Source of the DNA: a virus
DNA length: 56,723 bases
IMG/VR virus record: IMGVR_UViG_3300037246_000975
Coordinates: 1-56,723 of that record
Reading direction: 5' to 3' (one strand)
Shown: piece after piece, positions 1-56,723 of the stretch
Layout of the letters: the number at the start of each line of letters is the position of its first letter
Position numbering within the stretch: position 1 is the first letter of the stretch
Made by a program: the position numbers and the translations under genes
The notes under the pieces: generated by a model
Database searches by the model: none
What the model was told of the DNA's origin: nothing
What the model saw: only the letters and a program-made list of their open reading frames with translations

Positions 1-591
1 ATTTGTATTCTGAGCTACACCATTTAGTTGATATTCCCCGTTATGATTGCCAGTTTCATCTACGACAACAGCATTTGCAGCTTTATCATTCATTTTGTAA
101 TGAGCAATGAGCGTAGGCGGAGTACCGGCAGCACCACCAACACCTGAAAAACTCGAAACATGAACATGAGTCTTTCCACCAATAACTTCGTAATAATCAT
201 CCTCCGCAAAATTGGTATTTATTTCGGTCAGAGTGGGATTACTTTTGGAGCCGGTAGCCTTGAAGATATGAGGAGCAGTAAATGGTAAAACAATTTCGCC
301 ACCTCCAGCGATTTTATCCAGCCACACAAAGCCCCTGAGATCGCCGCCGAACCTTTTACGAGCTTTTGCACTAATCTCTGGGCTTGCCAATGAAACTTCG
401 GTATCGGGGTTAAAGTTAGCGGTTATTTTAATAGGATTCTGATACGAAACGCTTGTTTGTTCTTTCCCGTTCTCGTCAATATATACTGTTTCTTTTTTCA
501 ACCTGTCACCATCCCATACATAATCCGGGTCAGGATAACCGTACCATATATCCTTCTCTAATTCCTCATCATAAGTAAGCGTAAAGGCCAT
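1..591 (-). CDS. LamG-type fibre/adhesin, N-terminal part (runs off left edge)
   Basis: An open frame starts at an ATG at 591 and stays open to base 1, so the gene is cut by the window edge. The first ~150 residues are a polar region I do not recognise. It then enters a stretch reading LIAHYKMNDKAANAVVVDE and TGNHNGEY, which is the typical opening of a concanavalin-like LamG domain in phage fibres. The rest of such a domain is found at the opposite edge (56123-56723, same strand), so the two are most likely one gene on a circular molecule. Direct joining of the edges is out of frame and would lack roughly 25-35 residues, so a short piece is missing. Probable virion surface or carbohydrate-binding role (inference). 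Confidence 0.7.
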   Translation of the reverse strand, partial: MAFTLTYDEELEKDIWYGYPDPDYVWDGDRLKKETVYIDENGKEQTSVSYQNPIKITANFNPDTEVSLASPEISAKARKRFGGDLRGFVWLDKIAGGGEIVLPFTAPHIFKATGSKSNPTLTEINTNFAEDDYYEVIGGKTHVHVSSFSGVGGAAGTPPTLIAHYKMNDKAANAVVVDETGNHNGEYQLNGVAQNTN

Positions 592-605
592 CTTTATTCA
601 CAGGA

Positions 606-1130
606 TTAAAGTCCACTGTATTCCACAGTAACATCGTCAGAACCGCTGAGAGCATCAAAGCCAATCCAGAACCGATTGTACCCGAAAGTATCAAATGAGA
701 CGGTTGCAATTCCCGTACCGGATTCCTCCGTAGTAACACTAATGGTTTTGTTCCAGTATTGGGTTACAACACCTGTCTTGGCAAAATACCGAGCCGATGA
801 TATGGCATTTGGTTGAGTCCCGGCAGTCCAAGCCACTTCTGCAATCATTTTAACAGTAGTCTCACCTTCGCGGGCTGCGAATATTTGCATGGTGGCAGTA
901 CCAGCATTGTCGTTGAAATGTGCCCGAAGTTCCAAATGATTCAAGGCCGTATCATTAGATAAATTGATATATGGTAAGACGGCTTCATCTGTATCGACCA
1001 TGTACGCGACAAATCGTTCCGTTACGTCACCTGGGGGATCATAAGTAGCCCCTCCAGTTGTGGGCCAATCTACCGTAGCTATAGCAGACCTAATAGCCGT
1101 CCAAGCCGCTCTGACTGTATGAACAAGCAT
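606..1130 (-). CDS. beta-rich virion-associated hypothetical protein
   Basis: 174 residues from the ATG at 1130, which follows AGGAGAATATT; an in-frame start 12 codons upstream has no such site. The sequence is rich in Thr, Ala, Val and aromatic residues with alternating beta-strand patterns and no hydrophobic signal. It lies between two beta-helix proteins and the LamG fibre, inside the late structural module, so a fibre or decoration role is likely. I do not recognise the family. Confidence 0.65.
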   Translation of the reverse strand: MLVHTVRAAWTAIRSAIATVDWPTTGGATYDPPGDVTERFVAYMVDTDEAVLPYINLSNDTALNHLELRAHFNDNAGTATMQIFAAREGETTVKMIAEVAWTAGTQPNAISSARYFAKTGVVTQYWNKTISVTTEESGTGIATVSFDTFGYNRFWIGFDALSGSDDVTVEYSGL

Positions 1131-1217
1131 AATATTCTCCTGAAAGAAAAAGCCGAGTGGAAGCATATCCTCGCCTCCACTCGCAATTCAAACTTCAATT
1201 TGAGGTCTTTGTTCAGA

Positions 1218-2228
1218 TTACTCTTCGTAATCGCTTTCCGCTATACACGGCTTTCCGCTGAGGTAATTCAAACCCCAACTTGCAGCACCATTACCAGAAG
1301 TTCCAATCCAAATCGACCTATTGGTTCCAACGGTTATGAGGGTACTTGTATCTTTACCTACAACATGATTCCCATCAATCATACCTTTTGTACCTTCACC
1401 GAAAGTGATGGCTGCTCCCTTGGTATTATACACAACGGAAAACTTGTTGTCGAAGATTCCGCCATCTTGGAAGTTGGCCGTAGTTGAAGCAACATTGATG
1501 CCTATAGCAGCATCAGCAACCCTAAAGATGTTGTTGCGGATTTCTGTACCGGGGACAACATTTGGCCCTATTCCAGAAGTAGGAACGTAAATACCAGTAT
1601 CCTCAATCTTGTCACCAAATCGACAATCCTCAATCACCCAATTTATCATCTCACTGAAATTGCCGGAGCCACCTAACATGATACCGTTATTTACGACCAT
1701 ACCATTTTCCATCCCGAATCTGCAATGATGAATATGGACACCCCACACGGCATTTCCTGTTACATGGATACCGGGATAACCTGTTTTGGAACCAGGTTCA
1801 AGATTAGCAAGTTCAAGACCATCGGCTCCTGTGGCAATCTCTATCGCAGCTTTATCGCCCGTTGCTTGTATCCACGAGGGGCCTGATGCGTAACTATTGT
1901 AAACTCCGATGATGTGGACGTGGGATTTATTGATAACGATAGGCCAAACTTCAGTAGATGCTTGGTAATAACCAAGAACGAAAATATATTCGTTACTTCG
2001 TGTTATTCCACTCCAATCCGAGCAATAACTCAATGCCTTAGTGATTGACTTCAGAGGAGCCTCTGGGGTCTGACCAAGACCAAGAGCAGCATCGTCACCT
2101 TGACTCCCATCTACAAAAAAGATATGACTGAGACCGTTCATTACTGGGAAATAGTTATACAGACCACAAGTCAATGCGTACCTTGCACCATAGCGGTCTA
2201 TCATTTCATTTACTGTTTTCGCTGCCAT
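1218..2228 (-). CDS. right-handed beta-helix virion protein, copy 2
   Basis: 336 residues from the ATG at 2228 (AGGAGAATATTA just upstream). The protein shows the repeating short-strand pattern of parallel beta-helix proteins (IHVTGNAVWGVHIHHCRFG, VIEDCRFGDKIEDTGIYV, IRNNIF, IFDNKF). It is clearly paralogous to the next upstream gene (2246-3277): both begin with a short helix, share a YFP-MN-SH-FFVDG segment, an HxxHIIGV segment, IHHC-FG and end in WGLNY. Beta-helix proteins of this kind are commonly tailspikes or capsid/tail decoration proteins. The position directly behind the capsid gene favours a virion surface role. No catalytic triad can be asserted. Confidence 0.75.
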   Translation of the reverse strand: MAAKTVNEMIDRYGARYALTCGLYNYFPVMNGLSHIFFVDGSQGDDAALGLGQTPEAPLKSITKALSYCSDWSGITRSNEYIFVLGYYQASTEVWPIVINKSHVHIIGVYNSYASGPSWIQATGDKAAIEIATGADGLELANLEPGSKTGYPGIHVTGNAVWGVHIHHCRFGMENGMVVNNGIMLGGSGNFSEMINWVIEDCRFGDKIEDTGIYVPTSGIGPNVVPGTEIRNNIFRVADAAIGINVASTTANFQDGGIFDNKFSVVYNTKGAAITFGEGTKGMIDGNHVVGKDTSTLITVGTNRSIWIGTSGNGAASWGLNYLSGKPCIAESDYEE

Positions 2229-2245
2229 TAATATTCTCCTAAAAA

Positions 2246-3277
2246 TTAAGCCAATGCTGGACTTACAGCGAGTTCTGAACCACCCTTGTAATTCAGACCC
2301 CACGCAGGGCCGCAGGCAGTAGTTGTTAAGTACGGATTTTCGGCCATACTGGCTTCATTAGCTAATACACTGGCCACATTGCCATCTATGAATCCACCAG
2401 TCACGCCAGCCGCCAAAGTAATAGCATCGCCAACGCTGTCCTCCGCAAGGATAAATCTATTGTCGTAGATTCCACCGCCTCGGAGATTTGCAGTCGTATC
2501 AGGGATATGAATACCTACGTCACCTGAGTTGACATAAAACTGATTCTTACGGATAATCGTTCCGTAAATTGAGTTCGGCCCACTATGAGTACCATCGGGT
2601 ACATAGATACCAGCAGCCGTAATCAACTTGCCAAATCGACAATGTTCAATCAACCCATAAAGCATCTCGCCAGCGGCGTAAGTGTCAGTGGAGCGACCAA
2701 GAACAATACCATACGCAGCATCCGTGTTGCTTCGACCTTCAAGACCGAAGGCACAGTGATGAATATGGTTGCCCCAAAGACCACCTTGGTGCATCTCAAT
2801 AGCCCCACGTACTGAGAGGGCTTTTTGACTCCCCATTATCAAGTTGGCAATTTCACAGTATGCTCCGTATGTTCCACCGGCAGCACCGAAAGCAAAAACC
2901 GGAGTATCAACGGTGTCCCCCGGGGCACATATTTTGAAGGTCGGAAGTATCCCGTTGCGTACACCGATGATATGAACTCTCTGTTTACTAATTACGATGG
3001 GCCAAGTCTCTGCTGGTGCGGTATTGGGATAATTCAAGACGAAGATGTAGTCATTTGCACCACTGGTACACAAACTCAATGCGTGAGTAATTGTCAAGAG
3101 GGGCTCATCGGGAACCTGTCCCAATCTATTAACACCATCATCCCCCACTGCCGAATTCCCATCGACGAAAAAGACGTGGGAGTTAAAATTCATTGTGGGG
3201 AAATAATTTGCGATTCCACAAATGGTAAGGTATTCCGTTCCCCACTTTCGGACGGCCTCTTTTATTGTTAAAGCCAT
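2246..3277 (-). CDS. right-handed beta-helix virion protein, copy 1
   Basis: 343 residues, ATG at 3277 after a strong AGGAG. It is built of short strands with turn residues (NHIHHCAFGLEG, GLIEHCRFG, TIIRKNQF, GIYDNRF), the mark of a parallel beta-helix. It is the tandem paralogue of 1218-2228, sharing order and spacing of motifs but with longer loops (about residues 110-150). It is separated from the capsid gene by a terminator-like hairpin (3307-3369), which may reduce its expression relative to capsid. A decoration protein or spike is the best guess. Confidence 0.75.
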   Translation of the reverse strand: MALTIKEAVRKWGTEYLTICGIANYFPTMNFNSHVFFVDGNSAVGDDGVNRLGQVPDEPLLTITHALSLCTSGANDYIFVLNYPNTAPAETWPIVISKQRVHIIGVRNGILPTFKICAPGDTVDTPVFAFGAAGGTYGAYCEIANLIMGSQKALSVRGAIEMHQGGLWGNHIHHCAFGLEGRSNTDAAYGIVLGRSTDTYAAGEMLYGLIEHCRFGKLITAAGIYVPDGTHSGPNSIYGTIIRKNQFYVNSGDVGIHIPDTTANLRGGGIYDNRFILAEDSVGDAITLAAGVTGGFIDGNVASVLANEASMAENPYLTTTACGPAWGLNYKGGSELAVSPALA

Positions 3278-3306
3278 TGTTTTTTCTCCTAAGCTAAATT
3301 ACAGTT

Positions 3307-3369
3307 AAAAAAAGTTGGGGAAGCCTGAAACACCGACAGAGAAAGGAAGAAAAATGCCGACTTCCCCAA
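3307..3369 (-). terminator. intrinsic terminator after the capsid gene
   Basis: On the minus strand TTGGGGAAG (3369-3361) pairs perfectly with CTTCCCCAA (3323-3315) and is followed by one C and seven Ts (3313-3307). The loop is long (37 nt). Placed 35 nt after the capsid stop, it probably trims transcription into the beta-helix genes. Confidence 0.75.
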
Positions 3370-3403
3370 ACTATTCACTTTTCAAATAAACCCTGCGGAG
3401 GGC

Positions 3404-5002
3404 TTAAAGCATAGTGGCTTCTGTGAGACCCGTTAATTTGACAGCACGAGGATCTCTTGGTGCAATTAAATTGTAGTACCAGAAAGGAGCCTCCACTAAT
3501 TCCTGTGGGGCACCAGAGGCAGCACGGGCTATCATAAACACACCGGAAAGTCCACCAAGCGGAGCCAAAAATTCAAGTTCCGGCCCCATCTTGCCATCCA
3601 TTCCACCCAATCTCGGAGGACTAAATCTCTGGATGTTGTCCCCACCGAACTTCATGGCATACAGCGTATTACTCAGGCACATCGGACTCATAATCCACTC
3701 ATAGCTTCGTCCACCGAACTCATAAGCAATCTGAGACCAACCGCCCTTGAAGCTCAGGGCTTTCCCGGTACGCTCATAATTTTGCCTGTTGTTATACAGA
3801 CCCGGCTGTTGAAGCCATTTTAACTGAACGCCCTGCGTGGTGATAATGGTGTCTAAGGTTTCCCCCGGATAAGCATCCAAGTATCCGCCAATGTAACCAT
3901 TAATCACATCGTCGGTAAGAGGCCCATTCACGGCTTTAACCTGAGACTTGAACTGTGGATATAAGGTCAGGTCAAGAGCTTGGGCTTCAGAGGCTCCGCC
4001 CATAATAACACCAGATGCCTTAATCCAATCATTGAGTCCCCAACTAAACTGAGGGCGGTTACTGACACGACTCGTATGGGCTATCACAATCCAGTCATCC
4101 GCAGCAACAGGATTGCCAGTTTGAACCCAGTCTCCCGTTGCACCCTCGTCATAGGTCGCCTGAATACCAGTCACGGAGTTAATGGCTTTAACTGTGAATG
4201 CTTTCCCAAGATAATCAACACTGGTGATGATTACCTGACAATAGGATTGAGCATTCCACTCATAGTTACGCACATCCGACCCGTCATCATTAGTCCCGTC
4301 TTGTAATACACCTCCGACATCGGCGACAAGATCAAGTCTCATACCCTGACGGAAATTGGCGATTCGACCATACTGCTCGTCAATATCAATTTTGATGTAA
4401 TCTGTGGAACCAACTTCGGCTATGACCTTGACTCTTCCGAGAACCTGATTCGATGCACCCGAGGTTGCATCTGTCCCTGTTTGATTTACTACACTGTGGG
4501 AGAAAAAGCTGGAAGCCTCATATATAGCTTTCAGTTTCGCTACGGCCTTCATGTCCCGTGCCACTACCTTAATCTGGGCAGCATTTAACAACTCAGCCTG
4601 CATCCAAGAGGCGGGGAGACTAAAGTTCCCCACGACCTTATGAAGGACAAGTGTTCTCTTAATATCGCCCATGTGAGGCGATTCCGAACCCTTCGGGAAA
4701 ACCGCTAAACCAGCAATCGGAGATTCAATTCCATATCTCTGGTCTAACAGTTTAGTTTGTGTCCCGGTAATGCCATCCATTTCCGGGCCGAGTGGGTCAG
4801 CCGACTCAATCAAACCAGCCACACCAGTTTCATAAAGGTGAAGCACTTTATATCCACGACCAAGACCAGTCTGGCTTTTAACTCCCAACGCTGTTCGTTT
4901 AATCTTATCGAACACAGGAGCTATGGTGGGGCCTGCCTCCTGGATCATCATCGGCAGTTCTTCTCTCACCAAGTTATCGAGGGCTGCAATTGCTTGTGCC
5001 AT
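3404..5002 (-). CDS. major capsid protein (probable)
   Basis: 532 residues, ATG at 5002 after GAGGATAATACG. Position after portal and a scaffold-like protein, length, and the mixed alpha/beta sequence without low complexity fit an HK97-fold major capsid protein. N-terminal residues 1-90 carry the amphipathic helix plus a loop region rich in Gly (GVKSQTGLGRGYKV), and the C-terminal third has the compact pattern expected for the P- and A-domains. A gene-end terminator follows, as is common for highly expressed capsid genes. The fold is inferred from context, not from an unmistakable motif. The alternative is a different abundant head protein. Confidence 0.72.
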   Translation of the reverse strand: MAQAIAALDNLVREELPMMIQEAGPTIAPVFDKIKRTALGVKSQTGLGRGYKVLHLYETGVAGLIESADPLGPEMDGITGTQTKLLDQRYGIESPIAGLAVFPKGSESPHMGDIKRTLVLHKVVGNFSLPASWMQAELLNAAQIKVVARDMKAVAKLKAIYEASSFFSHSVVNQTGTDATSGASNQVLGRVKVIAEVGSTDYIKIDIDEQYGRIANFRQGMRLDLVADVGGVLQDGTNDDGSDVRNYEWNAQSYCQVIITSVDYLGKAFTVKAINSVTGIQATYDEGATGDWVQTGNPVAADDWIVIAHTSRVSNRPQFSWGLNDWIKASGVIMGGASEAQALDLTLYPQFKSQVKAVNGPLTDDVINGYIGGYLDAYPGETLDTIITTQGVQLKWLQQPGLYNNRQNYERTGKALSFKGGWSQIAYEFGGRSYEWIMSPMCLSNTLYAMKFGGDNIQRFSPPRLGGMDGKMGPELEFLAPLGGLSGVFMIARAASGAPQELVEAPFWYYNLIAPRDPRAVKLTGLTEATML

Positions 5003-5069
5003 CGTATTATCCTCTAACTAAACACATTTACATTAATATGCAGTTAGTCAAGGATTTCAATCCGCGAAT

Positions 5070-5966
5070 CTACTTCATCTTCCGGGCTTCGTGAACCGCC
5101 CTTTGAAGATACCTTGCAACAAGATTCTCCTCATTAGCATCTTCATTTGAAGGAATTCGCTTGATTGGTTCGTCAGCTTGGATTACAGATGAAAGCCCTT
5201 CACTCGGGGTCAGGCCCAAAACGATGGGTTGCTGATTGAGTTTCTTTGGGATACCTAATTTAGTCAACTGTGACCGCACCATCTGTACGCTCGCAGTAAC
5301 CAAATCGGCCCCAAACGGTTTTCCGTTCTGAATCTTCGTCAGAACATCCTCAGCTACCATATTTCTTACTTCGGCGAGAACTTCTTCTTTGTCCTCACCT
5401 ACTATCATTTTACCAATTATCTCATCTTTGTCAACCGCTTTGTCCGATATTTCTCGAATTTCTTTTCTGGCATCATTAACATGCCGTTGCGTAGAAAACT
5501 CCAAAGTAGCTCTAACCTCCGCAGGAGTGGCCCCCATTACCTTCTCAAATTCGGCATTAAAGTCTGCGGAGGTGGCTTTAGTGGTCGCTTTAGGGTCAGG
5601 GTCGTCCTCTTTGAGATGCACCATAAACTCAGCGGGGTTAATCCCCCAAAGACCGGCTAATTCCTTAATATCCGCCTCAGACGGATTCTCGGCCTCATTT
5701 ATTGACTTTACAAGAACACCCGCCCGGGCATCCTTCTCAGCGGCTTTTGTGGCCTCAGCAGCCTCTTGGAATCTTTTGTCGGCCCCAGATGCTTTCGAGG
5801 CTCGCTCTTTGAGTTCATCAAGCGTTAATGCAACATCCACCCCATCTACCTTAATAGTGTGGGTTTCAGTTTTCTTTGGTTCCGGCTCGATTTTTGGTTC
5901 TGGTTCAGGTTTTGGCTCCGGTGTAGGAGTTGGAGTCGGTTCTGGTTTAGGTTCTGGCTCTGGCAT
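5070..5966 (-). CDS. scaffold-like protein
   Basis: 298 residues, ATG at 5966 after AACGAAAGGA. Residues 1-35 are a proline/glutamate/lysine repeat (PEPKPEP pattern). The centre is charged and strongly helical (KRFQEAAEATKAAEKDARAG and a second helix around residues 150-220), and the C-terminus is basic (VHEARKMK). Such acidic, helical proteins with a basic C-terminal tail, encoded between portal and capsid genes, are typically scaffolding proteins that bind capsid through their C-terminus. The assignment rests on layout and composition only. Confidence 0.7.
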   Translation of the reverse strand: MPEPEPKPEPTPTPTPEPKPEPEPKIEPEPKKTETHTIKVDGVDVALTLDELKERASKASGADKRFQEAAEATKAAEKDARAGVLVKSINEAENPSEADIKELAGLWGINPAEFMVHLKEDDPDPKATTKATSADFNAEFEKVMGATPAEVRATLEFSTQRHVNDARKEIREISDKAVDKDEIIGKMIVGEDKEEVLAEVRNMVAEDVLTKIQNGKPFGADLVTASVQMVRSQLTKLGIPKKLNQQPIVLGLTPSEGLSSVIQADEPIKRIPSNEDANEENLVARYLQRAVHEARKMK

Positions 5967-5979
5967 TTTTTTCCTTTCG

Positions 5980-6264
5980 TTATTGTTTTACGGGTTGTAC
6001 ACGCATTTCATCGGGGGCTTCACAGTAGAATCCTTCTTTCCGTTCAGGTTTATTTTTCCACCTTAATTGAATCCATCCATAAGGGATATAGTGACTTATT
6101 TCTCCGGCTCCGACTCTGTGACCATTATCGGAAACAATAAGAAATTGAGGATTCTCAATACGAACAATTTCGTTGCTTGGGAAAACATATTCTCGCCATT
6201 CTTCCCAAGAGGACAAATCCAATTTCTTATAGTAAGGGAGTAAACTTTTTCTGGTCGGTTTCAT
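5980..6264 (-). CDS. hypothetical protein between portal and scaffold
   Basis: 94 residues, ATG at 6264 with GAAAGGA upstream. Trp- and Tyr-rich, predicted globular, no membrane segment. It lies in the head operon with 13-nt gaps on both sides, so it is probably co-expressed with portal and scaffold. I do not recognise a family; a small head-completion or decoration protein is possible. Confidence 0.6.
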   Translation of the reverse strand: MKPTRKSLLPYYKKLDLSSWEEWREYVFPSNEIVRIENPQFLIVSDNGHRVGAGEISHYIPYGWIQLRWKNKPERKEGFYCEAPDEMRVQPVKQ

Positions 6265-6278
6265 TTTTTTCCTTTCAA

Positions 6279-8297
6279 TTATTGTTGTGATATTTCTCCC
6301 TGCGGAGGTTGAAGTTCAAGTTCTGCTGCATCTTCCATCAGAGGCATCTCTTCTGGTATTTTTCCCAATATGTTGTCGTGTTCTTCATCATGTGCCACAA
6401 AAGCATTTCTTACCGCTGGCGAGGCGGCATAAAATTCAGGGCGAGCCATAAAGGCATTAAGGACACTTTTATGAATTAAAGGCATGTCACGTTCACTCAC
6501 GATAACTTTCCCAGGTTTCTCCCCATCCCCAAATAAGGCTAAGTTCTCTAATTTGGCCCGGCGGTAGTTTTGCCAAGCCTGCTCGTTACCGACTGGGGAA
6601 GTTAGTCCTAATTCTCTTACTTTGAAAGAGTATTCGTCGAGAGTAAGCACCCCATCTTTGAGGGCTTCTTTTAACTCCAATTTCTGTTGCTCTTTTGATA
6701 TAGGGACTTCGGAGGCCACATTGATATTCACTTCGTCAGGAGATGGGATGGCATTTCTGGCGAGGTTAATTTCCCCAGTCTCCATATCAAACGCAATTCC
6801 GGCCAAAGAATCATCGAGATTACTAATACTGACGACTTTTTCTCCTGGCCACATATCCCGACAAATCCCTAACATAGCACGATAAATCCCAGATATTGCT
6901 TCGGCCACATTTTTAGCCGTTGGCGAAAGCGGAATACCACTTGTCTCGTACAGGAACCCTAAACCGGAGGCAGAATCCACACGACCAGGAGCACCACCTT
7001 TCAATATCTCCATTGGTTGATTTGCGATTTTATCCATCAAACCACCGGCAACCATAGCCGCCTCTATATTCGATTTTGACATTTTCGCAGGCATTATATT
7101 GAACGGTTTCTGTTCTGGGCAAGTATAATCTATCTCATATTCTATTCTTTTAATTCCGTCCTGTCCTCTATGAGCCTCTGGAGAAGTTCCAAGAGATGTT
7201 GGCCACATCTGTATGCCATATAAGTCAAAATCGGCTACGGACTGGAATAGACTACTGAGACTATACTCCGCCTCGGTATTCAATGGAATTAAGGTGTCGA
7301 TAAAAGAGCGGCCATAGAATCCACCTACGACAATATCCCGTGCAATTTTAACTGGCATGTGATACTTACTTTGGGAATGGTCGTGACGATATAACTGATT
7401 CAGTTTCTGATAAGAACCGGCAAAGATAAGATACTCCGCCAAATACCCATCTGATGTCTCAGTCCATACCTCGACGAGTAGTGTAACATCAGTTTGCGTC
7501 TTATCTTTTTTAGTGTGCCGCCCCGCCCATTGGGTCTCGACTTGGCTCTGCCCACTCCGGATATAAAAACCCCCGCCCGTATGCGTAAGAGAAGCAGTCC
7601 CCTGAAAATTAGAGGATATATCGGCAGGCAAGTCCCCAAAAGGAACTTTCACATCATCCATTCCTTTATAGACTTTTGATCCTTTACCCGGGGTTATAGA
7701 TAAACCTTTTATATAGTCTGTGGGGACATATCTCACCCGAATTAAACCCCTCACATCTGACGGGGTAGCCACATCTATTGGAATCGGAATCAGTTCCCAG
7801 GGATTTATAACTTCTATCCCAATGCTATCAACTCCCTCCACCCATAACCCAAATCCGATTGTTCCATAATGAAGAAGTGGGGGGAAAGCATTCAAAGCCA
7901 ATTTAGAAACTTTCTCTTGTGGAAATGCCGAATCAAGAACCACCTGAGCCGTACTTGCCTTCCTCAACCCATCAAGACTCACCCCACGCCTCGATACAGC
8001 CGGAGCCAGATTTATCGCCAACAATCTACCAAGCTGAGCTTGATATTTTGCAACAATATCTTCATATCGAAATTTTAGTACCCCAGACTGATCCAAATAC
8101 GACGCATTTAATGTGCCTGCCCCGTAATTAATATTACTGAAATTCCTTAACCCCCTCATATAGTAATGATTCATATACCAATTTATTGAGATGGGATTCA
8201 TTTTTGACTTGCCAGTGGAGACAAGATATTGAAATATGGATTCAACCTGATGTTTGTTATCTTTTGTATTTTCTGGTAGTTGGAACTTATATCCCAT
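6279..8297 (-). CDS. portal protein
   Basis: 672 residues, directly downstream of the large terminase block and upstream of the scaffold-like protein. The N-terminal ~300 residues show the mixed helix/strand wing and stem pattern of podovirus portals (WYMNHYYMRGLRNF, VEVWTETSDGYLAEYLIF, INPWELIPIP). The C-terminal region is acidic and Gln-rich (EMPLMEDAAELELQPPQG), as often seen in portal barrels. Length is in the range of large podovirus portals (500-750). It forms the dodecameric entry for DNA at one capsid vertex (family knowledge). Start ATG at 8297 is 3 nt behind the preceding stop. Confidence 0.82.
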   Translation of the reverse strand: MGYKFQLPENTKDNKHQVESIFQYLVSTGKSKMNPISINWYMNHYYMRGLRNFSNINYGAGTLNASYLDQSGVLKFRYEDIVAKYQAQLGRLLAINLAPAVSRRGVSLDGLRKASTAQVVLDSAFPQEKVSKLALNAFPPLLHYGTIGFGLWVEGVDSIGIEVINPWELIPIPIDVATPSDVRGLIRVRYVPTDYIKGLSITPGKGSKVYKGMDDVKVPFGDLPADISSNFQGTASLTHTGGGFYIRSGQSQVETQWAGRHTKKDKTQTDVTLLVEVWTETSDGYLAEYLIFAGSYQKLNQLYRHDHSQSKYHMPVKIARDIVVGGFYGRSFIDTLIPLNTEAEYSLSSLFQSVADFDLYGIQMWPTSLGTSPEAHRGQDGIKRIEYEIDYTCPEQKPFNIMPAKMSKSNIEAAMVAGGLMDKIANQPMEILKGGAPGRVDSASGLGFLYETSGIPLSPTAKNVAEAISGIYRAMLGICRDMWPGEKVVSISNLDDSLAGIAFDMETGEINLARNAIPSPDEVNINVASEVPISKEQQKLELKEALKDGVLTLDEYSFKVRELGLTSPVGNEQAWQNYRRAKLENLALFGDGEKPGKVIVSERDMPLIHKSVLNAFMARPEFYAASPAVRNAFVAHDEEHDNILGKIPEEMPLMEDAAELELQPPQGEISQQ

Positions 8298-8299
8298 TC

Positions 8300-8584
8300 T
8301 TAATTCCCAAGTGACATAATATAATTTGTATTTTCAGGCTCCTTCTTGTCTTTCTTTCCATCAGCTATCCCCCTAAGTTTACCCTGCGGAGGTTTATTTA
8401 GGGCAACTAAAGCCCTTAATGCAGACTCTGGCTTCTCATCCTTCCCAGCTACTACAATCAAGAGTTGCTTATTGGTTTCCGTAATCTGATAAACGGCCTT
8501 GCTTAGTAATCTCATAAGGAGGCAGATAAGAGCCAAAAATAACCCGATCACACCAAGCATCCCGAACCCAAGATAAGTTTCCAT
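8300..8584 (-). CDS. small single-pass membrane protein
   Basis: 94 residues from the ATG at 8584 (AAGGGAG upstream; a GTG two codons earlier is too close to that site). Residues 4-30 form one strong membrane segment (YLGFGMLGVIGLFLALICLL). The rest is soluble and charged (KGKKDKKEPENTN). It directly follows a consensus promoter (8609-8636) and precedes the portal. The topology (N-out, cytoplasmic tail) would suit a holin-like or membrane-anchoring role, but no family is recognised. Confidence 0.65.
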   Translation of the reverse strand: METYLGFGMLGVIGLFLALICLLMRLLSKAVYQITETNKQLLIVVAGKDEKPESALRALVALNKPPQGKLRGIADGKKDKKEPENTNYIMSLGN

Positions 8585-8608
8585 AGACACACTCCCTTTC
8601 TATTTTCT

Positions 8609-8636
8609 ATTATATCACGATTTCAGTCCTTGTCAA
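8609..8636 (-). promoter_or_regulatory. sigma70-type promoter for the head operon
   Basis: Minus strand TTGACA (8636-8631), 16-nt spacer, TATAAT (8614-8609): both boxes match the consensus fully. It overlaps the 3' end of the preceding gene and should drive the membrane protein, portal, scaffold and capsid. Confidence 0.88.
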
Positions 8637-8856
8637 CCTTTTTGACAAAGAAATCAACTCCCCACTTGAACCCTGCATCAGTTAAATCGTCTCGGAAAGC
8701 CATCATATCTCCAACTGTAAATTTTCGCTCTCCCCGCATCAAAGCTCCGACATAGGCATTATAGCCAAGAGTACCATCATTAGCCCCCACCCCCTGAAAA
8801 TCTTCAAAGCAGTGGCCTGTTTTATCCACGAAAAGATAATATTGTTCATCTGTCAT
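8623..8856 (-). CDS. small hypothetical protein
   Basis: 77 residues from the ATG at 8856, which follows CGGAGACACAGAA. A longer frame with a TTG start is possible but would overlap the 29-residue membrane peptide entirely. The protein is acidic and aromatic-rich (EQYYLFVDKTGHCFEDF) without membrane segments. Its start overlaps the stop of 8846-8935, implying coupled translation. Function unknown. Confidence 0.6.
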   Translation of the reverse strand: MTDEQYYLFVDKTGHCFEDFQGVGANDGTLGYNAYVGALMRGERKFTVGDMMAFRDDLTDAGFKWGVDFFVKKVDKD

Positions 8857-8935
8857 TTCTGTGTCTCCGAATGATAACCCATATCCTGAACAGGATATAT
8901 CCTCCAAACAGGAAAATTATCAAATATTTAATCAT
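8846..8935 (-). CDS. 29-residue membrane peptide
   Basis: A short frame whose ATG overlaps the terminase stop codon (ATGA) and whose stop overlaps the next start. Residues 1-21 are a continuous hydrophobic segment (MIKYLIIFLFGGYILFRIWV) and the tail is basic (RRHRNDR). The tight stop/start coupling on both sides supports a real gene. Its size and shape match tiny phage lysis or pinholin-type peptides, but function is unproven. Confidence 0.5.
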   Translation of the reverse strand: MIKYLIIFLFGGYILFRIWVIIRRHRNDR

Positions 8936-10779
8936 CCTACGATATTCCTTTGGCCTCGGATAATACGCCGGTTGTTTTTGTCTATGGCCGACTTACGGGC
9001 ATTTTTACTCAATATATCGAGCATCTCGTCCGTTACCTCCGCAGAAGATACTCCCGAAAGTAGGGGTGTCCCTTTTATAAGAGGTATATTCCTGCGGATG
9101 CGTTCAAGCAAACTGGGTTTGCCTTTTTCCCGGATGAATTTCCCACCACGATTCTTGACAACATATTGGTACATCGAGAGTGTATCAATAGCATCGTCGT
9201 GAGGCAGTAGAGCTAAGTCCGGTGTAAAATCCTCTGTCTGTTGATACAACTGGTCAAATGGCCACTTCCCAGCGAGATGAGCCGGATACTTTATTCTCCC
9301 GGGGCGATACCGCCACTCTATCCCGCAGATTCGATTGCTCTTGGACACACGAGCCGGATATGTAATTGGAAAAACTCTCGCTCTCCAAGGCTGTGATATT
9401 TTCTCCTCCATCTCTTCAATGTATTCCTTGACAGCCTCCGCAAAACTCATCTGAATACTCACGGCCTCTATCCCAAGTACCCTTGGTCTCCAAGCCAACC
9501 CCTTCTCATAAATCAATCTCAGAAGAGTTGCGTCCTTAGCCCGACCCAACCACATATCCAAAATCCACAAGGTGTTCGTAGTATCGAACCCAAGAATGAG
9601 AATACAAGAGTAATCATTATATTGAGACATTCCACTGCCGTAATCGAACAAAAGAATTCGATACATCGGCAATACGAGTTCTTTATAAGGCTTTTCATAG
9701 TCTTTATAAACCCTGTGACCCGGCTCCATAAACCGCTCTGACCATTTTATCAGGCCCGTATGAGTTAGTGGATTGTTCCAATCAAATTCTCCTTCAACGC
9801 TATATTCATTCTTGCGAGGGTCAATTACTAAAATACGGTCTTGTTCTGAGATGGGTTCATTGCAATATTCTGAGGCAAAGGCCGATGGGCCGATTTCTTC
9901 CCGCCGAGCTTCAAGAACAGCCTGAGACCATTTCTCCGGCCACAAAACATAGACTTTTTTAGGGTCATCTTTGTCATATTCTATTGCTTTCAGAATCTTA
10001 CGATTCCAGAAATCAAACCGAGGGTCGTCACTCCCCACAGCGTGATACAAGAAAGACCGCCTATTGATTAATGTCCCCGCCCAAAAAATAGAGGAACCAG
10101 ATTCGAGCATAGGAATAATTTGCCGAAACATAATCATCTCAAACTTCTCAATGACAGCTTGAGCAGCAGCTTGAGAATCAGAATCAGGGTCATTTTCAGG
10201 GTCGTCAAGTATAAATAATCTCGGCCTACCTCCCCGCTTCTTCCCCATCACGCTAAGACCTTTTATCACGGCCCCATTCATTAAACTTAATTGATGATGG
10301 TTCCAAATCTTCCGACCTCTCGGAGGCTTCATTTCTCCGAAGTCTTGAAGTATTAATTCATTTTCAGTGAATTGCTGTATCAACCTATCAAATCGTTCTT
10401 CAACAAGTCTATCTATCGCCTGTCCAATAGTCATCTCATAATGGGGGCGGGTCAGTCCTAATAGAAGGGGAATCTCCAATCCCATCACAAAACTCTTGCC
10501 ACTCCCTCTTGGGGCAGCAATAGCATTCCGACCGTGTTGGCCTAGATCAAAAACCATTTCATAGTGGAAATCTGCGGATTCCTCGAAGCCGTTTTTGTAA
10601 AATAACTTCCCCGCCCCCGCAAGATAGCATCTGCGGAAGAAATCCCAAGCCACTACCAAATCAAAAGGAGTCGATTGATTATGCAGAACGGCCAACCTCG
10701 CCTGCTTCTGAGCATCAGTCGATAACGAACCATAATCCCTCGGCAGTGGCCATATCGGAAATGGTCTTTTAATCCACAC
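8932..10779 (-). CDS. terL: terminase large subunit
   Basis: 615 residues, GTG start at 10779 overlapping the stop of the preceding gene. The ATPase domain carries a Walker A motif APRGSGKS (residues 89-96) and a Walker B motif LFILDDPEND (about 188-197). The C-terminal nuclease domain begins with an acidic strand (MYRILLFDYGSGMS, near residue 385) and continues with LWILDMWLGRAK and a further acidic strand near PHDDAIDTL. This is the motor that packages and cuts the DNA at the portal. Portal and head genes follow immediately, as expected. The packaging strategy (cos, pac or direct repeats) cannot be read from this gene by eye. Confidence 0.93.
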   Translation of the reverse strand: MWIKRPFPIWPLPRDYGSLSTDAQKQARLAVLHNQSTPFDLVVAWDFFRRCYLAGAGKLFYKNGFEESADFHYEMVFDLGQHGRNAIAAPRGSGKSFVMGLEIPLLLGLTRPHYEMTIGQAIDRLVEERFDRLIQQFTENELILQDFGEMKPPRGRKIWNHHQLSLMNGAVIKGLSVMGKKRGGRPRLFILDDPENDPDSDSQAAAQAVIEKFEMIMFRQIIPMLESGSSIFWAGTLINRRSFLYHAVGSDDPRFDFWNRKILKAIEYDKDDPKKVYVLWPEKWSQAVLEARREEIGPSAFASEYCNEPISEQDRILVIDPRKNEYSVEGEFDWNNPLTHTGLIKWSERFMEPGHRVYKDYEKPYKELVLPMYRILLFDYGSGMSQYNDYSCILILGFDTTNTLWILDMWLGRAKDATLLRLIYEKGLAWRPRVLGIEAVSIQMSFAEAVKEYIEEMEEKISQPWRARVFPITYPARVSKSNRICGIEWRYRPGRIKYPAHLAGKWPFDQLYQQTEDFTPDLALLPHDDAIDTLSMYQYVVKNRGGKFIREKGKPSLLERIRRNIPLIKGTPLLSGVSSAEVTDEMLDILSKNARKSAIDKNNRRIIRGQRNIVG

Positions 10780-10934
10780 TATTTCTGTTGTCCTAATTCA
10801 AAATTCTTATGACACCATTCACATTGTAGGAGGTCGCCTTCTTCGCATGGCCCATCATGTTCACTCCTTACCCCACAATAAGGACATCTTGCCGTAATGG
10901 TTCGATATTGTTGCCACTTATGACTTTTTCGCAT
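10779..10934 (-). CDS. 51-residue zinc-ribbon protein
   Basis: From the ATG at 10934 (CAAGGAG upstream) the protein carries two CxxC knuckles, CPYC and CEWC, 19 residues apart, a clear zinc-ribbon. It overlaps the end of the preceding gene and the GTG of the terminase, so it is translated together with packaging genes. Possibly a DNA-binding accessory of the terminase; this is inference only. Confidence 0.65.
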   Translation of the reverse strand: MRKSHKWQQYRTITARCPYCGVRSEHDGPCEEGDLLQCEWCHKNFELGQQK

Positions 10935-11772
10935 TGTCCAACTCCTTGAGAGCAGGTAAGGTACGGATGACATCGAAGAATGCGATGGTTGTAGCGATAC
11001 CGGCTGTCCACGCCGAATTGCCAGCATTGCTACCCATCACAATTTTCAGACTGGGCCAGATGCCTTCAATATAGCCGGGTTGATTCAGGAGAGCCAAAAC
11101 CATATCGGGAATCATAGCCCTGTCTTGAAAGTCCCACATTGTAGTTGAAGGAGTCATCAATGGCTCAGCACACAAAGACACTATATGAAAAGCGACAGTG
11201 TTCAAAACAAACCCATCTTCCAGAATATACTTTTTTAAGTTTGTGAATTCAATATCCTCCGCAGGTTTAGCTCCGGCAATGCCTGTATCGTATGTGTGCT
11301 TTACTTTGAAATCAGATGGTAGTTTCTCTATACCGGGAATAGGTGTTGCAACAGGGTAAAACTCTTTTTCATTTTTAGGGAAAGATTCTGCCGTATAGTC
11401 TGTTTTATCAGTCTTCTGCGGAGGAGATTCCGGGGAAGAGGTCTTGGTCACAGGTTGGAGGTCTGGTTTTGATGCAGGGATTTTCGGAATTTTGTGGGTG
11501 GGCATCGTCGTTTGGGGTTCCTCCGGGTACTGGTCTTGGAGTCTCTCCTCCGTCTGGCGGTTCAGTTCCTCCAGAGTCAGCATCTCCTGGGGGGAAGGCT
11601 CGTCGGGTATCAAGGATGGGTTCATCGGAATTAGAATTGTTCCTTTTTGTACTTCTTTCTTCACAACCTTGGCCACCTTTTGAAGTTCCTCGCTGGTTAA
11701 TTTCGCAGGAGGAGTCGCTCGGTCGCCTATCGCTTTCTCGATTGGGTTCGGTTCGGGTTTCTTTTTTGTCAT
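10918..11772 (-). CDS. packaging-region hypothetical protein with disordered N-terminal half
   Basis: 284 residues, ATG at 11772 after AAGGAACCTGAAA. Residues 1-125 are Pro/Glu/Thr/Lys-rich and probably disordered. Residues 130-284 are folded, with hydrophobic helices near the C-terminus (SAWTAGIATTIAFFDVIRTL). The first 365 nt are also open in the +1 frame as the tail of 11408-12133. It sits one gene before the terminase, but its function is not recognised. It might be the second part of a frameshifted product. Confidence 0.6.
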   Translation of the reverse strand: MTKKKPEPNPIEKAIGDRATPPAKLTSEELQKVAKVVKKEVQKGTILIPMNPSLIPDEPSPQEMLTLEELNRQTEERLQDQYPEEPQTTMPTHKIPKIPASKPDLQPVTKTSSPESPPQKTDKTDYTAESFPKNEKEFYPVATPIPGIEKLPSDFKVKHTYDTGIAGAKPAEDIEFTNLKKYILEDGFVLNTVAFHIVSLCAEPLMTPSTTMWDFQDRAMIPDMVLALLNQPGYIEGIWPSLKIVMGSNAGNSAWTAGIATTIAFFDVIRTLPALKELDNAKKS

Positions 11773-12133
11773 TTTCAGGTTCCTTAATAGTAGATTCTAT
11801 TTGTTTTGTTGGATTCAAAATACCAGCGATACGTTTCGCAGAAAAGGTAGTCGAGCCACCTTGGGCATTAGGGAATGTTTGAGACACTTTCGCAGTGTAT
11901 CCAGCAGTCTCGGCAGCTTCCCGAAGTAGTTCCCGCAAATATTTAATTGCCTTGAATTTAACTGAACTATTAGTATTTTGTTGGGCAAGTTTCACCGTCT
12001 CTTTAATTTCAATGGAATATGACCATCCTAACTGGCGGAATAGGTTTGTAATAATACTTGGATCATTAAAACTCTGGATTGCAGCCAGGACATCATCAGG
12101 ACTTGGCTCTGATTTTTCAATTTCATCAAGCAT
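11408..12133 (-). CDS. putative terminase small-subunit-like protein with overlapping tail
   Basis: 241 residues from the ATG at 12133, which overlaps the stop of the preceding gene. Residues 1-110 are helical (SPDDVLAAIQ, IITNLFRQLGWSY, VKFKAIKYLRELLREAAE) and resemble the helix-turn-helix plus linker layout of small terminase subunits. From about residue 121 the frame runs through the 5' end of the next gene in another frame and becomes Pro/Gly/Arg/Asp-rich, which may be meaningless. The true C-terminus could therefore lie near 11770, or be reached by frameshift. Terminase role is inferred from position. Confidence 0.5.
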   Translation of the reverse strand: MLDEIEKSEPSPDDVLAAIQSFNDPSIITNLFRQLGWSYSIEIKETVKLAQQNTNSSVKFKAIKYLRELLREAAETAGYTAKVSQTFPNAQGGSTTFSAKRIAGILNPTKQIESTIKEPENDKKETRTEPNRESDRRPSDSSCEINQRGTSKGGQGCEERSTKRNNSNSDEPILDTRRAFPPGDADSGGTEPPDGGETPRPVPGGTPNDDAHPQNSENPCIKTRPPTCDQDLFPGISSAED

Positions 12134-12377
12134 TGTAGGACATCTTGCCCCCAAATCTTTTAACCAGTTTGTCGTGAAATTCCTGACCGGACTCTGCGAT
12201 GACAGCAGGACTCGAACTACAAGCTGTCCCCTTACCGTCAAGACCTAATCCAGTCCAGAACAACACGCCTGGAGCGAAATCAAAGTCATCCTTGCTTCCG
12301 GTAACGATGAATGGACGACCGACAGTACAAACACAGACTTTACCAACTAAATTTTCATTTGGATTTGGCATTCTCAT
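12126..12377 (-). CDS. small hypothetical protein
   Basis: 83 residues, ATG at 12377 (AAGGGATTGTAAA upstream), starting 1 nt after the preceding stop. The central part is beta-rich (VCVCTVGRPFIVTG), the C-terminus helical and basic. No known motif. It is coupled to 12379-12765 upstream and 11408-12133 downstream. Confidence 0.6.
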   Translation of the reverse strand: MRMPNPNENLVGKVCVCTVGRPFIVTGSKDDFDFAPGVLFWTGLGLDGKGTACSSSPAVIAESGQEFHDKLVKRFGGKMSYNA

Positions 12378-12378
12378 T

Positions 12379-12765
12379 TTACAATCCCTTCATTGGTTTT
12401 TTAATTTCGGGTTTAGGTACATCGAAATATATGATGAACGTAGGTTTTTTTGCTTTCTTGGCTTTTGCGATTGTGTCGGCGGTTCCAGCAGATTTACCAT
12501 CCCAGAAAACCAACAGCATATCACAGTTATCAACTATCAACTGGTTGCGGATGAATCCTGCCGACTTACCATATTTACTCCATTCAGCTAAGAACCTTTT
12601 AACTGGAATATGATAATAAATTGCATATCTCTCTCCAAGACTATCTGCCCCCGCCGCCCCACCAGATATGATTTCTTCAATATTCTCAAACAAAAACAAA
12701 CCCATATATTTTAGCAATAAATCATAGTTGTTAAAATATCTACTCCCGGCGATTGCTAATTTCAT
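12379..12765 (-). CDS. SLOG-superfamily (DUF2493/YspA-like) protein
   Basis: 128 residues with the hallmarks of the DprA/LOG-like SLOG fold: an opening strand MKLAIAGSRYF, a GGAAGADSLGERYA loop that would bind a nucleotide phosphate, the GKSAGFIRNQLIV helix, and a final DMLLVFWDGKSAGTADTI segment. This matches the DUF2493 type common in phages. Members are thought to bind nucleotides or nucleotide-derived ligands; no reaction can be assigned here. It overlaps the preceding stop by 4 nt. Confidence 0.85.
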   Translation of the reverse strand: MKLAIAGSRYFNNYDLLLKYMGLFLFENIEEIISGGAAGADSLGERYAIYYHIPVKRFLAEWSKYGKSAGFIRNQLIVDNCDMLLVFWDGKSAGTADTIAKAKKAKKPTFIIYFDVPKPEIKKPMKGL

Positions 12766-13184
12766 TTTTCACCTTCTTTCTGGGGAGGATGGGTAATCAA
12801 CTTCTTAAGCACAGAACTATCCCGACCAGAAGCGGCAATCATCTCTGCCAAGATTCGGGGGGATGTTGCTTCCAAAAGAATCTCGTCCGTGACTTTAACG
12901 AGAAAACCTTGTTCTCTTAATTTGGCGTTGCCCTTGGCTGTACTTGTGGGGAAAATGAAACCAGGACTCCCCGGACGGCTAAGAACAAACATAATTCTAT
13001 TGAAAGTGGATAGGCAGAAGAAAACCTCATCCTTGAGGTAAAGCGGTTTGATTCGGAGAGCTTTAAGATACAACAAGGCAATCTTTCTTGAAATCCCAAA
13101 CGTAGTCTCTAAATGGGAAAGCTCAACTAATTCCCCGAACCCGAAATCATAGACTTTAGGCAAATTTAATGGTAACTGAATCAT
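12762..13184 (-). CDS. hypothetical protein, possible HTH
   Basis: 140 residues, ATG at 13184 with AAAGGAAAT upstream, first gene after a good promoter (13207-13234). Residues 15-50 (LVELSHLETTFGISRKIALLYLKAL) could form a winged-helix element and residues 95-125 are helical. A DNA-binding or regulatory role would fit a gene placed first in its operon. This is inference without a recognised family. Confidence 0.6.
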   Translation of the reverse strand: MIQLPLNLPKVYDFGFGELVELSHLETTFGISRKIALLYLKALRIKPLYLKDEVFFCLSTFNRIMFVLSRPGSPGFIFPTSTAKGNAKLREQGFLVKVTDEILLEATSPRILAEMIAASGRDSSVLKKLITHPPQKEGEK

Positions 13185-13206
13185 TATTTCCTTTCTCTGT
13201 ATTCTT

Positions 13207-13234
13207 ATTATAGCAGATATTGGACATTTTTCAA
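13207..13234 (-). promoter_or_regulatory. sigma70-type promoter upstream of the packaging operon
   Basis: Minus strand TTGAAA (13234-13229), 16-nt spacer, TATAAT (13212-13207). It lies in the short gap after 13231-13692 and should start transcription about 20 nt before the 13184 ATG. Confidence 0.8.
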
Positions 13235-13692
13235 GACTTTTTTAATCCTGCTATAGCTACTTGATATGTGGTTGTTTTTGGAGGCCACTCCAATTCAATA
13301 TCGGCATTGTCCTCCATTAAGTCGGTGACATTGACTCCCATTGCCTCTGGGCAAGTTGTTATATGATGATGAGGAAGCATTTTTTTGGCTCTCGTAATCT
13401 CGGCCTTGAGGTTTTTCCTGGCCGTACCTTGCCAGTATAGACAACAGTATAGTTGCCGGTCAGTCCAGTCAGAATGCTTTTTCCTCATCTTCTTGACGTG
13501 AGTAGCCAAATCAAATTCCGTATAAATTAAATAAAAGTCTTGGTCAAATATGTCAAAAAATAATTTCTGTTGAGGAGGACAACCTTTCTTTTTACCGTAG
13601 TTGGGACATCCTTTGGTGTGGCCCGGATAGGATTGACGACATAGTTTTTGAAACATAGGATCAATATTTATGGTATGAATATTATATATCAT
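13231..13692 (-). CDS. Cys-rich metal-binding protein (DUF2284-like)
   Basis: 153 residues, overlapping the methyltransferase stop by 4 nt. The N-terminal region has four Cys in CRQSYPGHTKGCPNYG followed by KKKGCPP, and a further CC and C downstream (LYCCLYW, TTCPEAMG). The CPNYGKKKGCPP pattern resembles the cysteine-rich metal-binding DUF2284 type. An iron-sulfur or zinc site is likely. Function in the phage is unknown; coupling to a methyltransferase may hint at DNA modification. Confidence 0.6.
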   Translation of the reverse strand: MIYNIHTINIDPMFQKLCRQSYPGHTKGCPNYGKKKGCPPQQKLFFDIFDQDFYLIYTEFDLATHVKKMRKKHSDWTDRQLYCCLYWQGTARKNLKAEITRAKKMLPHHHITTCPEAMGVNVTDLMEDNADIELEWPPKTTTYQVAIAGLKKS

Positions 13693-15233
13693 TTTTGATT
13701 TTTCCTTAGTGCTGTGGAGGCTGCGTCAATAATTCTCTGCCTGCTTTCAGAGACGTGCGGTAGGCTCTCATTTGGACGATGACATTTGCCGCCTGCGGAG
13801 TCTTTTGTCGTCCTGACCGTCTCCATGTTCTTAGTAACAGGCAGAGATGTTTCTAAAGTGATTTCTTGACCTGAGACTGCTGCGATGCGTTTTACGGCGA
13901 TTTCACAATATTCTCGTTCCTTCTCAATGCCGATGAAGTTGATGCTAAGTTCTTTGCAGGCTATTCCTGTCGTGCCGGAGCCGAGGAATGGATCAAGGAT
14001 TATTTGGTCGGAGCCGGGCATCTTGAGAAGCGTACACAGATATTTCATTAAGGCAAGAGGCTTAACTGTAGGGTGTATGTTCTTCCTGATTGTTTCGCCA
14101 CGCTGATAAGGATTGTCGATTGGGGTATCTCTACCGTCGTTTACTTTTTCACCAGATTGATCGTCCAATCCCACATTACGTTCTTTGCGAGAAGTTTTAG
14201 CACAATAGAAGAATCGAGAAGCCCCCCCGGAATCATTATGTCCCCTTATTCCGTGTAAGTCACCACTTGGATTTCTAAATGTATCACCATCTATGCCTTT
14301 ACCCTTATCGGCCCTTTTGCTTGTAGTTATTCCAGTTTGTTCGTCCAGCATCGCCGCCGCTTCTTCGTCGAGGATTAAATTGGCAGGCCATCGACCTTGA
14401 ACTTCTTGGCCTTGATATGTTATACCACTCCCAGGAGAACAATTAAATGTGTCTTTTTTAGCTTTTGCGGGTGTGCTAAATCGTTTCTCTGTTCCGATTC
14501 GGGCAGCGTCGATGTTTAGGCCAGCGACTCCGTGTGCCTCGGCGTTGTGGGCGAATGTGCCATCAAGAGGCTTCATTGCCACGATGATAGGCTCCCAAGC
14601 AGGCTTGAGGGCTGTACCGTAGCCATCCCAGACCTCCGCAAGAGAAGTGGCGGGAGCGGTTTCAGTAAATGGTTTATCCCACACATAATTATCATCATCA
14701 TAAGTTTTCGCTCCACCCCCTTTATTTCCATTAGTTCTAATTTTTGTGATTTTTCGTGTGGCTCCGGCGATTTTGTCGATGGCTTTGCTGATGTTGTGGG
14801 ATTTGGGGAAGCCTGAGCCATAGAGCCACATCATACAGTCTCGGATTTCCCAGCCAGCGTCCTCGATGGCACAGGCGAGACGATGGTAGGTGCGGGTTCC
14901 GCCGAAGCAGAGCAGGAAGCCCCCGGGTTTGGTGATTCGCAGCATTGTTTTAGCCCAAGCCGTGAACCATTGCTGAAATTGGGCATTGCGAGAGAAATCA
15001 TAAGAACCGGCTGCGTTTGATCTATGAGTTCTCATAATTCCCACTGCGGGTCTTTTGTTATCTTGTCTCATCCTCTCATCAATAGAGTTCAGGCTGAAGG
15101 TGTCCCAGTCCTTGCCCATAAAGCCGATACCATAAGGGGGGTCGGTGACGATGGCGGAGATGAAGTTGGATGGCCAAGATGAGACGACTTCGAGATTACC
15201 TCCGCAGAAGATTTTGTTTTTTAGTGGGTTCAT
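13689..15233 (-). CDS. DNA methyltransferase (N4/N6 type, beta-class order)
   Basis: 514 residues from the ATG at 15233, which overlaps the previous stop (TAATG). Catalytic motif IV DPPYG is at residues 31-35 and the SAM-binding motif DPFLGSGTTG lies near residue 425, so motif IV precedes motif I (beta class). Between them is a target-recognition region of about 300 residues, larger than in small phage enzymes. It transfers methyl groups to the amino group of adenine or cytosine in DNA. No restriction partner is nearby, so it is probably an orphan enzyme protecting phage DNA. The recognition site cannot be read from sequence. Confidence 0.92.
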   Translation of the reverse strand: MNPLKNKIFCGGNLEVVSSWPSNFISAIVTDPPYGIGFMGKDWDTFSLNSIDERMRQDNKRPAVGIMRTHRSNAAGSYDFSRNAQFQQWFTAWAKTMLRITKPGGFLLCFGGTRTYHRLACAIEDAGWEIRDCMMWLYGSGFPKSHNISKAIDKIAGATRKITKIRTNGNKGGGAKTYDDDNYVWDKPFTETAPATSLAEVWDGYGTALKPAWEPIIVAMKPLDGTFAHNAEAHGVAGLNIDAARIGTEKRFSTPAKAKKDTFNCSPGSGITYQGQEVQGRWPANLILDEEAAAMLDEQTGITTSKRADKGKGIDGDTFRNPSGDLHGIRGHNDSGGASRFFYCAKTSRKERNVGLDDQSGEKVNDGRDTPIDNPYQRGETIRKNIHPTVKPLALMKYLCTLLKMPGSDQIILDPFLGSGTTGIACKELSINFIGIEKEREYCEIAVKRIAAVSGQEITLETSLPVTKNMETVRTTKDSAGGKCHRPNESLPHVSESRQRIIDAASTALRKNQK

Positions 15234-15508
15234 TAGTTCATCCTTTCCGAGATTAGTTCGAGGAGGAGACAACCTGGAAATACGAGGGGGAAGATTCTGT
15301 AGGTGAGATGGGGATTGCCGTGATGTACCCAGTATTTCTCGGAGTGGAAACTCATGAGGACGGTGTCCCCGAAGTTTATGTTGGGGTGTTTTGGGAGAAA
15401 GAAGAAATGGTACATTTCCATACCAAGGTCATGAATGGTCACTACCTGATTCTCACCGTAACTGTACGATTCAATCACTTCTCCAATTATAGGTTCGTCG
15501 GTTATCAT
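15233..15508 (-). CDS. hypothetical protein
   Basis: 91 residues, beta-rich with several His and aromatic residues (MEMYHFFFLP, SFHSEKYWVHHGNPHL), possibly a small SH3- or OB-like barrel. The stop TAA shares its last base with the methyltransferase ATG. The ribosome site before 15508 is weak, so expression may depend on the upstream mini-gene. No family recognised. Confidence 0.55.
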   Translation of the reverse strand: MITDEPIIGEVIESYSYGENQVVTIHDLGMEMYHFFFLPKHPNINFGDTVLMSFHSEKYWVHHGNPHLTYRIFPLVFPGCLLLELISERMN

Positions 15509-15515
15509 AATCTGT

Positions 15516-15650
15516 TTATTTTTTTCTTTTTAGGATGACCCCACAAAGCAAACAGCAACCATCTTTGTCGATAGGTCTCTTACCTTGACAATAGTGACAA
15601 TCAACTATTTCACCAGTTGAGATGGGGGGCTTATATTTTTTACTTTTCAT
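15516..15650 (-). CDS. 44-residue zinc-ribbon mini-protein
   Basis: ATG at 15650 preceded by AGGAATTAAA. Two knuckles, CHYC and CCLLC, are 13 residues apart, flanked by basic ends (MKSKKYK and LKRKK). This is a small treble-clef or ribbon-type metal-binding protein, probably nucleic-acid binding. One of several such tiny Cys proteins in the 13-31 kb interval. Confidence 0.6.
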   Translation of the reverse strand: MKSKKYKPPISTGEIVDCHYCQGKRPIDKDGCCLLCGVILKRKK

Positions 15651-15696
15651 TTTAATTCCTGTCAAACCAATATTTTAACACCTTCTGCGGAGGAAG

Positions 15697-15864
15697 TCAA
15701 GTCTTTTCCCCGAATTTGTGAATATATCTATCTCCATGTGTATAGGTTATTGTGCAGTTTTCTTTCTTGTCTCGATGCTTAGCTCGATGTCTTGCGATTC
15801 CTAAGTAGTGGAACGCCTTATTGCAAGTCTCACAAAAACAGTTTTTTGCATAGGTTACTTTCAT
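15697..15864 (-). CDS. 55-residue C2H2 zinc-finger-like protein
   Basis: From ATG 15864 (GAAAGGGATTAAA upstream). It contains CETCNKAF followed by RHRAKH, a C2H2-type finger, and a basic C-terminus. The N-terminal FCETC is preceded by another Cys. Likely nucleic-acid binding; no specific family. Confidence 0.6.
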   Translation of the reverse strand: MKVTYAKNCFCETCNKAFHYLGIARHRAKHRDKKENCTITYTHGDRYIHKFGEKT

Positions 15865-15866
15865 TT

Positions 15867-15992
15867 TTAATCCCTTTCGTCCATAAAGAATAACTCTCCG
15901 CATTCTTCACATTCAATCTCCTCATCCTTTTCAAGTTCAACGGTAAACTCACCCCAACACCTGGGGCAAATAACTTCTGTTTCATCTGGCAT
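15867..15992 (-). CDS. 41-residue zinc-ribbon mini-protein
   Basis: ATG at 15992 follows AGGAGTAAATA. Knuckles CPRC and CEEC are separated by 17 acidic residues (EFTVELEKDEEIE). This is the classical two-knuckle ribbon in an acidic frame, so it may contact proteins rather than DNA. Its stop is 2 nt before the next ATG. Confidence 0.6.
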   Translation of the reverse strand: MPDETEVICPRCWGEFTVELEKDEEIECEECGELFFMDERD

Positions 15993-16220
15993 TATTTACT
16001 CCTATAAGTGTTATATTCGTTATAGTTGGAACCAAGGTTATCAACGAGTTTGATAATGTAGGGCAAAAAGTGGCATTTTGGGGCCGTGAGCCAAGATTTC
16101 GCTTGCGGAGCAGAGGGGAAGTGGTTGTGATAGTCTGGGATATTAGGCTAATAATGAAGATTATCAATTCCTCTCTCCCTGTGCTCTGCATTTTGATAGT
16201 CTGGCCTCTGGTTGTAGTGG
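15993..16220 (-). other. unassigned segment between helicase and zinc-ribbon gene
   Basis: No start codon with a ribosome site is seen. One minus frame reads like protein (GGYNHHNHYNQRPDYQN, then, after an in-frame TAG, IPDYHNHFPSAPQAKSWLT, to a TAA just before the 15992 ATG) but has no ATG/GTG/TTG entry. It might be a decayed gene, a frameshift extension of the helicase, or chance. Confidence 0.35.
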
Positions 16221-17324
16221 TTATGATGATTGTAGCCTCCATTCCCAACGGATTATATGAAGGCTTCCTTTGGGTCGGATGGGGATGCCTAAGATGCCCA
16301 TTGACTTTTTTACTCGGTTTAGGGTTGCGGAAGAATAACCCAAGTCTTTACCTTCCTCGAAGATTAGTTTGGAATCGACTGGGCCTTCGGACAGGAAGGA
16401 TTCGAGCCACTCGGAGGCGTCGGTTTGTTTGCGTGGGCGACCTCCGGGTTGCTTTCGGGGGGCCAAGAGTTCGGCGGCTGTTAGATGGACGGGTTCTTTC
16501 TCGAAACAGACTTGAGAGTAGAAGTCTTTCCTTTCGGTTCCGGGTTGTTGGACTAAGACGTTCATGAGGCGGTAGGCCAGGCCGGTGTTGCGGGGGCAGA
16601 GATTACCCTTGAGCCAAACCATGTAGCGGCGATCTTCGGCATCTGGGTCTTGGGCGATGAGCCAGCACATTCGGGCGGCGTTTTGTTGGCCTACGGAGCC
16701 GAGGAGTCGGAAGTCGGCGGATGAGTCCTCTTTTTTGTTGAGGTGGGTTATGCCAATCATGGCTAAGTTGTAATCCGCTGCGATTTCTCCAAGAGGACGG
16801 AGGAAACTCCTGACTGCTATATTGTCATTGGAATCGGCTCCTATACCCATATAAGAGGTGTAGGGGTCTATACCCACGAGTTTTGGGTTAGGGGCTTTGT
16901 CGAGGACTTCTATAAGCATATCTAAGTCGCCCGTTTTAGATTTAGAGAGATTGTCGATGCCCACGAGTCCGGTCTCGCCATTGTCCAGGGTTACTTTCTT
17001 GCCCTTGAGGATGCAGAGTCGGCTGATATCGGCCTGCATAGCCATTAGACGGGGTATTATTATGTCGCCCGGTTGATCTTCGGCGGAGAGCAGAATGCAG
17101 TCAGCGGGTTCTCGGGTTGTTCCGGGAGGGTCGTCAATCCAGGGTCGGCCCGTAGTTATTTGGGCAATCATGTATAGGAGAAGGGTTGACTTGCTGACTC
17201 CTCCGATTCCCGCCATTATAGCGAGCATTCGTAGAGGCCAGCGATTAGGCCAGAGCCAGTCGATAAATTCGACCTTAACTTTGTCGCCCCAGATAAAATC
17301 GGCTTCTTTTTTAACTATGCCCAC
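16221..17324 (-). CDS. RepA-like / AAA_25 RecA-fold helicase
   Basis: 367 residues, GTG at 17324 overlapping the preceding stop. A RecA-type core has Walker A GIGGVSKST (about residues 39-47), a Walker B strand LVGIDPYTSY near 150, the motif MIGITHLNKK near 195 and GSVGQQNAARM near 210, all as in RepA-like hexameric helicases of the AAA_25 group. Residues 300-360 form a winged-helix-like tail ending WEWRL. It probably unwinds phage DNA at the origin. The coding strand looks more C-rich than its neighbours, which could reflect separate acquisition. No primase is fused or adjacent. Confidence 0.85.
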   Translation of the reverse strand: MGIVKKEADFIWGDKVKVEFIDWLWPNRWPLRMLAIMAGIGGVSKSTLLLYMIAQITTGRPWIDDPPGTTREPADCILLSAEDQPGDIIIPRLMAMQADISRLCILKGKKVTLDNGETGLVGIDNLSKSKTGDLDMLIEVLDKAPNPKLVGIDPYTSYMGIGADSNDNIAVRSFLRPLGEIAADYNLAMIGITHLNKKEDSSADFRLLGSVGQQNAARMCWLIAQDPDAEDRRYMVWLKGNLCPRNTGLAYRLMNVLVQQPGTERKDFYSQVCFEKEPVHLTAAELLAPRKQPGGRPRKQTDASEWLESFLSEGPVDSKLIFEEGKDLGYSSATLNRVKKSMGILGIPIRPKGSLHIIRWEWRLQSS

Positions 17325-17470
17325 AAGAACTTCCTGAATATGTTCAGTATATTTCTCCTCGTCTTTTTCAGTTTACTTAGATTACCGTTCTCGCAAGCTC
17401 TAAGCCAGTTACACTCTTCACAGGAGGGACTGTAGGGACAATATCCGTATTTGTCACGAAAGTTTTTCAT
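17315..17470 (-). CDS. 51-residue Cys-cluster protein
   Basis: ATG at 17470 with TAAGGA upstream. Four Cys sit in CPYSPSCEECNWLRAC, followed by a basic C-terminal half (KLKKTRRNILNIFRK). It is the first gene after a structured leader and overlaps the helicase start, so the two are coupled. A metal-binding DNA-contacting accessory is likely, not proven. Confidence 0.65.
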   Translation of the reverse strand: MKNFRDKYGYCPYSPSCEECNWLRACENGNLSKLKKTRRNILNIFRKFLWA

Positions 17471-17590
17471 GAAGTGTTCCTTAAAAATAGTGGGGGCCGG
17501 AAAGCGGTCAGGAAAACCGACCCCCTGAATGGCCTGTGAGCCATTTGGTGTGTATGATTGCAATTACCTGACCGCATTCTTTCCTTCATA
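17471..17590 (-). promoter_or_regulatory. structured 5' leader before the helicase operon
   Basis: About 120 nt separate the promoter (17597-17624) from the ATG at 17470. GCGGTCAGG (17575-17567) pairs perfectly with CCTGACCGC (17512-17504), enclosing an inner AATGGC/GCCATT hairpin. The 3' arm can alternatively pair with GGTC next to it (GGTCGGTTTTCCTGACC). A cis-regulatory RNA is plausible; no known riboswitch consensus was recognised. Confidence 0.5.
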
Positions 17591-17596
17591 CTATTC

Positions 17597-17624
17597 ATTA
17601 TAGCCGATGTCGGAAAGTTGTCAA
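17597..17624 (-). promoter_or_regulatory. sigma70-type promoter of the helicase operon
   Basis: Minus strand TTGACA (17624-17619), 16 nt, TATAAT (17602-17597): both hexamers match the consensus. It lies just after the stop of 17633-17875. Confidence 0.88.
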
Positions 17625-17632
17625 GGGGAATG

Positions 17633-17875
17633 TTACTGGCAGTCGGGACAAGGGCAATCTGCATAGCAGTTTCCGTCTTCTGCGAGACACTTTCCACAGC
17701 CATCTTCAGGTTTTTTGATTTTGGTATCGTTGCAAGTTGGACAGGGAAGGAGGGTGAGAGCTTCACGAGCAAGGTATCCGATAGGCCCATCACTTACAGT
17801 GAGTGGTTCTGTATTTGTAATTGTGATTATGCTTATAAGTTTTGTGCGGAGTTGGATGATTTGGTCAGGGGTCAT
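17633..17875 (-). CDS. 80-residue Cys-rich protein
   Basis: ATG at 17875 preceded by GAGGAACCAAA. The N-terminal half is helical (MTPDQIIQLRTKLISIITI). The C-terminal half has eight Cys including CPTC, CGKC and CPCPDC at the very end, consistent with two zinc or iron-sulfur sites. It overlaps the stop of 17872-18177. Function unknown. Confidence 0.65.
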   Translation of the reverse strand: MTPDQIIQLRTKLISIITITNTEPLTVSDGPIGYLAREALTLLPCPTCNDTKIKKPEDGCGKCLAEDGNCYADCPCPDCQ

Positions 17876-18177
17876 TTTGGTTCCTCCGGGATTTTTGTTG
17901 CTCGATATTCGGGGATGGATTCACCTGCACAGGTATATCGCAGGATATTGCCGTTGGCATTTTTAACGTGTATTTCAACTTCGCCACCGTCTAATAAGTT
18001 GTAGTCCCCGACATCATATTCTTCGGCTCTTTTAACGGCAGCGAATTCGGATGAATAAGCGTATGTGTCCTGCCAATCATCGTCTCCGTCGTAGTCAGGG
18101 ATATGAGTTTTCCATAGAGGAGGACACTTGTGGGTAGTATCCCATTTGAATTCTTTGCAGATTTCACATCTTGCCAT
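17872..18177 (-). CDS. hypothetical acidic protein with N-terminal Cys knuckle
   Basis: 101 residues, ATG at 18177 after AGAAAGGAACACAAA. It begins MARCEICKEFKWDTTHKCPP, a likely metal knuckle, followed by an acidic, Tyr-rich domain (DYDGDDDWQDTYAYS) and a beta-rich C-terminus. It lies right after a terminator hairpin, so it may start from an unidentified promoter or read-through. Confidence 0.6.
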   Translation of the reverse strand: MARCEICKEFKWDTTHKCPPLWKTHIPDYDGDDDWQDTYAYSSEFAAVKRAEEYDVGDYNLLDGGEVEIHVKNANGNILRYTCAGESIPEYRATKIPEEPK

Positions 18178-18192
18178 TTTGTGTTCCTTTCT

Positions 18193-18226
18193 AAAAAGAG
18201 AGACTAAGTTAGTTCCCAGTCTCTCT
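18193..18226 (-). terminator. intrinsic terminator
   Basis: AGAGAGACT (18226-18218) pairs perfectly with AGTCTCTCT (18205-18197) over a 12-nt loop, followed by a T-run (18197-18193) on the minus strand. It separates 18274-18486 from 17872-18177. Confidence 0.85.
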
Positions 18227-18273
18227 CGGGCAGTTGCCCTTATACCATAACGAAGGTGTTACCTCGGTTATTG

Positions 18274-18486
18274 TCAATTTGTTTTGTCGCGTTCCAAAGT
18301 GCCGGTACAACCACAATTTCCACATTCCATATCACTGACGTGAGGCCAAACTTTCCGGCCTTTAGGAATTTCAAGAGGAACTACACACGGACGCCCAGCT
18401 CCTTCGATAGATAGATTGGGGGTCGTAGGGGTATGTCCACAGTTGTTGCAGACTGTTTCGATTGTGTACGTTTTCTTGTCGGACAT
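18274..18486 (-). CDS. 70-residue zinc-ribbon protein
   Basis: ATG at 18486 with CGAAAGGAACC upstream. Two knuckles, CNNCGH near the N-terminus and CGNCGC near the C-terminus, lie about 40 residues apart around a Pro/Gly-rich middle. A typical small zinc-ribbon, closed by a strong terminator downstream and preceded by the candidate RNA genes. Confidence 0.65.
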   Translation of the reverse strand: MSDKKTYTIETVCNNCGHTPTTPNLSIEGAGRPCVVPLEIPKGRKVWPHVSDMECGNCGCTGTLERDKTN

Positions 18487-18519
18487 TTTTGGTTCCTTTC
18501 GATTAAGGTTTCGGTTTTA

Positions 18520-18707
18520 GAAAAATGTTGGCGACCGATGACATTCACCATTCTCATTCTTTAGTCATCCCAAGGTCGAACTCTTGTAATGCACCCGTTT
18601 AGCAAGATAAGGTACGTCTAAGTTCGTCATCAAAGGCAACTTGCTTTGCCATAGCAGAATTGGGACTGTAACCCAGTTCGTGTTCTACCACGCCGCCGCC
18701 AACTATA
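18520..18707 (-). ncRNA. candidate structured RNA 2 (about 185 nt)
   Basis: A consensus-like promoter (18713-18741) would start transcription near 18706. The 5' end GTTGGCGGC (18703-18695) pairs with the 3' end GTCGCCAAC (18535-18527) in a 9-bp closing helix with one G-U, and a T-rich tract follows directly. Inside are a TGGG/CCCA hairpin with a 7-nt loop, a GGCAA/TTGCC hairpin, and GATGAC/GTCATC long pairing (18631-18626 with 18542-18537). There is no credible coding frame: a 17-codon frame lacks a ribosome site. It is neither a full tRNA nor a tmRNA by eye. Confidence 0.6.
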
Positions 18708-18712
18708 TTTGT

Positions 18713-18741
18713 ATTATACCATATCGGGGGAAACCGATCAA
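18713..18741 (-). promoter_or_regulatory. promoter of RNA 2
   Basis: Minus strand TTGATC (18741-18736), 17 nt, TATAAT (18718-18713). The -10 box is perfect. Confidence 0.8.
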
Positions 18742-18752
18742 AGGTAAAATAT

Positions 18753-18900
18753 AAAAAAAGAGAGTCCGGCGTACTGCAACAATCCTAAACGGAGGGCCGC
18801 CATCCTTAATGCTGTTCTGACGGAGAGGGCTTTCGACCAACTCTCGCCTTATCATCTCACACAGGTGCGTGAATGACTTATAGGCCCGGGCTTCACGGCA
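18753..18900 (-). ncRNA. candidate structured RNA 1 (about 145 nt)
   Basis: Transcription from the promoter at 18906-18934 would start near 18900. The 5' part folds as a hairpin with CGTGAA/TTCACG arms (18897-18892 with 18873-18868) containing GCCCGGGC. The 3' part is closed by GAGAGT/ACTCTC (18845-18840 with 18765-18760) and runs straight into seven Ts (18759-18753), an intrinsic end. No ribosome site or convincing frame is seen. It shares the TGCGTGAAT core (opposite strand) with the 19-nt element near 22.3 and 24.2 kb. Confidence 0.58.
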
Positions 18901-18905
18901 ACTAT

Positions 18906-18934
18906 ATTGTAGCATACCGAGGGATGTCGGGCAA
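18906..18934 (-). promoter_or_regulatory. promoter of RNA 1
   Basis: Minus strand TTGCCC (18934-18929), 17 nt, TACAAT (18911-18906). Downstream initial sequence ATAGTTG matches that of the RNA 2 promoter. Confidence 0.65.
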
Positions 18935-18973
18935 GGGAAATGTGGGGATTTTGGGAATATTTTTGAGATTTAT

Positions 18974-19346
18974 TTATCGGACGGAAGCATACTCAGGCAT
19001 ACCTTATCGGACGTGAGGGAGACTTCGCTACTACGGGGACGTGCGGGGGACTGCGTGAATTTTGGCTCGGGAAATAAAAATGAGTTTAAGTGGGAGAGGT
19101 CTTTGACCTAACATTACCGGACGTTGCTGGGGGCCGATGGGGGGTTGCTGTGCAGGATATTATCGGACTCGGTGGTTATCGGACTAGGCATGATGGCTAC
19201 GGAGGTTGGATGTTATCGGCGATGTCCTATAACCCGGCAAGTATAACCGCAAGTCTTGAGGTGTAATGGACTTAGTTATCGGACAATTAGTTATTCAGAC
19301 TTATCGGACTTGACTGGACAATTGGTTATTCAGACACTTATCGGAC
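18974..19346 (+). repeat. TTATCGGAC repeat island (candidate origin or iteron array)
   Basis: Exact TTATCGGAC copies start at 18974, 19004, 19160, 19176, 19276, 19301 and 19338. Related copies are TTACCGGAC (19114), TTATCGGCG (19213), TTATTCAGAC (19291, 19326) and, inverted, TTATAGGAC (19232-19224). The last part is a ~35-nt tandem unit (19281-19309 and 19316-19346). No gene is seen from 18916 to 19440. Iteron-type origins look like this, but a regulator array is equally possible. Confidence 0.7.
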
Positions 19347-19365
19347 GCTGTGGTGGGTATAGGTA

Positions 19366-19397
19366 GAAGAAAGGCCCGGATCATGATAACCCTGGCC
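19366..19397 (-). terminator. probable intrinsic terminator after 19441-19701
   Basis: GGCCAGG (19397-19391) pairs with CCGGGCC (19379-19373) with one mismatch, followed by TTTCTTCT on the minus strand. It insulates the repeat island from the upstream operon. Confidence 0.6.
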
Positions 19398-19440
19398 ATG
19401 TGTTATTTAATTTTCAGGCTATAACCAAACCCCCCACATT

Positions 19441-19701
19441 CTAACAGTTATCAACCAATTCTATCCTATACCCAAGACAACGACTAACAGTTCCGTTGTC
19501 CCATGTCACCTCAAATCCTGCTGAAATACCCCGGGATTTATTTGCTTGCAATATTGCCGTAATTGTACCCCGCTCATTACAAGCTTTTTGATATGCTTGT
19601 TTGGCATTAGATTTCGCAGGTTCACGTCCTAAACTTTGCCAATAGTCTCGTTTCCCCTTAAGGCTATATCCACTTTGTTTTACTCTGTCTTCGATTTTCA
19701 T
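19441..19701 (-). CDS. 86-residue basic hypothetical protein
   Basis: From the ATG at 19701 (AAAGAGGTATAAA upstream). The N-terminal 50 residues are Lys/Arg/Gln-rich and helical (KIEDRVKQSGYSLKGKRDYW), the rest has short strands (FEVTWDNGTVSRCLGYRIEL). It is the last gene before the repeat island, so a DNA-binding role there is conceivable. No family recognised. Confidence 0.6.
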   Translation of the reverse strand: MKIEDRVKQSGYSLKGKRDYWQSLGREPAKSNAKQAYQKACNERGTITAILQANKSRGISAGFEVTWDNGTVSRCLGYRIELVDNC

Positions 19702-19783
19702 TTTATACCTCTTTTGACATAAGGAAGAGCCGGACGGCATCGCGACCATCCGGCCCCAGATGAAATGATGTGACTAAGCCCAA

Positions 19784-19981
19784 TCAGCTTATCTTAAGTA
19801 ACTCATCTCGTATAGCTTGACCGCCACATTCCGACGTGTCTTTAACTTCGCAGTTTTCACAAGCCGACAAGCCGTCAAATTGTATTAGCCAGCAATCACT
19901 TGTTAGCTTATCTTGGTCGATCTCTTTGCTTTCAGTAATCACTATTTGACCATTTTCAACCTTTGCTTTTCGATATAACAT
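19784..19981 (-). CDS. 65-residue Cys-containing hypothetical protein
   Basis: ATG at 19981 with a near-perfect GAGGAGGATC upstream. Three Cys cluster in ACENCEVKDTSECGG, with a fourth at DCW. The N-terminal half is beta-like. Unknown function; expressed as part of the 20-21 kb operon. Confidence 0.6.
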   Translation of the reverse strand: MLYRKAKVENGQIVITESKEIDQDKLTSDCWLIQFDGLSACENCEVKDTSECGGQAIRDELLKIS

Positions 19982-20007
19982 TTTTGATCCTCCTCGATTT
20001 ATGGTTC

Positions 20008-20322
20008 TTATAGTTTCCCATTAGCGACACAATCTCTTTTTAACCCCTCCGATACTGTCCACAATATCGGATAATCATTCAGCCGCTCATAATCAAAAAT
20101 ACACACGTTTCCGGTTGACCAATCCAAGTGATATTTTTTAGGCAACCAACCTGCATCAAACATAACCTCTAAAGTTGTTTGTTTGTAGTGTTCACTGTAA
20201 CCATAACGGAATGATCCAACAACAACAGCATTATCCTTGTGCCGAATACATCGAACGGAATGATAAGTATTTCCATTTACTTTATCAAACCACTTTTTCA
20301 CAATCACTGTAAATCGTTTCAT
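20008..20322 (-). CDS. hypothetical protein
   Basis: 104 residues from the ATG at 20322, which overlaps the stop of the previous gene (ATGA). The sequence is basic and beta-rich (FTVIVKKWFDKVNGNTYHSV) with a WDYERLNDYPILW-like C-terminal half. Translation is probably coupled. No known domain. Confidence 0.6.
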   Translation of the reverse strand: MKRFTVIVKKWFDKVNGNTYHSVRCIRHKDNAVVVGSFRYGYSEHYKQTTLEVMFDAGWLPKKYHLDWSTGNVCIFDYERLNDYPILWTVSEGLKRDCVANGKL

Positions 20323-20963
20323 ATCAATTCCCCCCCCCAGAACCATCTCATCTCATCAGAAAACAAATCAGGTTCCCCGGTAGTCAAAGACACAAACAAC
20401 AGCTCTTCCTGATCCTCCCGTATTTTTTGCTCCTCCGCATCCGCAATACAGTCTTCGCATAAATACTCTTCTTCATATTCATGCAAATCTTTATAGTACT
20501 CACTACAACAAGAGCAAAGACCGGAATCGTAACATTCAGAACAAAGCAAATTGTCTGCCGTCGATTCGATCCCGCCACATCCATGTATGTCTATTAGCCT
20601 TATTTCGTCGGCATCCGTTATTTTACATCGACACTCCGAACAAATCGCAAAAGGTTCCGCGTCCGGACTATTGTAATTATTGAACCACCGGATAACTCCG
20701 AGAACATGGGGACAGGCCGACTCGGTAGCAAAACTCCTCAGCTCCTCTTCATTATCCAGACAATACACAAAGACTTTGTTACTAAAACTGTTCCCGTTAT
20801 TCTCAAGCAAATCCGTTGCGGCTTTTAGATCCTTGATCCCGCCTGTACCAGTTGCGGCTATATTCTCGAATGTCCCGGCCTTGTCAATATAGAAAAAGTT
20901 CCATTCCCAAATGCAGCCGCCATATCCTCCTCCGTCGTATTGTACTAAGATATTTGTGTTCAT
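20319..20963 (-). CDS. 214-residue protein with Cys-rich (LIM/treble-clef-like) region
   Basis: ATG at 20963 after GAGGAGGAGC. Residues 1-95 form a beta/alpha domain with Gly-rich start (VQYDGGGYGGCIWEWNFFYI). Residues 105-180 carry CSECRC, CSEC, CSCCSEYY and CEDC knuckles, as in LIM-type or similar double zinc modules. The C-terminus is acidic. The spacing suggests at least two zinc sites used for protein or RNA contacts. It is coupled to genes on both sides. Confidence 0.65.
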   Translation of the reverse strand: MNTNILVQYDGGGYGGCIWEWNFFYIDKAGTFENIAATGTGGIKDLKAATDLLENNGNSFSNKVFVYCLDNEEELRSFATESACPHVLGVIRWFNNYNSPDAEPFAICSECRCKITDADEIRLIDIHGCGGIESTADNLLCSECYDSGLCSCCSEYYKDLHEYEEEYLCEDCIADAEEQKIREDQEELLFVSLTTGEPDLFSDEMRWFWGGELI

Positions 20964-21289
20964 TTTTGCTCCTCCTCATTTAAGCGTAATTCACATAAAG
21001 GATAGCCGTCATGCTCCTCCAAATAGATAGTTTCCCCGTCTCCGTCAATACGCATTTCGGCAGACAACGCCAACGGTTTTAGTTCCCCGGCATCGACCAA
21101 CGCCTTAAGTATTTCCTTATCAGACGGCACAAAGTCGGTGAATTGTCCGGGTTTTCCCCGGTTATAGGTTTTAGGCATGGTCGGGATAATGAAGTCGCGG
21201 CTGGCACAATTTTTATCATTCACATCAAATCCGTCTACTTCATTACCCCACACATCGTAAAACCATAACTCATAACTAACATATTTCAT
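20960..21289 (-). CDS. hypothetical protein
   Basis: 109 residues, ATG at 21289 after AGGAGGATC. Begins MKYVSYELWFYDVWGNEVDGF and contains FIIPTMPKTY and an acidic C-terminus (LRLNEEEQK). The general shape is that of small phage early proteins of unknown role. Overlaps the next start by 4 nt. Confidence 0.6.
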   Translation of the reverse strand: MKYVSYELWFYDVWGNEVDGFDVNDKNCASRDFIIPTMPKTYNRGKPGQFTDFVPSDKEILKALVDAGELKPLALSAEMRIDGDGETIYLEEHDGYPLCELRLNEEEQK

Positions 21290-21304
21290 TTTTGATCCTC
21301 CTGA

Positions 21305-21466
21305 TTAGTCTGCTATTTTCTCAATTCTCTTGATTTTCTTTGTTGGTTTTAATTTTTGTACTTGTATTTTTGCATCGGCTTTATCAAAGGCCATTATTCT
21401 GATTGAACTCTTATCCTCAAAGAATACCCGATAAACATGCTTATATAGTGGCGTTTCCGATTTCAT
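21305..21466 (-). CDS. 53-residue basic protein
   Basis: ATG at 21466 preceded by TGAGGAGGTGAAAA, a near-perfect ribosome site that also contains the stop codon of the upstream gene. The protein is Lys-rich at its C-terminus (QKLKPTKKIKRIEKIAD) and beta-like before it. Likely RNA or DNA binding by charge; no family. Confidence 0.65.
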   Translation of the reverse strand: MKSETPLYKHVYRVFFEDKSSIRIMAFDKADAKIQVQKLKPTKKIKRIEKIAD

Positions 21467-21477
21467 TTTTCACCTCC

Positions 21478-21624
21478 TCAATATCCGTGTTCTTTTAACC
21501 AAACATCTAAAATCATGGCCGCCTCTTCCAGTGTTAAAACTCCGATATTTTCCTTGTAGATCAAATCATTCTCAAGTCTGATATACTCTTCCATGTGTCC
21601 CGGTTTCAGATTAAGTGCAATCAT
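21478..21624 (-). CDS. 48-residue acidic protein
   Basis: ATG at 21624 after AAGGGGGGTAAA. Predicted helical (GHMEEYIRLENDLIYKEN, LTLEEAAMILDVWLKEH), with a possible helix-turn-helix in its second half. It is one member of a run of tiny genes (21305-22047) packed with stop codons lying in or next to the following ribosome site. Confidence 0.62.
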   Translation of the reverse strand: MIALNLKPGHMEEYIRLENDLIYKENIGVLTLEEAAMILDVWLKEHGY

Positions 21625-21625
21625 T

Positions 21626-21778
21626 TTACCCCCCTTTATCGTGTTCTTTATTTATTTTTACACATTCTTCCTGAACAACTGGATGCCATATGCCTTTGAT
21701 TTCAGAATAAGGCACATAATTAGTTTGTGCCCACTGTCTAAATTCTCGTTTTTCTGTTTCATTTAGTTCTCTGAACAT
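21626..21778 (-). CDS. 50-residue hypothetical protein
   Basis: ATG at 21778 after TAGGAGATTGAT. Helical N-terminus (FRELNETEKREFRQWAQ) followed by YVPYSEIKGIWHPVV. Its stop is separated from the next ATG by one base. Function unknown. Confidence 0.62.
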   Translation of the reverse strand: MFRELNETEKREFRQWAQTNYVPYSEIKGIWHPVVQEECVKINKEHDKGG

Positions 21779-21787
21779 ATCAATCTC

Positions 21788-21865
21788 CTAGCTTATTGCC
21801 CAATACACCGCCACCACAAGCCGTAACATATTTATTGCCTTGATATTGTTAAATAGTGTGTTCAT
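21788..21865 (-). CDS. 25-residue hydrophobic peptide
   Basis: ATG at 21865, AGGATG upstream, stop TAG inside the next ribosome site. Residues 13-24 (MLRLVVAVYWAI) could insert in a membrane. Short, so support is only the ribosome site and the exact packing between neighbours. Confidence 0.4.
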   Translation of the reverse strand: MNTLFNNIKAINMLRLVVAVYWAIS

Positions 21866-21867
21866 AA

Positions 21868-22047
21868 TTAGCATCCTATATATGTTTTGTAGCAATCTTC
21901 CCCACAACAAACCTGTTCTGGATATTCAGGCGTAAACTCCTGACCGCACCAAGCACATTCTCGTTTGTAATCCTTCCAGGCATCGGGACAGCCGTGTTCG
22001 TGGCATAAAACGCCATTGATTATCATTACTTCACATTGTTCGCACAT
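21868..22047 (-). CDS. 59-residue Cys/His-rich protein
   Basis: ATG at 22047 after CGGAGGATC. Contains CEQC, CHEHGC, CAWCG and CCGEDC, enough ligands for two zinc ions. It is the first gene of the tiny-gene run and downstream of a promoter/terminator pair (22452-22480, 22328-22367). Confidence 0.65.
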   Translation of the reverse strand: MCEQCEVMIINGVLCHEHGCPDAWKDYKRECAWCGQEFTPEYPEQVCCGEDCYKTYIGC

Positions 22048-22138
22048 AATTGATCCTCCGATTGCTTAATCATATAGTAAAGTATAACCTATTATCGACT
22101 ATAAAGCAAATAAAATATCTGTAAATCGAACATTTTTA

Positions 22139-22167
22139 TTGACTACCGTTATCAAATCTGTTACAAT
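22139..22167 (+). promoter_or_regulatory. plus-strand promoter
   Basis: TTGACT (22139-22144), 17 nt, TACAAT (22162-22167), facing the opposite way to all genes. It would transcribe the TTATCGGAC copies and the 19-nt element, ending at the hairpin at 22328-22367. Confidence 0.75.
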
Positions 22168-22199
22168 ACAATGGCGGCATTCCCGGCAAGCCTGAAAGG

Positions 22200-22311
22200 T
22201 TATAGGACGTGCCGATTATCGGACGTTGTGTCCCGCCACGCAGATTATCGGACTATCCCCCAGACTCATTCCTGATACTGCGTGAATTTCCACTCGCGGA
22301 GTTATTCAGAC
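22200..22311 (+). repeat. TTATCGGAC repeat island 2
   Basis: TTATAGGAC (22200), TTATCGGAC (22216, 22245), TTATTCAGAC (22302), plus the 19-nt element at 22277-22295 shared exactly with 24244-24262. Confidence 0.7.
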
Positions 22312-22327
22312 TATTTAGGTAAAAGCT

Positions 22328-22367
22328 AAGGCCGCCCAGACTACTGACACCCCAGACGGCCTTTTCT
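22328..22367. terminator. bidirectional hairpin terminator
   Basis: AAGGCCG (22328-22334) and CGGCCTT (22357-22363) form a 7-bp stem with a 22-nt loop. TTCT follows on plus, and AGCTTTT on minus. It lies between two convergent promoters. Confidence 0.6.
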
Positions 22368-22451
22368 ACTATATTGCATCGTATCGGTTTTTTAGTTCAT
22401 TTTTAATCCTCCTATTTATTGGCCTATAGTAGGCTCAGTTCGTATATCTGT

Positions 22452-22480
22452 ATTGTACCATAATCAATAATACAAGTCAA
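22452..22480 (-). promoter_or_regulatory. minus-strand promoter of the tiny-gene operon
   Basis: TTGACT (22480-22475), 17 nt, TACAAT (22457-22452): identical boxes and spacing to the plus promoters at 22139 and 24109. The first ribosome site downstream (AGGAGGATTAAAAATG, about 22415) opens only ATG-AAC-TAA. Confidence 0.78.
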
Positions 22481-22482
22481 GG

Positions 22483-22649
22483 GAAATGTCCTGCGGAGGT
22501 AAAGAGGAGGAGCCGCCCAGTTGTGGTGGCGGGAGGTATCGCCCCGGGCGGCTCGGTGGTGAAAATGATTCCCTATTCATTTATGTTCAAAAAGGGCTGG
22601 CCGGTAATGCCGGATCACTATGCCGGATATTGCAGCCAGCCTTTACCAA
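22483..22649. other. gene-free stretch with inverted repeat
   Basis: Contains one copy of the genome-wide 9-mer (22491-22499) and a perfect 9-bp inverted repeat GAGCCGCCC (22510-22518) / GGGCGGCTC (22546-22554), without a clear T-run. Possibly a weak terminator of the 22650 operon. Confidence 0.45.
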
Positions 22650-22931
22650 TTATTTATTATTACAAGCTATTCCAGCTAAAAATGCCTGCATCCAGTTATA
22701 AAGCTCTCGTTTTGTGTTATAACCACCTGTACTGATGGTACTAATGCCACCACCTTCGTTGTACATCCTAACAAGTTTAATGCCACCATAAGCATAATCA
22801 AGGTGATAATTGCCAATATTGACTTTGTATCTTCCCTTGCCTGTTTCTCTCCATGATTTTATTGGTGAATCTGTAACTTCATTGATTCTTTTGACCAGAT
22901 ACTCAAGGTCTTTTTGTGTGATTCGATTCAT
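22650..22931 (-). CDS. 93-residue hypothetical protein
   Basis: ATG at 22931 after GAGGATAAA. N-terminal helix (LEYLVKRINEVT), a basic beta region (GKGRYKVNIGNYHLDYAYGG), and a C-terminal helix (KRELYNWMQAFLAGI). The layout is typical of small accessory proteins in phage genomes that fold around a short beta-sheet. No catalytic motif. Function unknown. Confidence 0.65.
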   Translation of the reverse strand: MNRITQKDLEYLVKRINEVTDSPIKSWRETGKGRYKVNIGNYHLDYAYGGIKLVRMYNEGGGISTISTGGYNTKRELYNWMQAFLAGIACNNK

Positions 22932-23006
22932 TTTATCCTCACTTTCTTGAAAAACAAAGTCACCACGTTCCGCCTAATAGACAAACTCAATCAAGTCGGC
23001 ACTGAA

Positions 23007-23498
23007 CTACGCCAATTTCCCATCCTTAGTAAACTCGTAATCGTTTGCCTTAATACTCTCAATTATCTGCTCCTCACTTGCCAAATACTCATATCCTTTC
23101 TGGAGCATTATTCGGTAATCCTCTAAAATACTTAACCTGAATTCTTGCCGGATGTAATCGGCATCCTCACAATCTTCGTTATCTTCAGCAAGGTATGTAT
23201 GGTATTCGGCTAAAAACTCTGCGGCTGTTTTGAATGTTTCACAATCTTTTCCATGTTCTTTATGTATCTTTTTTGCTGTTTCGACTGCATCTATATCAAA
23301 ACTCCCGAGACAATAGCTCCCTCTATCTATATCGAATTCCGTAATCGTAATCCCGACGTTTTTAGCATCCTCAAAGGTATTTTCCCACCAGTCAGAGAAA
23401 AGGTTTATATCATACAAACCCTGCACGGCCTTTTCTTTTGCATCCTCCGACAATTCGTCAAAAGGATATACTGTTGTTTTCGTTACTTTGATTCTCAT
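23007..23498 (-). CDS. 163-residue hypothetical protein (common phage early type)
   Basis: ATG at 23498, overlapping the stop of 23495-23644. Begins MRIKVTKTTVYPFDELSEDA-KEKAV, a signature opening I associate with widespread uncharacterised phage proteins that have an alpha-helical, acidic body (EFLAEYHTYLAEDNEDCEDA). No enzymatic motif. Early-region location suggests host take-over or replication support. Confidence 0.68.
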   Translation of the reverse strand: MRIKVTKTTVYPFDELSEDAKEKAVQGLYDINLFSDWWENTFEDAKNVGITITEFDIDRGSYCLGSFDIDAVETAKKIHKEHGKDCETFKTAAEFLAEYHTYLAEDNEDCEDADYIRQEFRLSILEDYRIMLQKGYEYLASEEQIIESIKANDYEFTKDGKLA

Positions 23499-23644
23499 AA
23501 GTTTTTCCTCCTCTTATATTCTGCCGCCAGATTCTTTTTAACCTGCACAACAATCTTCTTCGCATTAGCCAGCCCTGCATTAGCCAACAGCTTATCCGTC
23601 AACGCCTTTGCCATATTATCAATATCAACTTTGGACAATTTCAT
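23495..23644 (-). CDS. 49-residue Ala/Lys-rich helical protein
   Basis: ATG at 23644 with AGGGGGTAGAAT upstream. Almost wholly helical (MAKALTDKLLANAGLANAKK) with a basic C-terminal tail (EYKRRKNL). Its stop overlaps the next ATG by 4 nt. Unknown function. Confidence 0.6.
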   Translation of the reverse strand: MKLSKVDIDNMAKALTDKLLANAGLANAKKIVVQVKKNLAAEYKRRKNL

Positions 23645-23654
23645 ATTCTACCCC

Positions 23655-23855
23655 CTAATAAGCAGAAATATAAATATCAGGACGGCTTGTTACGTTATAG
23701 ATATAACTACCACAACGAACTAACAAAGCTCTTTTTCCGTAAAATTTATTTTTCATGCCTCGAATACTGCCGGTATGGTGAAAGTTCGGTAGTCTGCCAC
23801 CAATAAGCCCAATTTGTTTCCCGTTTTCAACTTTAAGATATTTTACTCTTGCCAT
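23655..23855 (-). CDS. 66-residue basic beta protein
   Basis: From ATG 23855, preceded by TTCGGAGGCAAAA; longer in-frame starts upstream lie in the promoter region and are rejected. Strand-rich and basic (MARVKYLKVENGKQIGLIGG). It is the first gene after the promoter at 23898-23926. Unknown. Confidence 0.62.
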   Translation of the reverse strand: MARVKYLKVENGKQIGLIGGRLPNFHHTGSIRGMKNKFYGKRALLVRCGSYIYNVTSRPDIYISAY

Positions 23856-23897
23856 TTTTGCCTCCGAAAAAGTGAAAACCTCTATTTCACTATGCAA

Positions 23898-23926
23898 AGT
23901 ATAACACATCCCGCCTGACAATGCAA
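23898..23926 (-). promoter_or_regulatory. sigma70-type promoter
   Basis: TTGCAT (23926-23921), 17 nt, TATACT (23903-23898), 42 nt before the ATG at 23855. Good spacing, each box one or two bases off consensus. Confidence 0.65.
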
Positions 23927-23971
23927 GTACAAAATTATAAATTTTAGAAAATATCCACATTTTTATACAAT

Positions 23972-24003
23972 CCTCCGCAGTAATGCTTTTAATCCTGCGG
24001 AGG
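23972..24003. repeat. hairpin made of two inverted copies of the 9-mer
   Basis: CCTCCGCAG (23972-23980) and CTGCGGAGG (23995-24003) face each other across 14 nt, giving a perfect 9-bp stem. Confidence 0.75.
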
Positions 24004-24108
24004 TATATTCTGAAAACTTCCACACTTTTATCCATCACAAAACGAATAACTAATACAACCCCCACTATCTCTAAAACCCCCCAAAATCGCTATAAAAAAA
24101 CTTTTCCC

Positions 24109-24137
24109 TTGACTATCCTTTAGATATGTGATACAAT
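24109..24137 (+). promoter_or_regulatory. plus-strand promoter
   Basis: TTGACT (24109-24114), 17 nt, TACAAT (24132-24137), the same boxes as at 22139. It points through repeat island 3 and antisense into 24261-24428. Confidence 0.75.
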
Positions 24138-24170
24138 GAAAATGGAGTTTTTCTGACTACGCCGAAAACA

Positions 24171-24262
24171 TTATCGGTCGTAATAGTTATCGGACTGTCC
24201 TCCGCAGAACATTATAGGACTAATCCCCGTAGGTGTTTATCAGACTGCGTGAATTTCCACTC
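24171..24262 (+). repeat. TTATCGGAC repeat island 3
   Basis: TTATCGGTC (24171), TTATCGGAC (24187), TTATAGGAC (24212), TTATCAGAC (24237) and the 19-nt element ACTGCGTGAATTTCCACTC (24244-24262), which touches the stop codon of 24261-24428. A 9-mer copy sits at 24199-24207. Confidence 0.7.
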
Positions 24263-24428
24263 ACCATTTCAAAACCCGCCCTGACCGCCGAATCAATCCG
24301 TCTTGTTTTAACATGGCGTAGCATGTAATAAATTCAATGTGGTTTATCTCTCCGGTAGCATAAGCCCATCGTAAATCCTCTTCGGCCCGGCTAACGGTTC
24401 GCGGTCTACGTTTACTACCTTTACTCAT
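24261..24428 (-). CDS. 55-residue basic protein
   Basis: ATG at 24428 overlapping the stop of 24425-24661; GGAGG lies 11 nt upstream. Arg-rich N-terminus (MSKGSKRRPRTVSR) followed by a helical region (AEEDLRWAYATGEIN) with winged-helix flavour ending in LIRRSGRVLKW. Possible DNA-binding regulator of the neighbouring repeat island (inference). Confidence 0.6.
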   Translation of the reverse strand: MSKGSKRRPRTVSRAEEDLRWAYATGEINHIEFITCYAMLKQDGLIRRSGRVLKW

Positions 24429-24661
24429 AATTTTTTAGCCTCCTCTTTGATTTCAGTTTCTATCTTTTCCATATTTGCTAAAAGGGAACCTCGAACATCT
24501 GCGATGATGAGTCTGGTGGTATTATAATTCAAGGTAATTCCCGAGAGAGAAGTCTCCGAGTCATCAACAGTCAACCGTGCCCCATGACAATTACACATTT
24601 TATGGAATTTTGTCAGGTCTGCATATTGCTTGCTAAGCCTTTCAATTTTACTTACGTTCAT
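24425..24661 (-). CDS. 78-residue hypothetical protein
   Basis: ATG at 24661, GAAAGGAAAATT upstream. Two helices flank a strand pair (KIERLSKQYADLTKFHKMC, then LTVDDSETSLSGITLNY). The C-terminal helix is acidic (NMEKIETEIKEEAKKL). No known domain. Confidence 0.62.
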   Translation of the reverse strand: MNVSKIERLSKQYADLTKFHKMCNCHGARLTVDDSETSLSGITLNYNTTRLIIADVRGSLLANMEKIETEIKEEAKKL

Positions 24662-24672
24662 AATTTTCCTTT

Positions 24673-25584
24673 CTAAAGAATAGGGTAGCTTCTTATTTCG
24701 ATTTTCGGACTTACATATCCCTTATCCCCTATGCGTTGCTCGTAGAATGGCCAAATCACTATCTTCGCTGTCATAAAAGCCCTCGCTGGATAGCAGGAGT
24801 TTGACTCATAGGTTCCCCTCCCAATAGAATGACTATCAAGCCAACACCCGGGGTTAAGAGCAAAACGGTGTCGCCACAGTAACTCTGCGGGCAATTCTCC
24901 TCTTGTAGGAACACTCGCTGCTGGTTGGGGGGGTAACACACAAAAGGTGTGAGTATGACCACTAATACAAACATCGGCACATATCCACTCATCCAACATC
25001 GCTTTTAGCTTCATAGGCTCTGCTCCTGCACTCCTACCAGAACCATAACCGTGCCGGGCCACAACGGTAACAACTGAGCTATTCTTCCCATCCCCTCTAA
25101 CAAATCTAAATCGAATCAAGACTTCATCTGATAAATCCGGTATATCAAGTTTAGAGCATAACTCAGTTTGAATATCCTGATTAACCCGCTTACGAATAGT
25201 TTTTTCGTGGCCACCTTCAAGTGCCCCTATAATTAGATGTCTTATTGGGGCGAGGATTTCTGCCAACCTGTCAGCCTCCTGTGTCGTCATATTAGACAAC
25301 TTATCTTTTACATCTGCTACATTTCCGGCCAAAAGCCAATCCGCCATATCGGAGAAATCAAATCTCCTTACATCATTTGGATTAACGGCATTCAAAACAT
25401 CTCCTCCAAGCAAAACCCGAACGTGCCGCCCTTCCATTTCGTCTCGTTTCTTTATTTCAGCCACTTCTTTTTTCAAAGCCAACTCGTTGCAGTTATATTT
25501 CCCACAATGTATATCCCACAACGGGAAAATCTCCCCTCGATCCCCACGACCACTGCATTTAATCTCAACATCTAATAGCTTCAT
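24673..25584 (-). CDS. calcineurin-like metallophosphoesterase
   Basis: 303 residues, ATG at 25584 overlapping the previous stop. The five metal-binding blocks are visible: DxH in WDIHCG (D24, H26), LGGDVLN (60-65), a GGHE in place of GNHE (124-127), VARHGYG (about 176-182) and SGHTHTF (208-214). Such enzymes hydrolyse phosphodiesters of nucleotides or nucleic acids with two metal ions; the sub-family here is not identifiable by eye. Next to HD phosphohydrolase and dNTP pyrophosphohydrolase genes, a role in nucleotide turnover or DNA processing is plausible. Confidence 0.87.
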   Translation of the reverse strand: MKLLDVEIKCSGRGDRGEIFPLWDIHCGKYNCNELALKKEVAEIKKRDEMEGRHVRVLLGGDVLNAVNPNDVRRFDFSDMADWLLAGNVADVKDKLSNMTTQEADRLAEILAPIRHLIIGALEGGHEKTIRKRVNQDIQTELCSKLDIPDLSDEVLIRFRFVRGDGKNSSVVTVVARHGYGSGRSAGAEPMKLKAMLDEWICADVCISGHTHTFCVLPPQPAASVPTRGELPAELLWRHRFALNPGCWLDSHSIGRGTYESNSCYPARAFMTAKIVIWPFYEQRIGDKGYVSPKIEIRSYPIL

Positions 25585-26162
25585 ACCTTCATCCTTTCAA
25601 GATTCAGCATTCTATACATAGCCAAAAATATTTCTTCCGCAGGCTCAGGGAGCCAAGGAATTATGATCTCTTCTACAGGATTACTGGCATCCACTATCCA
25701 GTCAAAACCAGGAGGCATTTCTGGCATCAAATCTCGAATCTCTGTAGCCATCATCCGAATGTCAGCCTCCTTAACCTCCACAGAATAGGTTAAGTCAACT
25801 CCTAACGCTAAACCAATTATCGGTTGGATTTCTCGTTCAAAACCTCCAACTGTTTGAAAATATCCCGTAGTAGGGTCTTTTACCCAAAGGAGTCTTTTCC
25901 AAGGTTTAGCTATATCGCCGATATATGTCTCATCCGCATCGTGGAGCAACTTCGCCAGCGGATCGCCGGGCAAATCCTCATTCATCGCCATCAGCACACA
26001 ATGCTGAGCAACGGAGTAAAACTGCCGAGTATGCCCCGTATATCTACATTGGTACGCCAACGAATGAGCAATGTCCTCTATACAGACCATTTCGGGTTTA
26101 GGATTTAACAAATCGAAACTCTTCCCGGCGTAAGTTGCAACATGATTAATGCTATTGTTCAT
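25581..26162 (-). CDS. HD-domain phosphohydrolase (YfbR-like)
   Basis: 193 residues. The HD signature is complete: H54 in YSVAQHCVLMA, H74-D75 in KLLHDADETYIGDIAKP, plus helices holding the second metal face. This matches phage relatives of the YfbR 5'-deoxynucleotidase group, which remove phosphate from deoxynucleotides (some act on dATP). It overlaps both neighbours and forms a nucleotide-pool unit with 26424-27098. Whether it is a monophosphatase or triphosphatase cannot be told. Confidence 0.9.
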   Translation of the reverse strand: MNNSINHVATYAGKSFDLLNPKPEMVCIEDIAHSLAYQCRYTGHTRQFYSVAQHCVLMAMNEDLPGDPLAKLLHDADETYIGDIAKPWKRLLWVKDPTTGYFQTVGGFEREIQPIIGLALGVDLTYSVEVKEADIRMMATEIRDLMPEMPPGFDWIVDASNPVEEIIIPWLPEPAEEIFLAMYRMLNLERMKV

Positions 26163-26427
26163 TCCGTTCCTTTCGTATATACCAAATCAACATTCCTAAC
26201 CAGATTGTATTCACCGCTACCACGCCTAAACCTCCTGCAAAACTCACCCATTGTCCGAGATGTGGATAATAATGGATGTTCCAGTAGCCCCAAGCCGTAA
26301 AGTAGGCTATGTGCACGAAGCTCAAACCCCGAACCTTCTTGTCTTTATAGAGTTTTATACAAATGAGCATAATAAACAAGCCGCCTAAAAGCTCGAACAA
26401 GCCATTAACTTTATCTTGCCACATCAT
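26152..26427 (-). CDS. 91-residue membrane protein with three segments
   Basis: Begins with two Met codons behind GAGGTGA, overlapping the previous stop. Hydrophobic segments at about 9-27, 36-52 and 60-84, short basic loops and a charged tail (RKERNEQ). The arrangement resembles small PQ-loop or SWEET-type half-transporters, but also anti-holin-like proteins. Function not assigned. Confidence 0.65.
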   Translation of the reverse strand: MMWQDKVNGLFELLGGLFIMLICIKLYKDKKVRGLSFVHIAYFTAWGYWNIHYYPHLGQWVSFAGGLGVVAVNTIWLGMLIWYIRKERNEQ

Positions 26428-27098
26428 TCACCTCGTTCAAGGTCTTTGTTCGTTTCCAGATAAGGCACAACACAATCTGGATATTTCTTAATAATCTCTT
26501 TGGCTTTCAGATTGAAATGTTTCTTGTAGAGCTTATTAGGATTCCGCAACGGTCTATCATCTACCCAATTCCCCATTAGCATTGAATCCCGAAGTGTCAC
26601 CAAAGTCGTTATTGCTTTTGTGACGTGGGACATACCGCTATCGGAGTCTATATCTTCCCCCTCAAACCAATCCATAAGATGCCCCATAGCCGCATCATAA
26701 TACACAGTAGCACTAACCCCCATCGCCCGATAGTTATGCCGCCCATATTTTCTCGCCCCCTCCAGCATCCCTAATCCCATCTCAAACAACACCGCACAAG
26801 ACAGTGTGGACACCGGAGCCTTTTTCATCCCAATTATATCCTTCGGATTCGTCTCTTTAGACTCCTCCACAGGTGTTTCTACCTCACATTTCTCTGCGGA
26901 GGTTTTTGCTTCATATAACGCAGCCGCCGCTTCAGCCTCTTTCTCGGTGTTATATCTGTAAACCGTCCCACCGGTTCCATCCGGCTGAATATATCCAGTC
27001 ATGGCATTTGTCTCGCCTACAATATCCGCTATCCATTGGTTAAAATATTCAGGATCGCTGTAAAAATGTTTTCGCACTCTCGTTATTTCTTGTGTCAT
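26424..27098 (-). CDS. dATP/dGTP pyrophosphohydrolase-like (DUF5664)
   Basis: 224 residues. Residues 84-190 (NPKDIIGMKKAPVSTL, EMGLGMLEGARKYGRHNYR, YYDAAMGHLMDWFEGED) match the all-helical phage family known as dATP/dGTP diphosphohydrolase N-terminal domain (DUF5664), with the acidic/His helices that bind metal. The first 70 residues are an extra acidic domain. It probably shifts host dNTP pools towards phage needs, together with the adjacent HD phosphohydrolase. It overlaps its upstream neighbour by 4 nt. Confidence 0.78.
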   Translation of the reverse strand: MTQEITRVRKHFYSDPEYFNQWIADIVGETNAMTGYIQPDGTGGTVYRYNTEKEAEAAAALYEAKTSAEKCEVETPVEESKETNPKDIIGMKKAPVSTLSCAVLFEMGLGMLEGARKYGRHNYRAMGVSATVYYDAAMGHLMDWFEGEDIDSDSGMSHVTKAITTLVTLRDSMLMGNWVDDRPLRNPNKLYKKHFNLKAKEIIKKYPDCVVPYLETNKDLERGE

Positions 27099-27553
27099 TT
27101 CAGTTCTTCCTTTCCTAATAAAACTTTACCTGTTAATTTCGGGATCTCAAGATAATAACATACAAAACCAGGTGCTTCATATTTACGGAAGATACCTACA
27201 CCCTCAATCCTGCCCAGCTTCTTCGCCTTCAATATAGTCTCGGGCAGATACACCTTGAATCCTTTTTGCATCCTATAAAGCGGAACCGACCCGAGCCATA
27301 TAATAGGCTGCTTATCCATTTCCTTTATCATACACGCCGTCTTAAAAGTCGTGTCCCACCAATTTGGGTGTACCACAGTTACAAACAAAAAGCCATTAAA
27401 ACCAACATATTGTTGCCTGACAAGAATAGGCTGGTCATTCAAGAAAAGCCTCTTTGCCAATATATAGTGGCCCCTTGGTTTCCCTTGTGAGAAATGAGGA
27501 CAAATCGAAATAGGTATCCTAACAGCTTCCATATCATTTTTGAATGAGTACAT
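27095..27553 (-). CDS. hypothetical protein (start uncertain)
   Basis: 152 residues from the ATG at 27553. A GTG at 27652 would give 185 residues but runs through 27534-27698. The sequence is strand-rich with aromatic residues (RGHYILAKRLFLNDQPILVR, FLFVTVVHPNWW) and looks like a compact enzyme or binding domain. None of the possible starts has a strong ribosome site. Family unknown. Confidence 0.55.
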   Translation of the reverse strand: MYSFKNDMEAVRIPISICPHFSQGKPRGHYILAKRLFLNDQPILVRQQYVGFNGFLFVTVVHPNWWDTTFKTACMIKEMDKQPIIWLGSVPLYRMQKGFKVYLPETILKAKKLGRIEGVGIFRKYEAPGFVCYYLEIPKLTGKVLLGKEELK

Positions 27554-27698
27554 CTTTTTTGGGGGCAATATGTTTGGCAGTTTTTCGTAACCTTTGCTCG
27601 GATATATTATCGTTTGGTTTAGTATCCCACAGAAGTTTAATTTGGTTGTCACTGAAATTATACTCTTTTAGTATATCTGAAAATCTTTTTTTGGTCAT
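27534..27698 (-). CDS. 54-residue basic protein
   Basis: ATG at 27698 with AAAGGAAATACTA upstream. Helical and Lys-rich (KRFSDILKEYNFSDNQIKLL, ISEQRLRKTAKHIAPKK), with a helix-turn-helix look. It overlaps the possible N-terminal extension of the next gene in a different frame; the ribosome site favours this frame. Confidence 0.55.
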   Translation of the reverse strand: MTKKRFSDILKEYNFSDNQIKLLWDTKPNDNISEQRLRKTAKHIAPKKDVLIQK

Positions 27699-27921
27699 TA
27701 GTATTTCCTTTATAATCCAAATAATAACTGAAATGCTGACAGGCAGTTGGTCTGCAACAACCGTGTCCGGTAATCAAAGCCCACGCAGGGTTATATTTCA
27801 CCTTTCATCCGCATTGTCAGGCTACCACGTCACCGCCAGCATTATTCACTTTTCAAAAAGCCAGTGACGAATCACACGCCCTTAAAACCGACTATAACGG
27901 CTGGCCACACACGTGTCTTGC
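27699..27921. other. gene-free gap
   Basis: No convincing frame. A GTGA-TTCG-TCAC hairpin (minus strand, about 27865) and one TTACCGGAC variant of the repeat family (minus strand, 27773-27765) are the only features seen. Confidence 0.4.
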
Positions 27922-28458
27922 TTACGCAGTTGGTACTTCGGCTGGAACTTCTGCCGATGCTTCAATCGGAGCCGGGTCAGGATTCTCAGTCTGACCCTCA
28001 ACCGGTTCTGCGGAGGTCTCGGTGGTCGTGTTGATAACTTCTCGGATGTAGCAGTTGGTGAAATCCTTTTTGTACTTGTCGCTAAAGGACGTGCTGACCT
28101 TGACTCGGAGAACCATGTTGATAGATGCTTCAAGAACCTCAAAAGCCTCTTTAAGATCATCCAAAAGAGGATTTCCCGAAAGTATCCTTGCGTCGCCTTT
28201 CAGAATTCCATAAGCTGACGACCTGTAAAAATTAACAAGGAATTCCTTGCCGTTGAGTTTCTCGTCTTGGACATCCTCGATTCGGCCTGTGAGTTTGTAC
28301 CAAGCAGTCTTAACCCCGTCTTTCACTTTTTGGCCAGAATCAAACTTGACGATGGATACAATATAGTCCCCATCTGGCGGCATCCAATTACTGTAAACCT
28401 CTGACTCCTTGAACGCCTGATTATGCTCTGCGAGCAACTGTTCAAATGCTAAGTCCAT
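27922..28458 (-). CDS. probable ssDNA-binding / OB-fold partner (DUF669-like)
   Basis: 178 residues from the ATG at 28458 (TTAGGAGAACGACT upstream). Core of strands (PPDGDYIVSIVKFDSGQKV, WYKLTGRIEDV, GKEFLVNFYRSS) like the DUF669-type OB proteins that commonly follow the phage AAA_24 ATPase. The C-terminal 40 residues are acidic, Pro/Glu-rich and disordered, as in single-strand-binding proteins. A role in covering ssDNA during replication or recombination is likely. Confidence 0.65.
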   Translation of the reverse strand: MDLAFEQLLAEHNQAFKESEVYSNWMPPDGDYIVSIVKFDSGQKVKDGVKTAWYKLTGRIEDVQDEKLNGKEFLVNFYRSSAYGILKGDARILSGNPLLDDLKEAFEVLEASINMVLRVKVSTSFSDKYKKDFTNCYIREVINTTTETSAEPVEGQTENPDPAPIEASAEVPAEVPTA

Positions 28459-28483
28459 AGTCGTTCTCCTAAAAAATATGTTT

Positions 28484-29455
28484 CTATTGTTTTTTTGCCG
28501 CTTCAATGGCGGTATTATAATTCTTAACAAACACATCCCACGCATTGACAAGAGGGATTTCAAATTTCCGGCACATCCCTGGAACACCCCTGGTTTTTCC
28601 TTGTCGTTCTTCAGTTGTAATAGAATTAAGATAAAAGGTGGGGACGATTGTCTCCTTCACTTGTTTAATGATTTGGCCATTGCCAAGTTTCTTTGCAACA
28701 GTTTCCTTAGCCGTCTTACTAAGATAGTAAATCGTCAGCTTAAAATCGCTACTATTGACAATTTGAGCCGCCATAGTTGGAAACACGGAATCTCGAACAA
28801 CAGTTCTCTCTTTATGGGTCGCTGGATTAGTCTCTGTCTTTGTAATCATGTGTCCTACACAAGACCACACAAATCCAGCCTCTTGCAATTCTCGCAGCCT
28901 TGACCAGCACCGCTCCCGAATCATAGCCCACCCTTTCCCCTGACTCCCGAACTCTGTAATATCATCACAGCCTTTTTCTGTTTGTAATCGAAGTTTAATC
29001 ATTCCAATCCATTCATCTGTGGTATCAATAGAGATTCTACGAACCACGTGCTTCCCCGCCTTACCCTCGTCTATGAGTTTTTTGGTGACTTGCATATAAT
29101 GTTCATAATTTAGAATAGGAACTCGCATTGCTCTTGTTCCTACAACACTTTCTGCACTCCTGTCAAAATCCAGAATCATGCTATCAGGAATACTTGACTC
29201 AAAAGTGGTTTTGCCTTCACCACTTGGCCCGACAATATACAAATTCAAATCCTCCGCAGGCTTAGGGTTATAGCCGGTTTGGACTCCAAGTTTGGCCCAG
29301 TCGGTGGGGATAACCGGCACAGTATTAGGAGTCGCAGGCAACACAACATTCCCCTGTGGAGGTTTAGCTTTCACCGGAGCCGAGGCAGGAGGCATTACTC
29401 TTACTGGTATCTGTGGGGCTTTTTTTGGTTGCTCTGGAATAATTAAACTTGTCAT
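28484..29455 (-). CDS. RecA-like phage nucleotide-binding ATPase (AAA_24)
   Basis: 323 residues. Residues 1-70 are Pro-rich and probably disordered. Walker A GPSGEGKTT is at 76-84, with MILDFDRSAES about 15 residues further on (MILDFDRSAES), RRISIDTTDEW as Walker B, and a final GCSH-like sensor (WSCVGHMITK). This is the phage AAA_24 type thought to act in recombination or as a Sak4-like annealase partner. It is directly followed by the OB-like gene, the usual pairing. Confidence 0.85.
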   Translation of the reverse strand: MTSLIIPEQPKKAPQIPVRVMPPASAPVKAKPPQGNVVLPATPNTVPVIPTDWAKLGVQTGYNPKPAEDLNLYIVGPSGEGKTTFESSIPDSMILDFDRSAESVVGTRAMRVPILNYEHYMQVTKKLIDEGKAGKHVVRRISIDTTDEWIGMIKLRLQTEKGCDDITEFGSQGKGWAMIRERCWSRLRELQEAGFVWSCVGHMITKTETNPATHKERTVVRDSVFPTMAAQIVNSSDFKLTIYYLSKTAKETVAKKLGNGQIIKQVKETIVPTFYLNSITTEERQGKTRGVPGMCRKFEIPLVNAWDVFVKNYNTAIEAAKKQ

Positions 29456-29757
29456 AGTTTCTCCTTAATGTTAAAAAGGAATTTAGCTTTTTCAAGGAAA
29501 ACTGCTGTGTTATGGGTACAATCACAGCCGGGGCCAGTAAGACAATACACTCGTATTTGGCTTTTTTGGCCGTTACGCATATCTTCGATGCAAATCATAT
29601 CAGTTCCATACCGATTCTCAAATATATCCCCGTGCTCCCACTTATGTTGAGGTGGAGTCTCTAAATCTTTTTGGGTTTCCTCCAGTCTGGATAAAAGTTC
29701 ATTCCCGCTGGTAATCACCTTTTTGAGACTACTGATTGAAGATTGTAACTCAGTCAT
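29452..29757 (-). CDS. hypothetical coiled-coil protein with Cys tail
   Basis: 101 residues. N-terminal 35 residues form a coiled-coil (SSLKKVITSGNELLSRLEET). The rest is a small domain with CLTGPGCDCTH. It overlaps its neighbours on both sides. Unknown function. Confidence 0.6.
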   Translation of the reverse strand: MTELQSSISSLKKVITSGNELLSRLEETQKDLETPPQHKWEHGDIFENRYGTDMICIEDMRNGQKSQIRVYCLTGPGCDCTHNTAVFLEKAKFLFNIKEKL

Positions 29758-29917
29758 AATTTTTCCCTTCTAATTTTTCTGCATCTTCAATGGCTTTCTC
29801 CGACGTACAACGTAACTCGTGGCAACTACGATTGTGACTGGCTACACCAAACCAATATGTCCTGCCATTACAACCTTGATAAGCCAAAGCAACCGGGCCT
29901 TTAATCACATTAAACAT
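29750..29917 (-). CDS. 55-residue hypothetical protein
   Basis: ATG at 29917, overlapping the lipoprotein stop (AATGTTTAA). Three Cys and several His (YQGCNGRTYWF, HNRSCHELRC). Overlaps the next ATG by 8 nt. Small strand-rich protein of unknown role. Confidence 0.58.
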   Translation of the reverse strand: MFNVIKGPVALAYQGCNGRTYWFGVASHNRSCHELRCTSEKAIEDAEKLEGKNYD

Positions 29918-30338
29918 TTTTTGCCTCTAATTCTTCGATTCTTTTCTTGTCTTTAGGACGCTGGCGATATGCTCCTCCTAATAATGTTCCAAGCGTACCG
30001 CCGAACAACATAGGAAGAGCTAAACCGACTGGGCCTTGTGGGGAAAACAAAGTTGTCTTAATCTCTTCCCCACCTAATATCCCAAGATTCGTTATATTTT
30101 TGTAGTATCCCCCTTTGATTTTCTCAATCGTAATCTTGAAATCAATAGCCGACCCGACTCGTTTAGCGTCAAATAGAGTTGTATATGGCATGAGCAATTT
30201 CGGTTCGACACCTGCCCACTCTGCCGCTTCCTCGTTCACATAGGTAGGGGTAATCACATCCTGAAAAGCGGAGCAACCAAACATCACCGCTAAAGCCATC
30301 ACCATCAGAACAGTCAGTGTTTTTTGTTTCTTGTTCAT
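29910..30338 (-). CDS. predicted lipoprotein
   Basis: 142 residues. The N-terminus MNKKQKTLTVLMVMALAVMFGCSA has a basic n-region, a hydrophobic core and a Cys after Gly, consistent with a lipoprotein signal, though the -3 residue is not canonical. A later hydrophobic Gly-rich patch (LALPMLFGGTLGTLLGG) lies near residues 105-125. Phage lipoproteins may block superinfection or act as outer spanins; neither can be decided. Its presence suggests a cell envelope able to handle lipoproteins. Confidence 0.68.
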   Translation of the reverse strand: MNKKQKTLTVLMVMALAVMFGCSAFQDVITPTYVNEEAAEWAGVEPKLLMPYTTLFDAKRVGSAIDFKITIEKIKGGYYKNITNLGILGGEEIKTTLFSPQGPVGLALPMLFGGTLGTLLGGAYRQRPKDKKRIEELEAKNV

Positions 30339-30544
30339 TTTATCTCCTCAAACCCAAAAATCTTTGAAATTGATTCTGCTGATTCTGTAACAAGGTATAC
30401 CATACTTAGGGTAGTTACTCTTGTCCGAGCAGAGTTTTTATCGTCGGCGGGAATGTCAACAATGTCTTTTAGACTCTCAGTAGCAGGATTAATATAAACC
30501 GCACCACCCCCCGCCCAAGCTGTTAATTTTATCATTTTATTCAT
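30335..30544 (-). CDS. 69-residue protein (possible FlbD-like small fold)
   Basis: ATG at 30544, AAAGGTAG upstream. The pattern MIKLTAWAGGGAVYINP, IVDIPADD, VTTLSMVYLVTESAESI resembles FlbD-type small beta proteins sometimes seen in phages. Low certainty. Overlaps the lipoprotein start. Confidence 0.55.
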   Translation of the reverse strand: MNKMIKLTAWAGGGAVYINPATESLKDIVDIPADDKNSARTRVTTLSMVYLVTESAESISKIFGFEEIK

Positions 30545-30687
30545 TTTCTACCTTTCATTTTTTGTAGAATTTTCCACATATAACCCGGACGGTATCCACA
30601 CAGACGACACCTTATGTATTTTCTTTCGCCAGGATAATGTTTGAACCAATGCTGCCCAAACGTAATTATCCAACACAAGCATTTCAT
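30541..30687 (-). CDS. 48-residue Cys-containing basic protein
   Basis: ATG at 30687 with GTGGAGTATAAGAAA upstream. CLC near the N-terminus and CRLCGYRPGY later could hold a zinc ion; basic C-terminus (QKMKGRK). Stop overlaps next start. Confidence 0.55.
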   Translation of the reverse strand: MKCLCWIITFGQHWFKHYPGERKYIRCRLCGYRPGYMWKILQKMKGRK

Positions 30688-30691
30688 TTTC

Positions 30692-30772
30692 TTATACTCC
30701 ACAGGAGAATAGGATACAGAGAATAATCGTAAGAATTATCCCAATTAAAAAACTTTTTTCTTGGAAATCCAT
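30692..30772 (-). CDS. 26-residue membrane peptide
   Basis: ATG at 30772 overlaps the stop of the SMC-like gene (TGATGG) and sits 6 nt behind GGGGAGG. Residues 8-24 (FLIGIILTIILCILFSCGV) span a membrane and end in Cys-Gly-Val. A tiny membrane toxin, lysis or spanin-like peptide is possible. Confidence 0.5.
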   Translation of the reverse strand: MDFQEKSFLIGIILTIILCILFSCGV

Positions 30773-32055
30773 CAAACATCCTCCCCGCCAACATCAGGTT
30801 TACAATAAGTGTTAGATTCAACCAAATTGCCATCTTCGATGTAGAATCCGATTTTGTTGTCGTCGGATACCTTTTCAATCCAAACTTGGTAATCCTTCCC
30901 GGCCACTAATTCACCGATAGCGACCAAACTATCCTTGTCGAGACCATTACCGTCAATCCGCAACACTTTTAGTTTAGGATTCATAGCCATTGCAATAGCG
31001 ACACATATTTTAAGCCGTTTAGATTGACACTCTTGCTCCAACGGGAGACCATTGTACCCCAAGCCATCAGACAGAATTGAGAGTCCTTCTATAGGCATAA
31101 CCGTCTCGGCCAGCTTCTTGGCCTTCCGATGTTCAACCATCTTAATTTCATCCCCAAGGTCTCTGTAAGCCGAAGCGTGTATATCCGCATCCACCATCGC
31201 CGCTCTCTTCTGGTTATTTCGGCGAATGGCCTCATTCGTGGCAGACAGGGATTTCAATTTAGCCTCAACCTCCGCAGGGTCTTTCTCCTTACCTGGAGAG
31301 TTGCATCCTATTTCGTGGTCTAAGGAGGCTCTTAATCTCTGAAGATTTGTCAAACGGGTTTGCCAATCCTGAATTGATTTCTTGGCGGCGACTATATCCT
31401 TATGAATACCATCAAGTCGAGTTAGCCGAACTGCATTCTCCGTTCTTATTTTCTGGTATTGGTTATTGTGGGTTTGTATCTTTTTCAACTCAGCCAACAA
31501 AGATTCCGAGGATACTTCCTGTGGAGGGAGATTCGGCGTAGTGGTAATACTCTCGGCCTCGTGGAGTCTCCGTTCCTTCTCTTTCCGAACCTCAGAACGC
31601 TGTGCCTTGATGGTTTCAATTCTGTCGGTGAAATCTTGGAGATTTAAGCCGAGGAATTCCATCAGTGTGTTCCGCTGCTCGGCAGGCTGTTTGTTGAGAA
31701 ATGCCAGTGGATCGAAAGACAGATTCCCGACTACTTTATCGAGAAAAGCCTGTGGACTCCGAATCTCCGATTTAGTCTCGCCGGTAGTCTGAACGGTCAG
31801 GGTAGAGTTAGCCCCAAAGAACTTCCGTGTTACCTTGTATTCGCCCATATCAACCTCGACTTTTGCCCGAACTTCTCCGTCTTTTATGGGCTTTTTTGGC
31901 ATCTTGCCACCACACAATGCCGCCTCAATAGCATCGAGCACACTACTTTTACCCGCCGCGTTCTTGCCGGAGATAACAACTACATTACCGTCCGGAGTGA
32001 TTTCCACAGCGGATAACCTCTTGAAATTTTCAGCAATCAGTTTCAGTATTTTCAT
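30772..32055 (-). CDS. SMC/RecF-like ATPase (AAA_23)
   Basis: 427 residues. Walker A GKNAAGKSS at 30-38. A coiled-coil from about 140 to 310 (ETIKAQRSEVRKEKERRLHE ... EAKLKSLSATNEAIRRNNQK) interrupts the head. The second half has the degenerate signature QECQSKRLKICVAIAMAM and LKVLRIDGNGLD. This is the half-SMC layout of phage AAA_23 ATPases, related to Rad50/SbcC, used in recombination or end processing. It could act with 32748-33779 (nuclease). Length is shorter than SbcC, so it is a phage-sized version. Confidence 0.83.
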   Translation of the reverse strand: MKILKLIAENFKRLSAVEITPDGNVVVISGKNAAGKSSVLDAIEAALCGGKMPKKPIKDGEVRAKVEVDMGEYKVTRKFFGANSTLTVQTTGETKSEIRSPQAFLDKVVGNLSFDPLAFLNKQPAEQRNTLMEFLGLNLQDFTDRIETIKAQRSEVRKEKERRLHEAESITTTPNLPPQEVSSESLLAELKKIQTHNNQYQKIRTENAVRLTRLDGIHKDIVAAKKSIQDWQTRLTNLQRLRASLDHEIGCNSPGKEKDPAEVEAKLKSLSATNEAIRRNNQKRAAMVDADIHASAYRDLGDEIKMVEHRKAKKLAETVMPIEGLSILSDGLGYNGLPLEQECQSKRLKICVAIAMAMNPKLKVLRIDGNGLDKDSLVAIGELVAGKDYQVWIEKVSDDNKIGFYIEDGNLVESNTYCKPDVGGEDV

Positions 32056-32444
32056 ATCTTAACTCCTAATTTTCTAAGACCTTTCCTCTCTTTTCGAGAT
32101 AAAAAAGCCCAAGAGGTTTGATATTCTCGCTTACACAACTTACATTTGTAAACTATATGGAGAAAAGCACCTGTTACCCCAGAGTAGTGAATACAGTCAA
32201 GTTTATCGTCGTGTAAACAATGTTGTTTCAGTCTGTGGATTTCTTTCCTGTGGCTATTCTCAACTACTTCGAGAGTAGTAATTCTTTTATCCATCTCGAA
32301 TTGATTTACGATAAGCCTTTTATCCCGAACAGAAATCTCTTCAGACATAAAGTTCTTGAGTACCATAAGCAGTTCTGTCAAATCTTCCTTAGACAACTGC
32401 ACATTAATCGGTTTCTTCTGGGGTTGTTTCTTTTTCTGTTTCAT
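32052..32444 (-). CDS. hypothetical basic protein with CxxC
   Basis: 130 residues from the ATG at 32444, TTGAGGAAGAAAA upstream. Lys/Gln-rich start, long helix (LSKEDLTELLMVLKNFMSEE), then a small domain with CLHDDKLDC and YKCKLCKREYQTSW that may bind zinc. Overlaps the SMC-like gene start. Confidence 0.6.
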   Translation of the reverse strand: MKQKKKQPQKKPINVQLSKEDLTELLMVLKNFMSEEISVRDKRLIVNQFEMDKRITTLEVVENSHRKEIHRLKQHCLHDDKLDCIHYSGVTGAFLHIVYKCKLCKREYQTSWAFLSRKERKGLRKLGVKI

Positions 32445-32760
32445 TTTTTTCTTCCTCAACAATAAGTGTTTTCCTTACTTTAACTGGTTTTGGCAAAGGC
32501 GTAATACCAGCTTTGGCATTGATTTGTTCACAGAGTTGTTTGAATCTTTCAATACAAATAGCATCATCGCGTAAATAATAATGAGTTGCTTTTTCATCGT
32601 AGAAAGATAAACTTATGTTCAATTTCGGTTTCTCAGCCTTAAACGAATTAAGTTCACAAGAGATTGAACGATAATGAGATGATCTCTTTAGTTCTCTTAC
32701 TATCGTATCAGCATTATCAAACAAGAATTGGGCTAAACGTTTTATCGTTATAGCTGACAT
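32404..32760 (-). CDS. 118-residue hypothetical protein
   Basis: ATG at 32760 after GAGGGAGAAAA. Mixed alpha/beta (LFDNADTIVRELKRSSHY, LNISLSFYDEKATHYYL) with a disordered Glu/Thr-rich tail. Nested between two nuclease/ATPase genes, overlapping both. Unknown. Confidence 0.6.
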   Translation of the reverse strand: MSAITIKRLAQFLFDNADTIVRELKRSSHYRSISCELNSFKAEKPKLNISLSFYDEKATHYYLRDDAICIERFKQLCEQINAKAGITPLPKPVKVRKTLIVEEEKNETEKETTPEETD

Positions 32761-33779
32761 TTTTCTCCCTCTTTGATTTTATATTTAACATTGAACAGTT
32801 CCGGCCACCGGGATTTCGGTGACTCACACAAGTCGAAATAGATACACGGTGAATCATACAGGAAACAATGAAATCTCGACGGGTCTCGGCTATACATCTC
32901 TGGTTTATTACCCCGCTCGCTGAGGCTCCTTATATAAATCAATTCACCCATCAATTCTGGGGAATATAATGGCTCGTTGAACATTATAGCTCGGGACTTA
33001 ATCGCATCTGTATCCTTCTCGGCGTACCACTCTTTAACCCTGCGGAGGTAAGCATCTTCAACAGAGCAATTCCAAACCTTTGAGTTCTTATCGTCTTTAC
33101 CACAGAGCTTAATCCCCGGCTTCATAATCCCATCAAGAATAAACCCCTTAGCCCCCCGGTCATACTTGAAATCAGCTTGCCAACAATAATCTTCTACCAA
33201 GATTCGATATATTCTGGCTTGAGTTGACCAAGGAAATCCGGCGAAGATAACATCCAACGTTTTCATCCCCGTGCTCTTATGGTCACGAATCCAAACATCT
33301 GAATTCCGGGTATCCACAAGGAGTTTATCAATGGTTCCTTCTAAGACTATCCCGGCCAATATCCCATCCTTGATTGTCATGGTATGTTTTATCTCGGTTC
33401 CGATTGTCTTGAGGTAGCTTGGGGTTGGGTAGCGTTCCCAAAAGATATGAGCCATCGCCTCAGCCTTGTTGTATAGTGTCGTGAGTAGATTTGCCAACCG
33501 AAGCATTTGACCATCTAAATCTGCACCTTTATCAATCTGTGCCATCAAATCAACCTGCATAGTTCTTACCCACGCCAGTACATCATCCTTGCGTCCCGGC
33601 CCGAGCTTTTGGAACTTGTGGTAAATCTGCCCGAGCGTCGCACCTTCCTTTACCTGAACGCCTCGTAACTCAACGCCCCATCGCTCAGCAAAGAACCAAC
33701 ACCGCTCACAACCGTGTGCACAGGATATGCTGGACTGATGACACACAAATGGTTTCATTTGAATTTCTTCAATTTTCAT
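32748..33779 (-). CDS. PD-(D/E)XK nuclease, Cas4/AddB-like
   Basis: 343 residues. Cysteines at 20, 24 and 27 plus later C-terminal Cys (CFLYDSPCIYFDLC) can hold an iron-sulfur cluster. The nuclease core is GTIDKLLVD (148-156), IRDHKST (164-170) and the QARIYR helix (about 185), i.e. D...DxK...Q. This family resects DNA ends in a 5'-3' or 3'-5' sense. Together with the SMC-like ATPase it probably forms the recombination or host-DNA degradation system. Confidence 0.85.
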   Translation of the reverse strand: MKIEEIQMKPFVCHQSSISCAHGCERCWFFAERWGVELRGVQVKEGATLGQIYHKFQKLGPGRKDDVLAWVRTMQVDLMAQIDKGADLDGQMLRLANLLTTLYNKAEAMAHIFWERYPTPSYLKTIGTEIKHTMTIKDGILAGIVLEGTIDKLLVDTRNSDVWIRDHKSTGMKTLDVIFAGFPWSTQARIYRILVEDYCWQADFKYDRGAKGFILDGIMKPGIKLCGKDDKNSKVWNCSVEDAYLRRVKEWYAEKDTDAIKSRAIMFNEPLYSPELMGELIYIRSLSERGNKPEMYSRDPSRFHCFLYDSPCIYFDLCESPKSRWPELFNVKYKIKEGEKCQL

Positions 33780-34099
33780 TTCTTGGCCTTTCGCATTCTG
33801 TTTAATCGGAGCAGTTCACGATAAAAAGCAGGCGGATTCTGCTCAAAATTATAAGCCTCACGGAAACAACTGAAAGAAGAATCAACTAAACGTCCTGGAC
33901 ATCCATCACAATGTTCAGCACTCGTAATATAGTTACAGAAAAAACAATTAGATGACAGAGGACTCGCTGTAAATCCATTATCTCTAAGCCATCTTCTTTT
34001 GAGTTTTTCAACATCCTTTCCTTTGACCCACACCTTTGCAATCCACCGCCACATCCGAAGGCACAATGTCCAAGTTTGATTCAGTGTTCTTTTTTTCAT
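33776..34099 (-). CDS. 107-residue Cys-rich protein
   Basis: Basic N-terminus (KGKDVEKLKRRWLRDNGF), then CFFCNYITSAEHCDGCPG, a probable zinc or Fe-S site, and a helical end. Overlaps the nuclease start by 4 nt. Function unknown. Confidence 0.6.
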   Translation of the reverse strand: MKKRTLNQTWTLCLRMWRWIAKVWVKGKDVEKLKRRWLRDNGFTASPLSSNCFFCNYITSAEHCDGCPGRLVDSSFSCFREAYNFEQNPPAFYRELLRLNRMRKAKK

Positions 34100-34350
34100 T
34101 TTCTGACTCCACTGGGTTTAATTTGAAGGATATTTGCTACTTTGCTTATGAATCGAGACCACAACGAGCCTCGTTTCTGTTTAGTTTCTTTTTTGTGCAC
34201 TGCCAGAGCTTTCTTTATCGCAGAACATTTCGGGAGTCCCCATGTAAGTTTCAAACTACTCTTTGTCTCGTGCATCGCTATCCGTTTCCTGATTTTATTA
34301 GGAACCCTAACCTCGAATGGTACTTTAGGATTTTTTTTGTAATCGCCCAT
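34096..34350 (-). CDS. 84-residue basic protein
   Basis: From ATG 34350, which overlaps the preceding stop (TGATGG). Lys/Arg-rich throughout (PNKIRKRIAMHETKSSLKL, KKALAVHKKETKQKRG). Likely nucleic-acid binding by charge. Confidence 0.58.
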   Translation of the reverse strand: MGDYKKNPKVPFEVRVPNKIRKRIAMHETKSSLKLTWGLPKCSAIKKALAVHKKETKQKRGSLWSRFISKVANILQIKPSGVRK

Positions 34351-34739
34351 CAGTCTATCTCGATTCCTTCTAATATTGCTCGGTAGTTTGCTAACTCGGT
34401 ATAGCCGTTCATTGCCTGACCTTGGCAAGAAACTAAAGCCTGACCGGAATCAGATGCTTTTTTCGTTGCTACCAGCTTACGGAGAATTCCTTTGAGATAC
34501 CCAGTATAGGTAAGCTGTACTTCACAACCCTCACAAGGGTCACAATTACATTCATTTATTTCATCTGGATACTGAACGCAGGGCATTTTTCCATCGACTC
34601 GGCAAGGCTTTGTATTCTTTTGATTCTCTTCAGAAACATCATCAATCAACACATCAGCGAATTCACGAATGCAAGCCCAACAAGGCTCATCATCTTGGGG
34701 GTATGTATCGTGCATTTTACAATAAGAATACTTTAACAA
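34350..34739 (-). CDS. Cys-rich protein, TTG start
   Basis: 129 residues starting at a TTG (34739) that has a good AAGGAAGAAA site. Eleven or so Cys, in CWAC, CNCDPCEGC and others, imply two metal sites. A Met seven codons later (34715) is the alternative start. First gene after the promoter at 34777-34805. Confidence 0.62.
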   Translation of the reverse strand: MLKYSYCKMHDTYPQDDEPCWACIREFADVLIDDVSEENQKNTKPCRVDGKMPCVQYPDEINECNCDPCEGCEVQLTYTGYLKGILRKLVATKKASDSGQALVSCQGQAMNGYTELANYRAILEGIEID

Positions 34740-34776
34740 TTTCTTCCTTTCAAAATACTATCTTATTCAAAACAGT

Positions 34777-34805
34777 ATTATAGCAAATCTCAAACTACAA
34801 GTCAA
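34777..34805 (-). promoter_or_regulatory. sigma70-type promoter
   Basis: TTGACT (34805-34800), 17 nt, TATAAT (34782-34777) on the minus strand. Confidence 0.85.
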
Positions 34806-34824
34806 GTATTATTCTGAAAAAATA

Positions 34825-35106
34825 TTAAGTTTTTATCCAAGGTTCTCGGGGTCGAAATATGATATATATTTCGGTGCTAAATATATGAGCAATATCATTC
34901 AACTGTGTGAGAGTTAGATTATCCTGAACAATATCCTTTTTAGGAATATTTGTCATTAACAGAGGAGCTAAATCACTCCAGTCCATATCAAAATCCCGAA
35001 GAAGTAACTCAACAGAACACTTTAATTCATTTCGCATTCGCTCATAGCTTGCAGCTTTCAACCTCCGCAGGACTTCTTCACTTGTAGCTCGGTTAGGATC
35101 AACCAT
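34825..35106 (-). CDS. 93-residue hypothetical protein
   Basis: From the ATG at 35106 (GAGGTGGTTATA upstream). Mostly helical (ATSEEVLRRLKAASYERMRN, VELLLRDFDMDWSDLAPLL) with a hydrophobic C-terminus (EIYIIFRPREPW). A death-domain-like or adaptor fold is imaginable; no family named. Confidence 0.58.
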   Translation of the reverse strand: MVDPNRATSEEVLRRLKAASYERMRNELKCSVELLLRDFDMDWSDLAPLLMTNIPKKDIVQDNLTLTQLNDIAHIFSTEIYIIFRPREPWIKT

Positions 35107-35185
35107 TATAACCACCTCGCAAAAGATTGGGCATAAGTCTGCGGGGTTTTTCTATGGACTTTTGCTGCTTACGTTTTGTAGTCAC
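35099..35185 (-). CDS. 28-residue basic leader peptide (GTG start)
   Basis: GTG at 35185 preceded by GAGAAAGGAAATCCC. Lys/Arg-rich (TTKRKQQKSIEKPRR); its stop overlaps the ATG of 34825-35106, so it could couple translation of that gene. Confidence 0.42.
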   Translation of the reverse strand: MTTKRKQQKSIEKPRRLMPNLLRGGYNG

Positions 35186-35265
35186 GGGATTTCCTTTCTC
35201 AAAAACGGAAGCCCGCTGGAGTGGTAGTTGCCACCCCAACGAGCGTCCTGCGGAGGTTAGGGTAA

Positions 35266-35317
35266 GGGGCAAAGTATCCGTTCTTTATAAGGCAATGTGT
35301 TTTAACATCTTTGCCCC
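35266..35317 (-). promoter_or_regulatory. 5' leader hairpin
   Basis: GGGGCAAAG (35317-35309) pairs perfectly with CTTTGCCCC (35274-35266), starting a few bases after the predicted transcript start. It may control the 35185 or 35106 genes. A 9-mer copy lies 10 nt further (35248-35256). Confidence 0.5.
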
Positions 35318-35328
35318 TGTCAACCTTA

Positions 35329-35356
35329 ATTATAGCACAATTCAACATAAAGTCAA
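35329..35356 (-). promoter_or_regulatory. sigma70-type promoter
   Basis: TTGACT (35356-35351), 16 nt, TATAAT (35334-35329), just after the stop of 35366-35575. Confidence 0.85.
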
Positions 35357-35365
35357 GCCTTATTT

Positions 35366-35575
35366 TCAAATTTGTTCCCGATATTTGAAGGGGCAGTGAG
35401 GAACTGCACCACCAAGATCAATCAGGTGATAATCCCACCAATCTCTATTACATTCCCAATCTAACCCTTCCCCTAATGCCCAAGGGCATTTCTCGTGATA
35501 ATAAGCACAAACACTCCACCAATGTCGGCCTCTTGGGTCTCCTTTGATAATATAATTTCCATTACTATCAATCAT
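35366..35575 (-). CDS. 69-residue Trp/Cys-rich protein
   Basis: ATG at 35575, CGAGAAGTAAA upstream. Six Trp and four Cys in 69 residues (RGRHWWSVCAYYHEKCPW, CNRDWWDYHL, HCPFKYRE) suggest a small metal-stabilised fold. Function unknown. Confidence 0.62.
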   Translation of the reverse strand: MIDSNGNYIIKGDPRGRHWWSVCAYYHEKCPWALGEGLDWECNRDWWDYHLIDLGGAVPHCPFKYREQI

Positions 35576-35576
35576 T

Positions 35577-36158
35577 TTACTTCTCGCCTAAAAGGACGGG
35601 AGGCACATCAAACGTCTTTTGAAGAACATAGCCCATCATAATGTGTAACAATAAGTGTCCGGCCTTTCGGCGGGTAGCCGCACATCGGCTTTTCCAGGGC
35701 AAGAAGATGACGTGGAAGCCGTACTTTGCGATAGCGAGTGATAGGCGATGAGGGACTAATTCGGGGTTCTTGATGTGTGGATCATTGCTAAAGAGTTCCT
35801 GCGGAGAAGCCTCAACCAACAAGACTGGGTGCTCACAGGATGCAACCAGCTTCCTAAATGCTTTCGCCTGCCTAATACGGTCGAGGGAGTCATTGAGATT
35901 TTTGTATATCTCAAGTTGGCTCGCCTTCCGCTCAACGATACATACTTTAGGATACTCCTTGAGGCGGTAATCCCCACAGTCGAGCTTGACCCGCTCGTGC
36001 TTGACAGCAATAGGAATCTTCTTGTACGTCAATTCAGGATGCCCGATTTGTATGATTGCTGGAAACAATAACGGAAATTGCTCCCGAGTATCCTCTTGGA
36101 TAGTAATCTCCGCAGGAATCCTATAACGCCAGTGAATATCGAGTTTTTTTGACTTCAT
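35577..36158 (-). CDS. ERCC4/XPF-type nuclease domain protein
   Basis: 193 residues. The nuclease signature is intact: EDTREQFPL (residues 22-30), LDCGDYRL (60-66) and IVERKAS (74-80), that is D...GD...ERK. Phage members cut branched or flap DNA structures. It lacks the helix-hairpin-helix tail of XPF. Lies beside the polymerase and DUF4326 genes, so processing of replication or recombination intermediates is probable. Confidence 0.86.
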   Translation of the reverse strand: MKSKKLDIHWRYRIPAEITIQEDTREQFPLLFPAIIQIGHPELTYKKIPIAVKHERVKLDCGDYRLKEYPKVCIVERKASQLEIYKNLNDSLDRIRQAKAFRKLVASCEHPVLLVEASPQELFSNDPHIKNPELVPHRLSLAIAKYGFHVIFLPWKSRCAATRRKAGHLLLHIMMGYVLQKTFDVPPVLLGEK

Positions 36159-36160
36159 TA

Positions 36161-36334
36161 TTATAACTCTTTTTCTATTTTATCTTTTAGCTCTTCGTGG
36201 GGGGCTGAATAGTCAAGCCAACTATACATTATCGACAAAGCTGCCCTGAAACCTAATCCAAAATCAATTTCATCGGGAGGACGATTAGGCAATTTTGCCT
36301 TACATTTCTCATACTCTATCTTGACTTGTTTCAT
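36161..36334 (-). CDS. 57-residue hypothetical protein
   Basis: From ATG 36334 (AGAAAGGCAAAACA). Helical with a Trp-containing middle (FRAALSIMYSWLDYS). Nested in the end of the DUF4326 gene. Unknown. Confidence 0.58.
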   Translation of the reverse strand: MKQVKIEYEKCKAKLPNRPPDEIDFGLGFRAALSIMYSWLDYSAPHEELKDKIEKEL

Positions 36335-36854
36335 TGTTTTGCCTTTCTCTGTTCTCAATATATTCTACATAGGTATCTCCATGACAAGTGAGTGGCTTGC
36401 AGAAACATCCTAATGTCTCGCCTTTCAATTCATTCCACACGGCCTCTTGTAGTTCTGGATTCTCATAGAAATCCTTTTTGTGTTTGGCTATCACATCATC
36501 CCGAGTGCCGTCGGGGCCAATCTGGTAGATATTTGCAAACTTATTTTCCGCATCTGGAGGATTCCTCCATTTTCTTGAATATCGCCCTATATATGCCGTA
36601 TAGCCTTTATATTTGAGATTGACGACAATGGTTTTATTTATTTCCACATTATCCCCAAGAACTTTTTGTAGATTCGCCCAAGCTGTCTTATACTCAACAT
36701 CTACACATCCTATACCTGTTTTTGCTGTCACATATTGTCGAATTATACTTCTAAGATAGCCAATTATTTCCCTTGGATTACCTTTCCCGGAGAGCATATA
36801 GGCATCAATCTCTTCTTTTGTTACTGGCGTAGTTCTTATTGTCACATTAAACAT
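36309..36854 (-). CDS. DUF4326-domain protein
   Basis: 181 residues; ATG overlaps the polymerase stop. The C-terminal half (residues 80-170) has YIGRYSRKWRNP, a Phe-rich helix and the closing LGCFCKPLTCHGDTYVEYI, diagnostic of DUF4326, a phage family of unknown biochemistry with conserved Cys/His. The N-terminal 75 residues are an extra helical domain. Association with DNA polymerase is recurrent in such clusters. Confidence 0.85.
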   Translation of the reverse strand: MFNVTIRTTPVTKEEIDAYMLSGKGNPREIIGYLRSIIRQYVTAKTGIGCVDVEYKTAWANLQKVLGDNVEINKTIVVNLKYKGYTAYIGRYSRKWRNPPDAENKFANIYQIGPDGTRDDVIAKHKKDFYENPELQEAVWNELKGETLGCFCKPLTCHGDTYVEYIENRERQNNETSQDRV

Positions 36855-39459
36855 ACTCTTTTTTCTCCACTGTCCAAGGGATTTCTCGACCTGTCCATTT
36901 GTAAAAAAGGTCGAGGACGTAGTTATGTTCCATATTTCTTATAACAATTTCGTCCACGACTTCTTCCTCGCCGGGATATATGTCGGCAAACAAAGCATCG
37001 TAAATCTGCAAACAAATGAGAGTTTTCAGATGCAGGTCTCTGAATTCCAGCATTATTTGATAATGAGCAGATTGTGTTAGCTGGGCACAAGGAGTTTGGT
37101 GCATAAAGTTACAGATTTCCCCAGTGTAGTTTGCCACGCCACTCGGCCCAAGTCCAAATGTCCTGCTCCATCCAGTAGGCAACACAAGGCATCCCTGCTT
37201 CGCTGCTAAGTCAATCAGATTATCCTGCCACTCTTTGTAGACTGGATGTGTCTCATACCAAGTCTTAATTGCGTGAGCACAGAACTCAAGAGAAATCTCA
37301 ATCCCGGATTCTTTTAATACTAAAGATTGAAAACCTCCGGGGCCACCTTTGAAAAGTACCAGAAAATTCAAATCTTTTCCGACCTGGTACATATCGGTTT
37401 TTTTCCAGCCGGGGTCTGTCGGGTCTGCATCGGGAAAAATAGACACAGCAGTTTCAGTATGAACACTTCTACCAGTGGGATTCAAATATATATCCATTAG
37501 CAATGGGTCGCCTGACAACAAAGCAGCCATCCTAATATGGTCTTGATTATAATCGTACTCGGCTAACTTCCCATCCTCCCAACGTGACGTTGAACAATCT
37601 CGGATTGAATGTGGTTCCGTTTGTCTTGCCGGTTTTTTACAGCTAAAGCGTCCTTGAGTTTGACCTCCAACAGCGTCATCAGAACTTGCTCCCCGTTCAA
37701 AGTAACTCGGTATTGGATACCATGAGGGGTATACCATACCGACATTTCCCAAACGCCTAACAATACCTCGTCTGGGTTTTTCGAGGAGTGGTCTTGTGTA
37801 AGTGTTGACAATTTTGCTCCTTTCCTTATACTGTTGAAAATTAGATATGATTTTCAAATTATCCCCCGCAGGTAAATGTTTCTTCAATAAATTCGCATTC
37901 TCGACACCGATGGAAATATTTTTTGTTTTATCTGTATAAATAACTCGACTATCCCCCAACAACCGTGCGTCATGAATACAAGTCAGAAAGAATTCCCGCA
38001 GGGGCTTATCAGAACCTTTCCCAGCAAGTTTGATTCCGTACCGCCCCTCAGTGACTTTAAGAAGTCTCTTGCATCGTGTCAATTCTTTGTTGTGGAAGTC
38101 TTCGAGTTTCTTAATGTTCAGGGAACTGCCGTTCATATCCAAATCGAAAGTGTCCCACACAATAGCATTTCGCATCCAAGCACATTCGGGACTTAGCTTT
38201 TCCGAATCCTCTCCATATCGCTCGGCAATTCTTTTCAACAGTTCCTCTCGCAACTTTAAGGTGGTGACACCATCAACCCCGTTGTATTTGTGTAAGTCTT
38301 TATCCCAAGGGGACTTAGCAGTACCGGATTTTGCAGTAATCATCACTTTGCTGTAATCAGAAACCCCAAACAACATTGACAATTCCTTGAGTCCTTTCTC
38401 TGGTTGTTGCTCATACAAAAGAAAACTCAAAATCAAAGTGTCATCTACTTTCAATCTGCGAGGATCAATCCAATACCGAAGTTCCGTATCTGCGGAGGCT
38501 AAATACATCAAATCAAATTTTATGTTCTGGCCCACAAGCCTAATTCCTCGTTGGGATATTGTCTGAAACCACTGTCGAATAATCCCCAGATGTTTTGGGT
38601 CGCTGAAAACATATTCGGCGGAGTGTATAATCCCCGCCAAATCTCGCCACGAGAAATTAACACAAACTACTTGGTCGGGGAAATCAACTCCGTCAATATA
38701 TTTTGACTTAATCGGATTGAAAACTGTCTGCTCCACTCCTTCCAGGATTCCATAGGTTTCAATGTCACAGGAGACTACATCGGGAAGTTCCTTGGGAACT
38801 TGAATCCCAAGTTCCGGTTCTTCGATGTCCTCATTAGGAATAAATTTGCCTTCCAAGTATCTCCGCAGGAGAATAAAATGAGCCTCGACTGCCCGGACTA
38901 ATGCAGGTTTTCTCATAGGGTGGAGCATCGCCAGATGAAAAGTGGAAAAGACCCGCACAGGAAGTTCTTCTTCTAAGGCAAACATCGGGAAGATAGAAGA
39001 AATACTCCCTTGTTTTTTGAAGGTTTCTTTCAACGAGCTAATGTTTGTGACACTATAAGCTCCTTTAGCTCCGATAGCGAAGATAATAACTTCCTTGTAT
39101 TCCGATAACAACAATCCAATGTCATCATCTAAATACTGCCGACAGACTCTCACTTGTGCTTGAGTTATGTCACCGCTCTGAGGTGGTTGACATCGACATG
39201 CGTTCGAGATATATATATCACAATAGTCCGTCAATTTAGCGACCTCGACCATCTTCCGAAGAAGTTGTCCAGTGTATCCGACGAATATTTTCCCCGCCTT
39301 ATTCTCCTGATACCCCGGCGACTGTCCCACAAACAACAAGGCTTGGTCTTTCGTAACCTGTTGATTGTCGTACAACGGACGAGTTGGCAACCCAGGAGAT
39401 TTAGCTGTCTCATATAATGAGCATAAAGAGCAATCTGGATAAGATGAGAATTCTAACAT
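36847..39459 (-). CDS. uracil-DNA glycosylase / family A DNA polymerase fusion
   Basis: 870 residues from the ATG at 39459 (an upstream TTG is possible). Residues 1-205 are a family-4-like UDG: C-x2-C start, VGQSPGYQENKAGKIFVGYTG, ISNACRCQPPQ and STFHLAMLHP. Residues 225-430 hold the 3'-5' exonuclease (D232/E234 in SCDIETYG, GQNIKFD, YNGVDG). The polymerase motifs are atypical: motif A YDYNQDHIRM (D636), motif B KDLNFLVLFKGG where the usual Arg is not seen, and motif C IYDALF (D821) instead of HDE. Both catalytic Asp remain. It is the replicative polymerase; the fused UDG may deal with uracil in templates. Confidence 0.9.
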   Translation of the reverse strand: MLEFSSYPDCSLCSLYETAKSPGLPTRPLYDNQQVTKDQALLFVGQSPGYQENKAGKIFVGYTGQLLRKMVEVAKLTDYCDIYISNACRCQPPQSGDITQAQVRVCRQYLDDDIGLLLSEYKEVIIFAIGAKGAYSVTNISSLKETFKKQGSISSIFPMFALEEELPVRVFSTFHLAMLHPMRKPALVRAVEAHFILLRRYLEGKFIPNEDIEEPELGIQVPKELPDVVSCDIETYGILEGVEQTVFNPIKSKYIDGVDFPDQVVCVNFSWRDLAGIIHSAEYVFSDPKHLGIIRQWFQTISQRGIRLVGQNIKFDLMYLASADTELRYWIDPRRLKVDDTLILSFLLYEQQPEKGLKELSMLFGVSDYSKVMITAKSGTAKSPWDKDLHKYNGVDGVTTLKLREELLKRIAERYGEDSEKLSPECAWMRNAIVWDTFDLDMNGSSLNIKKLEDFHNKELTRCKRLLKVTEGRYGIKLAGKGSDKPLREFFLTCIHDARLLGDSRVIYTDKTKNISIGVENANLLKKHLPAGDNLKIISNFQQYKERSKIVNTYTRPLLEKPRRGIVRRLGNVGMVYPSWYPIPSYFERGASSDDAVGGQTQGRFSCKKPARQTEPHSIRDCSTSRWEDGKLAEYDYNQDHIRMAALLSGDPLLMDIYLNPTGRSVHTETAVSIFPDADPTDPGWKKTDMYQVGKDLNFLVLFKGGPGGFQSLVLKESGIEISLEFCAHAIKTWYETHPVYKEWQDNLIDLAAKQGCLVLPTGWSRTFGLGPSGVANYTGEICNFMHQTPCAQLTQSAHYQIMLEFRDLHLKTLICLQIYDALFADIYPGEEEVVDEIVIRNMEHNYVLDLFYKWTGREIPWTVEKKEYV

Positions 39460-40001
39460 AACTGGAGATGTTTCCAAGTTCTGCCGGTAACTATTTTACT
39501 AATAGCTGCATGTTTGACACCACCTAATCTCGCTAATTCTGCCTGTGTAAATAGTTTAGTGTTATATAGCTGGATTATTCCCATAACCTGAGCCTCCGTA
39601 AGTTTTGCGTGGCTATTCCTTACTCCTTTGGGGCCATTGGTATTATAAGTTCCGTGCCGAATAGAGTCCTTTATATTTTCACTATGTGTCCCCCAACACA
39701 AATTACCAAGATTATTGTTTAGAGGATTGCCGTCTAAATGACGGCATTCTAACCCATTCGGTCGTGGCCCTACGAAAGTTTCCAAGACTAATCTGTGGAT
39801 ATAACGTCTTGTTTTGGTCTTATCTCTATATAAATCAACATACAAATATCCTTTCCTATCCGTATATTGGATTAGCCATTTCCCGGATTTGCTACTTCTT
39901 TCTCTTGGGAGACTCCAAACTTTCCCCGTTTTTGTAACCCGGTAGTATGAAAATCCCGGAGTACATTTCGTACAATCAGGATGTGATTGGAATTCAATCA
40001 T
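39453..40001 (-). CDS. HNH homing-type endonuclease
   Basis: 182 residues. NUMOD-like start (YYRVTKTGKVWSLPRER), HNH core RYIHRLVLETFVGP...ECRHLDGNPLNNNLGNLCWG (about 68-105), and a C-terminal helix-turn-helix (FTQAELARLGGVKHAAISKI) for DNA recognition. The first 13 residues, MIEFQSHPDCTKC, match the first residues of the polymerase (MLEFSSYPDCSLC), suggesting that the gene captured or duplicated the polymerase start when it inserted. It overlaps the polymerase start. A free-standing mobile endonuclease. Confidence 0.88.
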   Translation of the reverse strand: MIEFQSHPDCTKCTPGFSYYRVTKTGKVWSLPRERSSKSGKWLIQYTDRKGYLYVDLYRDKTKTRRYIHRLVLETFVGPRPNGLECRHLDGNPLNNNLGNLCWGTHSENIKDSIRHGTYNTNGPKGVRNSHAKLTEAQVMGIIQLYNTKLFTQAELARLGGVKHAAISKIVTGRTWKHLQLC

Positions 40002-40398
40002 TGTGTTTTTTCAGATAATGCCTATTATAATTCTTAATCGAGATGAACTGTTTATTACATATCCGACAAACTCTTTCTGGATAGCATTTTTCTTGTGTTC
40101 CAGGTCTACTTAATGAAGCGTAAGAAATTCTCTTTACAAGATGACATCGTGAACATATATACTCTACTTTGCCATTATAGACAACCGTCTGTTTTACCCA
40201 GTTGTGAACATCGGATGCTTGTCCCATGATACCTAAAAGCCTTCTTTTTCGTGCCTTTTCCCCGTAGCGTCTTTCCTCCTCCCGGTTATACTCTTCTATT
40301 ATTGCTAATACCGACTTTTCTGCTCCTTCTAAAGTCGGGACGGTTAGTTCCTCCTCCCACTCCCCTGTACTATCACATACTTTAACTTCAACCTGCAT
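39994..40398 (-). CDS. C2H2 zinc-finger-like protein
   Basis: 134 residues from ATG 40398 (GAAAGGTAGAAAA). N-terminal acidic domain with a long helix (EGAEKSVLAIIEEYNREEER), then CSRCHLVKRISY, and a C-terminal C2H2 finger, CRICNKQF...HYLKKH. Nucleic-acid binding is likely. Precedes the endonuclease and overlaps its start. Confidence 0.65.
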   Translation of the reverse strand: MQVEVKVCDSTGEWEEELTVPTLEGAEKSVLAIIEEYNREEERRYGEKARKRRLLGIMGQASDVHNWVKQTVVYNGKVEYICSRCHLVKRISYASLSRPGTQEKCYPERVCRICNKQFISIKNYNRHYLKKHND

Positions 40399-40419
40399 TT
40401 TTCTACCTTTCAAATTCAA

Positions 40420-40641
40420 TCATAGATTAGTTTGAAATTTCTCAGGTAAATCGCATTGGTTTATGTCCCCATCACAATTACAAGCTATGTGGCATTCATA
40501 GTCCTCAGCGTCTTTTGGAATATATTCTAAGGAGAGGCTACACTTATATTCATCTCCGTTGAAATATCGGCAGGTTATCCTCAAACAAGATAACAACAAT
40601 TTTAACTTAAAAGAATCAGTCATTTCTTTAGTAACGGACAT
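40420..40641 (-). CDS. 73-residue Cys-rich protein
   Basis: From ATG 40641 (TCAGGAGAAATT upstream). Seven Cys (LSCLRITCRYF, YECHIACNCDGDINQC) in an acidic body suggest a metal site. Unknown. Confidence 0.6.
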   Translation of the reverse strand: MSVTKEMTDSFKLKLLLSCLRITCRYFNGDEYKCSLSLEYIPKDAEDYECHIACNCDGDINQCDLPEKFQTNL

Positions 40642-40796
40642 AATTTCTCCTGACAATTACCCTCACAATCATCTGGATTCTTAGGATGATTACAAAAGGA
40701 AAGGTTCACGTCATTTTCGTTGTGGATTATATCTTCACTTGTCCAAATAAAAAAAGGACAAATTTGGACTCCAAGTTTGGTTCTACGAAATATCAT
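40620..40796 (-). CDS. 58-residue Cys-rich protein, first gene of early operon
   Basis: From ATG 40796 (GAAAGGAATAAAA). Cys at CPF, FCNH, DDCEGNCQEKLC. It begins the long operon running from the 40.9 kb promoter and overlaps the next start. Confidence 0.6.
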   Translation of the reverse strand: MIFRRTKLGVQICPFFIWTSEDIIHNENDVNLSFCNHPKNPDDCEGNCQEKLCPLLKK

Positions 40797-40881
40797 TTTT
40801 ATTCCTTTCAATATGTTAGGCAGAGCAGGGAGGAAATACCAACAGGCTACCTGCGACCTGCTCCCCTAACGGTCATTTTAT

Positions 40882-40910
40882 ATTATATGAAACCTGTGAA
40901 GGTATGTCAA
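40882..40910 (-). promoter_or_regulatory. main early/replication promoter
   Basis: TTGACA (40910-40905), 17 nt, TATAAT (40887-40882): a full-consensus promoter on the minus strand, immediately after the end of the late structural operon. Confidence 0.92.
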
Positions 40911-40925
40911 GGGAAAAATAAAAAA

Positions 40926-43900
40926 TTATTGCAAATATTTTCCGAGGCCGACATCCCCCACGTCAATGTCCCGTGTGAGGGCTGACAAGCTGGCTTCACC
41001 TAAGATTTGACTAAAGAGCGGTCGATATGCTGATGGTAAACCTTTTTCGATTCGGTGTAGTCGAGATATTTGTCTGCGGTTTTCTAAAGCTCGTATATCA
41101 GACTTTTTGACTTGTAGAGGGCCAAGTTCGGGATATGCCTTTGCCCATTCACGTTGTACTTCCTCAGCCTTGTGGTTGTCGTTTTCCATCAGGGCTTGGA
41201 GATAATCTCGGCGATAGGCTCGGATTTTTTCACGTTGGGCTAAGAGCCAGCGGGCTGCACCTTGTTCAGCACTAACGCCAGAGGGTCGCAATCCCAGCGA
41301 TTTAAGAGTAAGTTGCAGCGGCGTTAAAGCCCCAATCAAGGCATGTTTGTTGTTGTAAATAGGAATCCTGCCGTCAGGAGTTTTGTTCTTGTAGTCTGCA
41401 TATTTAGGATGGAAAGTCCGATATGCCTTTCTTGCTGCGATTCCTCCAGGAATCACCAATGCTGCTGCTGCCCCTAAGTCCCGAGTTTCTCCGGTCAATA
41501 GAGCCTTAGCAGCAGTTCCGATAACACCTACAGCCGGCGGTACAAGAGGCCAAGGATAGAAAGGAGCACCTTCATATACGGGTACTGGCAAAGCCCCTGT
41601 GAGCAGCCCTGCTGATAGATCAACTCCTAATAGGTTCCTTGCCCCCACATACATCGCTGTGGAGCCTGCCAGAGTCCTTCCTATCGTCCCCCAGTCCAAT
41701 TTAGAAGGGTCTGGCCCCATTCTAAGCGACCCATGCAACATGCCCCCAAATCTCATCGGGAAGTGCATAAACTGCCTCCAAGGAGTCCAGACATTAATCA
41801 GGGCTTTAGGTATCCCCAGCGGCCCCCCTGTGAACTGCGTGGTCATCGTTAGCGTCTGTCCGACCCTACCAGCCTCATTAAATATCGCATCCTTTACTGC
41901 GGAGGTAGCCCCCGCCAATTTGTGAGCATTTTGATATAAATGCTGATTTCTTCCAGCATAGTAGGTTATGATCCTATTGAAACCCTCCGACGTACTAAAA
42001 GGCATCAGCATCGCAGTCTTGACTTTCTCCCACGCCCCCCCGCTAACCAGCTTCCGAGCAAACCCCTCTTTGGCAATATCCCCCGCGAGTAGGGATTCTA
42101 CAATCTGAGAAGCGTCCCCCATATCCTTAACATATTCTGGGAAGGCCACCCGAAAAGCTGTTTTAGTAGATTTCCCATCAACAACAACTGCCTTGATGTA
42201 GTTTTGCATCTTGGCAAGTGCCCCTGGCCCACCCGGAACCCCCTGAAGTCCTCGATACATTCCCCTCGGCCCAACAACATTTAAGGTGGTCAATAGAGTC
42301 TGCAAACTATTCTTACTTGCCGGGGATATATTAGCCCCAAGCGTTGACAGGTGGAACCAGTGAGATATATTCGCACCTAAACCCTCCGCAGAAAGAGAGC
42401 GGGTTGCATCTCCGGTATATTTCATTACCCAATCTTTCCCTTTAGGGCCAAGAATTCTATCGACCATCGGATGTGTGCTAACGAATTGATGTACTTTAGC
42501 TTTCTTCAGCGAGAAGGAAATAGACCGTTGTAGTTCTTGGTAGGATTTTAAGCCCATCACATGAGGAACCAAATCATCGTACACATAAGACTCAAGCCAG
42601 GGTTGATTCCCCCATACACCCGGCTGTTTAGCTATATCATTTATTCTTTTTCCTGCCCCTGTTCCGTGCCATGAATGAATGGTCGCAGAGCTATTGGCAT
42701 ATCGTTGAGTTGCATCCCAAACATTGAGAGTATATTGACGAGGTGTTCCCATAACCCGACCCACCTCTCGTAACTCTGTTTGGAAGAAATTACCACCTCT
42801 AATGTTTGCTTCTGATAAAGAATCTCCCATAGCAAATAGAGTATCACGAGCGGTATTTTTCCCTCCAAATCTACCGGCAAAGTCGAGTTTTTGTCCTGCT
42901 CCTTTTGTGAAGTAGTTCTCCATCCGTCTTACAAATTCGACGTTGGCTCGTCCTGTATCTAATCCTAATCCACTAACATCTCGCCACACTCTTTCTACTT
43001 CACGGGTAGCATCATCTCCCCAGCGTTGAAAAACAGAGGTCGCCGCTTCCGTATAGCCTCGTGGAATTATCCCTTGGGATTCTAAAAGACGCAGATGCTC
43101 TATATTGGGCATTGCCCCGCCTTGCCTTGCAACGGTAGCCCCGGAAATAGGCCCAACACTGGCCTCTTTCCGCATAAATTTTGCGTAGCGTTTCCGGGTA
43201 GTTCCTCTGACAGCTTTCAAATAATACTTGTCGTATTGGGCATTTCTTGGGAAATAATATTTTACGTCGTCTCCATAAGTGAGACCTTGTTTTGCCAAAG
43301 CATCTCTGATTCTATCTTCCCCCCCAGGGGTGGCTTTTAGAGTAGTTCTGACCTTACTCATCCATCCCCGCAGACCGCCTGCGAGTCCTGAAACTTCTCT
43401 TCTCATTCCAGCTTTTAACCCCCCCGCCACTGGAAAACCTATTCCCCCCATAACCCTAATAATCTCAGGCTCCTTACCGAGCATTTTCACTAAGATATGT
43501 TGTGGAGTGTGTAGGCCGTCCAATCGGGCCGCTATCATATACCCTTCAGCCTTCGAGATACGCCCAGCCTTCCCGAATACTTTATTTATGTCGTCTATAT
43601 GTTTCCCAATAAATCGGGTCTTAGTCTCAACGACATCAGCCAATGCTTGATAAATCCCCGGTACACTGCGGAGGTTATTAATTGCAGGATGGAGTCCCGA
43701 CATCATCTTCCCCATAGCAGCAGCCTTTGGAAGCATCCCTGCAGCCAAATCCATAAGCGGTTTCGTAGAGCCAATGGGGAATTTCCACAGACCAACAGCG
43801 AGTCCAATAATCACCAATGGATTTGTTGCCATATCAGTGATTGTTTTGAGAAGTGGATTAGGTTTTTTGCCTTTGAATAAGGCGTTCCGAAAACTTTGAA

Positions 43901-44069
43901 TCTCGTGAGGAGTCAGTGTTTGTGGGGCAAATATAGAGCGAGTCGCAGCGTCTATATCTCCACGAAGCAGATTACTAAATGCAAGCTGTGGACGGTCATA
44001 AAAAGTAATTGGGAAGTCAGCCGATGCGATACCAAACGGGACATCAGTATCAGGATTATATTTAGGCAT
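40926..44069 (-). CDS. very large internal / ejection-type virion protein
   Basis: 1047 residues, ATG at 44069 after GGAGGCTAA. Residues 75-130 contain hydrophobic helices (PLVIIGLAVGLWKFPIG). The body is helical with Arg/Gly-rich stretches. Residues about 790-880 are again hydrophobic (LTGALPVPVYEGAPFYPW, VIGTAAKALLTG) and could cross a membrane. Large helical proteins with membrane segments, last in the late operon after nozzle genes, are typically ejected with the DNA (as T7 gp16-like or polyvalent proteins). No peptidoglycan hydrolase motif was seen. Confidence 0.6.
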   Translation of the reverse strand: MPKYNPDTDVPFGIASADFPITFYDRPQLAFSNLLRGDIDAATRSIFAPQTLTPHEIQSFRNALFKGKKPNPLLKTITDMATNPLVIIGLAVGLWKFPIGSTKPLMDLAAGMLPKAAAMGKMMSGLHPAINNLRSVPGIYQALADVVETKTRFIGKHIDDINKVFGKAGRISKAEGYMIAARLDGLHTPQHILVKMLGKEPEIIRVMGGIGFPVAGGLKAGMRREVSGLAGGLRGWMSKVRTTLKATPGGEDRIRDALAKQGLTYGDDVKYYFPRNAQYDKYYLKAVRGTTRKRYAKFMRKEASVGPISGATVARQGGAMPNIEHLRLLESQGIIPRGYTEAATSVFQRWGDDATREVERVWRDVSGLGLDTGRANVEFVRRMENYFTKGAGQKLDFAGRFGGKNTARDTLFAMGDSLSEANIRGGNFFQTELREVGRVMGTPRQYTLNVWDATQRYANSSATIHSWHGTGAGKRINDIAKQPGVWGNQPWLESYVYDDLVPHVMGLKSYQELQRSISFSLKKAKVHQFVSTHPMVDRILGPKGKDWVMKYTGDATRSLSAEGLGANISHWFHLSTLGANISPASKNSLQTLLTTLNVVGPRGMYRGLQGVPGGPGALAKMQNYIKAVVVDGKSTKTAFRVAFPEYVKDMGDASQIVESLLAGDIAKEGFARKLVSGGAWEKVKTAMLMPFSTSEGFNRIITYYAGRNQHLYQNAHKLAGATSAVKDAIFNEAGRVGQTLTMTTQFTGGPLGIPKALINVWTPWRQFMHFPMRFGGMLHGSLRMGPDPSKLDWGTIGRTLAGSTAMYVGARNLLGVDLSAGLLTGALPVPVYEGAPFYPWPLVPPAVGVIGTAAKALLTGETRDLGAAAALVIPGGIAARKAYRTFHPKYADYKNKTPDGRIPIYNNKHALIGALTPLQLTLKSLGLRPSGVSAEQGAARWLLAQREKIRAYRRDYLQALMENDNHKAEEVQREWAKAYPELGPLQVKKSDIRALENRRQISRLHRIEKGLPSAYRPLFSQILGEASLSALTRDIDVGDVGLGKYLQ

Positions 44070-44444
44070 TTAGCCTCCAATCATGTACTCCCCTTTAGCA
44101 AGAGATGGCCCTAACACACCACCAGATAGTTGTTGAAATAAGGCTTGTCTTGCCATAGATTCTTCCTCCTGTGCTGCCGGTTGTGCGGCTTGGAAATAGA
44201 GCGATTCTGGAGTTATCATTTCAGCCTGAGAGCGGAGTCCTTCTCTCTGGATTCCCCTCATCTTAGTCTCGTGAGTTGTTTGAAGTATCTTGTTGAGTAA
44301 CCAAGTGGCAAAAATTCCTGCCCCTACACCCTTGATACCAGGACGAGCAAGTAACCCCCCAACACCACCAGCCATACCGCCCGGTTTCCCACTAACAGCC
44401 CCGGCAAATAATTCTTCGTCTGGTAATCCCATTCCATTCGGCAT
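44070..44444 (-). CDS. Gly/Ala-rich putative internal virion protein
   Basis: 124 residues, ATG at 44444 after GGAGGATTTTAG. Gly-rich N-terminal half (GKPGGMAGGVGGLLARPG) with a hydrophobic segment (GVGAGIFATWLLNKIL), then a helical Gln-rich region. Sits between two similar Gly/Ala-rich genes. Membrane-active ejection protein is plausible. Confidence 0.58.
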   Translation of the reverse strand: MPNGMGLPDEELFAGAVSGKPGGMAGGVGGLLARPGIKGVGAGIFATWLLNKILQTTHETKMRGIQREGLRSQAEMITPESLYFQAAQPAAQEEESMARQALFQQLSGGVLGPSLAKGEYMIGG

Positions 44445-44903
44445 CTAAAATCCTCCTTTCATTAGTCCGACCATCCCGGCCCCAGAAGCCTGCGTAGCTG
44501 CTCCCATTGGCCGACGACTCAACGCCTGCATAGCCTGAAGCACTAAAGCCATCTGTCTATTCTGACTTTCCGTGAAGGATTGTAAGGCCGCAAACTCCCG
44601 TGCTTCTTTTTTCTCTTCTTTTTTTACCTTTAACAAAGTCTTCATATATTCCTTTGTCCGAGCACGAGACTCCTTAACACTTCTTTCGGTAGCCTCCGCA
44701 GAAGCCTTACCCATCAATGTCTGCAATCTCATTTGTTCCCGGGTCAATCCACGTTCCCCAGCTTGACCATAAGCTCCAACTGCTGTACTACCTAAATAAC
44801 CTGCTCCAAGTAATGCAGTAATAAAATGCTTAGAACCATAAAGAGCTTTGAAAGCCGCTGGAATTTTCGGAGCTATTCCAGCTATCATTGGGCCTATAGG
44901 CAT
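44445..44903 (-). CDS. putative internal virion protein with coiled coil
   Basis: 152 residues. Hydrophobic Gly/Ala start (FITALLGAGYLGSTAVGAYG), then a Lys/Glu coiled coil (TLLKVKKEEKKEAREFAALQ). The stop is adjacent to the next gene's leader. Structural context suggests an ejection-complex component. Confidence 0.58.
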   Translation of the reverse strand: MPIGPMIAGIAPKIPAAFKALYGSKHFITALLGAGYLGSTAVGAYGQAGERGLTREQMRLQTLMGKASAEATERSVKESRARTKEYMKTLLKVKKEEKKEAREFAALQSFTESQNRQMALVLQAMQALSRRPMGAATQASGAGMVGLMKGGF

Positions 44904-46240
44904 TATTCAACTCCTTCTAATTCAGGGTATCTTGAACTCAAATAATTATTAAACCAAGTCCTGTACTCAATATCATATTTATTCATATCGGCTGTGATGT
45001 CATATAGTTTAGGAACCTGTACCGATTTTGTCATCTCTTCAAAAACAGCTTCAAAATTCCCACCAACTAAATCTCTCATACGAGCAGCCCGTCCACCCAA
45101 AGAACTATCGTGAACGGTTCCTAAAGCATATTGTACCCGTGCTCCAACTGTCTCTGTCTCCGAACCAGTTATTTTTTTCTTGCTATTAGCAAGCCCTTCT
45201 AAACTATCCCGCATCTGAGAGATACTTAGGTAAGTATCTTGCCAGAAATCAAACTCCGAAGAATCTTTTGTGGCAGCAGTTCTTCGTTCCAAAATGGCAT
45301 CTAACATACCCTCTACCGCCCCAAGGGTTTTATTAATATCCTCGGTTTTTATATCTCCCCGCTGCATTTGATCCTCTATTTTGTTGATATTCTCTGGGGC
45401 CATTTCTTCAACCGAGATGATTCCTCCATGTCGGGTAATCTGGTCTTGAAGAACCCCCATCGGGTCGGCTATTCCCTCTTTTACTTTTTCTTTCAAACCC
45501 CTATAGCGTTGTATCTCTGCGTATGCTCCTAAAACCGGGCCTTTTATTAGCATACCTTTGGCTACATCCCATTTAGATGGGATTTGCTCTTTTATGCTTT
45601 CTGGAATTGGCAAATCCATCCGCTTATCATTAGCAATAGCTTCCATTACCCGTTCTCTTGTTTTAAGATAAACATCCTTGTCTTTATCAAATCGGTCAGC
45701 CTCCTCCTCTAATATTGTTTTAGCTTTCTCCATCGAGGTTTCACGTTTGAGACTTCCTTTGATGATAGAAAGCATAGCATTTGTATTACGTTCCGCAGCA
45801 TCCATCCCCAATTCAATATTAAACCTGCGGAGGGCTTCTCGTCTTTTCTCAATTTCGTCTTTGGCTTTTCTGTCTCCCGAAATAATAGCTCTCTGTTGGT
45901 CTCGGGCAAGTTCAGCCTGCTTCGCCTGAAAATCCCGAGATGCTTCTGACATCGTTTGGGCAAACTTTCTATCTTCCCGTTTTGCTCGCTCATCCTCCGC
46001 AGCACGTTTGTCGTCCGAAGCCAGTTGAGCGGCCTGCGTACCCCGCTGTGTTTCAGCCTGCATCGTTGCTCGTTCAGTCGCTCCCCGTTCAGTCATAGCT
46101 GTCCTCCCCGCCGCTCCAGCCTCTTGCATAGCAGCAACAAGCCTACTTCCAGCCTGCTGTTTACCTCGTTGCAAAGAAGTCTGAACATAAGGACTTAGTT
46201 CACCACCGACTTGTGTAGGAGCATCTTTTGCTCTTGGCAT
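44903..46240 (-). CDS. long coiled-coil internal virion protein
   Basis: 445 residues, TTAAGGTGTAAAT before the ATG. Residues 20-180 are Arg/Glu/Ala/Gln-rich and form extended helices (KRAAEDERAKREDRKFAQTM, RAIISGDRKAKDEIEKRREA). The remainder is helical too. Internal scaffold- or ejection-type protein expected by position between nozzle and the 1047-residue protein. Confidence 0.6.
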   Translation of the reverse strand: MPRAKDAPTQVGGELSPYVQTSLQRGKQQAGSRLVAAMQEAGAAGRTAMTERGATERATMQAETQRGTQAAQLASDDKRAAEDERAKREDRKFAQTMSEASRDFQAKQAELARDQQRAIISGDRKAKDEIEKRREALRRFNIELGMDAAERNTNAMLSIIKGSLKRETSMEKAKTILEEEADRFDKDKDVYLKTRERVMEAIANDKRMDLPIPESIKEQIPSKWDVAKGMLIKGPVLGAYAEIQRYRGLKEKVKEGIADPMGVLQDQITRHGGIISVEEMAPENINKIEDQMQRGDIKTEDINKTLGAVEGMLDAILERRTAATKDSSEFDFWQDTYLSISQMRDSLEGLANSKKKITGSETETVGARVQYALGTVHDSSLGGRAARMRDLVGGNFEAVFEEMTKSVQVPKLYDITADMNKYDIEYRTWFNNYLSSRYPELEGVE

Positions 46241-46265
46241 ATTTACACCTTAAAAATAAGAAATA

Positions 46266-47324
46266 TTATCTATCTACCCTAAAACCCTTCATAAATTCAG
46301 CTAACGATGGTTGGGGTTTTGAAGGTTTCGCAGCAGGAGTAGTGGCACGAGGTCGAAGAGCCTCAGCAGTTCTCGTTTCCATCCTCGCAGCCCGTTCTTC
46401 AGCAACCTGAGTTTGAACTAAATCAGATAGTAAAGTCATAAGCGGGGTAGCATCCATAGAGAAAGTCGGAGTCTCGACTATCCAATTAGCGAGATTCTCC
46501 ATCCCCGACATCCGAAGTTGTTCCACTCCAATTTCAAACTGGGATACTTTTAGGTCGTAAGCATTTTGAGCATCCGCCTTATACCGCAACATATCGACGT
46601 GCTGCTGCTCTTGAAACCCTAAATACATATTTTGCTTAGTGTAGGCTTCACTAACAACCCGTAGATAATTCTGCCCTTGTTGCTCTTGTAACTGTTGGAA
46701 GGAAGCATGAATATTGCTCTGAACAACCCCTAAAGCATTCATCTTACTCATCTGGAACTGTTCAAACTCTTTACTCTCTGCCCCATAAGTCTCGACAATA
46801 TTTCTTTCCTCAGCTCTCATAGAACCAAGAGTAGCCTGTACTGACGCTTGCATCGCGTGAGCCTTAGAAAAATCCCTATCCTTACCAATTTGAGAATTTA
46901 TATCGTCCAATTTAGACAAAACTTCCCCAACTCTACTTCTCGCAGCTTGCACATATTCATCTGCTTTTTCAGGAGCAGCGGCCCAAGCCTCACGAGCCGC
47001 CGCTGCTTTTGTAGTCACACCTTCTCGTATCTTATCTAATCTCTGCAAATACTCAACCGTTGCCCCACCCTGCATCTCAAGAGCAGTTGCAGCTTTCTCC
47101 GCCTCTTTTGTTTTAACCCCAGCCTGCCTACCATATTGAGATATAGCAGTTTCCCCTATTCCTTTATAAGCCCCTCGAAGCTCTCCAACAGCAGTTTTTG
47201 CTCCAGCCGGAATAGCAACATCCCCAACATCCCGAGTCGTTGCCGCCGTTTTCTGTATCGTCTTTTGATAAGTCTCTGGATCAAAACCCCCCGGAGTTAC
47301 AGGATTCAATACATCTTTTGCCAT
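46266..47324 (-). CDS. helical virion protein
   Basis: 352 residues, first gene after the promoter at 47365-47392; the ribosome site is weak. Ala/Gln/Glu-rich helices throughout, a disordered start and a basic end. Part of the internal-protein group; specific role unknown. Confidence 0.58.
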   Translation of the reverse strand: MAKDVLNPVTPGGFDPETYQKTIQKTAATTRDVGDVAIPAGAKTAVGELRGAYKGIGETAISQYGRQAGVKTKEAEKAATALEMQGGATVEYLQRLDKIREGVTTKAAAAREAWAAAPEKADEYVQAARSRVGEVLSKLDDINSQIGKDRDFSKAHAMQASVQATLGSMRAEERNIVETYGAESKEFEQFQMSKMNALGVVQSNIHASFQQLQEQQGQNYLRVVSEAYTKQNMYLGFQEQQHVDMLRYKADAQNAYDLKVSQFEIGVEQLRMSGMENLANWIVETPTFSMDATPLMTLLSDLVQTQVAEERAARMETRTAEALRPRATTPAAKPSKPQPSLAEFMKGFRVDR

Positions 47325-47364
47325 TACTATAATCCAATCTTTTTAGACAGATTCCCTTACTATT

Positions 47365-47392
47365 ATTATAGCATATTATCCAAAATTGTCAA
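47365..47392 (-). promoter_or_regulatory. sigma70-type promoter of the internal-protein genes
   Basis: TTGACA (47392-47387), 16 nt, TATAAT (47370-47365) on the minus strand; the -35 box overlaps the stop of the nozzle-like gene. Confidence 0.9.
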
Positions 47393-50028
47393 GATGCACT
47401 CACCTTGCGAGAATCAGTATAGGATACCGCAAATTCAGCGTCCGTTAGTTCAAACTTCACGCCAGATGCTATCTGTTCAATATAAGGCTCTAAATCAATT
47501 CCCTCTACATTCAAGCCCTCCGCAGAATCAGCGGGGTTGGAGTCAACAGATGGATAGGCTACAGTGGATTCAATCGAGGTTCCACCGTTCCTATAAGCTC
47601 CTACACGCCATTTATCATTCGAGTTGTTGTCAAATCCTGATAATTTCCGAGCTTTCAAAGCTATCCCCGATGTAATCCACCTATTGAATCTGGATAGTTC
47701 TTCGTGCTGCAATGCCCAAGCTCTTAAAGAAAACGGCACTGGACTAACTGCATAGGTGTCGCCGGTAGCTATATCATTATCAAAGTTAGATGTAAATGTA
47801 AATACCTTTGTCGAATTATCTATCGTTGCTATCTCCCGCGAATCTCCGGCATTATCGCCAGTCACCATATATAACCTCGACCCCTCCATATCTGCGTTCA
47901 AGGTGGCATTAGCATCTGTGAGGGTTGTAGCGGATGTGGCGGTTGCAGTACCATTGAGGGTATAGGTATCGCTTAAATCCCACATCGTACCACTACCAGA
48001 CTCTAAGTTGTCTGGGCTAACGATGAGGCCGGTTGCTGTAACGAAGAAAGCCCGGTCGTTCTTTCCAGAAGAAATGTCCGGCCCAGAAGTAGCGGCTACA
48101 AAATTAGCCCCATCAAGCATCGTACACACTTGAGTGGAGTGCCATAGTATCACCATTTCTCTCCGAGTTGAGTTCAGGAAAAAAGATGCGTTCATTAGAG
48201 CGTCGTAGCAACTCTTAACTGTTGACAAATCGGATTTCCAATCATCAAACATAACTCGGTCGGCTGCCGTTATACTCGCCATGCTTCCATCTGCGGCGTT
48301 AAGAATAGACAGTCCAAGACCTGTAATCATAAATATACTATTGCCGGAGGAGTGGGCTACTTCTTTCCCTACAATTCCTCTTTTCTTGTGTAATCGGGAG
48401 AATTGTAACGGCTTGAGTTTGCCCGACTTGAAGATATGAACTATTGCATTATAACCGAGTTGAAATAAGGAATCCGATGCAGCGATAAATCTCAAAGGTC
48501 TCCCATCTTTAGGGTCTCCTATTCGTCTGTTATAGGTGCTGAAATACTCCGGGGAAACATGCTCGGGGCTACTTGATAAGGTATCATATCCACCGTCTAC
48601 ACTCGCAGCTTGGGCCATAAAGGTTACATTGCTATATCGTCCGATTGTCCCACTCTGTGGAGGTGCTGCGACAATATCTTTTTCAGGATCATACATAGTC
48701 TGAAACGGTAAAGCCTCATCAACAAGCGTACCAATATCTACCGTTAAAGTATCCCACGCTCCTGATGATGCCCAATTTCCCGTTTTAGCGATTGTTTGCT
48801 CAAGATAGAATATAGCTCCTTGTGTAACAGTTGTATTACCTAAGTCGATTGTGCGGAATATATCGACCGTATCAAACAAATCTCCAAAACCATCCCCACT
48901 ATCTGTATAAACAAATCCAGCACCGCTGTCGGGGAAGTCTATAGTAATTTTTACTTGTGTTTCAGCCTCCGCAGTAACAACGCCGCCTCCTGATAAGGTG
49001 CTTCCAGAAACAGAAATATCGTCAGTATATTGCCCAGTTTCCACTACACTAAGGTCATAAGCATTCCCAGCCGTGCCTCGTACCTTGGCCTCCAACAATA
49101 CACTTGAGGCTTGTGCCGAAGCAGTGACGGTTGCTGAACTATCCCCATTGATTGCATCAGCTAAAGCTGTCGCGTGAGATGCAACGGTAGCTGCCGCAGC
49201 AGCCGCAATCGTGACATCTGACCCGGAATCAATATATTCATAAGACCGACTATTGATTGTGAAAACATCCCCCGCGACCATTAAACCACCACCACTTCCT
49301 GCGGAGGAAAAACTTATTGTCCCTACGGCCTTGGTGGTTTTGAAGTGGTCTAAATGCACTACGAGCGGGGCACTAAGAGCACTATATATTCCTCTTTTTG
49401 AATCATAAAAACGGAAAGCGACTTGGTAAGTCCCATTCCCCCGCAACTGATAACTTGTGTCCACTGCGGAGGTATTTAGTGTTGGAGCAGTGAGTTCAGA
49501 CCCAAAATCGCCAGACCCAGAATCCACAGCCACTAAATTTGACCCGTCATAGTACACGGTTTGTGTAGCCTTGCCATCTACGGCGACAAGTAAATAGGCC
49601 CCCGAAACGGCACAATCTATTTCAAGACTTGAAGTGATACTATTTCCAGTCCCCCAAATAGCAAGTCGTAGCCAATTACTTCCATTATCCAGAGTATAAA
49701 CTAAATCAATCTGTTCATCGGATGTCCCATTTCCACTATCCCATCTAATGACAAATCCCCGATAGACGGTGGACGTACCCCGCTTTTGAAAAGTGACGTA
49801 ACGTACAAAATCCGGGCCAGAATTGGCATCTATGGCTCCCATCCCCGTCACATCATCTAAATCAAGAACCTCTTTCATCCCGTAGAATTTCCGAAGCCCC
49901 CCGAAAAATCTACCGTCTATTCCCGACAGTCTCCCAAACGACCCCGGCCTCACTTGGTTTGGAGGCACAGATTGATCCATCCGAGGTGTTCGGAAAGGAT
50001 AGGGAATATAAATTCTGTCTTCAGGCAT
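47389..50028 (-). CDS. tail nozzle / tubular-type protein
   Basis: 879 residues, CAGGAGAACAAG upstream. Starts with a Pro/Arg-rich arm (PYPFRTPRMDQSVPPNQ). The rest is repeated beta-strand modules with Gly/Ser/Asp loops, an inserted domain around 260-330 (DVTIAAAAAATVASHATALA, VRGTAGNAYDL) of the kind seen in tail proteins, and propeller-like WRVGAYRNGG motifs near the end. Length and layout match nozzle proteins such as T7 gp12-type. Assigned from pattern and position. Confidence 0.6.
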   Translation of the reverse strand: MPEDRIYIPYPFRTPRMDQSVPPNQVRPGSFGRLSGIDGRFFGGLRKFYGMKEVLDLDDVTGMGAIDANSGPDFVRYVTFQKRGTSTVYRGFVIRWDSGNGTSDEQIDLVYTLDNGSNWLRLAIWGTGNSITSSLEIDCAVSGAYLLVAVDGKATQTVYYDGSNLVAVDSGSGDFGSELTAPTLNTSAVDTSYQLRGNGTYQVAFRFYDSKRGIYSALSAPLVVHLDHFKTTKAVGTISFSSAGSGGGLMVAGDVFTINSRSYEYIDSGSDVTIAAAAAATVASHATALADAINGDSSATVTASAQASSVLLEAKVRGTAGNAYDLSVVETGQYTDDISVSGSTLSGGGVVTAEAETQVKITIDFPDSGAGFVYTDSGDGFGDLFDTVDIFRTIDLGNTTVTQGAIFYLEQTIAKTGNWASSGAWDTLTVDIGTLVDEALPFQTMYDPEKDIVAAPPQSGTIGRYSNVTFMAQAASVDGGYDTLSSSPEHVSPEYFSTYNRRIGDPKDGRPLRFIAASDSLFQLGYNAIVHIFKSGKLKPLQFSRLHKKRGIVGKEVAHSSGNSIFMITGLGLSILNAADGSMASITAADRVMFDDWKSDLSTVKSCYDALMNASFFLNSTRREMVILWHSTQVCTMLDGANFVAATSGPDISSGKNDRAFFVTATGLIVSPDNLESGSGTMWDLSDTYTLNGTATATSATTLTDANATLNADMEGSRLYMVTGDNAGDSREIATIDNSTKVFTFTSNFDNDIATGDTYAVSPVPFSLRAWALQHEELSRFNRWITSGIALKARKLSGFDNNSNDKWRVGAYRNGGTSIESTVAYPSVDSNPADSAEGLNVEGIDLEPYIEQIASGVKFELTDAEFAVSYTDSRKVSAS

Positions 50029-50040
50029 CTTGTTCTCCTG

Positions 50041-51237
50041 TTAAAACAATTCTCTCCAGGTTACTTGAGCATCTATAGTCGCACTATTAGCACTACTTCC
50101 TGCGATTGTTAATGTATCTCCGGGATTTAGGATTATTTTACTTTGTATTAACCCTATTCTAAAGCTATCATTTTTACCCGCGAGAAAATCACCTTCTAAC
50201 TCTTTACCACCTGTTATTGTTCCGTCAGTATCTATTTCTATAACAGAATTATTTGTATCTATATCAGACCAAGACGGCGACCCTCCAATGGCTGCGTTCT
50301 TTATGATTCTCACAGTAGCAAGATTGTTTGTTGCGTTTGCCTCAACACTTGCCCCCACTGCCAATAAAATAACGTCTATAAAGTTGGTCTTGGTGGCATA
50401 CGCTGCTTTATTTCTAATAGTAAGTATGACTGTTTCTGCTGTTACTGTTGTTTTTTCTTTTTTTCCCGATGAGTTTTCAGGTTGGTGCAATTCTATAAAT
50501 GAAGTTCTTCCTTCTATAAAAAAAGCGTAAGATGATGACTTTATTATTAAATCATCTGTAGTAGCTTTATTATTTACCCACATTGTATAAAAGAAATTAG
50601 GATTATACACCGACGGTACTACATTAAGATTAGCATAAAGGATTGTATGAACAACAACAAGCTCTCCTGTGCTATCATCTTCTATACATAATTGAATTTT
50701 ACCCGCCCCAAGATATTGAAATCTAATTTCCCATACATTCAAATTTGTTTTAACAAGGGTCATTCCTGAAGCCCCATTACCATCCAGAGGGTCATCCCAA
50801 TTAGCTTGGGTCACTGTCACCAGTGTATCATTTACCCACCTGTGAAAACCAAAGGTAGTGCCGTTGTATCCTATACCATACCCGTTCTCAAATGCCTGAG
50901 AGCTACCTCTTTCATCCATTATACCAGCATACTGTTCTGTAGCAGCAACAGGAGAAGTAAATAATGCGGTAAACCTCATGTTCCCACCAAGTCCAGGGCG
51001 ATATTTTGCGTGCTGTTTGCTTTGGAATAGTGCTGTGCTGGCTGTGGTTATTGAACTCCCGACAACAGCCATCCCTGATGCTTGAGTTACAGTTCCCCCA
51101 TCTTCAACAGTATTTGTATTCAAATCTGTATTACTTACAGTGTATTCAAAACTTCCTTGAAATTGAGGATGTAATTCACCCACTAATGATTCGCCAAAAG
51201 CCGTTTTGACACTCTCTTTGAAAGGTTTATATGTCAT
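50041..51237 (-). CDS. fibre-type structural protein
   Basis: 398 residues from ATG 51237, which overlaps the previous stop (TAATG). Beta-rich with a LamG/jelly-roll-like middle (ITTASTALFQSKQHAKYRPG, GYGIGYNGTTFGFHRWVND) and a C-terminal Ig-like region (TVTAETVILTIRNKAAYA). Probably a tail-fibre or receptor-binding subunit that assembles with the propeller fibre encoded upstream. Confidence 0.62.
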   Translation of the reverse strand: MTYKPFKESVKTAFGESLVGELHPQFQGSFEYTVSNTDLNTNTVEDGGTVTQASGMAVVGSSITTASTALFQSKQHAKYRPGLGGNMRFTALFTSPVAATEQYAGIMDERGSSQAFENGYGIGYNGTTFGFHRWVNDTLVTVTQANWDDPLDGNGASGMTLVKTNLNVWEIRFQYLGAGKIQLCIEDDSTGELVVVHTILYANLNVVPSVYNPNFFYTMWVNNKATTDDLIIKSSSYAFFIEGRTSFIELHQPENSSGKKEKTTVTAETVILTIRNKAAYATKTNFIDVILLAVGASVEANATNNLATVRIIKNAAIGGSPSWSDIDTNNSVIEIDTDGTITGGKELEGDFLAGKNDSFRIGLIQSKIILNPGDTLTIAGSSANSATIDAQVTWRELF

Positions 51238-53057
51238 TATAATATCCACCATTCTGAACCATCACTTTGAATAGTGATTGATTCATATTGTACTGTTAAA
51301 ACAGCCGTTAAACCATCATCTATTGTTTCACTTGAATTTCCATCTACCGTGACAGTATTAGCAGAGGAATCTATTTTTTTTATGTAATATATCCTACCTG
51401 TATGAGAAGCCGCCGCAGGTAATGTTATTGTAAATGCACCCCCCGAAGCATTACATAAAATAGTATAGTCAGTAGCGGTAGCAGTGTAACCACTTGTTTT
51501 AGTTCTCAGATTACCAATAAAACCTTTTGTTTCTACTGTACCCGTAAATGTCCCACCAACCCAAGTGGGACTATCCCCTGTTCCCAATCCTAAAGTAGTC
51601 GCCTGTGCCGCTGCATTTGCATCATCTAATATAGCTCGCCCTGCGGAGGTTAGAGCAGATTCGGCCCAAGTAGCTTCAGAATAAAGTGTAGTCTCTACTC
51701 CTGTATATAATCTTCCACCATCATTTCCCACTATCAAATTACTTCCATCCGCATCAGAAGCTACCCCATGCCAATCTTTATCTGCATCCCCAGCTGGTTG
51801 TTGTTCAGTCCAAGTTACTCCATAATCATCGGATGTATATAACCTTAAACTATTCCCGGCTACTAAATGACTTCCATCAGAGTCAGATGCCACTCGTCTC
51901 CATTCTTTATCTACGTCTCCGGCTGGTTGTCTCTCTGTCCAGTTAACTCCGTAGTTTGCTGATGTATATAGCCTTAAACTATTTCCCGCTATCAAATGAG
52001 ACCCATCATCGTCAGAAGCTACACTATACCAATCCTTATTAGCGGCCCCGGCTGGTTGTCTCTCTGTCCAGTTAACTCCGTAGTTAGCCGATGTATATAA
52101 CCTCCCCCCATCATTTCCAACTATTAAATGAGAACCATCAGCATCAGAAGCTACCCCCTCCCAATTTTCATCAAAGTCTCCAGCAGGTTGTCGCTCTGTC
52201 CAGTTAGCCCCAGAATTGGCAGATGTCCATAGTCTCCCAATAAATTCCCCTGCTATCAAATGACTTCCATCTGAATCAGATGCTACTCCCCACCAATTCT
52301 TATTTGCGTCTCCAGCAGGTTGTCGCTCTGTCCAGTTAGCCCCAGAATTGGCAGATGTCCATAGTCTCCCAATAGTTGCATTTCCAGCTATTAAATTACT
52401 CCCGTCATCATCGGAAGCCACCCCAGACCAATTCATATTGGTATCCCCCCCCGGTCGTCTCTCTGTCCAATTAGCTCCTGAGTCAGCCGATGTCCATAGC
52501 CTACCTGGTCTTGCCCCGGCTATTAAATGTGAGCCGTCTGCATCAGAAGCTAATCCATACCAATCTTCATTTGCATCTCCTTTGGGTTGTCTTTCTACCC
52601 AAACAATTTCGGTATATGTATTATAAGCATTGGTATAAATCAGTCTGTTGGCGGCTGTACCAAGGTCATTTATTAAATCAAGATTGTGAGGGAGTGCTGC
52701 CAAGAAATTAGAGTTCTGAGGCAGATTCAAACCCATGACAGTAATTATCCCCGGTAATCCTTGTGGCCCCGGAAGTCCTTGTAGACCTCTTGGCCCCTCT
52801 GCTCCAAAGGAAATTCCACCCCCCTCCGCAGGGATTAAACTACTGGCTAAATCTTTTAATTGAGTTTCTCGGTCGGGGATTATTCCGTAGTCCCCATACC
52901 GTCTCGCAGTGCTTCCGCCACCCCAGGGAGTAACTATTCCGAAGCCGTCTACGAATTGCGGATTATCAATCCCGGGGAGGAACAATCCTTGAAGTCGAGG
53001 GGATGGCCCTGCTGTAATGTCGCTGCTTTCTCCGGAAGAGGTAAATACTTCACTCAC
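51237..53057 (-). CDS. seven-bladed BNR-type beta-propeller tail fibre
   Basis: 606 residues, GTG start at 53057 (GAGGGAGATAGTT). Residues 88-104 are collagen-like GxY (GPRGLQGLPGPQGLPG). Residues 150-460 are seven repeats of ~44 residues, each with NWTERQPAGD, GVASDxDGSHLI and GRLWTSANSG, i.e. Asp-box (SxDxGxTW-like) blades. The C-terminus has a fibre-tip domain with a spacer (FTITLPAAASHTGRIYYIKK, ESITIQSDGSEWWIL). A receptor-binding fibre that recognises surface glycans is likely. Sialidase catalytic residues are not asserted. Confidence 0.85.
   Translation of the reverse strand: MSEVFTSSGESSDITAGPSPRLQGLFLPGIDNPQFVDGFGIVTPWGGGSTARRYGDYGIIPDRETQLKDLASSLIPAEGGGISFGAEGPRGLQGLPGPQGLPGIITVMGLNLPQNSNFLAALPHNLDLINDLGTAANRLIYTNAYNTYTEIVWVERQPKGDANEDWYGLASDADGSHLIAGARPGRLWTSADSGANWTERRPGGDTNMNWSGVASDDDGSNLIAGNATIGRLWTSANSGANWTERQPAGDANKNWWGVASDSDGSHLIAGEFIGRLWTSANSGANWTERQPAGDFDENWEGVASDADGSHLIVGNDGGRLYTSANYGVNWTERQPAGAANKDWYSVASDDDGSHLIAGNSLRLYTSANYGVNWTERQPAGDVDKEWRRVASDSDGSHLVAGNSLRLYTSDDYGVTWTEQQPAGDADKDWHGVASDADGSNLIVGNDGGRLYTGVETTLYSEATWAESALTSAGRAILDDANAAAQATTLGLGTGDSPTWVGGTFTGTVETKGFIGNLRTKTSGYTATATDYTILCNASGGAFTITLPAAASHTGRIYYIKKIDSSANTVTVDGNSSETIDDGLTAVLTVQYESITIQSDGSEWWIL
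51690..52607 (-). repeat. coding tandem repeats of the propeller (7 units, ~132 nt)
   Basis: Neighbouring units share long blocks at the DNA level (for example ctctgtccag around 51930, 52065, 52195, 52328), so units could recombine and change number. Confidence 0.8.
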
Positions 53058-53059
53058 AA

Positions 53060-54523
53060 CTATCTCCCTCGATAACGTCTATTATTATAAGAATCCGACT
53101 TATCAAGAGGGGCATCTGGAATATAGGCGTAGTATGCAGTTAATCTAATATTCCGAATTTCGTTGCGGTAAGCCTTGAGAATACTTGAAGCTCTTTTAGC
53201 ATTGCCTTCGATGGCTACAATTCGCCAAGCCGCATACAAGGCAACGACGGCATCCATTCCTTTATTAATCGCCGGAGCAATCTCGTAGTAAATATTACTA
53301 CCTGTTGGAATCGGGCTAAGAGGAGCATCAAGCGTAGCCTCTCTGGAAGTTTCATCATAGGCCGTTATTACTCGTTCTTGTAGGTAATTTCCTGTTCCAT
53401 CCGACCCTAAAATTCGGAATATACTACCCGCATAAGCCTCGTGATGTGTATCGAGAGTTCCAGCATTCGGAGTAGCCCCAAATGTAACGACAGTTCCAGC
53501 AGCATTAAGGGTGCATGTTCCATTATGAAGCCTCGCAATTCCTGATGGGATATACTCTATTGTTACTTCAGTTCCTACACTATATAAGTCAACAGTTTGA
53601 ATATGAAGAGTTTGATTCTCAATCCACATACCTCGACCAAATGAATTGAATTTACTTCTGGAACCATAAAAGGCTTTTGTTCCAGTATCATCTGTTGTAT
53701 AGATTCCATGAACAGACCCAACAGTGTGCGGTAATGGATATGTTGTAGTTCCACTGGCTATTGTCTTGGTGATCTTCGCAACAGCCGGTGTCCGGGAATT
53801 TCTATTTTTCTCATTAAGAACCAGTATATATGCTTTTTCAAGATGGGTTATAATCCTTGAATCCGAATATTTGGCCGCAATGATTGGCTCATCTGTACTT
53901 TCTCGTGCATCGGTTATAGCCCTCGATAAGAAACTATCGGAGTAGAACGCACTCGAACCGGCACTTGTGGCTGAAGCAATATCTTTTGTAAAAGCTACAC
54001 TACCTGATGCGGCGGTAAACGAAGATGACGCAAATGTATAACCAGAAAGATTACAGAAAATATAGTATGTCGTATATTCCAGATTAAATACAATTTGACC
54101 ATTCGTATCGGTAATTTTGGTTCCTGCTACAGATCCCGAGCGACTATTAGAACTGTTGACCCATACTGAAATTCCAGAAACAGCAGTCCCACCAGTAGTC
54201 CGAATTGTCAGAGTAACCTCATAATCCCCAGGAGTATATGAAGATGTATAAACAGCTTCGGGAACCCCTCTAACCTGAATGTTTCCAGTCGAACTTGCTG
54301 GGGCAATAAGAAGTAAATCTCCATTGGATTCGGCTTGTGTTATATCGAAAATATAATAACCATCTTCCAACTCGGTCGGATTCGTATCATCTACTGGATT
54401 GGCTGACGCTCCGTCTATCCGTAAGTTGGCAGTTATATTTGCAGCGTCTCCTGTTTTCGGGTTGAGACTTGTAGTGTCCCACGCATACACTACCCACTTC
54501 TGGCTTGCGACATTTTTTCTCAT
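53060..54523 (-). CDS. neck/tail structural protein with Ig-like insert
   Basis: 487 residues. Residues 1-70 are a beta domain common in fibre-attached proteins (VVYAWDTTSLNPKTGDAANI). Residues 100-165 look like a carboxypeptidase/Ig-type fold (YEVTLTIRTTGGTAVSGISV). Residues 200-487 are mixed (ITDARESTDEPIIAAKYSDS, LDTHHEAYAGSIFRILGSDG) and end in a helical basic tail. The last part fits a head-to-tail adaptor or tubular A protein. The combined architecture is unusual, so the assignment is tentative. Confidence 0.55.
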   Translation of the reverse strand: MRKNVASQKWVVYAWDTTSLNPKTGDAANITANLRIDGASANPVDDTNPTELEDGYYIFDITQAESNGDLLLIAPASSTGNIQVRGVPEAVYTSSYTPGDYEVTLTIRTTGGTAVSGISVWVNSSNSRSGSVAGTKITDTNGQIVFNLEYTTYYIFCNLSGYTFASSSFTAASGSVAFTKDIASATSAGSSAFYSDSFLSRAITDARESTDEPIIAAKYSDSRIITHLEKAYILVLNEKNRNSRTPAVAKITKTIASGTTTYPLPHTVGSVHGIYTTDDTGTKAFYGSRSKFNSFGRGMWIENQTLHIQTVDLYSVGTEVTIEYIPSGIARLHNGTCTLNAAGTVVTFGATPNAGTLDTHHEAYAGSIFRILGSDGTGNYLQERVITAYDETSREATLDAPLSPIPTGSNIYYEIAPAINKGMDAVVALYAAWRIVAIEGNAKRASSILKAYRNEIRNIRLTAYYAYIPDAPLDKSDSYNNRRYRGR

Positions 54524-54526
54524 TTT

Positions 54527-54685
54527 TTACTTTCTCAGTAAAACAATAATTAATCCAACAACGGTCATAATCAAAGGTATCGTCAGCATCCAATGATGCT
54601 TGATATGATTACCAAAATGTTTTGTAAGACTACATACTCGCTCATCTATTCTTACCAGCAGGTCGTGTTCTTCGGTATCAAGCAT
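54527..54685 (-). CDS. 52-residue holin-like membrane protein
   Basis: ATG at 54685 overlapping the endonuclease stop by 8 nt. N-terminal amphipathic part (LDTEEHDLLVRIDERVCSLT), then one membrane segment (WMLTIPLIMTVVGLIIVLL) and a short RK end. The HDLL-RIDERV and KHHW layout resembles small XhlA- or holin-type proteins of phages. Best lysis candidate in the window. Confidence 0.62.
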   Translation of the reverse strand: MLDTEEHDLLVRIDERVCSLTKHFGNHIKHHWMLTIPLIMTVVGLIIVLLRK

Positions 54686-55115
54686 CACTGTGTTCTTTCA
54701 AATACGAGATCGCATTTACAAGTAAAGAAATTTCATCTGAAAAGAATCCAATACCTGTATTACAATTTCGACACAAAAGCCCTCTAATTTTTCCGGTCTT
54801 GTGGTTGTGGTCAACAGCCAATCGTTGGCCTGTTTTACATTTCTTACCACAAATAGCACATAACCCATTTTGTAAGGAAAAAATATGATTGTATTCTGCT
54901 AAAGTTAAATTAAAACAATACTTGATTCTGGCTTTCCTAGCAGCGTGTAATCCTTTCTTACTGTGTCCATATTTTTGTTGAGACCTGATTTTCGGTTTTT
55001 GACACTGGGAACACACACCAACTCTTTTTTTTGGATTATACTTATTCTGTCTGAAATTAATAATCGGCAATAGCCGTTTGCAATGATAACACTTTTTCAA
55101 ATCGTGGTCATTCAT
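54678..55115 (-). CDS. recombination endonuclease VII-like
   Basis: 145 residues. Zinc knuckle CYHC/CSQC near the N-terminus, then the nuclease core CAICGKKCKTGQRLAVDHNH, KTGKIRGLLCRNCNTGIG and a final helix. The DHNHKTGxxRGLLCxxCN signature is that of endonuclease VII (HNH fold), which resolves branched DNA before packaging. Coupled to the holin-like gene and to the small gene upstream by overlaps. Confidence 0.9.
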   Translation of the reverse strand: MNDHDLKKCYHCKRLLPIINFRQNKYNPKKRVGVCSQCQKPKIRSQQKYGHSKKGLHAARKARIKYCFNLTLAEYNHIFSLQNGLCAICGKKCKTGQRLAVDHNHKTGKIRGLLCRNCNTGIGFFSDEISLLVNAISYLKEHSDA

Positions 55116-55237
55116 TTATGAACTCCTTTTATCGTCCCGGCTTTTTCGGAAGCGAAGAACACACTTTTGCCTTTTTTCTCTCCATATTTTTTAATCATTG
55201 CCGCAATAATTTCAGTCCCTTTTTTAGTTTTGGGCAT
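55112..55237 (-). CDS. 41-residue basic protein
   Basis: ATG at 55237 after TAGGAGAATAAA. Lys-rich with a helix (TEIIAAMIKKYGEKKGKSVF), stop overlapping the endonuclease start. Unknown, typical late mini-gene. Confidence 0.6.
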   Translation of the reverse strand: MPKTKKGTEIIAAMIKKYGEKKGKSVFFASEKAGTIKGVHK

Positions 55238-55238
55238 T

Positions 55239-55628
55239 TTATTCTCCTATTGCGATCCGTTCCTGTCGCTCTGTCTCCTCCGAATCTTCATCCTGAAGGT
55301 TATGGTAGAAATCACTATCTCCTGCTATAATAGCTTTACTGGTAGCCTCCGCAGTAACCGGGTTGAAAAGCCTCCTGCGTAACTCACAGGCTTCTGTATG
55401 TCCAAAACTACCCAGCGATTTTCCAAGATTCAGTACGTCCACAAAGGTATCCTGACCCCCACCTACCCACTCACAAATACAATAGACTTCAAGTTTATCG
55501 TAGCGGAGAAGGAAAAGGCAACCCTTCCGTTGAGGGCTATCTTCCACAAGTCGCTCTAACCATTCGGCCATTTCCCCGCCGATGATAGTGTGTTCGTCGG
55601 GGTTATAGCAGGACACTAATCCTAACAT
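55239..55628 (-). CDS. 129-residue hypothetical protein
   Basis: ATG at 55628 after GGAGAAGAAATA. Alpha/beta with GGEMAEWLERLVEDS, LLRYDKLEVYCICEW and an acidic end (EDSEETERQERIAIGE). Might be a regulatory or head-completion protein. No family recognised. Confidence 0.58.
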   Translation of the reverse strand: MLGLVSCYNPDEHTIIGGEMAEWLERLVEDSPQRKGCLFLLRYDKLEVYCICEWVGGGQDTFVDVLNLGKSLGSFGHTEACELRRRLFNPVTAEATSKAIIAGDSDFYHNLQDEDSEETERQERIAIGE

Positions 55629-55861
55629 TATTTCTTCTCCGGTTGTTTCAGGGGAATAATCTTAGGCCCTTTCTTTGAACCTTGGCCTTCAGATTCTTCT
55701 ACGGGAGGTTTTATCTGCGGAGGTATAATTGCTTTTATGTTCCCCAGAATAAAAGACACATCGTTGAAGGCATTGAGACCTGATTGTTTCAGGGCTGCAT
55801 CACATACATTACTAATCAGGCGTTGACCTTCTGCATTTACCTGAATGATTACTGGATTCAT
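55628..55861 (-). CDS. 77-residue hypothetical protein
   Basis: ATG at 55861 with AGAAAGGAACAGAA. N-terminal helical half (EGQRLISNVCDAALKQSGLN) and a Pro/Lys-rich tail (GPKIIPLKQPEKK). Overlaps the next ATG by one base. Unknown. Confidence 0.58.
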   Translation of the reverse strand: MNPVIIQVNAEGQRLISNVCDAALKQSGLNAFNDVSFILGNIKAIIPPQIKPPVEESEGQGSKKGPKIIPLKQPEKK

Positions 55862-55894
55862 TTCTGTTCCTTTCTAATGGAAGTTTCATTTTCT

Positions 55895-56110
55895 TTAGGG
55901 CCCAACATAACTCTTCGCCCCGACCATTTTTTTAATCGTTTCCTCATTCATCCCCGAGTTACGAAGTCGAGTTTCAGTGGTTGGTCTTTTCAAGCCTTTT
56001 AGCTTATAATATGTGTACTGTGTTCTCTTTTTCTCTTTTGCAAGATACCTCTTACCTGCCGGGCTATGTTTCATCTTCAGTAATGCCCGAATTATACTGC
56101 CCTTAGCCAT
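55895..56110 (-). CDS. 71-residue basic protein
   Basis: ATG at 56110 preceded by AAAAGGAATATATC. Very Lys/Arg-rich (LKMKHSPAGKRYLAKEKKRT). Possibly DNA-associated virion protein. Directly behind the LamG fibre end. Confidence 0.6.
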   Translation of the reverse strand: MAKGSIIRALLKMKHSPAGKRYLAKEKKRTQYTYYKLKGLKRPTTETRLRNSGMNEETIKKMVGAKSYVGP

Positions 56111-56122
56111 GATATATTCCTT

Positions 56123-56723
56123 TTACTTTTCGTATCTACTGCGGAGACCAAATGGTGAATTATTTCGTCTTAGTAACAATCGAGGTTCATCTACCTCCGC
56201 AAGAATCTCAGTCCCATGTCCATTGTTATGAAGTCGCTTAATCTCGGCCAAAGATAGTTCTTTACTAAAGAACATCTCGTTGTCAATAAGACCGTTGGCA
56301 TAGCTTGAGGAATATCTGCCAATCCATACTGGGTGGTCGAGGTTTTCGACTGCTACAAAAGAACCTGAATTACTTTCATTACTGCTGTCACCTACGCTCA
56401 ATCCATTTAGGTAAACTTTCATGCCGGAACTCAACGTCCCACCATCAGAAGTTGCTACAACGTGAATCCATTGATTTTCGTAGGCAATCAAGTTAAAGTT
56501 ATAATATGTACCGAGACGACAATTGAACACGCTATTATCAAATCTGTTAAATATCAATTCGCCCCCAGATGTCGTGTTGAACACCCACTCTCCATCCATA
56601 TTATACACACCCTTAGAAGCTATATAAAAACTTGTAGCATCGTGCATATAAATCCATGTACTAATGCTAAGCGGAGTACCTGAACCCGCAGTACCATCAC
56701 CGGGCGAAAAGTCGGTGTGGGTT
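56123..56723 (-). CDS. LamG-type fibre, C-terminal part (enters from right edge)
   Basis: Open to the right edge with no start; the last 200 residues are present. The segment DFSPGDGTAGSGTPLSIST, WIYMHDAT, WIHVVATSDGGTLSSGMKVY, LNGLSVGD and VWIGRYSSSYANGLIDNEMF is a clear LamG (concanavalin-like) domain, ending in the usual LSLAEIKRLHNNGHGTE tail. It completes the gene cut at 1-591. Function: carbohydrate binding at the virion tip. Confidence 0.82.
   Translation of the reverse strand, partial: THTDFSPGDGTAGSGTPLSISTWIYMHDATSFYIASKGVYNMDGEWVFNTTSGGELIFNRFDNSVFNCRLGTYYNFNLIAYENQWIHVVATSDGGTLSSGMKVYLNGLSVGDSSNESNSGSFVAVENLDHPVWIGRYSSSYANGLIDNEMFFSKELSLAEIKRLHNNGHGTEILAEVDEPRLLLRRNNSPFGLRSRYEK

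Follow-up and report, generated by a model that had tools for sequence, protein, structure and literature searches.

Two proposed small RNA genes at a phage operon start are probably parts of a lineage-specific leader with two promoters

Introduction

The 56,723-base IMG/VR virus record IMGVR_UViG_3300037246_000975, analyzed over its whole length and called the window in the following, carries nearly all of its long genes on the minus strand, including terminase, DNA polymerase, and helicase-like genes. An initial annotation made from the sequence had placed two adjacent candidate structured RNA genes at positions 18520 to 18934, each with its own promoter and a T-tract end. The locus raises the question of whether two discrete RNAs are encoded here or whether both belong to the untranslated start of the operon that follows. 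Phage operon 5' leaders with tandem sigma-70 promoters are known. The features of the locus, all on the minus strand, are as follows.

18906-18934, minus strand: P1, promoter of sigma-70 type with an extended -10, in synteny with the relatives' operon promoter
18753-18905, minus strand: "RNA1", first part of the insert, T7 at its end, structure not above chance
18713-18741, minus strand: P2, another promoter of the P1 type, inside the insert, 28/45 identical to the operon promoter of relative L017
18520-18706, minus strand: "RNA2", second part of the insert, 9-bp end helix (18703-18695 with 18535-18527), then T5
18487-18518, minus strand: leader AAAACCGAAACC..GAAAGGAACC with ribosome-binding site, kept in relatives L017 and L023
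18274-18486, minus strand: the operon's first gene (70 aa), partly conserved in L023

Promoters and coding potential

The two well-spaced promoters of the initial annotation were both located on the minus strand, with a spacer of 17 each. P1 reads TTGCCC-17-TACAAT (18934-18906) and scores 9/12, P2 reads TTGATC-17-TATAAT (18741-18713) and scores 10/12, and a TG precedes the -10 in both. The common start ATAGTTG was likewise found, beginning at 18905 after P1 and at 18706 after P2. Promoter-like matches are common, with 25 in 7.5 kb vs 17.2 ± 4.2 in shuffles, and P1 is counted as a promoter despite this because it is syntenic with the promoters of relatives. Similarity to the L017 promoter amounts to 28 of 45 letters for P2 and 24 of 45 for P1. 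No other promoter-like match occurs between P2 and the gene at 18274-18486, which therefore needs P1 or P2. By direct reading, the product of this gene contains four Cys in CxxC pairs. Given the synteny of P1 with the relatives' operon promoter, the stretch between P1 and the gene is probably transcribed and mostly non-coding.

That the locus lacks a coding frame does not hold strictly, as a 70-aa ORF at 18915-18703 (minus strand) spans RNA1, though it was found to be without a convincing homologue. RNA1 might then be part of a small gene, for which the 70 open codons and a codon score of -0.08, lying between genes (0.23 ± 0.11) and off-frames (-0.47 ± 0.29), could be cited. This explanation is very improbable: the start codon lies inside the -10 of P1, the frame passes through P2, and the best matches were at E 0.06 in PHROGs, E 0.9 by tblastn in phages, and E 0.14 in the fetched loci.

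The syntenic site in relatives

Relatives were collected with the terminase, which yielded 19 related loci, with a helicase alignment, which yielded L023, and with a terminase alignment, which yielded more distant loci. Among the 62 loci compared, several represent one contig more than once and several are chance pattern matches. Relatives were also sought via the first operon gene (18274-18486), of which none were confirmed, and the window's terminase had no match among the GTDB genomes. The site was covered in five distinct lineages, namely L006 (= L019), L010 (= L011), L016, L017, and L023.

The P1 neighbourhood aligned to L023 with 71% identity over 322 nt, reaching position 18900, and to L016 and L017 with 73% over 85 nt and 75% over 48 nt, respectively. 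In L017 and L023, homology restarts at 18517, within the leader AAAACCGAAACC..GAAAGGAACC, and the missing piece is therefore RNA1-P2-RNA2. None of the five relatives covering the site carries RNA1 or RNA2. The promoter directly adjoins the first gene in four of them, the first ATG lying 7 nt past the -10 in L006 and L011, 43 nt in L017, and 52 nt in L023. In the fifth, L016 (IMGVR_UViG_3300009034_000202), this distance is 103 nt and a tRNA-like gene lies between the two (3372-3440, plus strand).

The tRNA-like gene of L016 scores 47.1 bits against the Rfam tRNA model (threshold 29), with a shortened anticodon part of 9 residues vs 13 in the model part shown. ARAGORN called nothing on the 19 loci, this gene included. 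It occupies the same slot between operon promoter and first gene as RNA1 and RNA2, and RNA2, or RNA1, could thus be imagined as a decayed or rebuilt tRNA gene, the more so as the closing helix of RNA2 resembles an acceptor stem. This origin is most improbable. Unlike the L016 gene, RNA1 and RNA2 had no Rfam tRNA match at E 10; ARAGORN did not call them either, and a T-arm beside the closing helix of RNA2 is absent on direct reading; RNA2 was rejected as a tRNA-like gene on the ARAGORN and Rfam results. Across the whole window, ARAGORN found no tRNA or tmRNA and Rfam gave no match at gathering score. With the limit relaxed to E 10 on the locus, Rfam returned nothing useful and no local match better than E 8. 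These results agree with the initial statement that neither RNA is recognisable as a tRNA, a tmRNA, or a known phage RNA family.

Searches for homologues of the insert

No convincing homologue of RNA1 or RNA2 was found in the 62 loci, 50,697 phage records, and 72,556 plasmid records. Against the 62 loci, blastn returned nothing below E 0.1, while DNA similarity was absent in phages and limited to a single 26-nt match (E 0.4) in plasmids. Exact RNA1 and RNA2 patterns, which catch near-identical copies only, had 0 matches in three scans of IMG/VR, and no relative of the locus with more than 90% identity was found. In 20 whole records searched at E <= 10, 19 short matches appeared in 10 of the 20, most of them in the promoter or leader that flank the insert. 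The ones within it (query 117-134, 173-183, 236-257, and 300-313) spanned 11 to 22 nt, at E values of 0.007 to 9; they were treated as chance and could speak against a leader.

With no homologue in the loci, records, phages, and plasmids searched, compensatory base changes in RNA1 and RNA2 were not countable. Lack of conservation had been named from the outset as what would speak against two RNA genes, and within reach of the searches neither a homologue nor covariation was found. As far as the available sequences go, the insert is known so far from one phage only.

Folding and ends of RNA1 and RNA2

The 6-bp helix of RNA1 is present in the sequence, with arms GAGAGT and ACTCTC followed by the seven Ts, and is at chance level, since a helix ending at the T-run and matching its best one in length turned up in 604 of 2000 shuffles. 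The description of RNA1 as structured was not borne out. Its folding z was +0.15, with 109 of 200 shuffles folding equally well, and 0.07 to 0.30 in the genome-tiling comparison.

In RNA2, the proposed 9-bp helix between the 5' and 3' ends exists, with one G-U among the nine pairs of GTTGGCGGC (18703-18695) and GTCGCCAAC (18535-18527), followed by A and T5. A closing helix of at least 9 bp was seen in 41 of 5000 shuffled sequences and in 195 of 20,000 length-matched genome stretches (~1%), chance figures that are qualified by the ends of RNA2 having been picked after looking. As a structured gene, RNA2 folds only modestly, with a z of -1.68 for which 9 of 200 shuffles were as good. Of 202 segments tiled over the genome, 16 equalled or beat this value, and the opposite strand folds better (z -2.5). 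Folded alone, the closing helix has a probability of 1.0, and in the leader context 0.72 from P1 and 0.32 from P2. Just ahead of the T5 lies a weak local hairpin of -7.5 kcal/mol, which shares the 3' arm of the closing helix; speculatively, the two could form a switch. The suggested likeness to 6S RNA holds for topology, as RNA2 has helix-joined ends like 6S RNA and other end-closed regulatory RNAs. It does not extend further, as Rfam gave no 6S match even at E 10 and no conserved long two-stranded rod with a central bubble was shown.

The T-tract ends are present as T7 and T5, but the terminator scan lists no minus-strand site there. Promoters are present ahead of both RNA1 and RNA2, and neither is followed by a clear intrinsic terminator.

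RNA2 might still be a true small RNA of the phage, ~185 nt long and transcribed from P2, in which the 9-bp helix joins the ends and a weak terminator or processing forms the 3' end; RNA1 would then be a second, poorly structured RNA or a spacer. The rarity of such a closing helix among shuffles, the negative folding z, the 10/12 score of P2 with its TG, and the local hairpin ahead of T5 are consistent with this, as is the presence of a tRNA-like gene at this place in L016. It is nevertheless an unlikely explanation, given that no homologue turned up in the 62 loci, 20 whole records, phages, and plasmids, that other genome segments fold equally well and the opposite strand better, and that a strong terminator at the end of RNA2 would cost the gene at 18274-18486 its promoter.

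A leader with two promoters

Most likely, the "two RNA genes" are one untranslated stretch of ~385-390 nt, reaching from the operon promoter to the first gene. A syntenic promoter, a conserved gene leader downstream, and no strong terminator between them were found, as in a 5' leader, and it is reasonably probable that 18520-18905 (minus strand) is a lineage-specific leader insert with two promoters at a conserved operon start. In relatives, a single promoter beside a probable replication origin would serve the operon, whose first gene begins 7 to 103 nt past the -10. Here, P1 is followed by ~385 nt of extra sequence carrying P2, and then by the conserved leader and gene. P1 and P2 would most likely both feed the same operon, with leaders of ~420 and ~220 nt, and the T-tracts would give at most partial termination, with read-through into the gene at 18274-18486. 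The 9-bp helix of RNA2 would be a leader structure rather than the closure of a free-standing RNA, and the stretch may have no separate function.

Tandem-promoter leaders of phages likewise have two serial promoters followed by a ribosome-binding site and a gene, are non-coding, and vary among relatives. The leader in the window, at ~420 nt, is longer than those of the relatives (7-103 nt). Three findings speak against a leader: the closing helix is long for chance (~1%) and begins 3 nt past the expected start site, the T7 following RNA1 is long, and the slot can hold RNA genes, as witnessed by the tRNA-like gene of L016. When relatives lack a stretch, good promoters, T-tracts, and a single long helix are not enough to call it an RNA gene.

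A conserved pseudoknot RNA downstream

A better RNA than RNA1 and RNA2 was exposed ~900 nt downstream by comparison with relatives.

17575-17493, minus strand: pseudoknot RNA, with a 12/12 promoter at 17624-17597 (spacer 16) and a T-rich tail
L016 3737-3823, L017 3849-3935, L020 572-657: aligned counterparts
L011 2844-2928, L006 3710-3800, L023 5720-5800: aligned counterparts

Judged by its pairing pattern, 17575-17493 (minus strand) is an H-type pseudoknot. Its 5' strand, GCGGTCA, is paired with TGACCGC, located in the loop of the helix GGGGTCGG/CCGGCCCC, which is followed by the T-rich tail, with a hairpin with a CACA-containing loop in between. The RNA occurs in seven distinct phages near the helicase gene, and the copies of the six relatives each have their own promoter. 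When registered by hand, the three helices have 6-7/7, 4-5/5, and 8/8 pairs in 7/7 sequences, in crossing order; they were chosen per sequence, and the first helix of L006 is in a different register. In a MAFFT alignment, 87.1% of cells pair vs 39-52% when slid by 1-3 columns. Cells with both sides changed numbered 8 vs 4.1 in shuffles, a count matched by 8 of 500, and 4 of 500 shuffles reached the covariation score, while two-side-changed pairs and further pair types were not above shuffles (238/500 and 314/500, respectively).

A model including the promoter scored 120-178 bits in 9 records, which are 7 distinct sequences, all model-building sequences or copies of them, and the next match reached 35.5 bits. 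Rfam had no match to the pseudoknot RNA. The pattern found 18 stretches in IMG/VR, of which 6 were already-known relatives and 12 lacked the motif by eye, and 8 stretches in GTDB contigs, none scoring with model R1 at E <= 1. The reading frame of the region shifts among relatives, which argues against a peptide, and the gene after the RNA differs among them. From its place, the RNA may be guessed to control replication.

The slot after the promoter near the origin could also be an RNA-cargo site of the clade, occupied by the tRNA-like RNA in L016 and by two orphan RNAs here, with RNA2 as a new end-closed small RNA. This is doubtful; if true, the pseudoknot RNA would be one of several undescribed RNAs in the replication region of this uncultured clade. 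The pseudoknot RNA and the tRNA-like RNA of L016 might influence phage replication or translation in the host.

Other elements of the window

Upstream of P1, TTATCGGAC repeats lie within 18940-19450, with 7 exact copies at 18974-19346, and recur at 22200-22253 and 24171-24245. The conserved blocks GGTCAAAGACC and AAATTYACGCAGTCC accompany these repeats beside replication genes and are kept in several relatives. The repeat region 18940-19450 is a probable replication origin.

Among the 202 tiled segments, the most stable were 22401-22588 (minus strand, z -4.3) and 29961-30148 (minus strand, z -5.2). In the former lies a GC-rich hairpin, GAGCCGCCC..GGGCGGCTC, that on direct reading has look-alikes in L016, L017, and L023, and the latter falls inside the ORF at 29910-30338.

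The motif CCTCCGCAG occurs in 36 copies on both strands vs 0.27 expected, about every 1.5 kb and often within genes, for example at 3393, 5516, 5564, 22491, 23972, 23995, and 55715. It is frequent in relatives too, and its positions are conserved more than those of other 9-mers, for example in 6 of 7 cases in L017 and 6 of 8 in L012, vs ~0.1 for random 9-mers.

Follow-up and report, generated by a model that had tools for sequence, protein, structure and literature searches.

The genome of one phage (IMG/VR virus record IMGVR_UViG_3300037246_000975, positions 1 to 56,723; this whole stretch of 56,723 nucleotides is called the window here) carries a gene-free island crowded with copies of one short word, TTATCGGAC, and the question that this locus raises is what such an island does for the phage. 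The original prediction read it as a candidate replication origin of the iteron kind. Iteron-type origins include lambda ori, which is bound by the O protein, and those of iteron plasmids, e.g. RSF1010 with its RepC iterons and RepA helicase, and iterons are normally specific to one replicon. Our comparisons across viral contigs suggest that this island, together with others like it, is a candidate cluster of binding boxes for a sequence-specific, double-stranded-DNA-binding protein. An initiator-binding replication origin, or an initiator-loading region, is the best of the explanations tested, and we would give it about an even chance of being correct.

Three islands in the window

The features of the first island and its surroundings are as follows.

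16221..17324, - strand: RepA-like (AAA_25) replicative helicase gene (PF13481, E 5e-27; PHROG primase/helicase)
18713..18741, - strand: second leftward promoter-like site, TTGATC-N17-TATAAT (consensus match)
18906..18934, - strand: leftward promoter-like site adjoining island 1, towards the helicase operon (consensus match)
18974..19346, + strand: island 1, seven exact TTATCGGAC copies and variants; conserved in L026 and L066, partly in L022
19050..19069, + strand: third copy of the shared element ACTGCGTGAATTT... (family D5), within island 1
19089..19111, + strand: short inverted repeat GAGGTCTTTGACC of island 1, conserved and nearly invariant in four relatives
19114: variant box TTACCGGAC (box scan)
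19213: variant box TTATCGGCG, facing GTCCTATAA at 19224
19224, - strand: variant box TTATAGGAC, appearing as GTCCTATAA and facing the box at 19213
about 19291 and 19326: variant boxes TTATTCAGAC
19281..19335, + strand: 35-nt direct repeat GGACAATTRGTTATTCAGAC (D11; repeat search)

Most of the predicted architecture was recovered: the seven exact boxes, all on the + strand (18974, 19004, 19160, 19176, 19276, 19301 and 19338), the variant boxes (TTACCGGAC, TTATCGGCG, TTATAGGAC and TTATTCAGAC), the tandem repeat of about 35 nt that closes the island (19281-19300 / 19316-19335, 95%), the lack of any open reading frame of at least 60 aa between 18,916 and 19,440, and the RepA-like helicase some 1.6 kb away, the AAA_25 gene ending 1.65 kb from island 1. 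Several copies of a short box thus lie inside a non-coding island, as would be expected of an iteron-type origin. Over the whole window the exact word occurs 10 times against 0.36 expected, a count reached in none of 100 shuffles, and no 9-mer of the window is more strongly clustered; every box with a score above 14 bits is situated between 18,974 and 24,212. The flanking signals that had been proposed fared less evenly, since promoter-like sites are present on the - strand (18934-18906 and 18741-18713, as consensus matches only) but no strong terminator lies directly at island 1. In the adjoining stretch from 18520 to 18905, on the - strand, the two leftward promoter-like sites, with a T run near 18,750 at the end of the nearer stretch, suggest one or two short untranslated leftward transcripts beside the island.

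Two further islands, absent from the original prediction, were found at 22,200-22,310 and 24,171-24,245.

22139..22167, + strand: rightward promoter TTGACT-N17-TACAAT with TG, before island 2; alignable with the island 3 promoters of relatives
22200..22311, + strand: island 2, with TTATAGGAC at 22200, TTATCGGAC at 22216 and 22245, and TTATTCAGAC at about 22302
22277..22296, + strand: element ACTGCGTGAATTTCCACTCG, closing island 2
22328..22367, + strand: terminator-like inverted repeat AAGGCCG...CGGCCTTTTCT after island 2 (by eye)
24109..24137, + strand: rightward promoter TTGACT-N17-TACAAT with TG, before island 3; same promoter in L508 and L239
24171..24245, + strand: island 3, with TTATCGGTC at 24171, TTATCGGAC at 24187, TTATAGGAC at 24212 and TTATCAGAC at 24237
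24244..24262, + strand: element ACTGCGTGAATTTCCACTC, closing island 3

Each of these islands holds three or four + strand boxes behind a TTGACT-N17-TGnTACAAT promoter that runs rightward, against all genes, and ACTGCGTGAATTTCCACTC lies inside or at the end of each. The unit of promoter plus boxes at island 3 recurs in L508 and L239, and also in L066, there without an aligned -35 region; across these relatives the promoter and the closing element are constant, and box number and spacing vary. On the - strand, a 55-aa reading frame (24261-24428) runs right up to the closing element of island 3, and L066 has a similar frame, noted by eye, in the corresponding position.

Islands 2 and 3 each follow closely on a conserved promoter, and every box in them points the way that transcription would run. 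This placement is what brings in the main rival of the origin reading, namely an operator or stoperator-like array, in which early transcription would be shut off by a repressor or an elongation-blocking protein bound to asymmetric boxes within and behind the promoters. Cluster A mycobacteriophages provide the known case; their stoperators are present in large number, asymmetric and aligned with transcription (PMC9283540). Against this explanation, which we hold to be possible at a clearly lower probability than an origin, the boxes of island 1 are antisense to all neighbouring genes. A non-exhaustive family search recognised no phage-encoded helix-turn-helix repressor near the islands.

Conservation beside the helicase gene

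One check proposed for the origin reading was conservation of the island next to the helicase in related phages. Four contigs (L026, L066, L022 and L077) are members of the window's phage group, here group C, with the terminase and its neighbours in common. Island 1 is kept base for base over long stretches in L026 and L066 and in part in L022, and L077 has a box cluster with a GGGGGCCGA element. The distance from the island to the AAA_25 helicase gene is 0.8-1.0 kb in L026 and L066 and 1.65 kb in the window, so that the island is kept 0.8-1.7 kb from the helicase in all three group members that have the AAA_25 gene. G015, G018 and G031 all bear islands, but no AAA_25 helicase was found in them, which counts against an origin.

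The word across viral contigs

A search of 2.9 million viral contigs for three copies of TTATCGGAC in a row, using reversed and shuffled words as controls, returned 63 stretches, compared with 11 for the reversed word and 11 for the shuffled word. In several contigs the exact word is present 15-44 times and the reversed word 0-3 times. Among the phages bearing the boxes, three groups with different core genes are prominent, and motif models learned separately for groups A, B and C agree on an R before TTAT, a fifth position that is C with some A, then GGAC, a base other than A, and T, giving the extended motif RTTAT(C/a)GGAC(no A)T. Some accessory genes have been exchanged among the three groups, and neither BLAST nor family HMMs detected a protein family common to all box-bearing phages. 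Among the literature matches listed, TTATCGGAC was not recognised as a phage or origin motif. Within the large gene at 51,237-53,057 of the window, repeats of about 130 bp were noted (51754-52543), and the product of this gene is also present in group B phages.

Group A consists mostly of large contigs, up to 180 kb, with one box-packed region of about 1.5-5 kb; some 700 degenerate sites were counted in this group, in dense regions that run through small coding genes. These boxes are nearly all co-directional with the genes that they traverse and overlap start codons, which favors a stoperator-like array. Group B, with terminase kinship to Pseudomonas phage YuA (in which no box cluster was present in the 16 kb examined), has its main island a few kb upstream of the terminase genes, and both box orientations are mixed within one island, which speaks against such an array. 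Orientation is fixed relative to transcription for group A and islands 2 and 3, and not for group B or island 1. The numerous asymmetric sites that follow transcription in the former resemble the operators and stoperators of Cluster A (PMC9283540). The Cluster A sites are 13-mers spread through the genome rather than dense islands, and box orientation here is independent of transcription in group B and island 1. The use of the same word by phages with different core genes is a further argument against repression, as repressor specificities normally diverge. On the other side of the ledger, hundreds of degenerate boxes inside small genes, as in group A, are unusual for an origin, and three islands in the window together with about 700 degenerate sites in group A exceed the needs of a classical origin.

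Several other occurrences of repeated boxes were recorded. The box region of a 179-kb phage contains a 17-bp tandem repeat of about 12 or more units (L255:8443-8640). A group A phage segment with 14 boxes is found beside an N gap in a Heimdallarchaeota chromosome record (L164; CP070695.1, 92.1-93.6 kb), a location that may reflect misassembly or integration. Matches to TTATCGGAC in bacterial genomes were set aside. Most are tandem repeats, of which some are coding (MSDK repeats) and others lie between genes in Bacillales and have a 21-bp period; the Bacillales chromosomes concerned (L129, L140, L156, L158, L171, L183 and L186) carry mostly intergenic TTATCGGACA arrays with this period and variable spacers. 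In two planctomycete assemblies (L139:7380-7450 and L207:1867-1921), three TTATCGGAC boxes at 22-23 bp spacing lie just upstream of tyrosine-recombinase-like integrase genes, which were named by eye and have no Pfam match, and tRNA/tmRNA-like att regions adjoin. These triplets at att-like sites were also set aside, as a separate system by its look, in which homologous integrases carry related but different words.

Probably DNA rather than RNA

The strong rightward promoter at islands 2 and 3, and the terminator-like repeat at island 2, would also suit short non-coding RNAs in which a repeated UUAUCGGAC titrates an RNA-binding protein. We regard this as improbable. The Rfam search gave no match, RNA folding z-scores were near 0 to -1 for most islands, with outliers of -2.1 in island 1 (19,090-19,236) and of -4.3 in one group B contig (L113, 3,840-3,985), the latter due to an inverted box pair, and no consistent complementary flanks or conserved pairing were seen around 482 box copies; the conserved secondary structure of a structured non-coding RNA family thus appeared in none of these three analyses.

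The spacing of the boxes points to DNA instead. Group B spacings peak at 14, 16, 26 and 34-36 bp and those of group A at 25, 27 and 34 bp; in both groups they are phased at about 10.5 bp (p < 0.001, a significance inflated by related phages being counted together), i.e. in register with the DNA helix, as in an iteron-type origin; for the window's group alone the phasing is borderline (0.05). Given the mixed orientations in group B, the helical phasing and a mostly ordinary predicted RNA structure, the word is, as judged from its sequence pattern, read as double-stranded DNA.

Strand composition at the islands

Conventional replication origins are skew minima. Cumulative GC skew, which had been proposed as a check, gave a detrended maximum for the window at 19,500. 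Of all same-strand third-position steps in the window, that at 19,250 is the largest (rank 1 of 155), with gene strand unchanged. The third-position skew of - strand genes is +0.23 to the left of the island and -0.26 to the right; such a switch with no change in gene strand argues against a stoperator-like array. In the 179.5-kb contig G053, the skew minimum (8.25 kb) is beside the array and the maximum (90.25 kb) is near half of the genome, with third-position values for + and - genes of -0.14/-0.10 on one side and +0.15/+0.10 on the other, so that the skew changes sign close to the array for genes of either strand, which match in each half (about -0.12 and +0.12). The window and G053 are two cases in which replication can be told apart from gene direction. 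At the island, the same-strand step agreed in G031 (rank 4 of 66) and did not in G024 (rank 40 of 99).

In 24 contigs, the position of the densest box cluster was compared with the extremum of detrended cumulative GC skew, with random positions as the baseline. Clusters were near a minimum or maximum more often than random positions (Fisher p about 3e-6 over contigs that are partly related and not independent), with p below 0.1 in 10 of the 24 contigs and no association in four (G011, G012, G019 and G055). A strand-composition switch at the island, as an iteron-type origin would have, is therefore present with a polarity that varies by group: a minimum in group A, G007, G013, G022 and G023, and a maximum in the window's group and three group B contigs. 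This inconsistent polarity, with a maximum in the window and several others and a minimum in group A, is evidence against an origin. In the phages with a maximum, either strand asymmetry is reversed or the island has another role.

The terminus polarity of the window's maximum is one reason to consider another kind of nucleoprotein site, i.e. a centromere-like partition site, a packaging site or a replication-terminus region; the main island of group B a few kb upstream of terminase genes, and the dense oriented boxes of group A, which resemble a coated region, point the same way. This too we rate as quite unlikely, given that polarity in group A is that of an origin, the opposite extremum of G053 is near half of its genome, the window's terminase is 8-10 kb away, and no ParA/ParB-type gene was noticed beside the islands in a non-systematic look.

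A candidate origin and its possible reader

The claim of a candidate origin is thereby upheld in part. The skew extremum and the conservation beside the helicase stand in its favor, but the extremum in the window is a maximum, the helicase is missing near the homologous islands of other relatives and no initiator was found. What the sequences show is the boxes, their helical phasing, their sharing across groups with different core genes and their tendency to lie at strand-composition switches. Several short boxes in a gene-poor island, a replicative helicase gene nearby, helical phasing and a skew switch are all features of iteron-type origins; unlike in those, one word here serves phage groups with different core genes, the boxes are irregularly spaced and lie in several islands, and no initiator accompanies them. 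If the islands are origins, a protein would bind many boxes cooperatively, wrap or melt the neighbouring DNA and recruit the replicative helicase (RepA-like in the window's phage), and transcription from the conserved rightward promoters of islands 2 and 3 may pass across the boxes, activating or priming initiation.

The helicase is present near island 1, and no initiator family was recognised there. Because no protein family is common to all box-bearing phages, we infer that the reader either is encoded by the host or has diverged beyond detection; the use of one word by groups whose core genes differ makes a host protein attractive. The word had been described as differing from the DnaA box by a few bases, and TTATC is indeed in common, but the remainder differs, with GGAC instead of CACA, so that the DnaA-box consensus TTWTNCACA does not describe TTATCGGAC. 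Canonical DnaA boxes are not clustered at the island. The clusters of TTATCCACA at bacterial oriC are similar in that an asymmetric 9-mer starting with TTATC occurs in both orientations and several times per cluster, and the canonical form likewise gives triple arrays at high frequency in viral contigs (at least 120); the difference lies in the last four bases, and in the phage contigs no phage-encoded DnaA domain IV (DnaA_C) was found.

In some planctomycetes (L259, L260, L355, L357-L360 and L371), DnaA paralogues with an altered recognition helix (GRPNHST/GRPNHSS, GGRNHSS) stand beside or replace the canonical GGRDHTT form, and one planctomycete assembly includes a related phage contig (L147). 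It is conceivable, though on our estimate unlikely, that RTTATCGGAC is the common origin box of three or more phage lineages whose core genes differ, and that a single initiator-like protein of the host reads it in all of them, e.g. an altered-helix DnaA paralogue (GRPNHST or GGRNHSS versus GGRDHTT) of some planctomycetes, in which case the boxes would be private and unseen by the main host DnaA. Because the 14 planctomycete chromosomes examined have no box clusters, a second planctomycete DnaA is put forward as the reader by way of conjecture.

Taken together, one conserved DNA word marks islands in phages with few common core genes and tends to mark a strand-composition switch. If it is an origin box, it would allow origins to be placed from sequence alone in many uncultured phages, and would point to a shared, so far undescribed initiator.
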